Shown in pieces: positions 1 to 45,856 of a DNA stretch of 45,856 bases; positions within the stretch are counted from its first letter, which is position 1; the number at the start of each line of letters is the position of its first letter. The notes beneath the pieces were generated by a model. That model saw only the letters and a list, made by a program, of their open reading frames with translations. It was not told where the DNA came from and searched no databases. Position numbers and translations under genes: made by a program. The stretch spans positions 1 through 45,856 of the forward strand of contig PKTY01000317.1 in the NCBI GenBank assembly GCA_002869725.1, read 5' to 3'. This stretch comes from Desulfuromonas sp. Its GTDB lineage: Bacteria; Desulfobacterota; Desulfuromonadia; Desulfuromonadales; BM103.

Positions 1-618
1 AAATTGGAGCCGGGCGTTGGCAATATCCACCTCTTCAGAGAGGACGGGGACGCCGACGGAATTGACCATTTTAATCGGATGTCCGACCAGGCTCAGGATG
101 ATATCGATATCGTGGATCATCAGATCGAGAACCACGTTGACATCGGTGCCACGCGGTTTAAAGGACGACAGTCGGTGCGATTCGATAAACTGTGGATTGT
201 TGAGTACCCCTTTGAGGGCCATAACCGCCGGATTGAAGCGTTCAAGGTGACCGACCTGGAAAACCCTCTTACGCTCTTTGGCAAGGAGGATCAACTCCTC
301 GGCCTCGGCTACGGTGGTGGTCACCGGCTTTTCGACCAGGATATGGCAATCTGACAGCAGACAATCGCGGGCCACGGTAAAGTGGTGCTGGGTCGGCACC
401 ACGATCGAGACGAGATCGACCTCTGCCAGCAGTTTCGAGTAGTTATCATAGGCTTGACAGCCGACTTCAGCAGCAACCTCACCGGCTCGACCAGGATCGG
501 AATCAACAACTCCAACCAGATCGACTTCCGGATGCTGTTGGTATTTCTGGGCATGAAACCGGCCAAGATAGCCGACACCGATGACGCCGGCCCGCAACTT
601 TCGATGATCCCTGGTCAA
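1..618 (-). CDS. Gfo/Idh/MocA family oxidoreductase, C-terminus truncated by window edge (possible GnnA-like UDP-GlcNAc 3-dehydrogenase)
   Basis: Manual translation from a TTG at 618 that overlaps the lpxA stop (TTGA): MTRDHRKLRAGVIGVGYLGRFHAQKYQQHPEVDLVGVVDSDPGRAGEVAAEVGCQAYDNYSKLLAEVDLVSIVVPTQHHFTVARDCLLSDCHILVEKPVTTT...; Rossmann GxGxxG-like motif and EKP motif; frame stays open to base 1 (..NSVGVPVLSEEVDIANARLQF). Absent from the ORF track because of the non-ATG start and the window edge. Confidence 0.85.
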   Translation of the reverse strand, partial: MTRDHRKLRAGVIGVGYLGRFHAQKYQQHPEVDLVGVVDSDPGRAGEVAAEVGCQAYDNYSKLLAEVDLVSIVVPTQHHFTVARDCLLSDCHILVEKPVTTTVAEAEELILLAKERKRVFQVGHLERFNPAVMALKGVLNNPQFIESHRLSSFKPRGTDVNVVLDLMIHDIDIILSLVGHPIKMVNSVGVPVLSEEVDIANARLQF

Positions 619-1385
619 CGGGCGATGCCTCGCTCACTTTGTCTGATGAAACTCACGAAATGGGCTAGCTCTGGGGTCTTCTCCAACTCCTCGTCGATCT
701 GATGCAGAGCCTCCTCCAGCCGCAAGCCGGAACGGAAGACCAGACGATAGGCCGTCTTGAGTCCCTTGAGGGTCGCTTCGGAGAAACCACGGCGTTTAAG
801 ACCGATCGTGTTCAGCCCCATGGTCTTGGCCCGGTCGCCCTGGGCGACCGTGTAGGGTGGAATATCCTGAACAACCATCGCCCCGCCGCTGATCATGGTA
901 TGGCAGCCGACCCGGCAGAATTGATGTACAGCCGCCAGTCCCCCGAGAATCGCCTGCTGCTCGACTTCGACATGGCCCGCCAGAGTCGCTCCATTGGCCA
1001 GGATCACCTGATCGTGAACGATGCAGTCATGAGCGACATGGGAATACGCCATGAACAGGCAGTCGTTGCCGACTCTGGTCACGCCACCGCCATCTCCCGT
1101 GCCTCGGTGCAGAGTGGCAAACTCACGGATGGTATTGCGGTCGCCAATTTTCAGGAAAGTCTCCTCCCCGGCGTATTTGAGATCCTGAGGAGGTGCACCG
1201 ATAGAAGCGAACTGAAAAATTCGGTTGTCAGCACCGATCTCCGTCCAGCTGTCGATCACCGTGTGGGCACCGATCGTTGTCCCGGAACCGACGCTGACAT
1301 GCTTGCCGATCACCGCATAAGGCCCGACTTCGACATCGGCTGACAGTTGTGCTGAAGGGTCGATGATTGCCGTGGAATGTATCAT
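615..1385 (-). CDS. lpxA: acyl-ACP--UDP-N-acetylglucosamine O-acyltransferase
   Basis: Left-handed beta-helix hexapeptide repeats, IHSTAIIDPSAQLSADVEVGPYAVIG; adjacent to fabZ and lpxD. Confidence 0.95.
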   Translation of the reverse strand: MIHSTAIIDPSAQLSADVEVGPYAVIGKHVSVGSGTTIGAHTVIDSWTEIGADNRIFQFASIGAPPQDLKYAGEETFLKIGDRNTIREFATLHRGTGDGGGVTRVGNDCLFMAYSHVAHDCIVHDQVILANGATLAGHVEVEQQAILGGLAAVHQFCRVGCHTMISGGAMVVQDIPPYTVAQGDRAKTMGLNTIGLKRRGFSEATLKGLKTAYRLVFRSGLRLEEALHQIDEELEKTPELAHFVSFIRQSERGIAR

Positions 1386-1393
1386 GAAAATTC

Positions 1394-1828
1394 CTATTTA
1401 GGGGCAAAGGTCGCCTTGAGCTCGGCTTCGGTAACCAGCTTGTCGGCAACCAGAGCCTTACCGGAGAAGGTGTAAATGCCTCTGCGTAAGCTGAGCAGTT
1501 CGAGTTCGATGGTAAGCAGATCGCCAGGCATGACCGGCCGACGGAATTTGGCTTTGTCGATACCGACAAAGTAGGGGACCTTGTCTTCGTCAACATCTTT
1601 ACGCAAGTAGGCGTAGACTCCACCGACCTGGGCCATGGCCTCAAGAATCAGCACACCTGGCATAATCGGGTGTTCTGGGAAATGTCCCTGGAAGAAGGGC
1701 TCGTTGATGGTAACACATTTCTGGCCGACAATCCCTTTGTCGGCATCAAAGCTGACAATCCGATCGATCAGCAGAAACGGATAACGGTGTGGCAGATATT
1801 TCATGATCTCAAGGATATTGAGTTCCAT
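1394..1828 (-). CDS. fabZ: 3-hydroxyacyl-ACP dehydratase FabZ (start trimmed to MELNILEIM)
   Basis: [17 protein letters not shown]...[26 protein letters not shown] motif; ATG at 1828 lies just downstream of the lpxD stop. Confidence 0.95.
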
Positions 1829-1829
1829 C

Positions 1830-2879
1830 TCAACCTTGCTCCTTGTCAAGTTTCCCCTGCAATTCAGCCAGCTGCTGTTTGAGCCGCTGCAGTTCACGAC
1901 GCATCTCAGGCAGGTGGGGAAGACACATTGACGATTTCAGCCATTCCCGGTGTGGCTGCATCGGCAACCCGGCCAGGTTCTGATTATCTTCGACATTTCT
2001 GGTGACACCTCCACGGCCGGCCACCGTCACATTGTCACCGACCCTGACATGGCCGGCGACCGCTGACTGGCCACCGAAAATAGCGTGCCGCCCGATTCTG
2101 GCGCTTCCAGCCACCCCGACCTGAGCCGTCAGGACACTGTGCTCACCGACTTCGACGTTATGAGCAATATGCACCTGATTATCGATTTTACAGCCGCGGC
2201 CGATCCTGGTGTCGCCGAGTGTTCCCCGGTCGACGCAGGCGCAAGCCCCGATCTCGACATCGTCTTCGAGGATGACCCGGCCAACCTGGGGGATCTTGAA
2301 ATAGACCTCGCCGTCCGGGGCATAGCCGAAGCCGTCACTGCCGATCACGGCACCAGGTTGGAGGATAACCCGGTTACCCAACAGACACCCTTCCCGCACC
2401 GTGACATTGGCATGCAGCAGACAATCTTCACCGATTACAGCCTCCGGGTAGATCACCACGTTGGGATGCAGCCGACTGCCTCGACCGATGGTCGCCCCGG
2501 CACCGATGACGCAGCCGGGAGAGATCGCCACATCGTCTGCGACCCGGGCCTGCGGGTCAACATGAGCCTGAGGAGAAACCCCGTATCCAGCTTCAACGTC
2601 CCCGACAAACCAGGAGAGCACCTTTGCAAAAGCCAGGTAAGGATTTTTGACCAAAAGCAGTGGCCGGTCGAGTTCATGCTCGAGACCGGGATGAACAATG
2701 ATCGCTCCGGCCCCGCAGTCAGCGAGCTTACTGCGGTACTTGGGGTTGGTCAGAAAGCTGATCTGCCCACTACCGGCCAGGTCGAGAGGAGCAACCCCCG
2801 TCAGGACAACCCCGGGATCGCCGATCACCTTACCTCCAACCAGTTCCGCCAGTTCCGCCAGAGTGGCCGATTTTGCCAT
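1830..2879 (-). CDS. lpxD: UDP-3-O-(3-hydroxymyristoyl)glucosamine N-acyltransferase
   Basis: Hexapeptide repeats, VIGSDGFGYAPDG, NVEVGEHSVLTAQVGVAGSARIG; operon context. Confidence 0.95.
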   Translation of the reverse strand: MAKSATLAELAELVGGKVIGDPGVVLTGVAPLDLAGSGQISFLTNPKYRSKLADCGAGAIIVHPGLEHELDRPLLLVKNPYLAFAKVLSWFVGDVEAGYGVSPQAHVDPQARVADDVAISPGCVIGAGATIGRGSRLHPNVVIYPEAVIGEDCLLHANVTVREGCLLGNRVILQPGAVIGSDGFGYAPDGEVYFKIPQVGRVILEDDVEIGACACVDRGTLGDTRIGRGCKIDNQVHIAHNVEVGEHSVLTAQVGVAGSARIGRHAIFGGQSAVAGHVRVGDNVTVAGRGGVTRNVEDNQNLAGLPMQPHREWLKSSMCLPHLPEMRRELQRLKQQLAELQGKLDKEQG

Positions 2880-2881
2880 GA

Positions 2882-3397
2882 CTACTTCTTCTGGGCGTCG
2901 AACGCCTGGATCACCGAATCAGTCATATCGATGCTGCTGTCGGCATAGACCAGCGAGCTCTCGGTTTTCTCAAGAACCAGAGTATAGCCGTTTTTTTTGC
3001 CAACATCCTGGACCACTTTGAGAATATCCTCCAGAATCTTGCGGGTCAGATCGGCATCGGTCTGCTGCAGCTCTTCCTGAATATCCTTGGTGAACCGCTG
3101 ATATTCCTTGAGTTTCTGCTGGTAATCACGCTCCTTGGCGCTGCGGGCCTCCTCGGAGAGCAGCATGGCCTGCTTTTCCAGGTCTTCCTTGAGCTTCTGC
3201 AACTCCTCCTGGCGCAGCTGGACTTCGGCATCGTAGGTTTCAACTTTGGACTTGATCTTCTCCTTGGCCATTTTACCGGCAGACGACAGATTCAAGGCTT
3301 TTTGCAGGTCAACATAGCCGACCTTCAGATCGGCAGCCGACACCGTTGTGGAAAAAATTCCGAACAAAATCGCAACGACAGTAAGCAGACGCAACAT
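2882..3397 (-). CDS. OmpH/Skp-family periplasmic chaperone
   Basis: Signal peptide, LKVGYVDLQKALNLSSAGK then a charged coiled coil; between bamA and lpxD. Confidence 0.88.
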   Translation of the reverse strand: MLRLLTVVAILFGIFSTTVSAADLKVGYVDLQKALNLSSAGKMAKEKIKSKVETYDAEVQLRQEELQKLKEDLEKQAMLLSEEARSAKERDYQQKLKEYQRFTKDIQEELQQTDADLTRKILEDILKVVQDVGKKNGYTLVLEKTESSLVYADSSIDMTDSVIQAFDAQKK

Positions 3398-3443
3398 GAT
3401 TAGACTCCTTTGGAAACAGTTAAAAATAGTGGATAGTATCCGA

Positions 3444-5690
3444 TCAGAAGAAACGACCGATCATGAATTCGAATTTGGTGTCAGACTCCCAGGGTTCGGG
3501 ATCGAGATTGTACCCCCACTCGAGGCGAAGCGGACCGAGCGGACTGCGCCAGCGAATCCCCCCGCCGGCACTGTAACGCCAGTCGTCAAACATGTCCTGA
3601 CCGTCGCCCCAGGAATTACCGATATCGAAGAAGGCCACCCCCTTGATGCCAACATCGGGGACCAGCGGAAAGATATATTCGAGATTGGCAAAGGCCGCCT
3701 TTTCTCCCCCCAGGTAGTCTCCAGTCTCCAGGTCACGAGGACCGACCTCACGATTTTCAAAGCCGCGCAGCGTGTTGATTCCTCCGAGAAAAAACCGCTC
3801 ATCGACCGGGACACCCTCATCTCCCATATCCTGCACATAGCCGATATTGCCATGCACAGAAAAGACTGTCCCCCAGAACAGCGGCCAGAAATGCCGATAG
3901 TCAACCACATACTTGCTGAACTTCTCATCGCCACCGATCCCGGCATATTCCCAGGAGACTTCGAGAACCCCGCCTGACGAAGGGTCGAGGCGGTTGTCAG
4001 TGGTGTTACGGGAAAAGGTGGTGGTAATCGATGAAATCGTCGACTCGCCTTCCTCCTCCTTGATGGTCAACGAAGCCTCCGGGTCGACATCGAAGATCTC
4101 TTTTTGATCGTAGCGATAAACAACCAGAATCCGTGAATATTCTCCGACCGGATGCCCGCCCTTGAGAGCTCCACCCGTTACTTTACGGCTGAAATCGGTC
4201 CATTCTCGTTCGGTCTTGTAAAGTTCGAAGCCAAGCACCCAGCGGCTGTCGAGAAAGTACGGGTCGGTCAGACCAACCTGGTAGGTAGTGCTCTCTCCAC
4301 CGACAGAGCCCGCCAGGTTGAGCTTCCAGCCACGGCCGAGGAAGTTCTCCTGGGTCATCGAACCCTGGCCGACGAAACCTTCCACCGAGGAATAGCCGGC
4401 ACCGATACTGAAAGTCCCGGTCGGACGCTCGGTGACCTTGACGTTGACATCGATCAACTCCGGAGCGCTTCCCTCGTTAGTGGTGATGTCGACGGTCTCG
4501 AAAAAGCCGAGGTTATTGATCCGAGCCTTGCTTCGTTTGAGATCGGAAGCGTTGTAGAGCTCACCTTCGATCAGTTTCATTTCGCGGCGGATCACCTTGT
4601 CACGGGTCTTGGTGTTGCCGGAAACATTAATCCGCTCAATCGACACCTGTGGCCCCTGCTCGATATCGAGCATGATGTCAATCGTCTGCTCAGCGTCGTT
4701 GACACGGGTCAGGGGCGCGACGTTGACATAGGCGTACCCTTTGTCGGCATAGAGGTCGGTCACCACAACCACCCCTTGACGCAGCTTCTCGCGCGAAAAG
4801 ACATCGCCCGGCTCCATATCGACCCGATTGAGAATCTCCCCCTTTCGGTCGATCAGGTCGCCCTGAGCGTCAATTTTGCCGAGCCGGTACTGGTCCCCCT
4901 CTTCAACCTTGATCAGCACCAGCATATTGTGGTTGTCGTTAACCAGGGAAATCACCGGCTCTCTGACCTTGACCCGCACATGGCCAACATTGTAGTAGAG
5001 ATCGGCAACCCGTTCGAGGTCCTGCTCAAGGAGCAGCTCGTCATAATTGCCGCGCCCGGTCAGCCACGACAGGAACCATTTTTCCTGCGTCTCCATGGCA
5101 TCCCGCAGTTCACCACTATCAAAGACCTCATTCCCCTCGAAGCGGATCTCCTTGATCCTGACCAAAGGACCTTCATCGATTTTGAAAACCACCGTCGACT
5201 CGTTGTCATCGTTGATCTCACTGTCGGCAGTGATCTGTGCCGCATAGTAGCCTTCCTTGACATAAGCCGACTTGATGGCATCGATACTGCGGCTGACCTG
5301 GTAAGGATCGAAGATATCGGGGACCTTGACCGTCACCGTTTCGCGCAGTTTGCTCTCTTCGAGTTCATCATTCCCCTCGAAGCGCACCCCGCGCACCAGC
5401 GGACGCTCGACCAGGTTGAACCTGAGAAGTTTGCCGTCACCCAACGGTTCGGCCTCGACGGCGATGTCGGCAAAGCGTCCCAGGCGATAGATGGCCTGGA
5501 TCGCCCGGTCCACATCCTCGGAGGAGATTGTCTGACCGACCCTGAGGCTGATGGCACTGAGCACGTCGCTGACCTTGACCCGACTGGTCCCCTCAACCTC
5601 GATATCGGTCAACAGAAAGCTTTCGCCCGCCCAGGCAAACGTGGTCAGTGACAGAAACAGTAGGAGAGTGATAACCCTCTTCAGCATCAA
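3444..5690 (-). CDS. bamA: outer membrane protein assembly factor BamA
   Basis: Signal peptide, five POTRA-like repeats, C-terminal Omp85 barrel with RGF motif (INTLRGFENREVGPRD) and terminal aromatic (IGRFF). Confidence 0.95.
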   Translation of the reverse strand: MMLKRVITLLLFLSLTTFAWAGESFLLTDIEVEGTSRVKVSDVLSAISLRVGQTISSEDVDRAIQAIYRLGRFADIAVEAEPLGDGKLLRFNLVERPLVRGVRFEGNDELEESKLRETVTVKVPDIFDPYQVSRSIDAIKSAYVKEGYYAAQITADSEINDDNESTVVFKIDEGPLVRIKEIRFEGNEVFDSGELRDAMETQEKWFLSWLTGRGNYDELLLEQDLERVADLYYNVGHVRVKVREPVISLVNDNHNMLVLIKVEEGDQYRLGKIDAQGDLIDRKGEILNRVDMEPGDVFSREKLRQGVVVVTDLYADKGYAYVNVAPLTRVNDAEQTIDIMLDIEQGPQVSIERINVSGNTKTRDKVIRREMKLIEGELYNASDLKRSKARINNLGFFETVDITTNEGSAPELIDVNVKVTERPTGTFSIGAGYSSVEGFVGQGSMTQENFLGRGWKLNLAGSVGGESTTYQVGLTDPYFLDSRWVLGFELYKTEREWTDFSRKVTGGALKGGHPVGEYSRILVVYRYDQKEIFDVDPEASLTIKEEEGESTISSITTTFSRNTTDNRLDPSSGGVLEVSWEYAGIGGDEKFSKYVVDYRHFWPLFWGTVFSVHGNIGYVQDMGDEGVPVDERFFLGGINTLRGFENREVGPRDLETGDYLGGEKAAFANLEYIFPLVPDVGIKGVAFFDIGNSWGDGQDMFDDWRYSAGGGIRWRSPLGPLRLEWGYNLDPEPWESDTKFEFMIGRFF

Positions 5691-5792
5691 TTTAATAATC
5701 CTTCCGGCAGCAGTCTGACTGCAAATCGGCTTATTTTATGAAATCGTTCCTGACAATGCAAACGCTAATCCGGCCAATCAACCCCTGACCAT

Positions 5793-6473
5793 CTATCCAT
5801 TATCGGCCAGGCCTGCCAGCTGCCCATCCACCATATGCAGAGTGCGGTCCATGCGCTGCGCCACCTGACTGCTGTGGGTGACAATGACCATGGTCAGCTG
5901 ATGCTGTTCATGCAGTTGATCGAGCAGAGCCAGAATCTCGTCGGATGTTGCGCTGTCGAGATTGCCAGTCGGCTCGTCAGCCAACAGCAGTCGGGGTGAC
6001 ATGACCAGAGCCCGGGCAATAGCGACCCGCTGCTGCTCACCCCCGGAGAGCTGGCCCGGCTTGTGGGAAACACGATGATCGAGACCAACCGAAGCAAGCA
6101 ACCGTTCCGCCCGCTGGCGGGCCTCGGCCCGTGCACCACGGCTGACCAGCACCGGCAACATGACATTTTCCAGGGCGCTGAACTCGGGGAGCAGCTGGTG
6201 AAACTGGAAGACAAAACCGATGGTGCGGTTGCGAAAGGTATCGAGCTCGGCGCTGCCGAAACGGAAGATGTCCTGGCCATGAAACGTCACCGAACCGCCG
6301 CTTGGACGGTCAAGGCCACCCAGCAAATGCATCAGAGTGGTCTTGCCGGCTCCGGAAGCACCGACCACGGCAATCCTCTCGGCAGCTTCGATATCGAAGC
6401 TGACCTTGCGCAGAACCTCGATCTCGCCTCTTTCGGTAGGAAATTTCCGGCTCAGTTCACGAACGACGATCAT
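5793..6473 (-). CDS. lolD: lipoprotein-releasing ABC transporter ATP-binding protein LolD
   Basis: Walker [25 protein letters not shown] signature, Walker [13 protein letters not shown]; next to a LolC/E permease. Confidence 0.9.
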
Positions 6474-6482
6474 TGCCCGGCC

Positions 6483-7736
6483 CTATTCATAACGCAGGGC
6501 CTCGGCCGGATCCATGCGCGCAGCTCGCCAGGCGGGGTAGACCGTGGCCAAAAGCGAGATACTCATGGCGACGATTACCACGGCGATCACATCAGCGGAG
6601 TTGACCACCGAAGGAAACTTGTCCATGCCGTAGACGCTCTCCTCGAAAATCTTGACGTGCAGCAGCCCCTCCAGCCACTTGATGATCGGATCGGCATTGC
6701 GAGCAATCAGCAGGCCAAGAGCTGTTCCGAGCAGTGTTCCGAGCGTGCCGATGATCAATCCCTCGAGGACAAAAATCTTCATGATGCTGCGTGAGGTCGC
6801 ACCCATCGAGCGCAGAATGGCAATATCGCGGTGCTTTTCCATGACGACCATGATCAAAGTGGTGGCGATATTGAAAGCGGCGACCAGCACGATGATGCCG
6901 AGAACGATGAACAGACCGAGCTTCTCAAGCTTCAGGGCGGAGAGAAACGAACCGAACATCTCCTCCCACGAACGGACCGCATAGGGATAACCGTAGACTT
7001 CGCGCAAGGCAGCGGCCACCGGGCGGGCCTGGTCGAAACCTGCGACCTCGACCTCGACGCCGCTGACTCCGGTGCCGAGATCGAAAAAGGCTTGGGAAAC
7101 AGCCAGGTCGATATAGGCAAAATAGGTATCGAGAAAGCCGCCGCGCTGGGTGAAGATGGCCACCACCCGAAACGGCTTCATCTTCGGGATCATACCGAAC
7201 GGCGTGATGCTGAACATCGGCGGTATCACGTTGATGGTCTCCCCCACAGAAACCCCGAGGGAAGTCGCGGTATCGAGGCCGATGATGATACCGGGAATCG
7301 GACTTGCCGGATCATAGAGCAGCTGCTCGACCGTCTGGTCGGCGAAGGTCAGAAAATCCTGGCGGAATACCTTGTGACCGGCAGCAACCCCTTTGACGTT
7401 GACCGCCGCCACGTTGCGGTTGGACAGCAACATCGCCTCTTTGCTGACAAAGGGGGCGGCTCCGATCACCAGCGGCGCAAGCTGACCAGCCTGTTCAACG
7501 ACTTCATTAACGTTATCGAGCTCTTCGCCATGTTTTTGAATCAGGACATGGGGGATGTTGCCGAGGATCTGCTGACGTACCCCGTCGTGAAAACCGGTCA
7601 TCACCGCCAGCACCACAATCAGGGCCGCGACACCAAGGGTCACTCCGGCGATCGAAATGAAAGAGATCACCGAGATAAAGGTCTGCTTGCGCTTGGCGCG
7701 CAGGTAGCGAAGACTGACAAACAGTTCGTAGGACAT
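6483..7736 (-). CDS. lipoprotein-releasing ABC transporter permease, LolC/LolE family
   Basis: MSYELFVSLRYLRAKRKQTFISVISFISIAGVTLGVAALIVVLAVMTGF; FtsX-like C-terminus. Confidence 0.9.
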   Translation of the reverse strand: MSYELFVSLRYLRAKRKQTFISVISFISIAGVTLGVAALIVVLAVMTGFHDGVRQQILGNIPHVLIQKHGEELDNVNEVVEQAGQLAPLVIGAAPFVSKEAMLLSNRNVAAVNVKGVAAGHKVFRQDFLTFADQTVEQLLYDPASPIPGIIIGLDTATSLGVSVGETINVIPPMFSITPFGMIPKMKPFRVVAIFTQRGGFLDTYFAYIDLAVSQAFFDLGTGVSGVEVEVAGFDQARPVAAALREVYGYPYAVRSWEEMFGSFLSALKLEKLGLFIVLGIIVLVAAFNIATTLIMVVMEKHRDIAILRSMGATSRSIMKIFVLEGLIIGTLGTLLGTALGLLIARNADPIIKWLEGLLHVKIFEESVYGMDKFPSVVNSADVIAVVIVAMSISLLATVYPAWRAARMDPAEALRYE

Positions 7737-7789
7737 CTGCTCCCATCACTTCAGGTGCGACAAGAAAGGGCCTGGTCACAACTCCCAGG

Positions 7790-9280
7790 TCAGGGCTTCT
7801 CCGACCGCAACTGCGGGAAAAGAATTACGTCGCGGATCGACGGCGAGTTGGTCAGCAGCATCACCAGACGGTCGATGCCGATCCCTTCGCCGGCAGCAGG
7901 CGGCAGGCCGTACTCAAGGGCACGGATATAATCCTCATCCATGGCGTGAGCCTCCTCATCGCCCGCCTCCTTTTCGGCCAACTGCTTGATAAACCGTTCC
8001 TTCTGATCGTCCGGATCGTTAAGCTCGGAGAAGGCATTGGCCAGTTCGCGCCCGACGATGAACAGCTCGAAACGATCCACCACCGAGGGATTCTGGTCGT
8101 TCTTGCGTGAAAGAGGAGAGACCTCAGTCGGGTATTCGGTGATGAAGGTCGGGTTCCAGAGCTGCGGTTCGGCGACCTCATCGAAGATTTCGGTAAGCAG
8201 TTTGCCGTGGCCGATCCGCGGGTCGAGGTCAAGACCGATTTTTTTGCTGTAGTCGAGCAGGGTCTTACGATCGTCCAGATCGGCTTCGCTGAGGTCACTG
8301 TATTTGACAATCGCCTGTCCCACACTCAGACGCTGCCAGGGGCGACTCAGGTCGACCTGGCGCTCGCCATAGGGGATAGTCAGGCTGCCGCAGACTTCCC
8401 TGGCGACATGACAGATCAACTCCTCAGTGAAGTCCATCAGCTCCTGGTAGGTGGCGTAAGCCTGGTAGAACTCCATCATGGTAAATTCGGGATTGTGCTG
8501 TATCGAGATCCCCTCGTTGCGGAAGTTGCGGTTGATCTCGAAAACCCGTTCGAAACCGCCAACGACCAGCCGCTTGAGGTAGAGCTCCGGAGCGATGCGC
8601 AGGAACAGGTCCATCTTGAGGGTGTTGTGGTGGGTGACAAACGGCTTGGCGGTCGCGCCCCCGGCAATCGGCTGCATCATCGGCGTCTCGACCTCGAGAA
8701 AGTCGCGGCCGACCATGAACTGACGGATCAGACCGACGATCCGGCTGCGGGTACGGAACACCTCACGCACCTCGGGGTTGACGATCAGATCGAGGTAGCG
8801 CTGGCGGTAGCGGGTTTCAACATCGGTCAGGCCATGCCATTTTTCAGGAAGCGGCAGCAGCGATTTGGTCAGCACACGAATTGTCGCGGCGCGCAGAGAG
8901 AGCTCACCGGTCTTGGTCCTAAACGGCTGGCCGGTTACGCCAACAATGTCGCCAATATCGAAACGACGAAACGTTTCGAACGGCTCTTCTCCGACCTCGT
9001 TTCTGGCAACATAGACCTGAAGGCGCCCAGTGCGGTCCTGCAGCTGAATAAAGGCCGCCTTGCCGAAATCGCGCTTGGCCATGATTCTTCCGGCCACGGC
9101 GTAATCGGCAGCGGTAGACTCAAGAGCCTCGGCATCATGGTCGGCATGAGCTTGCAAAATGGCGGCGCTGGTGTGACTGACCCGGAAATCGTTGGCGAAC
9201 GGGTTAAGACCCTGGCCACGAAGCTCTTCAAGCTTGGCCCGGCGCTGGGCAATTATTTCATTAGGACTTTCTGTCGACAT
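7790..9280 (-). CDS. lysS: lysyl-tRNA synthetase, class II (start trimmed to MSTESPNE)
   Basis: Class II aaRS motifs ([77 protein letters not shown]). Confidence 0.96.
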
Positions 9281-9327
9281 CAGACTTTTTCCTTCGCTAC
9301 AGGCAACAGATGGGCACAAGCCGCTGC

Positions 9328-10417
9328 TCAGCGCAGCAGATAGGCCTCGATGAAACCGTCAAGGTCGCCGTCGAGCACTCCATCAGCATTGCCGACTTCA
9401 TGACCTGTACGGTGATCCTTGACCATCCGGTAGGGATGGAGGACATAGGAGCGGATCTGGCTTCCCCAGGCAATCTCCTTCTTTTCGCCAGCCAGAGCTT
9501 CGGCTTCGCTCTCCTTCTTTTCCATCTCCAGTTCGTAGATACGGGCTTTGAGCTGCTTCATTGCCACTGCCCGGTTCTTGTGCTGGGAACGTTCATTCTG
9601 GCAGCTGACCACGATTCCGGTCGGAATATGGGTGATGCGGATCGCTGAATCGGTCTTGTTAACATGCTGACCGCCAGCGCCACTGGCTCGATAGGTATCG
9701 ACCTTGAGATCTTTATCCTGGATATCGACCTCGATATCGTCGGAAAGCTCTGGAAAGACAAAGACCGAGCAGAAGGATGTGTGGCGCCGGGCATTGGCAT
9801 CGAAGGGGGAAATACGCACCAGCCGGTGGATCCCCTTCTCCGCCTTCAGGTAACCGTAAGCATAGGGGCCGCTGACCGTAAAAGTCACTCCTTTGGCACC
9901 CGCCTCATCGCCGGGCTGGTACTCGGTGATCTCGGTCTTGAATCCCTTGCGTTCGGCCCAGCGCAGATACATGCGCAACAACATTTCAGCCCAGTCCTGG
10001 GCTTCGGTCCCTCCCGCCCCGGCGTTGATACTGACGATGGCATCGGTAGCGTCGTGCTCACCGGAGAGCATGCGAGCAAACTCCATCTGCTCGACACGAC
10101 GCACCAGGGGAGGAAGCAGGGAGCGAACCTCTTCGAGGGTCTCGCTATCCTCACCCTCGTTGCCAAGTTCGCACAACACCAACAGGTCTTCAAGTTCCCG
10201 GTGGGAATCGTCCCAGCCGGCCACCTGATTGTGCAGGGCGGTCCGCTCTTTTAGAACCTCCTGGGCCTTCTCGTTGTCGTTCCAGAATTCCGGGCGGGCA
10301 ACCTCGGCTTCAAGCTCGCTGACCCGCTCACGCCTGGCATCGATGTCAAAGGGACCTCCTCAGCTCGGCGAGCTTTTCCCTTAGATTTTCCAGTAATTCG
10401 ATCTCTTCGCGAAACAT
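9328..10417 (-). CDS. prfB: peptide chain release factor 2, expressed by programmed +1 frameshift: complement(join(9328..10347,10349..10417))
   Basis: [20 protein letters not shown] (GGQ) motif; upstream 23-codon leader [23 protein letters not shown] ends AGG AGG TCC CTT TGA C; +1 frame continues [54 protein letters not shown]. Confidence 0.95.
10346..10367 (-). promoter_or_regulatory. prfB programmed +1 ribosomal frameshift site (internal SD AGGAGG, slippery CTT, in-frame TGA C)
   Basis: Reads AGGAGGTCCCTTTGAC on the minus strand, the canonical RF2 autoregulation architecture. Confidence 0.93.
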
Positions 10418-10553
10418 AAAGGCACCTTTGAAGTTAAAAGTTGAACGGGAGATTATACCCGCCCACCAAGGGGCAAACAAGGGGAGATTAAAGATATTGG
10501 TCGTTTTTTCACTGCAACCAAAGGCCGTTGCTGCAACGCCTCGAAACGGTCTG

Positions 10554-12068
10554 TCACAACCGCCGCCGGGTCTGCCAGAGCCACAGAAGACTGACCAGTA
10601 CAAACAGCAGCGGGATCGCATCACCGGTTCGGGCATAGAAGCCGGGAGAAGCACCGAGACCGACCCGGCTGGACAGAACGGCTTCTTCAAACAGCGCCGT
10701 TCGTCGAGTGATTTCTCCAGACGGGGCGATAAAAGCCGAGATCCCGGTGTTGGCCGCCCGCGCCACCCAGACCCGGTTCTCGATGGCCCGAAAGCGAGCC
10801 ATGGCGAGATGCTGCTCCGGAGCCGAGGACCGACCGAACCAGGCATCGTTGGTGATATTGACCAGCAGATCGCTCCCCTGGCGCACATAGCTTCTGGCCA
10901 ATTCCGGAAAAATCACCTCATAGCAGATCAGCACCCCGAGTTGATGACTACCTAGGGGCAGCGGCCTGATTTCTCCGGGAGAAAAATCGCCGATACCGAC
11001 CACCAACTTATCGACAAACGGCAGCAGCCAATCGAGTGGTACATATTCACCGAAGGGGACCAGGTGGATCTTGTCGCTGCGGCCGGTCAGACGCCCGCGA
11101 CTGTCAAGAAGAAAGGCGCTATTGAGAAAGCGTATCTGCCCATCGGCCTGCCGATAGGCCGGGCTGCCAAACAGCAGCGAGCTGCCGCTCTCAATCGCCA
11201 GGCTGTCGACCTGTCGACTCAGGGGACCGCCATCCTGGTAGTAGAAAGGGGTCGCCGCTTCCGGCCAGACCAACAGATCGCTGCCCCCCGCCGTCACTAC
11301 CGATCGGGACAGCCGCTTATAGTTGTCGAGAGTCTGCTGCAGAAAGGCCGGGCTCCATTTCAAGTCCTGAGGGACATTCCCCTGCACCAGCCCGACATTG
11401 AGAGAAGGGCGTTCGACCGGCTTTTCGGTGAGACGCCAATGACCGTAGCCGAGATTGGCAGCCAGCAGCAGACCGAACACCAACATGGCAATAATCGGAG
11501 CCCTCTGGCCCTGCGCATCTCGCAGGGCCAGCCAGCACTCTGCAACAACCGTATTGCTCAGGATCAGCAGGTAGCCAATACCATAGACGCCGAACAGATC
11601 GGCCGACTGAATCACCGGCAGCCACGCCTGCTGGGAATAACCAAGGCTCGCCCAGGGAAAACCGGTCAGCACAATCGCTCTGAGCAATTCCAGAGCCACC
11701 CACAGCACCGGCAGGGTCAGGACGTAAGAGTAGCCGCATACTTCGCGCAACCGGCAGGCGCCCCAGGTGGCGCATCCCCAGAACAGAGCCAGATAGGCGA
11801 CCAGCAGCAGATAGGCCGCCAGCGACACCACCAACGGCAGTCGCCCGTAGGTGGTCATCACGATATTGAGCCAGTAGAGAACTGCGGCGAAGAAGAAAAA
11901 ACCAGCGACAAAACCGCTCTTGAACGGCCGGTGGCGCATGACCACGACCAACGGGGCCAGCCCGAACCAGGCCAACAGCGGCAGGTCGGGGGCGGGGAAG
12001 GCCATTGCCGTGAGCAGGCCGGCGAGGGCTGCCGGGACAAGCAGAGCGAAGGGAGGCAGTCGGCGCAT
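10554..12068 (-). CDS. lnt: apolipoprotein N-acyltransferase
   Basis: Multiple TM segments plus nitrilase-like domain (LLVWPEAATPF, LVPFGEYVPL, GVLICYEVIFPELAR, NITNDAWFG). Confidence 0.95.
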   Translation of the reverse strand: MRRLPPFALLVPAALAGLLTAMAFPAPDLPLLAWFGLAPLVVVMRHRPFKSGFVAGFFFFAAVLYWLNIVMTTYGRLPLVVSLAAYLLLVAYLALFWGCATWGACRLREVCGYSYVLTLPVLWVALELLRAIVLTGFPWASLGYSQQAWLPVIQSADLFGVYGIGYLLILSNTVVAECWLALRDAQGQRAPIIAMLVFGLLLAANLGYGHWRLTEKPVERPSLNVGLVQGNVPQDLKWSPAFLQQTLDNYKRLSRSVVTAGGSDLLVWPEAATPFYYQDGGPLSRQVDSLAIESGSSLLFGSPAYRQADGQIRFLNSAFLLDSRGRLTGRSDKIHLVPFGEYVPLDWLLPFVDKLVVGIGDFSPGEIRPLPLGSHQLGVLICYEVIFPELARSYVRQGSDLLVNITNDAWFGRSSAPEQHLAMARFRAIENRVWVARAANTGISAFIAPSGEITRRTALFEEAVLSSRVGLGASPGFYARTGDAIPLLFVLVSLLWLWQTRRRL

Positions 12069-12073
12069 AGGCG

Positions 12074-12931
12074 CTAACTGGTTCCGGAGCTATCAGCGGC
12101 CTGCTCTCTCCAGACCCGCACCTTGCGCACCTTGCGTTCGTCCGATTCGACCACCATCAAGGACAAACCACCCGCCTGGACCGTCTCTCCGGCTTTCGGC
12201 ACATGGCCCAGCAGGTGAAACAGGTAACCACCGACCGTATCGAACTTCTCTCTGGCAATCTCTATACCGAAAAATTCTTCAAGGTCTTCGACGTTGATGC
12301 GGGCATCGACCAGCAGTGATCCATCTTCCTGCGGCTGGGTCCAGTCTTCCTCGAGATCGTATTCATCCTGAATGTCGCCGACAATCTCCTCAAGCAGATC
12401 CTCGATGGTGATCAACCCGGATGTCCCACCATACTCATCGACGGCAATGGCGATATGCACCCGCTTGGTCCGAAAATCGACCAGCAACGCCTCGATGCGT
12501 TTGGTCTCGGGAATAAACTGCGGGGTGCGCATGACCTGGCCGAGCTGCAGGTCATCGAGACTTTCCCCCCAGTAGCGCAGCAGATCCTTGGCGTAAACTA
12601 CTCCGACAATGCGATCGGTGGTCCCCTCGAACACCGGGATCCTTGAATGTCCGGACTTTAGGATCAACTCAAGGATGTGGCGGGCGCCGCTCTCGACCGA
12701 GCAACAGACCATGTCCATACGCGGCACCATGACCTCCCGCACGACAGTGTCGCCGAACTCGAAGATCGACTGCAGCATATCGCCTTCGGCTTCGTTGAGT
12801 ATCCCTTGCTCCTCGGAACTGTTGATCGCTTCCTGCAACTCTTTCTCCGTGAGCGCACGGCGTTTGCCAGGGAGCAGACGTTTGAGGCTTTCGATCAGGG
12901 AACCCTGCTCCCCGTTGCTGTCATCATCCAC
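12074..12931 (-). CDS. CorC/HlyC-family CBS-domain protein with transporter-associated domain
   Basis: VMVPRMDMV...HSRIPVFEGTTDRIVGVVYAKDLL, DEYGGTSGLITIEDLLEEIVGDIQDEYD. Confidence 0.9.
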   Translation of the reverse strand: MDDDSNGEQGSLIESLKRLLPGKRRALTEKELQEAINSSEEQGILNEAEGDMLQSIFEFGDTVVREVMVPRMDMVCCSVESGARHILELILKSGHSRIPVFEGTTDRIVGVVYAKDLLRYWGESLDDLQLGQVMRTPQFIPETKRIEALLVDFRTKRVHIAIAVDEYGGTSGLITIEDLLEEIVGDIQDEYDLEEDWTQPQEDGSLLVDARINVEDLEEFFGIEIAREKFDTVGGYLFHLLGHVPKAGETVQAGGLSLMVVESDERKVRKVRVWREQAADSSGTS

Positions 12932-13014
12932 CTGCGAGCTACCTCCTTGCCATTAAAAAAGGATGGCGATACGTTATGCAACCCTCTCAGTGTGAGGTTT
13001 TATGCAAAAGCATT

Positions 13015-13470
13015 TTAAGAGACCATCTGGCTGCGCACCAGGGCGAACAACTCCTGTTCCCGTTGCTCCATAAGCCGGGCTTCCTCCTCGGTCCCCCGTT
13101 CATGGTCGTAACCAAGCAGATGCAGAATGCCATGCAGCAGCAGAAAACAGATCTCCTGGTCGACAGCGATCCCCGCCTCGGCCGCATCCCTGGCGGCAGT
13201 CTCCGCAGAAATCACCACATCACCGAGCAGATCGGGCTGGACACCGGCTCCCGCCCCTTCCTGCATGGCAAAGGAGATCACGTTGGTCGGCCGGTCCTTG
13301 CCGAGATAATCACGATTCAGTTCACGGATCTGTGCGTCGTCGACAATCAGCACCGACAAGCGCGCCTCAGGACATCCCGAGGCGCTTAAGATCGTCCGTG
13401 CTGCCTTTCGCAGCGGGCGTTTCAGCAGTCTGACTTTCCTTTGCTGGTTTTCGATCGCTATCTTCAGCAT
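13015..13470 (-). CDS. ybeY: endoribonuclease/rRNA maturation factor YbeY
   Basis: LNRDYLGKDRPTNVISFAMQEG and metal-binding HGILHLLGYDHE. Confidence 0.93.
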   Translation of the reverse strand: MLKIAIENQQRKVRLLKRPLRKAARTILSASGCPEARLSVLIVDDAQIRELNRDYLGKDRPTNVISFAMQEGAGAGVQPDLLGDVVISAETAARDAAEAGIAVDQEICFLLLHGILHLLGYDHERGTEEEARLMEQREQELFALVRSQMVS

Positions 13471-15736
13471 CTTTTTTTGAAAGCCTTTCCAGATTTCTTT
13501 CCTTGCTGACCGGCTCCGGGTAGTCGATACGGTGGTGGAAAATGCCGGCCAGAATCCGATTGAAGCTCTTGGCGATATTGTGCAGATCCTTGAGAGTCAG
13601 TTCGCATTCGTCGAGCTGACCATCGATGAAGATGTTGTTGATGATCTTTTGCACCATCCCCTGCACCCGGGCCTGAGTCGGATCAGTCAGGGTCCGGCTG
13701 GCCGCCTCGACAGCATCGGCCAGCATAATCAGCGCCGCCTCACGGGTCTGTGGTTTGGGCCCGGGGTAACGGTAGTCGCGCTCATCAACCTGTTGCACCC
13801 CCGGATCGGCCTTGCTCTTGGCCCGGTCGTAAAAGAACTTCATCAGGCTGGTGCCATGGTGTTGGCGAATGATGTCGATCTGCAGTTGGCCGAGACGGTG
13901 CTCACGCGCCATCTCCACCCCATCTTTGACATGGGCCATGAGGATCAGGGCACTCATCGAGGGTGCCAACTTGTCGTGACGATTCTCCTGGGCCCCAACA
14001 TTCTCGATGAAATAGAGCGGTTTTCTGATCTTGCCGACATCGTGATAGTAGGCGGCCACCAGCACGGTCAGAGAGTTGACGCCGATCGCCTCGGCCGCCG
14101 CCTCGGCTAGGTTGCCGACGATGATCGAATGGTGATAAGTCCCCGGAGCCTGCACCATCAGTTCGCGCAGCAGGGGGTTGTTCATGTTGGCCAGCTCCAG
14201 CAGCTTGAGATTGGTCGAATAGCGGAACAGCGATTCCACCAACGGGATAATCCCGATCACCATGACTGCCGTGATCATCCCCCCAGCCAGGCTCAGGCTA
14301 AGCTTGTAGACCAACTGAAGATCGAGCGGCTTGCTGGTCATCAGGTGCAGGGAAAAGACGATCAGGAAATTGAACAGCCCAACCCGCAGACCAGCCCGAT
14401 ACAGGGAAGATCGCTCGGCGAGGTGCTTGACCCAATGCGCGGCAGCCAGCCCACTGACCAGCGAGAAGACCAGAATGGTAAAACTGCCGCCAAACAGGAA
14501 TCCGGCAACGACAGCCGTCACCACGGCAAACACCATGGCGAATTCCGAATTCAGAACAATCCGCACCAGCATGGTGCCGACCGCAAAGGGGAAAGCATAG
14601 TAGTAAACACTCTGCTCAATGTAAGCGAACGTCGAGCCCAACGCCGCAGCAATCAGAATCGCCACCTTGAGCAGGACGACCAGCCCGACAAAGGTGCTGG
14701 ACAGAAACAGCAGGTCGCGATTGGACGGGCGGTACTTGCGTATATTGCTCACGGCAAAACGGTGACTAATGAACACCAGCAAGAACAGCGAACCGAGCAG
14801 GCCGAAGGCTTTGCGCCAGAAATCTTCAGGTTGTTCATCACGCTTGAGCGCATCAAGTTTCTGCGCCTGGCTGGCACTGATACGATCCCCCTCGCGAACG
14901 ATCATCTCACCCTTCTTGACCTGAGTCAGCACCGGCTGGACAGACTCTCGGGCGGTTTGCCTGCGCCGCTCGGTCTCGCTCTGGTTGAAGGAGATGTTCG
15001 GTCGTAACAGGGGGAGCAGCAGCTCTTCGAGAACCTGTCGCTGAGCCTGGGTCCAGTCATCCGCAGCCAGCTCCTGGCGAACCAGATCCTGGAGGTCACC
15101 AAGGCTGATCACCCTCGACTGTTCACTGTCAGCAACCTCCGTCTGGTTGTCGAGACTGCGGAAGACCACCCCGTGCAGGCGGTCGGCCTCGAACAGCTTG
15201 AGGTTGCCGGCCACCCGCTGCCGGTAGATCCGGTGCAGGATCTGTTCAACCTGGGACTGAATATCTGGACGCCGGACCAGCTCAAGCAGGGTTGAGAGCC
15301 GTCTGGCGCTGAACTTGAAACCGAGATTGGTCTCCAGTTCCGACAACAGCCTGGCCGGCTCCAGTCGGGCGGTTGCGTCGCGGGCCAGGTAATCGAACAG
15401 GGGAGTAATGCGCGCAGTGATGGTGCGGTGGGCCAATGGGTCGAAATCGTAGAGCAGCGGGACCGTCTCAACCGCCGCAACCTGCTTTTTCGCGGTCAGT
15501 TCATCGTCAGGAATCAGCAGATCGGAAGACGCCTTGATGTCCCGCGGGGCAATATCGCCGGCCGTGAAATCGACTGGAGTCAACGTCCCTTTCGGAACAA
15601 TGATGAAGGTCAACAGCAGGACCAGCAGTAACAGCAGCAGTGTGCGTTGCAGACGCTCATCATCCCCGCTCACCTCCCTCGGGGAAAAGAACGAGCGACT
15701 GGTGGTTGTCACCGTTTTTCTAGTCTCCTTGGTCAT
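13367..15736 (-). CDS. 7TM-HD family phosphohydrolase (PgpH-like, putative c-di-AMP phosphodiesterase)
   Basis: N-terminal extracellular domain, 7 TM region, HD domain APGTYHHSIIVGNLAEAAAEAIG...AAYYHDVGKIRKPLYFIEN; next to phoH and ybeY. Confidence 0.9.
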   Translation of the reverse strand: MTKETRKTVTTTSRSFFSPREVSGDDERLQRTLLLLLLVLLLTFIIVPKGTLTPVDFTAGDIAPRDIKASSDLLIPDDELTAKKQVAAVETVPLLYDFDPLAHRTITARITPLFDYLARDATARLEPARLLSELETNLGFKFSARRLSTLLELVRRPDIQSQVEQILHRIYRQRVAGNLKLFEADRLHGVVFRSLDNQTEVADSEQSRVISLGDLQDLVRQELAADDWTQAQRQVLEELLLPLLRPNISFNQSETERRRQTARESVQPVLTQVKKGEMIVREGDRISASQAQKLDALKRDEQPEDFWRKAFGLLGSLFLLVFISHRFAVSNIRKYRPSNRDLLFLSSTFVGLVVLLKVAILIAAALGSTFAYIEQSVYYYAFPFAVGTMLVRIVLNSEFAMVFAVVTAVVAGFLFGGSFTILVFSLVSGLAAAHWVKHLAERSSLYRAGLRVGLFNFLIVFSLHLMTSKPLDLQLVYKLSLSLAGGMITAVMVIGIIPLVESLFRYSTNLKLLELANMNNPLLRELMVQAPGTYHHSIIVGNLAEAAAEAIGVNSLTVLVAAYYHDVGKIRKPLYFIENVGAQENRHDKLAPSMSALILMAHVKDGVEMAREHRLGQLQIDIIRQHHGTSLMKFFYDRAKSKADPGVQQVDERDYRYPGPKPQTREAALIMLADAVEAASRTLTDPTQARVQGMVQKIINNIFIDGQLDECELTLKDLHNIAKSFNRILAGIFHHRIDYPEPVSKERNLERLSKKDAEDSDRKPAKESQTAETPAAKGSTDDLKRLGMS

Positions 15737-16719
15737 GAACTTGACGTCCGGATTCCCTCTGGCGAGCGACGATCATAGGCCTGGACAATCGACTGCACGA
15801 TGGGATGTCGCACCACATCGCGATCGGAAAAACGGACAAAACGCACCCCTTCGACCGTCGACAGGACGTCCATGGCATCGAGCAGTCCGGATGGCTTGTC
15901 GCGGGGCAGGTCAATCTGGGTGACATCTCCGGTAATTACCGCACGGCTACCAAACCCGAGGCGGGTCAGGAACATCTTCATCTGCTCGGTGGTGGTATTC
16001 TGCGCTTCATCGAGAATTACGAAAGCGTCGTTGAGAGTCCGGCCGCGCATGAAGGCGAGAGGAGCGACCTCGATAACCTGTTGATCGATCAGCGACTGGC
16101 CCTTTTCGAAGTCCATCAGGTCATAGAGAGCATCGTAGAGGGGACGCAGGTAAGGATTAACCTTCTCGGCAAGATCGCCAGGCAGGAACCCGAGCTTTTC
16201 ACCGGCCTCAACGGCAGGCCGAACCAGAACGATCCGCCGAATCTGCTTTTTGGCGAACATGGCCACGGCCATAGCCATGGCCAGATAGGTCTTGCCGGTA
16301 CCCGCCGGACCGATTCCGAACACCACATCCTTGTCGCGCATGGCGTCGACATAGGCCTTCTGAGCAAGGGACTTGGGGGCCACGGTCTTGCCACGGCTGG
16401 AGACCACCACAGTATCGAGGAACACGTCTTTGAGACTGGCAGTGATCTCGGAATGAAGAATCCGCCCAGCGTACTCAATGTCGGCCGAGCGTAGAGGAAA
16501 ACCGGCCGCCAGCAAGCTGGTGAGTTCATCGAGAATCCGACAGGTCAGTTCAACCTGCGAACCGGAGCCTTCGACCAGGGCCGTCCCCCCCTTGGAGCTG
16601 AGTCGGGCCCCGGTCAGACGTTCGATCTGGCGCAGGTGACGATTCTGCTGGCCGAACAAGGCATGGGCCAGAGCCGGATTGTCCGGCACGAAGTTTTGTT
16701 GCTGCAGGTTGTCGTCCAA
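15733..16719 (-). CDS. PhoH family ATPase
   Basis: GIGPAGTGKTYLAMAMAVAMF, VLVRPAVEAGEKLGFLPGDLAEKVNPYLRPLYDAL, FVILDEAQNTTTEQMKMFLTRLGFGSRAVITGDVTQIDLP. Confidence 0.95.
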   Translation of the reverse strand: MDDNLQQQNFVPDNPALAHALFGQQNRHLRQIERLTGARLSSKGGTALVEGSGSQVELTCRILDELTSLLAAGFPLRSADIEYAGRILHSEITASLKDVFLDTVVVSSRGKTVAPKSLAQKAYVDAMRDKDVVFGIGPAGTGKTYLAMAMAVAMFAKKQIRRIVLVRPAVEAGEKLGFLPGDLAEKVNPYLRPLYDALYDLMDFEKGQSLIDQQVIEVAPLAFMRGRTLNDAFVILDEAQNTTTEQMKMFLTRLGFGSRAVITGDVTQIDLPRDKPSGLLDAMDVLSTVEGVRFVRFSDRDVVRHPIVQSIVQAYDRRSPEGIRTSSS

Positions 16720-16826
16720 AAGGAAACCTTAAGATCATACGAGAGACTGCCGGCATAGATACCATCAAAGCCGTCGAGAAATCAATCCTGTTGACTATTG
16801 ACGCCCGTTCCAGACGGAAATAATGG

Positions 16827-16855
16827 CTTCCAATTTCAGGTCGATGTGCTATAAA
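16827..16855 (+). promoter_or_regulatory. candidate sigma70-type promoter for eno (-10 TATAAA, weak -35)
   Basis: TATAAA at 16850-16855 in the intergenic region 60 bp upstream of the eno ATG; -35 hexamer CTTCCA is weak. Confidence 0.35.
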
Positions 16856-16873
16856 AAAGAGCTCGACAGCTGA

Positions 16874-18202
<1,329 letters not shown>

Positions 18203-18238
18203 CGACCACCGACAGCAGCATCTACACGTTCTGACCGC

Positions 18239-18268
18239 AAGGCCCGCCGGATCTCCCCGGCGGGCCTT
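18239..18268. terminator. intrinsic-type hairpin, probably bidirectional, between convergent eno and zf-TFIIB genes
   Basis: AAGGCCCGCCGG-ATCTCC-CCGGCGGGCCTT, a perfect 12-bp stem between convergent genes. Confidence 0.8.
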
Positions 18269-18282
18269 GGCTTTGAGCGAGA

Positions 18283-18579
18283 CTATTCTTGCGAACGAAA
18301 CCAGCGGTCAAACCAGGTGCGATGATCCTTCTCGGAGAGAATCTTCAGATCGTTGGGCCCCAGCCACACCCCCCCGCACCCGGGGCACTTGTCGAGGGGA
18401 ACGTCCCGAAACTCCATCGGCTGGATCGGCTCGCCGCACTTCGGACAACGGTTTTTACAAAACTTACGGATCAACTTTTCGTGGGTCTGCTGCTGAATCC
18501 GCTCGATCAACGCCTTGTCCAGTTCATAAAAATACTGATTCTCCAAGGCTTTCTTGCGCTCTTCCCATGCATCCGCCAT
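18283..18579 (-). CDS. TFIIB-type zinc-finger domain protein, small
   Basis: CPKCGEPIQPMEFRDVPLDKCPGCGGVWLGPNDLKIL: paired CxxC zinc ribbon. Confidence 0.8.
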   Translation of the reverse strand: MADAWEERKKALENQYFYELDKALIERIQQQTHEKLIRKFCKNRCPKCGEPIQPMEFRDVPLDKCPGCGGVWLGPNDLKILSEKDHRTWFDRWFRSQE

Positions 18580-18658
18580 GACATCACCTCCCTGAAATCA
18601 CAAGCCTTTTATAGATTATAACCGGCCTTAGCGGGACATCAAGGGCGGAACAACCTTC

Positions 18659-19606
18659 TCAGCGATCGAAAAGTCTCAGTTGTCCAGCGCCATAGGCGGC
18701 CCCTTTGCCGATCCCGCACAGAGTCGCCAGAGCGACAATCCAGCCGAGCTGCGCATTATCGGGCCCTTCGACGGTCAGATGCCCGGTGACTCCGCCGACA
18801 GGGTCATGGTCTTCACCGAGCTGACGCCAATCGTGCCAGTTCCAGCCGGAGTCGACTTCAGCGACCCGGCTCGCAGCATCGAGCAACCAGCCGGCCTCAT
18901 CAGCCAGTTCCAAACCGCAACAGGCGTAGAGCAGGGAGCTTACCCGACGCAGCATAAACGGAAAAAGCTGAGTAAATTTTGGCGCCCGCAACAATCGCCC
19001 TCGGTGGAGAAGTCTTGCCGGCGTTATCACTTCGATACGGTATGCCCGGCCAGCAGGGAGGCAGTCCTCCAGCGCACTGTCAATCGTTACGATTTGCGGG
19101 GCCAGCGACTCAAGTGACATCTTCTGCCGCCAGAAGACGCGCTGCTGACCATCCTCGCCGACACTGGCCACCTCGGTCAATTCGAACAAGCCTTCGCCCC
19201 GCGCCAGACCGCTCCGACCGAGGTTCTGCAGACAGAGGATAAAATCAGCCATCAACTGGATGGCACTGCCGAAAAACAGGGTCTCGATAACAAGCCGATC
19301 TCCAGCTTCCAACTTCTGATCAGCGATGCCGTTTGGGTGAACGACAAAGCCGGGCGAAGGTTTCTGGAATCTTTTGACCGCAAACGGATCGGAACTTAGT
19401 GGCGGATCGAACAGGCGCCTCAAGCGCAGCTCAGGGTCCTCACCCCGTCCCACAAAACCCTGACGGGCCGCCATCATCAAAGGACGACGCAGTCGCAGCA
19501 GATCGCCTTGCAGCAAATCGCAGGGCGACAGAAAGTCGAGGGCGAACCGAACCCGACACAAGTCGGCAGAGTTCAGTGAGGGGGGCCAATCGTTCATCGT
19601 TCTCAT
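18659..19606 (-). CDS. Cas6-like RAMP-superfamily protein (putative CRISPR precrRNA-processing endoribonuclease family, orphan)
   Basis: C-terminal GGVTGHLTVEGPDNAQLGWIVALATLCGIGKGAAYGAGQLRLFD resembles the Cas6 C-terminal domain with glycine-rich loop (G-x-GKG..-xG-x-G); overall layout similar to Cas6 proteins; no CRISPR array seen in the window. Confidence 0.68.
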   Translation of the reverse strand: MRTMNDWPPSLNSADLCRVRFALDFLSPCDLLQGDLLRLRRPLMMAARQGFVGRGEDPELRLRRLFDPPLSSDPFAVKRFQKPSPGFVVHPNGIADQKLEAGDRLVIETLFFGSAIQLMADFILCLQNLGRSGLARGEGLFELTEVASVGEDGQQRVFWRQKMSLESLAPQIVTIDSALEDCLPAGRAYRIEVITPARLLHRGRLLRAPKFTQLFPFMLRRVSSLLYACCGLELADEAGWLLDAASRVAEVDSGWNWHDWRQLGEDHDPVGGVTGHLTVEGPDNAQLGWIVALATLCGIGKGAAYGAGQLRLFDR

Positions 19607-19634
19607 TGCGACACGACGCTGTTTCTGTTAGAGT
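19606..19634 (+). promoter_or_regulatory. candidate promoter for tgt (TTGCGA-N17-TAGAGT)
   Basis: Hexamers with 17-bp spacing in the divergent gap between the cas6-like gene and tgt. Confidence 0.35.
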
Positions 19635-19679
19635 CCCGACAGGTTATCCTGTCAGCCAACCATTCGATCGGTATTCACC

Positions 19680-20828
19680 TTGATGAACAATCAACCTTCA
19701 CCGCTCCGATTTGAGCTCCTCGCCAAGGATTCCTCATCCCGAGCCAGACGCGGCCGGGTTCATACAGTCAGCGGAACCATTGAAACGCCAATCTTCATGC
19801 CGGTCGGTACCCACGGGGCCCTCAAGGCGATGACTCCCGCCCAGGTCGATGAGGCCGGAGCCCAGATCATTCTGGCCAACACCTACCACCTCCACCTCAA
19901 ACCGGGGGAGGGTTTGGTCGACAAGGCTGGAGGACTGCACCGTTTCATGAACTGGGCAAAGCCGATCCTTACTGACAGCGGTGGATTTCAGGTCTTCTCC
20001 CTGCCCAGAAAAGAGATTACCGACGACGGGGTCTTTTTCAAACACGAAGTGAGCGGCGAGCGTATTTTTCTCGGGCCGAAGGAGGCGACCGTCATTCAAA
20101 ACCTCCTCGGAGCCGATATCATCATGGCCTTCGACGAGTGCATCCCCTACCCGGCCACCCATGACTACGCAGCGAAATCGATCCGTAAAACTTTGCGCTG
20201 GGCCGAGGCCTGTCTCAAGAATCACCAGCGCACGGATCTTCAGGCGCTGTTCGGCATCGTTCAGGGGAGTGTTTACGACGACCTGCGCCGGCAATGCGCC
20301 CAAGCGTTGACAGCCATGGACTTCCCGGGCTATGCGATAGGGGGCGTGAGCGTCGGTGAGGGGCTTGAACTGTTGAAGAAGGTCGTCAACGACACCGAAC
20401 CCTACCTGCCCGAGCACAAGCCCCGCTACCTGATGGGGGTCGGTCTGCCGGAGGATATTCTCGAAAGCATCGAGCGCGGCATGGACATGTTCGATTGCGT
20501 GATCCCGACCCGCTACGCACGGAGCGCAACCCTCTTTACCCGGCGCGGTAAAATCCGCCTCACCAATCGCCGTTACCGGCGCGATTTCTTCCCGGTCGAT
20601 CCAACCTGCGACTGTTACTGCTGCCGCAACTTTACCCGCGCCTACCTGCACCACCTCTACAACGCCAACGAAGTCCTCTCTGCAACCCTGGCAGCCATCC
20701 ACAACGTCCAGTTCTATCTGACGATGGTCGGTGGCGCCCGAACAGCCATCGAGCAGGGCGTCTATACTGAATTCAAACGCGACTTCCTCGACGAATACGG
20801 GCGCGACGACGGTCGTAGCGGAGATTGA
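19680..20828 (+). CDS. tgt: queuine/preQ1 tRNA-guanine transglycosylase
   Basis: TPIFMPVGTHGALKAMTP, LTDSGGFQVFSL, GGVSVGEG, and zinc motif CDCYCCRNFTRAYLHHL. Confidence 0.96.
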   Translation: MMNNQPSPLRFELLAKDSSSRARRGRVHTVSGTIETPIFMPVGTHGALKAMTPAQVDEAGAQIILANTYHLHLKPGEGLVDKAGGLHRFMNWAKPILTDSGGFQVFSLPRKEITDDGVFFKHEVSGERIFLGPKEATVIQNLLGADIIMAFDECIPYPATHDYAAKSIRKTLRWAEACLKNHQRTDLQALFGIVQGSVYDDLRRQCAQALTAMDFPGYAIGGVSVGEGLELLKKVVNDTEPYLPEHKPRYLMGVGLPEDILESIERGMDMFDCVIPTRYARSATLFTRRGKIRLTNRRYRRDFFPVDPTCDCYCCRNFTRAYLHHLYNANEVLSATLAAIHNVQFYLTMVGGARTAIEQGVYTEFKRDFLDEYGRDDGRSGD

Positions 20829-20859
20829 CGCTCCCGCAGTCGGCCGGCAGAATGGGGCC

Positions 20860-21654
20860 ATGGCTGACACACAACCATCACCCACAATCGACGCCGACCT
20901 CGCGCGCCGACTGCATCGCGCCCTGCTGGCCAGCAGCGAAGAGCTGTTTCAGATCATTCAGGACCCGGCCATGGAGGTCCTGAACAATGCGCTAAAAAAT
21001 CGGCACCTCCATGAAGACCACCTCAAAGCACTCCTCAAGCGCCGCGACCTGCGCGAGAATCTTCTCAAGGCCGTCTATCATCACGACCATCTCAAGCGTA
21101 GCCACGCCCTCAGACTGGCCCTGGTCAAGAACCCGACCACCCCGGGACCGATCGTACTGACCATCCTGCCGCAGCTGCACCTCTTTGAGCTGGTCAACCT
21201 CTGCTTCATGCCCGGCATCACCCCTGATCAGAAATACGCGGTGGAGAGAGCGATTGTGCAGAGGTTGCCGACCACGGAACTTGGCAACCGCATGACTTTG
21301 GCGAGACGGGCGACAGCCACGGTAGTCGGGGAGATTCTCAAGAGCGGCGAGATACAGTTGGTGGAGATCTGTCTGAACAATCCGCGCCTGCGCGAGGTGA
21401 CGATTTTGCAGTTTCTCAACGGGGCAAATTCCACGGCGGAAACCATCTCGATGGTCGCTCGCCACTCGAAATGGAAAACCCGCCCCAACCTGCGGATGGC
21501 GATCCTCAAAAACCGACGCACGCCAGCAGTCTGGTTCACTCTGTTTCTGCCGAGCCTTCGCACCACCGATATCCGCAGCCTGCTCGCCTCACGGCGACTC
21601 AACCCGAACCAGAAAAAACTGACTGAAGGGGAACTTGCTAAACGAGGAAAATGA
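20860..21654 (+). CDS. conserved hypothetical, HEAT-like/alpha-helical repeat protein (start trimmed to MADTQPSP)
   Basis: Open frame with repeated helical units containing LxxNPRLR / LVKNPTTP / LKNRRTP signatures; same strand and 31 bp downstream of tgt. Confidence 0.7.
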   Translation: MADTQPSPTIDADLARRLHRALLASSEELFQIIQDPAMEVLNNALKNRHLHEDHLKALLKRRDLRENLLKAVYHHDHLKRSHALRLALVKNPTTPGPIVLTILPQLHLFELVNLCFMPGITPDQKYAVERAIVQRLPTTELGNRMTLARRATATVVGEILKSGEIQLVEICLNNPRLREVTILQFLNGANSTAETISMVARHSKWKTRPNLRMAILKNRRTPAVWFTLFLPSLRTTDIRSLLASRRLNPNQKKLTEGELAKRGK

Positions 21655-21662
21655 CTTGCTGC

Positions 21663-22445
21663 CTACTCGGCAACCACGAAACCGGCCCCGTACCCCTCCT
21701 GTTCCAGCCGCAGTAGCGCCTGTTGGGCACTATCGATGGCAGCATACTGACCAACCCGAACCCGGTAGAACTTGCGCCCGTTCACCCAGCCTTCGGTCAC
21801 CTGGGCCTGGCCGAAGCGACCTTTCAGTTCGGCCGCCAATCGCAGGGCATTGGCCTGAACGCTAAAAGCGCCGACCTGCACCAGGAAGGGACCAGGCTGG
21901 TAACTGGCCGGCCGCCGGTAACTGACCGCTTGGCCACGCCCCTCACGGTAACCGAGAGCCTCAATCCTCACCGGGGCGGTTCCTGGGCCAACGATATCGA
22001 GCTGTTTGGCTGCACTGTAAGACAGGTCGATGATCCGTCCTTTGACAAAGGGACCGCGATCATTAATGCGCACCACTGTCGAGCGCCCGTTGTTGAGGTT
22101 GGTGACCCGCACGTCGACATTCATCGGCAATGTCTTGTGAGCGGCGGTCATGGCATACATGTCGTAGGTCTCGCCGTTGCTGGTCTTGCGGCCGTGGAAG
22201 TCGCTGCCATACCAGCTGGCAATCCCCTGTTCACTGTAGCCGTTTGCCGAGGGGATCGGCTGGTAGCGCTCACCGTTGACCTCGTAAGGGCGCTGTGTGT
22301 AGTCCTTGGGAGTCGTCTGCCCATCCGTATCAATCACCCGCACCTGATAGCTCGGACCGCCACAAGCGGCCAGCAGACAGCAAGCGAGACAGATCAGCAG
22401 AGAGAGGAGGGGTCTGGACAAAAGCACGTTTCTCGAAAGATGCAA
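21663..22445 (-). CDS. rlpA: RlpA-family septal ring lytic transglycosylase with C-terminal SPOR domain, lipoprotein
   Basis: Lipobox [71 protein letters not shown]-like [21 protein letters not shown]. Confidence 0.92.
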
Positions 22446-22503
22446 GAGATGATGACAGGCAATCTCGGCCTAACCTAAGAAAACCCGCCGCCGTCATCGC
22501 CCA

Positions 22504-23469
22504 TCAGGCGTTTGGCTGGTCCTGGATCACCGACATCGCCCGGAACTTCTGGTAGCGCTGCTCGACCAGTTCCTCACCGGAGAGCTGTTTGAGTTCGGCA
22601 AGGTGTCGACGCAGCACCCTTTTGAGAGCCTCGGCAGCCCCCCCATGGTCGTTGTGGGCGCCACCGACCGGTTCCGGGATGACCTCGTCAATGATACAGC
22701 CCAGTTCGGCGATATCGGCGGCGGTCAATTTCAACGCCTCGGCCGCTTCAGGGCCACGTGTGCCATCACTCCACAGGATCGCCGCGCACCCTTCTGGCGA
22801 GATCACCGAGTAGACCGAATACTGCATCATCAGCACCCGGTTACCGACGGCGATCGCCAGGGCGCCACCCGACCCCCCTTCGCCGGTGATGGTGACGATC
22901 ACCGGTACCGACAAGGTCGCCATCTCCCGTAGATTGCGGGCAATCGCCTCGGCCTGGCCACGCTCCTCGGCACCGATCCCCGGAAAGGCTCCCGGGGTAT
23001 CGACAAAGGTGAAGATAGGCAAGCCGAACTGCTCGGCCATCTGCATTACCCGTAACGCTTTGCGGTAACCTTCAGGGTTGGGCATTCCGAAGTTGCGGTA
23101 GACCTTCTCTTTGGTATCTCGCCCTTTCTGATGGCCGATGATTGCGCAGGGTTCGCCGTCGAAACGGGCGAAGCCACAGACCAGGGCCGGGTCATCGCGA
23201 AAATTGCGGTCGCCATGGACCTCAAACCACTCGGTAAACATGTTGCTGATGTAATCGAGGGTATAGGGCCGGCTCTGGTGGCGAGCCAGCTGGGTCCGCT
23301 GCCAGCGGCTCAGGTTGGAGAAAATCTCCTCACGCAACTTGTCGGATTTTTTAACCAGTTTTTGGATGTCACTGGAAAAATCGACGCTTTCCGTCGAATA
23401 GTCGCGCAGTTCGCGAATCTTCTGTTCCAGTTCAACCAAAGGCTTTTCGAAATCGAGGTAATACTGCAT
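22504..23469 (-). CDS. accA: acetyl-CoA carboxylase carboxyltransferase subunit alpha (start trimmed to [10 protein letters not shown])
   Basis: [80 protein letters not shown]. Confidence 0.96.
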
Positions 23470-23548
23470 CAAAACTCCTCCCGGCTTCGACAAATCGCCC
23501 GTTCAGCCAGATTCAGGCAATGCCCAGCACGTTACGACAAAAATAGAG

Positions 23549-27058
<3,510 letters not shown>

Positions 27059-27095
27059 GAATCCGGTCCTTGCAGAACGGGGAATTGGACGATGC

Positions 27096-27677
27096 TCAGA
27101 GCACCTCGACCCCGAATTCATTGAGCATGTCGACCAGACGGATCAGCGGCAGACCGATCAGGGTCGTGTAATCGGTCCCCTCCAACTCTTCCATCAGGGC
27201 GATCCCCAACCCTTCAACCTTGAAGGAACCGGCACAGTCGACTGGGTTCTCCTGATGCACATAGTGGGTGATCTGTTGATCGCTCAACGTGCGCAGGGTG
27301 ACCGAAAAGGTGCTGTAATCGACGCTGTGCTCGCCCGTGGCCGCATCGAAAACCGCAAGGCCGGTATAAAAAGTGTGCTTGCGCCCCTGCATCTCCTTGA
27401 GCTGTTCGATGGCTTTCTCCGCTGAACCCGGTTTGCCGAGCACTCGACTGCGGGTATCGACGAAGACCTGATCCGAGCCGATGATCAGGGCGTCAGGGTA
27501 TTTGTCGCGCAAGCTTCTGGCCTTGTGCAAAGCCTGATGCTTGACCAGCAGTTCCGGGGCCACGCTCGAATCGAGACGCTCCTGGTAGAGGGGGGCGGCC
27601 ACATGGAAGCTGAGCTGCAGTTGACGCATCAGCTGCAGGCGATAGGGGCTGGTGGAAGCCAAAACAAGAGTGCGCAT
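27096..27677 (-). CDS. maf: Maf-family nucleotide pyrophosphatase (start trimmed to MRTLVLASTSPYR)
   Basis: LVLASTSPYRLQLMRQL, ALIIGSDQVF, YVHQENPVDCAGSFKVEGLG. Confidence 0.93.
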   Translation of the reverse strand: MRTLVLASTSPYRLQLMRQLQLSFHVAAPLYQERLDSSVAPELLVKHQALHKARSLRDKYPDALIIGSDQVFVDTRSRVLGKPGSAEKAIEQLKEMQGRKHTFYTGLAVFDAATGEHSVDYSTFSVTLRTLSDQQITHYVHQENPVDCAGSFKVEGLGIALMEELEGTDYTTLIGLPLIRLVDMLNEFGVEVL

Positions 27678-27739
27678 GGGAACCTTCCGCAATGGATTAG
27701 GTGCCCATTCTTACCCCACTCGCAAGCGGATTGCAATCG

Positions 27740-28114
27740 TCAGGCAGCCCCTTGCCATAACCCCCTGTTTTCACGGACCCAGGAATGAAACGAGTAGGCA
27801 CCGTTATAACCTGCATTGGGGAGATCGTGGCGCACTTGGCAATCGGCAGCAGACTTCAGGCTGGCGAGCAGTTCCTGACCTAACTGCCTGATGTTGCACC
27901 GATTCGCGAACTCTCGGAAACCTGTCCCTCCCAACCAGCTATCGGCAAAAGTGACCTCCTGGCAGCTTCCACTAAACTCGACCAGCACTTCTCCTTCGTA
28001 CTGGCCATCGCCGATTGTTGCGCAGACACGCAGACCTGTTGCCGTACGCTCTGTGGCATAGAGTTCGAAATAGACCGCCCGACCGTCATCCGATGGGGTT
28101 GCAAGATAGACCAT
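27740..28114 (-). CDS. hypothetical protein, 124 aa
   Basis: Open frame with a good upstream SD (GGGAGGTGCAGCATGG on the minus strand); no family recognised. Confidence 0.6.
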   Translation of the reverse strand: MVYLATPSDDGRAVYFELYATERTATGLRVCATIGDGQYEGEVLVEFSGSCQEVTFADSWLGGTGFREFANRCNIRQLGQELLASLKSAADCQVRHDLPNAGYNGAYSFHSWVRENRGLWQGAA

Positions 28115-28240
28115 GCTGCACCTCCCGCGCTCAACAAGTTGAGTTCAGGATAGCCATTAACGTGACACAATAAGTCACACCATAAAATTCGAGATCAGGG
28201 AATGGTTTACCACGGAAGCGCTGCGAGTCATCTTCTGCCA

Positions 28241-29215
28241 TCACCCCCTTCGGATGCGCGGGTCAGCGATGGCGTAGCCGATGTCGGCCAGCAGGTTGCC
28301 AACCAGGGTCAGAAAGGCGCCGATCACCAGAATTCCCATGATCAGTGGATAGTCGCGCATCATCACCCCGTCATAGAAGAGCTTACCCATGCCGGGGATG
28401 GCGAAGATGGTCTCGAAGATCACACTGCCGCCGATCAGCCCCGGCACCGACAAGCCAAGGATAGTAATCACCGGTAGCAATGCGTTGCGCAGAGCGTGTT
28501 TACCGATCACCTGCCGCTCCGACAGGCCCTTGGCCCGGGCGGTGAGGATATAGTCCTGGCGGATCACTTCGAGCATGTTGGAGCGCATGTAGCGGGAGAA
28601 GCCGGCCAAACCACCGAAGGCCGAAACGAAGACCGGCAGGATCAGGTGATGCACGTAGTCCCAGAGTTGGCCGGCAAGGCTCAAGTATTCGTGACCGATC
28701 GATTTAAGACCGGCAATCGGGAACAGACCAAAACGCACCCCGAGATAGTCCATCAGCAGCAGCGCCAGCCAGAACGACGGCATGGCAAAACCGATAAACA
28801 CAAAGATCGTGGTCGAACGATCGAACAGGGAGTTGCGACGCACCGCTGAAAGGATACCAATGGGGATGGAAACCGCGAGAATCACCAGGATCGACAATAC
28901 ATTAATCATAATGGTGACCGGCAACCGCTCGGCAACCTTGTCGAGGACCGGGCGATGATCGAGAGCGAAAGATTCGCCAAAGTCGAGCCTCACCAGACGC
29001 GACAGCCAGATTCCGTATTGCACTGGCAGCGGCTTGTCGAGATCGTAGCGCTCCCGCAACCGCTCGCGCATCTCGGCACTGGCTTTAGGATTGAGGTCGG
29101 TCTGCAGATCGGTCGGCTCGCCCGGCGCCAGGTGAATCACCACGAAACTGATCAGGGTAATGCCGATCAGCATCGGCAGCATCATCAGCAGCCGTTTGAC
29201 AAGGTAAATCAGCAT
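28241..29215 (-). CDS. dipeptide/oligopeptide ABC transporter permease, DppB/OppB family
   Basis: [35 protein letters not shown]-terminal EAA-like loop [30 protein letters not shown]. Confidence 0.93.
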
Positions 29216-29290
29216 GGCAGTCTCTCACCGTCACCAACGCGGCGGGCTGAAAGGGAAGCGTTCTCCATAAACGATCCAGCGGATTTCAAT

Positions 29291-30904
29291 TCACCGCGCG
29301 TATTTCTGCTCGCTCTTCGGCACGTACCATTTGATGAAGTTGTGGGTGATGCCGGCCGGAGCGGGTTCGATGCCGCGGAATCTTTTGGCCACAGCCGGCA
29401 AGGCTTCACCCACATAGAGAAAGGTGTAAGGCTGCTCAGTAGCAAGTATCTCCTGAAAGCGGTCGTAGATCCGCTTTCGTTCATCCTGGTCGAAGGTTCT
29501 CCGTCCACGCTCAAGGAGTTCATCGACCTCGGCGTTGCGGTAGTGAATGAAGTTCAGCTCGCGCGGCGCGGTCTTGCTCGAGTGCCAGATATTGTACTGG
29601 TCGGGCTCGGGTCCTCCGGTCCAACCGAGGATGGTAGCGTCGAAGTTTCCGGTAAAAATGAACTCCTTGAGAAAGGTCGCCCACTCGACAACCCGGATCT
29701 TGACCTCCATCCCGATTTCCTTGAGGCGCCGCTGAATGATCTCCGCCGATTTGGCACGCAGATCGTTCCCCTGGTTAGTGATGATAGTGAAGCTGAACGG
29801 AACTCCCTGCCTGTCGAGAATTCCATCCCCATCGCTGTCGGTCCAGCCTGCCTCGGACAGCAGCGCCCGGGCCTTGTCAGGATCGTGAGCATAACGCTGT
29901 ACCTCGCGGTTGTACCACCACAGGTCTGGCTTATAAGGACCGGTCGCTGCCTGTCCCAGCCCGAGCAGCACGCCATCGATCAACTCTTGCTTATCGATGG
30001 CCAAGGAGATCGCCTGGCGAACTCGCTGGTCCTGAAACAGCGGCTTTTCCAGATTATATCCGAGATAGGTGTAGCTGAAGGCGAGATAACGGTATTTATT
30101 GAAGTTGCGGCTGAATGCCGGCGTGTCGGTCTGGGTCTGGAACTGAATCGGCGTCAGCCCCATGAAATCGAGTCCTCCCGACTGCAGCTCCAGAAACTGG
30201 GTAGAGAGGTCAGGGATGATCCGGTAGATCACCCGGTTAATGTAGGGGCGCCCTTCGAAGTAACTGTCGTTGGCCTCCAGCACCAGCTTTTCGCCCGAAT
30301 CCCACTGTTTGAAGCGAAACGGCCCGGTGCCGATCGGCGCACGGGTCAGAGGGCTTTGAGTGACATCTGCACTCTCAAGAAGATGTTTGGGATGAATTGA
30401 AGTCGACCAGCTTTCAAGAGCCGGCGCGTAGGGGCGAGCATAGCTGACCTTGAAGGTGTAATCATCCGGGGTCTCGGCCGAGGCGACCTGCAGAAAATCT
30501 TCGGCGTAGGAGGTCGGCACCTCGGGGTTGGTATAGAGTTGATAGGTAAACATGACATCGGCACTGGTAAAGGGTGCACCGTCATGCCAGGTCACCCCCT
30601 TGCGGAGATGGAAGGTGATGGTCAGGTTGTCTTCGGAGATATCCCAGGATTCGGCCAGAACCCCTTCCAGCTTGAGGTTTTTGTCGTAGCGCAGCAGTCC
30701 GTTGTAGACCAGGCCATTGATGTCGCTCGACGCCGAATCGGAAGAGAGCACCGGCAGCAGATTGCTCGGTTCGCCGATCGACGCTTCGATGAAGGTGTCA
30801 CCGGCCGCTGGTCTAGCGGCCTCCCCTTCGGCGGGGATCACTGCAGTCTGCTGCTCACAGGCCATGAGCAACAACATCAGAACAGACCATAGTAAGCGCA
30901 TCAC
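29291..30904 (-). CDS. peptide ABC transporter substrate-binding lipoprotein (SBP family 5)
   Basis: Lipobox-like LLLMACEQ; EPSNLLPVLSSDSASSDINGLVYNGLLRYDKNLKLEGVLAESW; WHDGAPFTSADVMFTYQ. Confidence 0.92.
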   Translation of the reverse strand: MMRLLWSVLMLLLMACEQQTAVIPAEGEAARPAAGDTFIEASIGEPSNLLPVLSSDSASSDINGLVYNGLLRYDKNLKLEGVLAESWDISEDNLTITFHLRKGVTWHDGAPFTSADVMFTYQLYTNPEVPTSYAEDFLQVASAETPDDYTFKVSYARPYAPALESWSTSIHPKHLLESADVTQSPLTRAPIGTGPFRFKQWDSGEKLVLEANDSYFEGRPYINRVIYRIIPDLSTQFLELQSGGLDFMGLTPIQFQTQTDTPAFSRNFNKYRYLAFSYTYLGYNLEKPLFQDQRVRQAISLAIDKQELIDGVLLGLGQAATGPYKPDLWWYNREVQRYAHDPDKARALLSEAGWTDSDGDGILDRQGVPFSFTIITNQGNDLRAKSAEIIQRRLKEIGMEVKIRVVEWATFLKEFIFTGNFDATILGWTGGPEPDQYNIWHSSKTAPRELNFIHYRNAEVDELLERGRRTFDQDERKRIYDRFQEILATEQPYTFLYVGEALPAVAKRFRGIEPAPAGITHNFIKWYVPKSEQKYAR

Positions 30905-30949
30905 ATACTCTCCATGTTATTGAGTCGCCTAAGTCAAAAGGCCGGCTCC

Positions 30950-31753
30950 CTACCCGTTTTCACCATCGAGCTCAATGATAGTGGTCCCAAGTGGAGGTTG
31001 CAGCTGAAAAAGACCCGGCCGAAATTTAAGGTTCCGTTTCTGTTCAGAGAAATCGAGTCTGACGACAGTTTTTGCCCGGGGAGAACTCAGTTCAAACCGG
31101 GCGGGAAAACCAGCGACTAAACGCCCGTGGTCAAAATAGCGCATGACAAGCGGATATCCCCTCACAAAGGAGTGGATAGCCGTCAAACGCCCCGACGCAT
31201 CGAAATAGAGACGCTGAGGAGGCGTTGAGTCAACGACATCAAGCACCCAGCCACCATCAGGCTGAGCGTAAGTATTAAAACCGCCACCGTTCAGCAGTGG
31301 CGTCTGACAGAGGAGCAGGCCAACCAGGGCTGATGGTCGTAGCGGGATACGGGTAAAGCGGCGCAGGTTTTCGGCGCTGGCCCGGCCCCGGTAGAAAATG
31401 TTCTGAGCCGGCAACAGGACATTCAATTCAGCCTTATTGGCGACCAGAGTAAGCAACGGAACTCCGAACGGACTCAAGCTTTCGGCACGAAAGTGAGCAG
31501 GAGACTCAGCGAGCAAGACCTGGTTGCCCTTGAATGTGCTGCCAGGAGAATCAACCTCTATGTGGGCCACCCCCTGGACGGAAGAGAATGAACCGACCCG
31601 GTCCGACCAGTTGGCGACCAGTTCTCTGCCAATTCGGTCTTCAACTCTTGATCCGGGTGGAGGTTCAATAATCGCCGAGCAGGAGCAAAGCAGCCCCAGA
31701 GAGCAGACAGCGATGAGTAGCAGGAGCGATTTATTGGTGAGTTGAGAGAGCAT
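30950..31753 (-). CDS. LolB-like/DUF4292-like outer-membrane lipoprotein (start trimmed to MLSQLTNKS)
   Basis: Signal peptide with lipobox LGLLCSCSA; SVQGVAHIEVDSPGSTFKGNQVLLAESPAHFRAESLSPFGVPLLTLV is typical of LolB/LolA-fold proteins. Confidence 0.6.
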   Translation of the reverse strand: MLSQLTNKSLLLLIAVCSLGLLCSCSAIIEPPPGSRVEDRIGRELVANWSDRVGSFSSVQGVAHIEVDSPGSTFKGNQVLLAESPAHFRAESLSPFGVPLLTLVANKAELNVLLPAQNIFYRGRASAENLRRFTRIPLRPSALVGLLLCQTPLLNGGGFNTYAQPDGGWVLDVVDSTPPQRLYFDASGRLTAIHSFVRGYPLVMRYFDHGRLVAGFPARFELSSPRAKTVVRLDFSEQKRNLKFRPGLFQLQPPLGTTIIELDGENG

Positions 31754-33446
31754 CGAGCTTTTCACTGAGCCCGGCATTGTCGGGAGCGTACTTTAGGGAA
31801 TTTTCAAAGGCTTGCCGTGCAAGGAGAACCTCTCCCAGCGCCAGGTAGATCTCTCCAAGGTGCTCAAAAACGACCGGATCTTCTGGCAGACCTCGGCTCG
31901 CTTCTTCAAGGGTCTGCCGGGCCTCCTCAAAACGACCGAGGCGATAGAAAACCCAGCCGAGGGTGTCGAGAATATGCGGCGACCGTTGCAGCGCCACGGC
32001 CTTCTCCGCCAGGGCCAGAGCTTGCTCGAGATTGCGATCCTCCTCGGCATAGGCGTAAGCGATAAAGTTGAGGGCCTCGACATGCTCGGGGTCGTGGGAG
32101 AGAGCGACCTCCATCTCCTCAAGGGACTCTGCTCTGCGCTGAGAACGTTCGAGAATCACACCGCGCTGATAGTGGAGTTCGGCATGTTGGGGATACTCTG
32201 TCAGACCGTGGTCGAGTATCTGCATCCCACGCTCCAGTTCGCCGCGGCTGGCGTAAAGAACCGACAGATAGTAGAAGATCTGCGGACGCACCGTCCCTTT
32301 GGCAAGCCGGTTTTCAAGAAGTACGATGGCATCCCCCGAGCGCCCGGTCTCCAGGTAAATATAGCCAATGTGGGCAAGAGCATCGTCATAGAGGCCGGAA
32401 TCTGCAGGGATGCGGCGAAAGGCCTGCATCGCCGACTCCCAACCCTCGAGCTGCTCATAGACCGTGCCGAGATAATAGAGGACCGGTGGCTGGTCCGGAT
32501 CGATCTGTAGCAGCTCCTCAAAGACTGCGGCGGCCTGGTGCCAGCGTTCCTGCTCCATATGGATCAGACCGACCTTGCGACGGGCCTCGAGATCGTCCGG
32601 CTTGAGATCAACGATCACAGTCAACTCGTCGAGGGCCCGTCCGTAATCCTCCATGCCGAAATAGATCCGCGCCAGCTGATGGCGCAGGGAAAACTCAAGA
32701 GGACGATCTTTGAGTGCCTCCTGCAAAATCTGCAAGGCAGCCGGCCACTCTTGGCGATCCTCATAAAGCAGACCGAGTTCGATGATCGCCTGCAACATGC
32801 CCGGATGAAGTTCAAGAAGCTGGAGGTACTGCTCTTCCGCCAGATGGGTCAACCCGGTTTCGCGATAGAGTCTGGCCAGAGCAAGCCGACCTGGTTGGGA
32901 TTCGGGGCTGCGTTTGAGCAGTTCCTTGAGGGTGGTAAGCGCCTGATCGGTTTCATCTGCCCGCAGCAGGGCAATCGCCAGGTGAACGCGAACCTGGTCC
33001 TGGTCGGGGTCGAGTTCCAGGACTTTGCGATAATGAGCAACCGCCTGTTGCGGCTGTTTGTTGGCAAAGTAGGTATTGCCGAGGGTCATGTGGGCGCGAA
33101 GCGAATCCGGATCGTTTACCAGAACATCCTCAACCACCCGCCGCGCTTTCTCCAGCTCACCGAGGCGCAGGTGAATCTCGGCCAGCTCAAAACGCAGGGC
33201 ATCGGCTTGAGGGTCAAGACGCAATGCCTGCAGGTAGGCTTCGACAGCCGCAGCAGGCTGACCATCATCGAGCAGCATCTGGCCACGCGAATAATGAAAC
33301 AGGGCATTAGCGCCGGTATCGTTGAGGCGCGACTGGTAACTGACGTCCGTGGCCGCCGACGGAGCCACATGACTCTCCACAGCACAGCCAGCCAGCAGCA
33401 GGCACACCCAGCCGAACAGAGTTGTCAGGAGACGTATTGGAGTCAT
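31731..33446 (-). CDS. TPR-repeat protein, probable lipoprotein
   Basis: Signal peptide with LLLAGCAVE lipobox; many tandem ~34-aa TPR units. Confidence 0.92.
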   Translation of the reverse strand: MTPIRLLTTLFGWVCLLLAGCAVESHVAPSAATDVSYQSRLNDTGANALFHYSRGQMLLDDGQPAAAVEAYLQALRLDPQADALRFELAEIHLRLGELEKARRVVEDVLVNDPDSLRAHMTLGNTYFANKQPQQAVAHYRKVLELDPDQDQVRVHLAIALLRADETDQALTTLKELLKRSPESQPGRLALARLYRETGLTHLAEEQYLQLLELHPGMLQAIIELGLLYEDRQEWPAALQILQEALKDRPLEFSLRHQLARIYFGMEDYGRALDELTVIVDLKPDDLEARRKVGLIHMEQERWHQAAAVFEELLQIDPDQPPVLYYLGTVYEQLEGWESAMQAFRRIPADSGLYDDALAHIGYIYLETGRSGDAIVLLENRLAKGTVRPQIFYYLSVLYASRGELERGMQILDHGLTEYPQHAELHYQRGVILERSQRRAESLEEMEVALSHDPEHVEALNFIAYAYAEEDRNLEQALALAEKAVALQRSPHILDTLGWVFYRLGRFEEARQTLEEASRGLPEDPVVFEHLGEIYLALGEVLLARQAFENSLKYAPDNAGLSEKLDALSTHQ

Positions 33447-33539
33447 CAGCAGCCACCATATCTGTTAATTGATCTGAAGTTCGGACGTTAACACAGTCGC
33501 TCGAACGCGGTCAATTGCCCGGGCCTTTGTCCCAAGCCC

Positions 33540-33567
33540 TTTACATCGACATATCCTCTGGTAATCT
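33540..33567 (+). promoter_or_regulatory. sigma70-type promoter TTTACA-N16-TAATCT upstream of the kinase/SSS-SpoIIE operon
   Basis: TTTACA 33540-33545, 16-bp spacer, TAATCT 33562-33567, 30 bp before the ATG at 33597. Confidence 0.55.
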
Positions 33568-33596
33568 CAAAAGAAATCCTGCTTGAGACCGGCACA

Positions 33597-35147
33597 ATGG
33601 ACAACGCTCTGCAACAACTGCTCGCTCCGCAAGCCTACCCTGAAGAGCCCGGACCGGTCGAGTTCAAGGAGACCCATATTTCGAGGATCTATCTGACCAG
33701 AAACCATGTCTACAAGGTCAAGAAAAACCTCAACCTCGGCTTCCTCGATTTTTCCAGTCTGGAAAACCGGCGCTACTTCTGCCAGGAAGAGCTACGCCTC
33801 AACCGTCGCTTTACCAGTGGCCTCTACTGCGATGTGGTTGAACTGCGCTCTGCAGGCGGACGCCTCAATTTTTGCGGGGAGGGGGAGCTGATCGACTACG
33901 CCGTACGGATGCGCCGGCTCCCGGAAGAGAGAATGCTCAACCGGATGATTGAGCGCGAGGCGACTGAGCTCCACGACGAGATGCTGAGACTCGCCCACCA
34001 CCTCGACTGGATGTTTTGCAGGGCCGAAGTTCGCCGTGATCCGAAGCTGCAGAATGCCGTCATCGTTGCCACCAACAGCCGTGACAACTTCAGTCAGACC
34101 CGTTCTTTCCCGGAGTCGCTGCTCTGCCCATCGGCACACCGGGTCATGGCGGCAATTTGTGAACAGGATCTGGCCAGACTCCAGGAGACTTTCAGGCAGA
34201 GGGAGGCCGACGGTATGGTTCGCGACGGCCACGGCGACCTGCATACCGGCAACGTCTGCATGACCGATCCGATCCAGGTCTACGACTGTATCGAATTCAA
34301 CGACCAGTTCAGAATTGCTGATGTCGCCGCCGACCTCGCCTTTCTGTTGATGGACCTCGACTTTCTCGGTCGCCGCGGCCTCTCCGATCAACTGCTGGCC
34401 GACTATCTCGCCATCTCCGAGGACCGAAATCTCGACCTGGTCCTCCCCTTCTACAAACGTTACCGGGCTTGGGTCCGGGGCAAGGTCAATGGCATTCTGG
34501 CCACCGAAACCGATGTCGACAAGAAATTGCGCCGCCAGTCAGGGGAACTGGCCCGTGGTTATTTCAACCTGGCCATGGGCTACGCCCTGAAACCGACTCT
34601 AATGCTGACCTGTGGTCTGATGGGGAGCGGCAAGTCAACGCTGGCAAAACGGCTTGCGGCATCGACCGGAGCAACCCTGCTCCGGTCCGATGTGGTGCGC
34701 AAGGAGTTAGCGGGAGTGACCAGCAGTCAGCCCGTTCTCTCCGCTTACCAGAGTGGCATCTACAGCCTGGAGATGACCGAACAGACCTACCGGGAACTTG
34801 CCGTACGCACTGAAGCCATCCTGACCGCCGGCAAACCGGTGGTCGTCGACGCCGCCTTTGGCGACAGCGTGTTACGCCGGCAATTCACAGAACTCGGAGC
34901 AGGCCTCGGACAACAAGCTTGGCTGCTGCATGTCCACTGTCCCGACCACATTACCCTGCAGCGTCTCGATCAGCGCGAGAACGACGTCTCGGACGGACGG
35001 CCCGAACTTTTTCACGCCCAGAAGAAGGGATTCTCCCCCCCTGCCTCCGCTGAAAACGTGATCAGCATCGACAGCCTCCGAGAGGTTGATTATAATGTGC
35101 AACAGATTTTGAAAACTGTCCTGGTCACACAGGAGGGAATCCGTTGA
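33597..35147 (+). CDS. bifunctional aminoglycoside-phosphotransferase-like + P-loop (AAA/zeta-like) kinase protein
   Basis: N-terminal APH-like: DGHGDLHTGNVCMTDPIQVYDCIEFNDQFRIADVAADLAFLLMDLD; C-terminal Walker A LMLTCGLMGSGKSTLAKRLA. Confidence 0.88.
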   Translation: MDNALQQLLAPQAYPEEPGPVEFKETHISRIYLTRNHVYKVKKNLNLGFLDFSSLENRRYFCQEELRLNRRFTSGLYCDVVELRSAGGRLNFCGEGELIDYAVRMRRLPEERMLNRMIEREATELHDEMLRLAHHLDWMFCRAEVRRDPKLQNAVIVATNSRDNFSQTRSFPESLLCPSAHRVMAAICEQDLARLQETFRQREADGMVRDGHGDLHTGNVCMTDPIQVYDCIEFNDQFRIADVAADLAFLLMDLDFLGRRGLSDQLLADYLAISEDRNLDLVLPFYKRYRAWVRGKVNGILATETDVDKKLRRQSGELARGYFNLAMGYALKPTLMLTCGLMGSGKSTLAKRLAASTGATLLRSDVVRKELAGVTSSQPVLSAYQSGIYSLEMTEQTYRELAVRTEAILTAGKPVVVDAAFGDSVLRRQFTELGAGLGQQAWLLHVHCPDHITLQRLDQRENDVSDGRPELFHAQKKGFSPPASAENVISIDSLREVDYNVQQILKTVLVTQEGIR

Positions 35148-35413
35148 GAAATCATCGTCCACTGCCGCTGCGCGACGCCTGGGTCATCTGGTTTTTCCTG
35201 GGCGTGGTCATGCTCAACTACCCGTTCCTGCATATCTTCAACAAAGAGATCCTGCTGTTCGGCATCCCCTTGTCCCTGCTCTACTTCTTTGTCGGCTGGC
35301 CAGTTTCGATCATCGTCATCTATCTGTTTTCGATCTATCTCGGCAAAGACAAAGAGCGCCGTTCTCCCCCTTCTGACAGTCGCCACAACAGTTCTCCTCG
35401 GGTTGAGCCATGA
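35144..35413 (+). CDS. small (89 aa) two-TM membrane protein, putative accessory subunit of the downstream symporter-like protein
   Basis: TTG start overlapping the upstream stop (TTGA), stop overlapping the downstream ATG (ATGA at 35410); two hydrophobic segments. Confidence 0.8.
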   Translation: MRNHRPLPLRDAWVIWFFLGVVMLNYPFLHIFNKEILLFGIPLSLLYFFVGWPVSIIVIYLFSIYLGKDKERRSPPSDSRHNSSPRVEP

Positions 35414-38400
35414 TTCCAGTCGGAATTGTCGCCACGGTTTCCCTGCTCTATTTTGGGCTATTGTTCGCGGTCGCCTACTACGCCGACCGCCGCCGCCAGC
35501 AGGGCAAAAGCCTGGTCAACAACCCGACTGTCTACACCCTGTCCCTTGCCATCTACTGCACATCCTGGACCTTCTACGGCAGTGTCGGCCGGGCTGCCAC
35601 CAGCGGCATCGACTTTTTGACCATCTACCTCGGACCGACCCTTATCGCCTTCTCCTGGTGGTTTCTGCTGCGCAAGATTGTGCGCGTCAGCAAGGAACAG
35701 AACCTGGTCAGCATCGCCGACTTCATCTCCAGCCGTTACGGCCAATCGACTCTGCTCGGCGCGGTGGTGACCAGCTTTGCAGTCCTCGGCATCATGCCCT
35801 ATATCGCCCTGCAGCTGAAAGCCGTAGCCCGTACCTTCGACCTGCTCTCCTACCCGATCAACGCTGTCGGCGAATCCTTTCACAAACTGCCGAACATTGA
35901 CCTCAACTTCGATACCGCTTTTGTGGTCGCAGTGATCCTCTCCCTGTTCGGCATTCTGTTCGGCGCCCGCCACCTCGATGCCTCTGAGCGTCATGAAGGA
36001 TTGATCGCAGCGATTGCCACGGAATCACTGGTCAAGATCCTGGCCTTTGGGGCGGTCGGACTGTTTGTGACTTTCGGGCTCTTCGACGGCTTTGCCGACA
36101 TCTTCCAAACCTTTTTGTCGACCTACCCGGAGCGTAGCGGGCTGCTGTTGCTTGGCACCGACCAGAACTCTTACACGCACTGGTTCTCACTGACCTTCAT
36201 CTCGATGATGGCGGTCATGTTCCTGCCCCGACAGTTTCATGTCATGGTTATCGAAAATTGTGAGGAGGAACATATCCGCAAGGCAATGTGGGGCTTCCCG
36301 GCCTACCTTTTCGTCATCAACCTGTTCGTGATTCCGATTGCCCTGGGGGGGCTTTTGCTCAACAAGGGTGGCACCCTGCTTGCCGACTATTTCGTGATCA
36401 CTCTCCCCCTGCAGTACGGCCAACCCTGGCTGGCCCTGTTGGTCTTCATCGGCGGATTCTCGGCGGCGGCCGGAATGGTGATGATCTCCTCGGTGGCCCT
36501 GTCGACCATGATCCTCAATCACCTGATCATGCCGGTCATTCTCAAGCTGCGAACCGGCAATCGTGATCTCTCAATCCTGCTGATCAATTTCAAGCGGCTC
36601 GGCATCTTCGGAGTAATTTTTCTCGGTTACCTCTATTACCGACTGCTCGGCGAAACTGCGGCTCTGGGCAACATTGGTCTGATCTCGTTCGTCGCCGCAA
36701 CCCAGTTTGCTCCGGCGGTCATCGGCGGGCTCTACTGGCAACGGGCAACACGACGAGTGGTGACTGTCGGTCTGATCTTTGGATTTGTGATTTGGTTCTA
36801 CACTCTGCTCATCCCCTCATTCGCTCAGTCGGGCTGGCTCTCCGCAGCGTTGATCGAAGAGGGTCTGTTCGGGCTGGCGCTGCTGAAACCGACAGCCCTG
36901 TTCGGACTGACCGGCTTCGACCTCTGGACCCATTCCCTGTTCTGGACCATGTTCTTCAACATCGGCTTTTTCGTGACCCTCTCACTCCTTGGCGAACCAA
37001 CCGTGGATGAGCTGCGGCAGAGCGGCAAGTTTGTCGATGTCTATGATCGCCACGAATCTCCTCTTCGTCGCACGCGCATCACCAAGGCCCCCTCGATCAT
37101 CGAATTTGTCGAATTGATGGCTAAATTCATCGGTGAAAAACAGGCACACGCCGCAATTGCTGAATATATCGGCAATCGCGAAATCAATGCTCAGGGAAGT
37201 CTCTCGGAACAGGAACTTCTCAAACTCAAACACTTCACCGAGCTGACACTGGCAGGTTCGGTCGGTTCGGCACCGGCGCGCATCATCATCGAAAATTATC
37301 TGTCAGCCCGGGGGAGTCATATGGAGGATGTGTTCGACATTTTCGGTTCTGTGAGCATCAGCCGCAGTGCCAGCCGCGAACAGCTCAGCGTCCTTTACGA
37401 AACGGCACGCACCATCGCCAGCGGCAACGACCTGAAGTCGATCCTCGACGAGATTTTGGAAATCTTCACCGACCAGTTCAAGTTCGACCTGTGTGTTATC
37501 CGGATTCTCGATGAGGAGAGGCAGACCTTGACTGTGCGCAGCCAGCGCGGCATGTCCTCCAAGCATTTCGGCGAATCGGAGCGCAACCTGAGCATGGACA
37601 CCTTTATCGGTGAAACCTTCCTGACCAACCAGGTTTCGGTGGTCAACGACACCGACTTCATGAGCAAGCCCAAAACAGCCGCCATCATCCATCGCGAGGG
37701 AATTCGCTCTTTAGCCCATGCTCCGATTACCATCGAAGGCGAGTCGATCGGTGTGCTTTCGGCCTTCTCACGCTCGGCCAAGGGCATTTTCACTGACGAG
37801 TTCGTCGAGCTGTTCACCAGCTTGGCAGGTTTGGTGGGCGTTGCCTGGCGCAATGACGAGCAGACCGGCCGCCTTATCGCCGCCCGTGAGCAGCAGCGCG
37901 AACTGGCGATCGCCAAGAATATCCAGCTCGGTCTGCTCCCGACCAGCATCCCGCAGATTCCTGCCATCTCCCTGGCTGGCTTATGCCTGCCGGCCAAAGA
38001 CGTTGGCGGTGACTATTACGACTTCCTCTGTCACGACGACAACCGCCTCGACCTGGTGATCGCCGATGTTTCAGGCCACAACATCGGAGCGGCCCTGATT
38101 ATGGCGGAAACCCGCTCGATGATCCGCTCGCGCAGCAATCAGCTCGTCAGCCCCGTTGAGTTGATGACGGATTTGAATCAAACCCTTTACGATGACCTGA
38201 CTCGCGCCGAACTGTTCATTACCATGTTCTATATGCAGTTCGACCCGAAAACCAGGCTGGCCAGGTTCTCCAGTGCCGGCCATTCACCGCCGGTCTATTA
38301 CCAAAGGAGCAACCGGCAATGTCTACTGCTCGATGCTGAGGGGCTGATTATCGGTGTCAAGCGCGACTTCCCCTACGAGCAGCAGGAGATCATTCTGGCC

Positions 38401-38625
38401 GAAGGCGATCTGCTGCTGCTCTATACCGATGGCATTATCGAGGCGAGCAACGATTTGGGAGAAATGTTTGGTGAGCAGAGACTGATGGGACTGGTCCAGG
38501 AACATCATCTCCTTCCCGCCCAGGAGATCATCGAGAGCATTATTCAGCAGGTTCGCCTGTTCAGCGGCAGGCACCACTTCAATGACGATGTCTCGCTGGT
38601 TGTCATGAAAATCGTCGGCGACTGA
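35410..38625 (+). CDS. sodium:solute symporter (SLC5/PutP-like) - STAC-like - GAF - SpoIIE/PP2C serine phosphatase fusion protein, 1071 aa
   Basis: ~12-TM SSS region (YTLSLAIYCTSWTFYGSVGRAATSGIDFLTIYLGPTL); linker IAEYIGNREINAQGSLSEQELLKLKHFTELTLAGSVGSAPARIII resembling the STAC domain; GAF; PP2C motifs KDVGGDYYDF, VIADVSGHNIGAALIMA, SAGHSPPVYY, YTDGIIEASN, HFNDDVSLVVMK. Confidence 0.93.
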   Translation: MIPVGIVATVSLLYFGLLFAVAYYADRRRQQGKSLVNNPTVYTLSLAIYCTSWTFYGSVGRAATSGIDFLTIYLGPTLIAFSWWFLLRKIVRVSKEQNLVSIADFISSRYGQSTLLGAVVTSFAVLGIMPYIALQLKAVARTFDLLSYPINAVGESFHKLPNIDLNFDTAFVVAVILSLFGILFGARHLDASERHEGLIAAIATESLVKILAFGAVGLFVTFGLFDGFADIFQTFLSTYPERSGLLLLGTDQNSYTHWFSLTFISMMAVMFLPRQFHVMVIENCEEEHIRKAMWGFPAYLFVINLFVIPIALGGLLLNKGGTLLADYFVITLPLQYGQPWLALLVFIGGFSAAAGMVMISSVALSTMILNHLIMPVILKLRTGNRDLSILLINFKRLGIFGVIFLGYLYYRLLGETAALGNIGLISFVAATQFAPAVIGGLYWQRATRRVVTVGLIFGFVIWFYTLLIPSFAQSGWLSAALIEEGLFGLALLKPTALFGLTGFDLWTHSLFWTMFFNIGFFVTLSLLGEPTVDELRQSGKFVDVYDRHESPLRRTRITKAPSIIEFVELMAKFIGEKQAHAAIAEYIGNREINAQGSLSEQELLKLKHFTELTLAGSVGSAPARIIIENYLSARGSHMEDVFDIFGSVSISRSASREQLSVLYETARTIASGNDLKSILDEILEIFTDQFKFDLCVIRILDEERQTLTVRSQRGMSSKHFGESERNLSMDTFIGETFLTNQVSVVNDTDFMSKPKTAAIIHREGIRSLAHAPITIEGESIGVLSAFSRSAKGIFTDEFVELFTSLAGLVGVAWRNDEQTGRLIAAREQQRELAIAKNIQLGLLPTSIPQIPAISLAGLCLPAKDVGGDYYDFLCHDDNRLDLVIADVSGHNIGAALIMAETRSMIRSRSNQLVSPVELMTDLNQTLYDDLTRAELFITMFYMQFDPKTRLARFSSAGHSPPVYYQRSNRQCLLLDAEGLIIGVKRDFPYEQQEIILAEGDLLLLYTDGIIEASNDLGEMFGEQRLMGLVQEHHLLPAQEIIESIIQQVRLFSGRHHFNDDVSLVVMKIVGD

Positions 38626-38648
38626 CTTAAAGAATCGTCCCAGGCAGG

Positions 38649-38677
38649 CTGAAGCTGTGGTAATATGTGAATATTAT
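38649..38677 (+). promoter_or_regulatory. candidate internal promoter/operator in front of the STAS gene (CTGAAG-N17-TATTAT, overlapping inverted repeat TAATAT-GTGA-ATATTA)
   Basis: AT-rich island in the 107-bp gap between SpoIIE fusion and STAS gene; perfect 6-bp arms at 38661-38666/38671-38676. Confidence 0.4.
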
Positions 38678-38732
38678 AGGTCAACCTGAAAGCTGATCCG
38701 GGTTGAACAATGAATTTTTGAAGGAGTTCCCC

Positions 38733-39074
38733 ATGAATTTACAGACCGAGGACAAGGGCGTTGCGGTGCTGCTGACGCTCAATGAGGAGCGGCTCGATGC
38801 CCACAACAGTGGCGACCTCAAGACCCAGATGTTGAAACTGTTTGAGCAGGGGAAAAACAACCTGGTCGTTGATATGCAGGCCGTCCGCTTCGTCGATTCG
38901 TCAGGGCTTGGAGCTCTGGTCTCGGGTTTCAAGAATGCCAGTTCGCGTAACGGCAGTCTGAAATTGACCGGCCTGCAGTTGCAGGTCAAGTCGATGTTTG
39001 AACTGACCAGACTGCACCGGGTGTTCGAAATCTACAACGACGCCGAGGAGGCTCTCGGTAGTTTCCAGCAGTAA
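38733..39074 (+). CDS. STAS-domain anti-sigma factor antagonist (SpoIIAA/RsbV-like; start trimmed to MNLQTEDKG)
   Basis: VDMQAVRFVDSSGLGALVSGFKNA contains the conserved phosphorylatable DSSGLG motif; SD AAGGAG upstream of ATG 38733. Confidence 0.92.
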   Translation: MNLQTEDKGVAVLLTLNEERLDAHNSGDLKTQMLKLFEQGKNNLVVDMQAVRFVDSSGLGALVSGFKNASSRNGSLKLTGLQLQVKSMFELTRLHRVFEIYNDAEEALGSFQQ

Positions 39075-39114
39075 GGGGTACCAACAGGCAGGCACCAACC
39101 AGAACGGGCCCATC

Positions 39115-39540
39115 ATGCCGAATGACCGTCTTGCCGTTGACATAAAAGTCCCCAACCAGACGCGCTACCTCTGTCTGATTGGCCATATCGGCGAGAACAT
39201 CGCACGCACCTTGAAACATTTTGGGGGTGATCGCGAGAAACTTGCCTACGATCTCAATCTGGTCCTCACTGAGGCGATGGCCAATGCTATCCAGCATGCC
39301 AACGTCGGCGACCCGGCCAAGGAAGTGCATATTGAGATCAGTATTGTCGATCGGCAACTGCAGATTCGTGTCTACGATTTCGGCGAGGGGTTCGATATCG
39401 ACGAATACTGCCAGCCACGTCATCCCCTCGAAGAGCATGGCCGCGGCATCTACCTGATCCGCTCGATTATGGACGAGATGTGCTACAAAAAAACGGCGGA
39501 CGGCCACGTCCTTGAACTGTGCAAAAATCTCAATTCATAA
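39115..39540 (+). CDS. ATP-binding anti-sigma factor kinase (RsbW/SpoIIAB-like HATPase)
   Basis: N-box VLTEAMANAIQHANV, G1 VYDFGEGFD, G2 GRGIYLIRSIMDEM. Confidence 0.92.
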   Translation: MPNDRLAVDIKVPNQTRYLCLIGHIGENIARTLKHFGGDREKLAYDLNLVLTEAMANAIQHANVGDPAKEVHIEISIVDRQLQIRVYDFGEGFDIDEYCQPRHPLEEHGRGIYLIRSIMDEMCYKKTADGHVLELCKNLNS

Positions 39541-39553
39541 TGCTTGGAAAACG

Positions 39554-40327
39554 TTATTGGCGGCGCAACACGACCATCAGCCCGATACCACCAAACAGGG
39601 CCATGGGGAGTGACAGGAGTTGCCCCATGGTCACCCCCCCCCACAGATACCCGATATGAGCATCCGGCTCACGGAACAGCTCGGCTAAAATCCTGAACAG
39701 TCCATACCCCAGGAAGAAACTGAAAAAAGGGATGCCAGGCCGCACCTTGCGGCGGTGCATCAGGTAGAGCAGTGCAAACAGCACCCCACCTTCCAAAACC
39801 GCCTGGTAAAGCTGACTGGGATGCCGTGGCAGCGCGCCCCCCCCGGGGAAAATAATGCCCCAGGGGAGATTTGTGACCCTCCCCCACAGCTCGCCATTGA
39901 TGAAATTTCCAAGGCGGCCGCAGCCCAACCCGATGGTTGCCGAGGCAACCAACACGTCGCCAGTCAGCAGCAAGGGCAGCGCACGGCGGTGACAGAACCA
40001 GACCGACGCCAAGGTCACACCGAACAGCCCGCCGTGAAAACTCATACCCCCCTGCCAGACGGCAAAGATTTCGAGGGGGTGGGCCAGATACCAGCCGGGG
40101 TTGTAAAAGAGCACGTAACCGAGGCGCCCGCCGAGCACAACACCGATCACCCCCTGGAACAACAAATCTGAAATCCCATCCTGATCGATCGGCAGGTTAC
40201 GCAGGCGAGCCAGTTTCCGAATCAGCAGATAGGCCGCGACAAAGCCGACCAGGTACATCAGACCGTACCAGCGCACCGCAAGCGGACCGATCTGCAGGAT
40301 GACCGGATCGATATCGGGAAACCTCAT
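39554..40327 (-). CDS. lgt: phosphatidylglycerol--prolipoprotein diacylglyceryl transferase
   Basis: VRWYGLMYLVGFVAAY, GGRLGYVLFYNPGWYLAHPLEIFAVWQGGMSFHGGLFGV, GRLGNFINGELWGR. Confidence 0.96.
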   Translation of the reverse strand: MRFPDIDPVILQIGPLAVRWYGLMYLVGFVAAYLLIRKLARLRNLPIDQDGISDLLFQGVIGVVLGGRLGYVLFYNPGWYLAHPLEIFAVWQGGMSFHGGLFGVTLASVWFCHRRALPLLLTGDVLVASATIGLGCGRLGNFINGELWGRVTNLPWGIIFPGGGALPRHPSQLYQAVLEGGVLFALLYLMHRRKVRPGIPFFSFFLGYGLFRILAELFREPDAHIGYLWGGVTMGQLLSLPMALFGGIGLMVVLRRQ

Positions 40328-41340
40328 ACCTTATCCTTGTCTCTGGTGACTGGCTGCTGAATCGCCCTCTCCATCTGCTGTAGTGCAACAAGAAAGTCAT
40401 CAGCGACGGGTGCTTGAAAAGTCAGCCTTGCCCCGCTAATCGGATGGGGAATGATCAGTTGCTCGGCATGAAGCATCTGTCGCGAAAACATCTGTCCGTT
40501 AAGCTCTTTACGGCCACCGTAAGTGGTGTCACCCAGCAGCGGATACCCCGCTTCGGCAAAGTGGGCGCGAATTTGATGGGTTCTGCCGGTCAGGGGGGAA
40601 ACATCGACCAGTGTTGCTTCGGGCAACCATTGCCGAACCCGGTAGTGGGTTTCGGCATAACGCCCGCCATGGTCTACCGAAACCGTCAGGTTATTGGCCC
40701 GCCGTCTGGCCAACTGGGAACAAAATCGACCCTCACCTGGTTCGACGCAACCACCAACCAGGGCGAGATAGTGTTTTTCGACCTGTCGCTCGTGAAAAGC
40801 CCGAGTCAGGGCGCCATGAGCCGCAGGATGAATTGAAAAAATCATTACCCCAGAAGTGTCGCGGTCGAGGCGCTGCACCATGCCGATGCTCGGCTGCCAG
40901 CGTCCTCCACGCTCGGCAGCCAGCAACCTCTGCAGTGCATCGTAAAGAGTCCCCCTGTATCGGGCCGGCGTCGGCTGAACAGCGATGCCCGCCGGCTTGT
41001 TGACCACCAGCACATGAGCATCCCGAAACAGAAGATGCTTGTCGGCCAGGACAAAGGGCTCAAGGTCGAGACCATCGACATAGAGCTCCAGCCGTTGCAC
41101 GGCAGCTACCGTATAACCACATTGACGCATCCGCCGACCATCGAGGTGAACACCGCCTATCTCGATAAAACGGCGGGCCAGACGACGACTGACCCCCGGA
41201 TTGCAGGCCGGTAGAGCCTGGTCGAGGCGCATGCCACTGCAATCGGCATTCAGTTTGTAACGATAGGCTCCAGATTGGAGGGGCTGCTCGGATTGTACCA
41301 CCACAAAAAACTCCCGGCACTTGACATGCCGCTCACGCAT
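40324..41340 (-). CDS. RluA-family pseudouridine synthase (start trimmed to MRERHVKCREFF)
   Basis: S4-like N-terminus; VVNKPAGIAVQPT, VQRLDRDTSGVMIFSI, PLTGRTHQIRAHFAEAGYPLLGDTTYGG. Confidence 0.93.
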   Translation of the reverse strand: MRERHVKCREFFVVVQSEQPLQSGAYRYKLNADCSGMRLDQALPACNPGVSRRLARRFIEIGGVHLDGRRMRQCGYTVAAVQRLELYVDGLDLEPFVLADKHLLFRDAHVLVVNKPAGIAVQPTPARYRGTLYDALQRLLAAERGGRWQPSIGMVQRLDRDTSGVMIFSIHPAAHGALTRAFHERQVEKHYLALVGGCVEPGEGRFCSQLARRRANNLTVSVDHGGRYAETHYRVRQWLPEATLVDVSPLTGRTHQIRAHFAEAGYPLLGDTTYGGRKELNGQMFSRQMLHAEQLIIPHPISGARLTFQAPVADDFLVALQQMERAIQQPVTRDKDKV

Positions 41341-41348
41341 GCTAGCAT
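41321..41348 (+). promoter_or_regulatory. sigma70-type promoter (TTGACA-N16-TAGCAT) for the 6S RNA-like gene
   Basis: Consensus -35 TTGACA at 41321-41326, TAGCAT at 41343-41348; inside the first codons of the opposite-strand rluA. Confidence 0.6.
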
Positions 41349-41380
41349 TATTCCAAAGTGCTAAGAAGGTCTTTGACAAT

Positions 41381-41550
41381 CTCTGGAATGTACGGCGCCG
41401 CTCCGAACACGCTGACCAATCAGAACCGTTTCGTGTCTTCGCGTAGGGAAGTGGTGAGCCAGCCCACCCACGAGTGGGACGCCTGAAACTTTCCTCCTGG
41501 CACTCCTGGTAAATAGCGGTCAGCCACGGAGCCGTGTCGTCATTCCGGAG
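41381..41550 (+). ncRNA. ssrS: 6S RNA-like regulatory RNA (core stem boundaries; true ends probably extend a little on each side)
   Basis: Closing stem CTCTGGAATG/CATTCCGGAG (41381-41390 with 41541-41550), then GCTCCG/CGGAGC (41400-41405 with 41527-41532), GCTGACC/GGTCAGC (41411-41417 with 41518-41524), large internal bubble, apical arm GGGAAGTGGTGAGCCAG-CCCACCCACGAGTGGG-ACGCCTGAAACTTTCC like the E. coli 6S GGTTGGTGAGC...GAAGCCTTAAAAC arm; promoter upstream, hairpins downstream. Confidence 0.75.
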
Positions 41551-41594
41551 TTTGCAAACGGCGGCAGACAAGTTTTGCCGCCGTAGAATCAGCT

Positions 41595-41622
41595 GAGGCC
41601 CCGTTTTACTGAACGGGGCCTC
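41595..41622 (+). terminator. intrinsic-type terminator hairpin downstream of 6S RNA-like gene
   Basis: GAGGCCCCGTT-TTACTG-AACGGGGCCTC, 11-bp stem, followed by a weak T-containing tail GCTCTATTTG. Confidence 0.65.
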
Positions 41623-41778
41623 GCTCTATTTGATCGGCACGTCTCAAACCGTCGAAACCTTCACTCACCCTGGGCTCACACAGGGAAAACGAACTCAACA
41701 GTGAGGATTCCCCCGCCAATGACATTCCCTAACAAGAAGGGGCTGATCACAGAGGTCGAGTTGCAGAAAAACTTTGTC

Positions 41779-42060
41779 TCAGAAAACATTTACCCGTTCT
41801 CGCAGCTCCTTACCGGTCTTGAAAAACGGCGTCTTCTTGGCAGGAATCTGCACCAGGGCACCACTCTTGGGATTTCTCGCCTCGCGGGCATCGCGTTCGC
41901 GCACCGTAAACGAGCCGAAACCACGGATCTCGACCCTGTCACCGCCGACCAGGGCCTGGCCGATACTGTCAAAAATGGTGTTGACGATCATTTCCGCTTC
42001 ACGCTTGTTGAGGACTTCGTTGCTTTGCGTCAGTTGTTCGACCAACTCACTCTTTGTCAT
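41779..42060 (-). CDS. ihfB: integration host factor subunit beta / HU family DNA-binding protein (start trimmed to MTKSELVEQL)
   Basis: MTKSELVEQLTQ...GDRVEIRGFGSFTVRERDAREARNPKSGALVQIPAKKTPFFKTGKELRERVN. Confidence 0.9.
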   Translation of the reverse strand: MTKSELVEQLTQSNEVLNKREAEMIVNTIFDSIGQALVGGDRVEIRGFGSFTVRERDAREARNPKSGALVQIPAKKTPFFKTGKELRERVNVF

Positions 42061-42962
42061 TGAGAAACCTCCTGACTGAAACCTTGCCAAAGAAATTGCA
42101 AACCAGCATTGCCAGGCTTGAGCAGTAGCTGTTGGACCTTCTGCATCGACTCCTCGACCAGATAGTCGACCAAGCGGGGTGCCTTTTTCGGCGGATAGAC
42201 CACCGCCGGCTCACCTTCGATGCCACCGAGTTTACCGGCACTGCGAATCGCTGCCTCAAGATTCCCCAGCTCATCGACCAGCCCATAGGCCTTGGCCTGA
42301 CGTCCAGTAAAGATGCGTCCGTCAGCGAGACTGCCAACCTCTGCGGCATCCAGCTTGCGCCCACGAGCCACCGACTCGATAAATTGGCTGTGTACGTCGT
42401 CGATCATCTCCTGCAGAATCACCCGGTCCGCCTCACTCATTGGCCGGGTTGGAGACCCAATATCCTTGTGCTCGCCACTTTTTACAACGACGTTGAACAG
42501 GCCAATCTTCTCGAGCAGCTGCTGAAAATTGGCAAACTGCATGATGACCCCGATGCTGCCGGTAATCGTGCCGGGGTTGGCAAAGATTCGCTGGGCCGGA
42601 GCGGCAATATAGTAGCCTCCGGATGCGGCCACCGACCCCATCGAGACTACAACCGGCTTGTTCTCGCTGACCAGTCGAACCTCGTCGTAGATCTCCTGAG
42701 AGGCACCAACGCCCCCACCGGGAGAGTCGATACGCAGCACGATCGCCTTGACACCATCGTTATCCCGGAAATTATGCAGATGCTCGATCGTCTGCCTGGA
42801 GTCGGAGATGACTCCGAGGACCTCGACGATTCCAACCTTGTCACCAATGGAAAAGTGGGTCGGTTGCCCAACCAGATTGGCTGCCACCAAGGCCAGCAGC
42901 AGAAAGAAGGCAAACAGGCCTACCAAAAGACCGGATGCAATCAGAAAAGGGCGTTTTTTCAT
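42057..42962 (-). CDS. sppA: signal peptide peptidase SppA
   Basis: N-terminal TM; VLRIDSPGGGVGASQEIYDEV, VSMGSVAASGGYYIAAPAQRIFANPGTITGSIGVIMQF. Confidence 0.94.
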   Translation of the reverse strand: MKKRPFLIASGLLVGLFAFFLLLALVAANLVGQPTHFSIGDKVGIVEVLGVISDSRQTIEHLHNFRDNDGVKAIVLRIDSPGGGVGASQEIYDEVRLVSENKPVVVSMGSVAASGGYYIAAPAQRIFANPGTITGSIGVIMQFANFQQLLEKIGLFNVVVKSGEHKDIGSPTRPMSEADRVILQEMIDDVHSQFIESVARGRKLDAAEVGSLADGRIFTGRQAKAYGLVDELGNLEAAIRSAGKLGGIEGEPAVVYPPKKAPRLVDYLVEESMQKVQQLLLKPGNAGLQFLWQGFSQEVSQ

Positions 42963-42981
42963 GGCGATTGCGGCAAGAAAA

Positions 42982-43011
42982 AGCCGCGTCCGAATGAACT
43001 CAGACGCGGCT
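42982..43011 (-). terminator. intrinsic terminator downstream of rpsA
   Basis: On the minus strand AGCCGCGTC-TGAGTTCATTCG-GACGCGGCT followed by TTTTCTTG. Confidence 0.85.
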
Positions 43012-43030
43012 GGATAAACAATGGAGGGGA

Positions 43031-44773
43031 TTAGCCCTGGTCTTTGTCTTTGTCTTCGTTACGCCCCATGGCCCCCTGCAGCAAGGCACCGAGGTTGGAC
43101 GTCGCCTGCTTCTGGGCACCGAGGAACTCCTGAACCTCAGCCTTCTCCTTGTGCGCATTGAGCTGCTTGATCGACATGGCGATCTTGCGGTCGACTGTAT
43201 CCACATGCAGGACCGTCGCCTCAAGCTCATCATCGACCTTGGCAAACTCCTTGGGCGATTCGACCTTCTCATGGCTCAACTCGGAGACATGAATCAACCC
43301 TTCGATCCCTTCTTCAACCTCCAGGAAGAGGCCGAAATCAGTGACTGACGTTACTTTGCCCTTAACGATGGTGCCAGCGGGGTAACGGGTCGGGATCGAC
43401 TCCCAGGGATCGGGAGTCAGCTGCTTGATGCCAAGGGAGAATCGCTCGTTCTCACGGTCGATATTCAGAACCACCGCCTTGACGGTGTCCCCCTTCTTGA
43501 ACATTTCCGAGGGGTGCTTGACCCGTTTGGTCCAGGAAAGGTCGGAAATATGGACCAGACCGTCAATTCCTTCATCGACCCCGACAAAAACCCCGAAATC
43601 GGTGATGTTCTTGACCTGGCCCTCGATGATGGTGCCCATCGGGAACTTCTCGCCAATCACTTCCCACGGGTTCGGTTCAACCTGTTTCAGGCCAAGTGAA
43701 ATACGCCGGTTGGGAATATCCAGAGCCAGCACCACCGATTCGACTTCATCGCCAACCGAGAGCAGCTTGTTGGGATGCTTGATCCGCTTGGTCCAGCTCA
43801 TCTCGGAGACATGGATCAGTCCCTCGACCCCCTCTTCAAGTTCGATGAAGGCACCGTAGTCGGTCAGGCTCACCACCTTGCCTTTGACTTTCTCGCCGAC
43901 CGGGTAGCGGCTTTCGACCTCAAGCCAGGGATCAGGAGTGATCTGCTTCAACCCGAGAGAGACCCGCTCACGCTCACGATCGTACTTGAGCACCTTGACG
44001 TTGATCTTGTCACCAACGTTGATCACATCGGTCGGGTGATTGACCCGCCCCCAGGACATATCGGTGATATGCAGCAGACCATCGATGCCGCCAAGATCGA
44101 TAAAAGCCCCGTAGTCGGTCAGGTTCTTGACCACCCCTTCGAGGACCTGCTCTTCGGAGAGGACCTCGAGAGTCTTGGAGCGCATCGATTCACGCTGCTC
44201 TTCGAGTAGCACACGGCGCGACAGAACAATGTTGCCACGGCGCTTGTTGAGCTTGATGATTTTGAAATCGAAACTGGCGCCGATCAATTTTTCGAGATTG
44301 CGCACCGGACGGATATCGACCTGAGAGCCCGGCAGGAAAGCATGGACCCCGATATCGACCGTCAGACCGCCCTTGATACGGCCAACAATCTTGCCCTCGA
44401 CCACGGAACCTTCTTCCAGAGATGTCCAGATCTTCTGACGATCGGCCTTTTCCTTGGAGAGCGAGATCAGGCCACTTTCATTTTCGCGGCGCTCGACCAG
44501 AACATCGACCTCGTCACCGACATTGACATCAATGATGCCCTGCTCATCCCGGAACTGAATCAGAGGAATGACACCCTCAGACTTGTATCCGACATCGACC
44601 ACGACATTATCGTCATTGACCTGAACAATCGTGCCACACACGACATCGCCCACATTAAACTCCTGCAGGCTGTTCTCGAACATGGTTTCGAAATCCTGTT
44701 CCATGTCAAGGTCCATCATCTCATCCAGTTCTTCCTGATCTGCGTTGTTTGTTGTGTTCTTAGTGTCTACCAT
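43031..44773 (-). CDS. rpsA: 30S ribosomal protein S1
   Basis: Six S1 RNA-binding repeats (TDYGAFIDLGGIDGLLHITDMSWGRVNHPTDVI, TDYGAFIELEEGVEGLIHVSEMSWTKRIKHP...). Confidence 0.97.
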   Translation of the reverse strand: MVDTKNTTNNADQEELDEMMDLDMEQDFETMFENSLQEFNVGDVVCGTIVQVNDDNVVVDVGYKSEGVIPLIQFRDEQGIIDVNVGDEVDVLVERRENESGLISLSKEKADRQKIWTSLEEGSVVEGKIVGRIKGGLTVDIGVHAFLPGSQVDIRPVRNLEKLIGASFDFKIIKLNKRRGNIVLSRRVLLEEQRESMRSKTLEVLSEEQVLEGVVKNLTDYGAFIDLGGIDGLLHITDMSWGRVNHPTDVINVGDKINVKVLKYDRERERVSLGLKQITPDPWLEVESRYPVGEKVKGKVVSLTDYGAFIELEEGVEGLIHVSEMSWTKRIKHPNKLLSVGDEVESVVLALDIPNRRISLGLKQVEPNPWEVIGEKFPMGTIIEGQVKNITDFGVFVGVDEGIDGLVHISDLSWTKRVKHPSEMFKKGDTVKAVVLNIDRENERFSLGIKQLTPDPWESIPTRYPAGTIVKGKVTSVTDFGLFLEVEEGIEGLIHVSELSHEKVESPKEFAKVDDELEATVLHVDTVDRKIAMSIKQLNAHKEKAEVQEFLGAQKQATSNLGALLQGAMGRNEDKDKDQG

Positions 44774-44872
44774 TCACCACTTACCCCCGTGCGAAATTCT
44801 GTCGTAAAAACGACGCCATGGCCGAAGCCACGGTTGGCGAACATAGCACAGGGTCCTTGAAAACTCAAATAA

Positions 44873-45712
44873 TTATTTTACCAACACTTTAACCCGGGCC
44901 AGGACCTCGTCAATCAGCCAGCGAGGGGTCGAGGCCCCGGCCGTCAACCCGACCTTTTCGACCCCGCTGAACCAGCCGGACTCGACCTGATCAGCGGTCT
45001 CGATATGCTTGGTCTGCGGCTGAATGTCACGGCAGATCTGAGCCAAACGGGTGGTATTGGCACTGTTAAATCCACCGATCACCAGCATCAGGTCAACCTG
45101 TCGGGCGATCTCGCGGGCTTCGTCCTGGCGCACCTTGGTGGCATCGCAGATAGTATTGAAGACACGCAGTTCGGTACAGCTTTTAAGGAACAGGGCCACA
45201 ATCTCCTGCAGGTTCTCGTGGGACTGGGTGGTCTGAGCAATAACACCGATCTTGTCAAAGCGGGGTAGCGCTTGGGCCTGCCTGGCGTCAGCCACCACAT
45301 GGACTGGGCCGGAATCGGCATAAGAGACGATCCCTCTCACCTCGGGATGGTCGGCCTCACCAACGATCACCACCGTGTACCCCTCCCGGCTGAGGCAGGC
45401 GGCATCTTTCTGGGCTTTCTTGACAAAGGGGCAGGTGGCATCGACCACCGTCAGCCCTCGATCAACGATCCGCTGCATTTCAAGGGCACTGACCCCATGA
45501 GAACGGATAATGACCGCGCCGGGCGGCAGGCCCTCGACATCGTCGACGACCTCAACCCCCTGTTCGGCGAGCTTGGCAACCAGTTGCGGTGAGTGGATAA
45601 CCGGCCCCAGAGAGCAGAGGCGGCCATATTCAGCCGAGGCGGCAAAAGCCATTTTGGTGGCGCGGGTCACGCCAAAGCAAAAACCCGCACTTTTGGCGAG
45701 CAGGATCTCCAT
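44873..45712 (-). CDS. ispH: 4-hydroxy-3-methylbut-2-enyl diphosphate reductase
   Basis: AKSAGFCFGVTRATKMA, IRSHGVSALEMQRI, TVVDATCPFVKKAQ, ICDATKVRQDEAREIA, LTAGASTPRWLIDEV. Confidence 0.96.
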   Translation of the reverse strand: MEILLAKSAGFCFGVTRATKMAFAASAEYGRLCSLGPVIHSPQLVAKLAEQGVEVVDDVEGLPPGAVIIRSHGVSALEMQRIVDRGLTVVDATCPFVKKAQKDAACLSREGYTVVIVGEADHPEVRGIVSYADSGPVHVVADARQAQALPRFDKIGVIAQTTQSHENLQEIVALFLKSCTELRVFNTICDATKVRQDEAREIARQVDLMLVIGGFNSANTTRLAQICRDIQPQTKHIETADQVESGWFSGVEKVGLTAGASTPRWLIDEVLARVKVLVK

Positions 45713-45714
45713 CT

Positions 45715-45856
45715 TCAGTGTCCCCGAAAGAGCGAACCTTCACGCGCGACAGACCGCACCATGTTCAGAACCCGGTCCAGGACTTGAGAGATATCTAGGT
45801 CGCTGGTGTCGACGACCAAGGCATCATCGGCCTGGCGCAGAGGGGAAACCTCCCGT
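45715..45856 (-). CDS. cmk: cytidylate kinase, C-terminal fragment (N-terminus beyond window)
   Basis: Manual translation: REVSPLRQADDALVVDTSDLDISQVLDRVLNMVRSVAREGSLFRGH*; typical CMK C-terminus and cmk-ispH-rpsA context. Confidence 0.88.
   Translation of the reverse strand, partial: REVSPLRQADDALVVDTSDLDISQVLDRVLNMVRSVAREGSLFRGH

Follow-up and report, generated by a model that had tools for sequence, protein, structure and literature searches.

Introduction

In the CbrA-CbrX/CbrB system of Pseudomonas, a 13-TM SLC5 domain is joined by a STAC domain to a cytosolic output, in CbrA a PAS-histidine kinase, and a small hairpin protein, CbrX, is encoded just upstream and translationally coupled to it (PMC13022988, PMC6591292). 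An earlier study presents CbrX as a translational coupler conserved within Pseudomonas and Azotobacter (PMC6591292); a later one presents it as a subunit bound to CbrA (PMC13022988). The residues of the histidine pocket of CbrA have been described as well, together with a lysine, K196, that fills the sodium site (PMC13022988). Outputs described for STAC proteins are histidine kinase and GGDEF domains, and the SLC5-STAC kinases include those of the CrbS/MxtR-CrbR acetate system and kinases linked to acs (PMC5715377). Actinobacterial SSS proteins that contain GAF, PP2C_SIG and HATPase domains are noted in a review (PMC7918813). In human SGLT-MAP17, an SLC5 fold is combined with a small membrane subunit, and the pair is a transporter only, without signalling domains.

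Partner switches are built differently. In RsbU-RsbV-RsbW and SpoIIE-SpoIIAA-SpoIIAB, a PP2C phosphatase, a STAS protein with a phosphoserine motif and a HATPase with its full set of boxes are encoded together, and in SiaABCD of Pseudomonas aeruginosa a membrane PP2C phosphatase works with a kinase and a STAS protein. Acetate is the main substrate of Geobacter and its relatives, which drive metal reduction and electrode biofilms.

Here, we analysed a five-gene locus in 45,856 nucleotides of Desulfuromonas sp. (GCA_002869725.1 PKTY01000317.1:1-45856; the whole stretch is called the window for simplicity). The host genome belongs to the Desulfuromonadia and is 88.5% complete. In the reading that we favour and hold to be fairly probable, the locus encodes a class-wide Desulfuromonadia system headed by a CrbS/CbrA-type transceptor, whose output goes to a partner switch and not to a two-component relay. 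This reading is based on the domains, the catalytic residues, synteny, promoter elements, the single origin of the fusion, the joint loss of the small membrane protein and the SLC5 domain, and the retention of the phosphatase with the STAS and HATPase genes.

Results and discussion

Gene organization and promoters

Five co-oriented plus-strand genes, predicted in a first-pass annotation of the window, were all confirmed as open reading frames between 33597 and 39540: KIN (33597..35147), a 516 aa kinase with APH-like and AAA_33 P-loop domains; SMALL (35144..35413), an 89 aa membrane hairpin protein with a TTG start; SSSP (35410..38625), a 1071 aa SLC5-STAC-GAF-SpoIIE transceptor phosphatase; STAS (38733..39074), a 113 aa RsbV/SpoIIAA-like antagonist; and HATP (39115..39540), a 141 aa RsbW/SpoIIAB-like HATPase. 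The two overlaps read as signs of translational coupling are also present, TTGA at 35144-35147 between KIN and SMALL and ATGA at 35410-35413 between SMALL and SSSP. Downstream, lgt abuts HATP in the window at a distance of 14 bases (39540-39554). In most relatives of the order the two are separated by a HAD-hydrolase gene, missing here, which we rejected as a sixth member of the system because it lies on the opposite strand.

The annotation had placed a good promoter at 33540-33567. A scan with the generic sigma-70 consensus did not pick this region and found promoters no more often than in shuffled sequences, so that a -35/-10 consensus is not supported. The region itself is probably right: it holds an extended -10 element, P1 (TGGTAATCT, 33559..33567, plus strand), and the corresponding pattern TGnTAnnnT recurs 5' of the operon's first gene in 28/32 loci (dinucleotide shuffles: mean 5.3, maximum 12). 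The same pattern is found at -110 to -35 of STAS in 21/28 loci (shuffles: mean 1.6, maximum 6), in the window as the internal element P2 (TGGTAATAT, 38658..38666, plus strand), a putative STAS-HATP promoter element; sigma-54 sites were not found 5' of STAS. A single transcription unit for all five genes is doubtful because this second conserved extended -10 element precedes STAS, and STAS-HATP probably has its own start, which would give two transcription units.

The sensor half of SSSP

The N-terminal 660 residues of SSSP have no match in Pfam. Despite this silence, the initial SSS/STAC call proved right, since residues 10-635 align to the cryo-EM chain of the P. putida CbrA SLC5-STAC region (PDB 10ed_A, E 1.5e-73). 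An alignment-based AlphaFold model of SSSP (mean pLDDT 80.5) contains a transporter bundle, four helices at the STAC position, a GAF domain and a PP2C domain, and in a structure search the SLC5 part matched SGLT and NIS transporters, SGLT being among the top transporter fold matches. The four predicted helices of the STAC domain (37096..37311, aa 563-634) span residues 563-574, 576-587, 600-618 and 620-634, lie inside the 10ed_A alignment and include G575, E611 and G619, which are near-invariant and common to CbrA. In the SLC5 domain (35410..36999, aa 1 to about 530), K209 occupies the position of the membrane lysine K196 of CbrA and is invariant in 119/119 sequences. Judged by these alignments, the N-terminus of SSSP is a CbrA/CrbS-type 'transceptor'.

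SSSP and CbrA are 30% identical over SLC5-STAC and differ at three pocket positions (S53T, A56T, F248S), at which SSSP agrees with related sensor kinases. The pocket argues against histidine and would fit a smaller ligand that is moved or sensed with protons. The nearest SLC5-STAC relatives outside the class are histidine kinases from Alphaproteobacteria, Betaproteobacteria, Nitrospirota and other groups (44-52% identity). Kinases linked to acs (acetyl-CoA synthetase, recognized from its own sequence) are among the closest of them, with 47-52% identity in SLC5-STAC and the same pocket residues; the likeness to CrbS/MxtR-CrbR is drawn through these kinases and not through an authenticated CrbS. 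The acs gene adjoins 12/48 related sensor-kinase loci, several of which also have an SSS symporter. SSSP itself has no histidine kinase domain in Pfam searches, its output being GAF-SpoIIE where CbrA has a PAS-histidine kinase, and its locus, unlike CrbS/MxtR-CrbR, comprises neither histidine kinase and response regulator nor a neighbouring acs.

In a sensor tree with CbrA, on a very long branch, as the root, the SpoIIE-fused sensors form one clade beside the histidine kinases (SH-aLRT 95); of the 28 kinases that the tree includes, 11 acs-linked ones fall in the sister group. A single swap of the kinase for a SpoIIE output, within the class Desulfuromonadia, is therefore most likely. Two loci (L160 and L121, from Desulfuromonadales and Geobacter) carry another SLC5-STAC histidine kinase, and its neighbouring gene resembles, on visual inspection, the nucleotidyltransferase/CBS type.

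The small membrane protein

SMALL has no family match in Pfam, and searches of Pfam and PDB with the protein alone or with its close family returned nothing sound. The profile of the wide family has a single PDB match, which is CbrX (10ed_X, E 4.2): weak as a search result, striking as a single comparison named in advance. Like CbrX, SMALL is a small 2-TM protein whose gene overlaps the 5' end of an SLC5-STAC gene. Its residues N25, P27, F32, P42 and W52 are invariant, and homologues lie directly upstream of related SLC5-STAC histidine kinases in almost all loci where the available sequence extends far enough; one proline and one tryptophan stay invariant when these kinase-linked homologues are included. 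The small TM protein of the first-pass annotation is thus no orphan but a putative CbrX-type subunit of the transporter-like sensor. By its gene position, SMALL is the probable counterpart of CbrX and a putative transporter-bound partner of the SLC5 domain, and the family as a whole suggests that CbrX is one branch of something more general.

Conservation of the locus and natural dissections

Conservation of gene order in relatives had been named beforehand as a check, and the system passed it. The last four genes, SMALL, SSSP, STAS and HATP, have an unchanged order and orientation in 38 class-typical loci from the order, of which one is cut by a contig end. Across the Desulfuromonadia, their synteny extends to all those orthologous loci examined that were complete enough to judge, bar the clades that have lost the sensor. 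The same core is found in named loci of Geobacter, Oryzomonas, Trichlorobacter, Desulfuromusa, Geothermobacter and others. Within the order, most loci are flanked by a divergent TPR gene on one side and by a convergent lgt on the other. Among 296 genomes sampled from the phylum, 14/14 Desulfuromonadia and 0/282 others have full-length SSSP; many of these 282 contain SLC5-STAC matches that end ahead of the phosphatase, the pattern of sensor kinases. A strong SSSP match is present in 152/168 genomes of the class, and in four of these, from the genus g253, it covers the phosphatase only.

The exceptions dissect the system. In three loci of genus g253, the gene order is KIN, a phosphatase without further domains (about 266 aa), STAS, HATP and lgt, and SMALL, SLC5, STAC and GAF are all absent together. 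In the Syntrophotaleaceae, SMALL and the whole of SSSP are lost and STAS-HATP is kept at the same place (STAS in 8/8 genomes, SSSP in 0/8). Because this family keeps the pair alone, STAS-HATP has a role without the SSSP sensor in some lineages; there it must work with a different phosphatase or act constitutively. Synteny by itself would link SMALL with SLC5, and the phosphatase with STAS-HATP, less firmly than these dissections do.

The dissections also bear on whether the locus is one system. SMALL-SSSP could act elsewhere, with STAS-HATP a separate switch that merely lies downstream, as the conserved promoter element of STAS, the Syntrophotaleaceae and the existence of SSSP paralogues without STAS-HATP would allow. 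We consider this improbable: genus g253 has trimmed SSSP to a bare phosphatase, exactly the part that it keeps beside STAS-HATP, and the synteny of SSSP with STAS-HATP holds across the class.

Two relatives' genomes, which we take to be those of Pelobacter carbinolicus and Pelobacter propionicus, bear on the ligand, and the second keeps the full operon. P. carbinolicus does not oxidize acetate (PMC3543383), and P. propionicus is equally unable to do so (PMC2669807). The Syntrophotaleaceae had suggested that SSSP and acetate oxidation are lost together, an idea that fails for P. propionicus.

The output half: GAF, phosphatase, STAS and HATPase

The GAF domain of SSSP (37426..37845, aa 673-812; GAF_2 5e-15) matches the structure 2qyb, a GAF domain from a membrane protein of Geobacter sulfurreducens, with 42% identity. 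For kinase signalling, CbrA can do without its SLC5 domain, and its signal may come from the cytoplasm (PMC7918813, PMC5715377). The GAF domain of SSSP could therefore be the true sensor: it would bind an intracellular ligand, and SLC5-STAC would merely anchor the protein, import a solute or tune activity. CbrA without SLC5 still signals, a cytoplasmic signal being favoured there (PMC7918813), and the GAF domain is conserved, with a solved Geobacter structure; against this stand the loss of SMALL and SLC5 together with GAF in genus g253 and the near-invariance of the pocket residues and K209 across the class, which points to a strong constraint on the transporter part. On balance, we regard a sensing GAF domain as rather unlikely and prefer SLC5 as the sensor.

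The SpoIIE/PP2C phosphatase domain (37966..38613, aa 853-1068; Pfam 7e-55) has its metal-binding aspartates D868, D886, D1007 and D1060 intact, and these, together with D871 and D1059, are invariant in 27 orthologues. Its fold matches the RssB, SiaA (6k4e), RsbU and SpoIIE phosphatases, and SiaA is also matched by sequence (7.6e-11). STAS matches Pfam STAS (2e-19) and TIGR00377, above its cut-off; 48/113 positions are invariant in 16 orthologues, including the DSSGLG motif with the phosphosite (S56/S57). HATP matches HATPase_c_2 (7e-22), and the best PDB matches of its profile are RsbW (6m36, 6e-16) and SpoIIAB (2e-12); E53, N57, D88, G90, G92 and the GRG motif are invariant. The description of the last two genes as an RsbV-like antagonist with DSSGLG and an RsbW-like HATPase with N, G1 and G2 boxes therefore holds in full, every one of these elements being conserved, as does the wider proposal of a partner-switching core of phosphatase, antagonist and HATPase, here fused to an SSS-STAC sensor. 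Unlike in RsbU-RsbV-RsbW and SpoIIE-SpoIIAA-SpoIIAB, the phosphatase forms one protein with a transporter-like sensor, the switch has no cognate sigma gene beside it, and the HATPase scores far below the cut-off of the curated RsbW model (53 against 145 bits). Of the earlier label 'anti-sigma kinase', the likeness to RsbW/SpoIIAB stands, and the anti-sigma role is inferred only.

The observation that no sigma factor is encoded nearby was borne out: sigma-70 family genes are absent from the contig, and the assembled genome, 88.5% complete, shows two elsewhere, RpoD-like and RpoH-like by size and sequence. RpoS-sized sigmas occur in relatives both with and without the system, so that sigma-factor profiling fails to discriminate as a clue to the target. 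Gene context gives no target either, since conservation of the genes downstream does not extend beyond the order. We give a sigma factor about an even chance of being what the HATPase holds. The target could instead be an enzyme such as a diguanylate cyclase, in the manner of SiaABCD or of stressosome cyclases, or STAS itself could bind an effector. The sequence and fold match to SiaA speaks for this, as do the lack of a sigma gene nearby and the presence of only RpoD- and RpoH-like sigmas in the assembled genome. The best structural relatives of the HATPase, however, are the anti-sigma proteins RsbW and SpoIIAB; no diguanylate cyclase (SiaD) is found in the conserved block or its listed flanks; and RpoS may be unassembled in an incomplete genome whose relatives have RpoS-sized sigmas. 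We therefore see an enzyme target or a STAS effector as possible but short of probable. From SiaABCD the locus differs further in its sensor domain.

Elsewhere in the same genome, a second set of STAS, HATPase and SpoIIE genes (G000:C267:2802-5596) is much diverged from that of the window, and a GAF-SpoIIE gene (G000:C311:5724-7049) contains an in-frame TGA and TAA and may be decayed or reflect an assembly error.

Proposed mechanism and origin

In the favoured transceptor-fed partner switch, SMALL and the SLC5 domain would form a membrane sensor, in which a small extracellular nutrient, bound or transported, would shift the SLC5-STAC conformation. The signal would pass through the STAC helices and a linker helix to GAF and on to the SpoIIE phosphatase, which would take the phosphate off the STAS serine. 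The HATPase would otherwise phosphorylate STAS and hold the target protein; unphosphorylated STAS would bind the HATPase, and the target would be released. A promoter of their own would also allow STAS and HATP to be expressed without the upstream genes. We infer every biochemical step of this scheme, as well as its ligand and target. As the ligand, we tentatively favour acetate or another short carboxylate because acs is linked to related kinases, with P. propionicus and its full operon as the counter-example.

The pairing of an SSS domain with a sigma-type phosphatase has some precedent, since the Actinobacterial proteins combine SSS with GAF and sigma-type PP2C output (PMC7918813). Those domains belong to one protein, whereas here STAC is present and STAS and HATPase are separate genes; within the sampled phylum, the SSSP-type fusion is confined to Desulfuromonadia. 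The open-licence literature searched yielded no account of the STAC-containing class-wide system. As a conceivable history, though one we put forward with some reserve, a CrbS-like acetate-sensing SLC5-STAC kinase in the ancestor of the Desulfuromonadia would once have received a PP2C phosphatase in place of its kinase, whereby partner switching would put a global regulator under the control of carbon availability, and CbrX-type subunits would be general and ancient in all such transceptors. The operon, nearly universal in Geobacter and its relatives, adds a second output type for transporter-sensors, and CbrX would be a general sensor subunit rather than a Pseudomonas peculiarity. A phosphatase output makes the question of SLC5 sensing testable in a simple way, helped by relatives in which the sensor has been removed naturally.

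The neighbouring kinase and SSSP variants

The first-pass annotation had counted the kinase among the members of the system. KIN matches Pfam AAA_33 (8e-24) and, weakly, APH (7e-4), and carries the motifs HGDLHTGN and GLMGSGKST. It adjoins SMALL in 21/38 class-typical loci, which makes it an optional neighbour and not part of the core; homologues occur in 40/58 genomes and are unlinked in three (G022, G023 and G043). A search against a defence-system library returned one weak match, to KIN only.

Variants of SSSP were also seen. An orthologue in a complete genome (G040:C1:2788806-2792015) has one in-frame TAG and may be split or decayed. Stand-alone transceptor-phosphatase paralogues without STAS-HATP are found at two loci (L057 and L064), and at L057 two SSSP paralogues lie about 5 kb apart, one of them without a detectable SMALL.

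Follow-up and report, generated by a model that had tools for sequence, protein, structure and literature searches.

We found that a single gene of Desulfuromonas sp. (contig PKTY01000317.1; the whole stretch of 45,856 nucleotides that was analysed is called the window here) joins an SLC5 transporter domain, a STAC domain, a GAF domain and a SpoIIE-type PP2C phosphatase in one protein of 1071 aa, and that this architecture is near-universal in the class of Geobacter and relatives. We think it probable that the protein is a CbrA-type transceptor in which a phosphatase has taken the place of the histidine kinase, and that its output is dephosphorylation of the STAS protein encoded next to it. 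The features of the cassette, all on the forward strand, are as follows (window coordinates):

35068-35096, +, sigma-70-like promoter match (TCGACA-17-TATAAT, 11/12), ~48 bp before the small gene
35144-35413, +, small membrane protein with two helices, 89 aa; TTG start preceded by AGGAGG
35410-38625, +, SLC5-STAC-GAF-PP2C gene (putative transceptor phosphatase), 1071 aa
35410-36999, +, SLC5 domain, residues 1-530, ~13 predicted TM helices, with CbrA 10ED and fold matches
37042-37344, +, STAC domain, residues ~545-645, four helices within 563-633
37375-37866, +, GAF domain, residues 656-819, relative of the G. sulfurreducens GAF structure 2QYB
37795-37935, +, single long helix leading from GAF to PP2C, residues 796-842, AlphaFold model
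37891-38622, +, SpoIIE-type PP2C domain, residues 828-1071, with GGDYYD, ADVSGH, TDG and NDD intact
38733-39074, +, STAS anti-sigma-factor-antagonist-like protein (TIGR00377, DSSG)
39115-39540, +, RsbW/SpoIIAB-like GHKL kinase, 141 aa (HATPase_c_2)

A transporter and a phosphatase in one reading frame

The open reading frame comprises 1071 codons in one frame without internal stops, and orthologues match its product along the full length (41-77% identity, far beyond chance); this full-length conservation, which extends to most of the order's other families and to sister orders, rules out a chance open reading frame or a frameshift fusion. An earlier, sequence-only reading had described one 1071-aa frame with an SLC5 front and a SpoIIE end; its coordinates proved exact and both domains were confirmed. 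An AlphaFold model (mean pLDDT 83, pTM 0.60) contains all of the expected parts, namely membrane helices, four STAC helices, a GAF fold, a 47-residue helix and a PP2C fold, with their relative placement uncertain at this pTM. HisKA and HATPase were absent from the protein in the Pfam search, and PP2C stands in their place; judged by its domains, the protein is transceptor-like, yet it is not an SLC5/STAC histidine kinase.

The identity of the SLC5 and STAC domains is settled by an end-to-end match to the structure 10ED, both with the single sequence (E=1.5e-73 over residues 10-635) and with the family profile (E=2.4e-102 over residues 3-634). Entry 10ED covers SLC5 and STAC of Pseudomonas putida CbrA; its database title reads only 'histidine kinase', and the CbrA identity comes from residue numbering that matches a preprint (Y51, S53, W55 and K196; PMC13022988). 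The SSF model PF00474 found no match in the 1071-aa sequence itself, but one orthologue (23.1 vs. 22.8 bits) and a relative of the histidine-kinase type scored above its cut-off, and so the SLC5 assignment made from the sequence stands, through 10ED and relatives rather than through the family model on the protein's own sequence. Foldseek also matched the transporter part to SGLT, NIS and SiaT structures. The four STAC helices of the model lie at residues 563-574, 576-587, 600-618 and 620-633, and the segment previously picked out as STAC-like (609-627) aligns with 'LSGLMGPSVAQDMVETFL' of CbrA, inside the 10ED match. At the position of the LGPx(x)A motif between the STAC helices, the protein reads LAGSVGSAPA, in which the G and A are kept and P is replaced by S, a change common to the relatives aligned.

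When aligned to CbrA, residue K209 falls on the Na2-site lysine K196, which is present in 45/46 PP2C members, and the ligand pocket retains Y49, W53, F69, Y73 and F427. The pocket tryptophan W53 is invariant in the class, where SLC5 and STAC are conserved throughout. The protein keeps only part of CbrA's histidine pocket (A56 aligns with T54, and F248 with S265). Since the same T and S are found in nearly all SLC5/STAC kinases, they are the norm of the wider family and CbrA is the odd one out. Histidine as the substrate is unsupported because these two positions differ, although CbrA itself is atypical there.

Beyond the membrane part, the GAF_2 model PF13185 matches residues 674-812 (E=5e-15). 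The structure 2QYB, titled as the GAF region of a putative membrane protein from Geobacter sulfurreducens, matches the family profile (E=2e-54) and is 42% identical to our GAF domain in a Foldseek structural alignment (rmsd 2.1); it probably shows this domain in another protein of the same transceptor-phosphatase family, solved in 2007 and deposited without a function. A search of the literature returned nothing relevant on 2QYB and no paper on its full protein. The helix at residues 796-842 of the model is a candidate signalling coiled coil, comparable to the linkers of RsbU, RsbP and RsbZ (PMC12143880). It leads into the phosphatase, where SpoIIE PF07228 matches residues 876-1068 (E=7e-55); D868, D871, D886, D1007, D1059 and D1060 do not vary among 28 orthologues, and the motifs align with those of SpoIIE, RssB, Rv1364c and SiaA, leaving no gap in the set of metal-binding motifs that had been read as complete. 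Foldseek placed the phosphatase part with RssB, SiaA, SpoIIE and the RsbU-RsbW protein Rv1364c.

The neighbouring genes

The STAS protein scores 75.8 bits against TIGR00377 (cut-off 53.45), and its DSSG motif (S56/S57) is at least 97% conserved. In the 141-aa kinase, HATPase_c_2 is found with E=7e-22, and the N-box (TEAMANAIQH) and G-boxes are conserved; it scores best with the RsbW and SpoIIAB models, yet below their equivalog cut-offs. This pair lies directly downstream of almost every orthologue, sister orders included, which bears out the proposal that the STAS protein is a partner-switch neighbour of the phosphatase. The next genes after the cassette, Lgt and RluA, lie on the opposite strand, and there is no sigma factor gene beside the cassette.

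Upstream, the sequence-only reading had missed the gene for the 89-aa protein, whose stop overlaps the transceptor start as ATGA. Its AlphaFold model (pLDDT 70) contains two hydrophobic helices (9-32 and 43-73). The small-gene family is conserved upstream of both PP2C and histidine-kinase relatives, in most of them with the same 4-nt overlap. The 89-aa protein has no detectable sequence match to any solved structure, even by profile search, and in these searches of solved chains no homology to CbrX, which binds the SLC5 domain of CbrA, was detected; by analogy of layout rather than of sequence, we regard it as the positional and topological counterpart of CbrX. The promoter match ahead of it is a suggestive candidate for the cassette promoter, with ~2.4 chance matches expected in the region at a looser scan threshold.

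Distribution and origin of the architecture

The protein was found in 38 of the 40 nearest genomes, and the other two (one of them 71% complete) gave GAF/PP2C-level matches only. At a threshold of E<=1e-150, 173/195 genomes of the class have a match. Five of them give no more than a match of the kind seen for kinase-type paralogues, which brings the count to about 168/195. Geothermobacter and Geobacteraceae are the named relatives, so the class is that of Geobacter and Desulfuromonas. In a sample of the phylum (Actinobacteria lie outside it), full-length matches that reach PP2C occurred in this class only, among the matches listed. Outside the class, the matches in this sample stop near residue 820 or earlier, and the proteins examined there carry HisKA and HATPase.

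On a tree of SLC5 domains, 47/47 PP2C members fall on one side of one branch (SH-aLRT 84, a modest value from a quick method). This group lies within a wider set of SLC5-STAC(-GAF) histidine kinases, and its neighbours on the tree are SLC5-STAC-GAF-kinases from the same phylum. The simplest reading of the tree is that the kinase was replaced by the phosphatase once, in an SLC5-STAC-GAF histidine kinase ancestor. Repeated independent fusions are rejected for the sampled set by this single change, at the same modest branch support; the census of the architecture, which had been proposed from the sequence, thus points to one origin in that set. Three PP2C metagenome-assembled genomes labelled Deltaproteobacteria only also nest inside the PP2C group. 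In a relative from Azoarcus, the same SLC5-STAC front end is joined to GGDEF-EAL. With kinase and PP2C, this makes at least three kinds of output for the transporter-STAC unit.

Natural variants of the cassette

At three loci, the full gene is replaced by a bare PP2C gene of ~270-300 aa that keeps all metal motifs and lacks SLC5, STAC and GAF; these genes occupy the same site, between a kinase-like gene (APH/AAA) and STAS-RsbW. In one family (10 genomes sampled), the phosphatase is missing at the site while the STAS and RsbW motifs are intact, which indicates that the STAS-RsbW pair can persist without it. Two orphan paralogues have no STAS or RsbW neighbours, and other substrates are therefore possible. 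The close PP2C domains of Methylococcales come with PAS repeats; one of these is encoded near STAS and RsbW genes whose products are 54-59% identical to those described here. When the 195 genomes were counted without regard to kinship, phosphatase and RsbW occurred together in 165 and were both absent from 13, with RsbW only in 14 and phosphatase only in 3. The bare PP2C variants and this co-occurrence suggest that STAS is the likely substrate and that the sensor part is exchangeable, and the natural variants as a whole favour a modular reading of the cassette.

A proposed mechanism and its alternatives

We propose that the SLC5 domain binds or moves a solute, which would probably be proton-coupled rather than sodium-coupled because a lysine (K209) occupies the Na2 position. 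In CbrA, STAC docks beneath the transporter; docked in the same way, STAC would relay changes of conformation to GAF and to the long helix, which may in turn set the pairing and activity of the PP2C domains. Helical linkers are known to switch GAF/PAS-PP2C phosphatases by dimerising their PP2C domains, a scheme that the long helix fits (PMC12143880). The active phosphatase would strip phosphate from the adjoining STAS protein, and unphosphorylated STAS would then capture the RsbW-like kinase and free its client. As characterised SLC5/STAC kinases include CrbS for acetate use and RpuS for pyruvate use (PMC9100948), and as the pocket differences from CbrA are the family norm, a small carboxylate is a fair guess at the ligand, and no more than that. 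It is unlikely, in our estimate, that the transporter part senses nothing, serving only for transport or as an anchor while the true signal is a cytoplasmic ligand of GAF. Such an arrangement would agree with the SLC5 domain of CbrA being dispensable for signal perception and signalling, as its kinase is for uptake (PMC9100948, PMC7918813), and with the bare PP2C gene that some relatives have in place of the full gene. However, SLC5 and STAC are kept class-wide, the pocket tryptophan without exception and the Na2 lysine almost so, and a plain anchor would need none of this.

For the client of the RsbW-like kinase, two readings have to be weighed. The sigma-70 proteins in the source assembly (88.5% complete) are RpoD, an RpoS-like factor and RpoH, and no SigB/F-type factor was seen there. 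RpoS, which the RsbW-like protein would sequester and the phosphatase would free, is the leading candidate client, though as a full account of the switch this remains tentative. An RpoS-type factor is present in 180/195 genomes of the class, the sigma factors of Geobacter include rpoS alongside rpoH, rpoE, rpoN, rpoD and fliA (PMC2700814), and RpoS is bound by the partner switches CrsR-CrsA in Shewanella and HsbR-HsbA in Pseudomonas (PMC6482189). On the other hand, two complete or near-complete genomes (G283 and G440) carry the cassette and have no RpoS-type match beyond RpoD, so that RpoS is not a universal client; many genomes without the cassette retain RpoS, and a search for linkage of rpoS to the cassette locus found none. 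FliA is also unlikely as a universal target, as it was not seen in the source assembly at its 88.5% completeness or in several carriers. The same carriers without RpoS, together with the lack of a sigma gene beside the cassette and the place of the SiaA PP2C among the close structural matches, lend some plausibility, short of an even chance and similar to that of RpoS, to a client that is an enzyme or another protein. SiaABC, for instance, controls the diguanylate cyclase SiaD. Against such a client, the kinase scores best with RsbW/SpoIIAB models (below their cut-offs), and no enzyme linked to the locus offers itself as a candidate.

The sequence-only reading had suggested that SLC5 may control a SpoIIE-driven partner switch instead of a response regulator. 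The exchange of outputs is upheld by the nesting of the PP2C group among kinases, and an adjoining STAS/RsbW pair is present; the sigma-factor target is not upheld, given that no SigB/F type was found and that RpoS is absent from two carriers. We consider improbable the most specific version, in which the transporter senses a small nutrient (perhaps acetate or pyruvate, like its relatives CrbS and RpuS) and PP2C and partner switching would directly set RpoS, the general stress sigma factor, in Geobacter-type bacteria with no two-component step.

Relation to known systems and significance

The protein we read as a transceptor phosphatase shares SLC5 and STAC end to end, and the Na2-site lysine, with CbrA of Pseudomonas (SLC5-STAC-PAS-histidine kinase), and the cassette shares with CbrA/CbrX a small upstream two-helix gene that overlaps the next and is probably translationally coupled to it. 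It differs in having GAF-PP2C and STAS/RsbW where CbrA has a PAS-histidine kinase and CbrB, and at pocket positions A56 and F248. The hybrid kinases CrbS and RpuS (acetate, pyruvate) have the same SLC5-STAC plan by description (PMC9100948), but with a kinase-receiver output and a separate response regulator. With RsbU, RsbP, RsbZ, SpoIIE and SiaA, the common ground is the PP2C fold, the metal motifs, a STAS substrate (putative here) and a GHKL kinase; a helical linker after the sensor domain is likewise common to RsbU, RsbP, RsbZ and SiaA, and is lacking in SpoIIE, whereas in none of these is the sensor a whole SLC5 transporter with STAC. In Actinobacteria, proteins with SSS, HATPase, GAF and PP2C_SIG appear in a SMART domain listing of a 2021 review (PMC7918813, section 5.1.1); compared by the description in that section, they share a transporter-family domain, GAF and a sigma-type PP2C, and have an extra HATPase; the section mentions neither STAC nor an operon. 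Besides these, our search of mostly non-subscription literature brought up no description of the SLC5-STAC-GAF-PP2C form, the CbrX-like partner or the operon, and no paper on the function of the cassette. The combination of SSS, GAF and PP2C has therefore been known since 2021, and the STAC form, the CbrX-like partner and the STAS-RsbW operon appear to be new.

How movement of the transporter becomes a signal is an open question for CbrA, and here the same transporter-STAC unit would drive a different enzyme, so that coupling from STAC to the output could be tested apart from kinase chemistry. The natural variants, with kinase, phosphatase, GGDEF-EAL, bare phosphatase or phosphatase lost, may serve as controls. 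Geobacter and relatives are objects of research on metal respiration and bioelectrochemistry, and in their class the cassette is nearly a core trait.

Variants of the cassette in relatives

At the syntenic site in one family of the order (loci L161, L162, L163, L164, L165 and L172), STAS and RsbW are kept, and the small gene and the phosphatase are absent. In some Geobacterales, STAS-RsbW is preceded by a bare PP2C gene instead of the entire SLC5-STAC-GAF-PP2C gene; we list bare PP2C genes by relatives' locus:

L166, 5799-6719: bare PP2C gene upstream of STAS-RsbW
L167, 3391-4197: bare PP2C gene upstream of STAS-RsbW
L133, 1782-2642: bare PP2C gene upstream of STAS-RsbW

Additional full-length SLC5-STAC-GAF-PP2C paralogues, with neighbours that include no STAS/RsbW, were found at L169 and L171.

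Neighbouring and related genes

Adjoining the cassette, many relatives conserve the following protein:

Window, 33597-35147: kinase-like protein of two domains, one APH-like and the other AAA_33

In one genome, an RpoS-like sigma domain (G447:C65:6953-7735) lies inside an unusually long open frame of 805 codons.

On plasmid pAZKH of Azoarcus sp. KH32C (L173:4001-7189), GGDEF and EAL domains are joined to an SLC5-STAC front end as in the window protein; the annotation, which sets the start at 4250, misses the transporter's initial stretch, and a 64-aa ORF lies immediately 5' of this gene.
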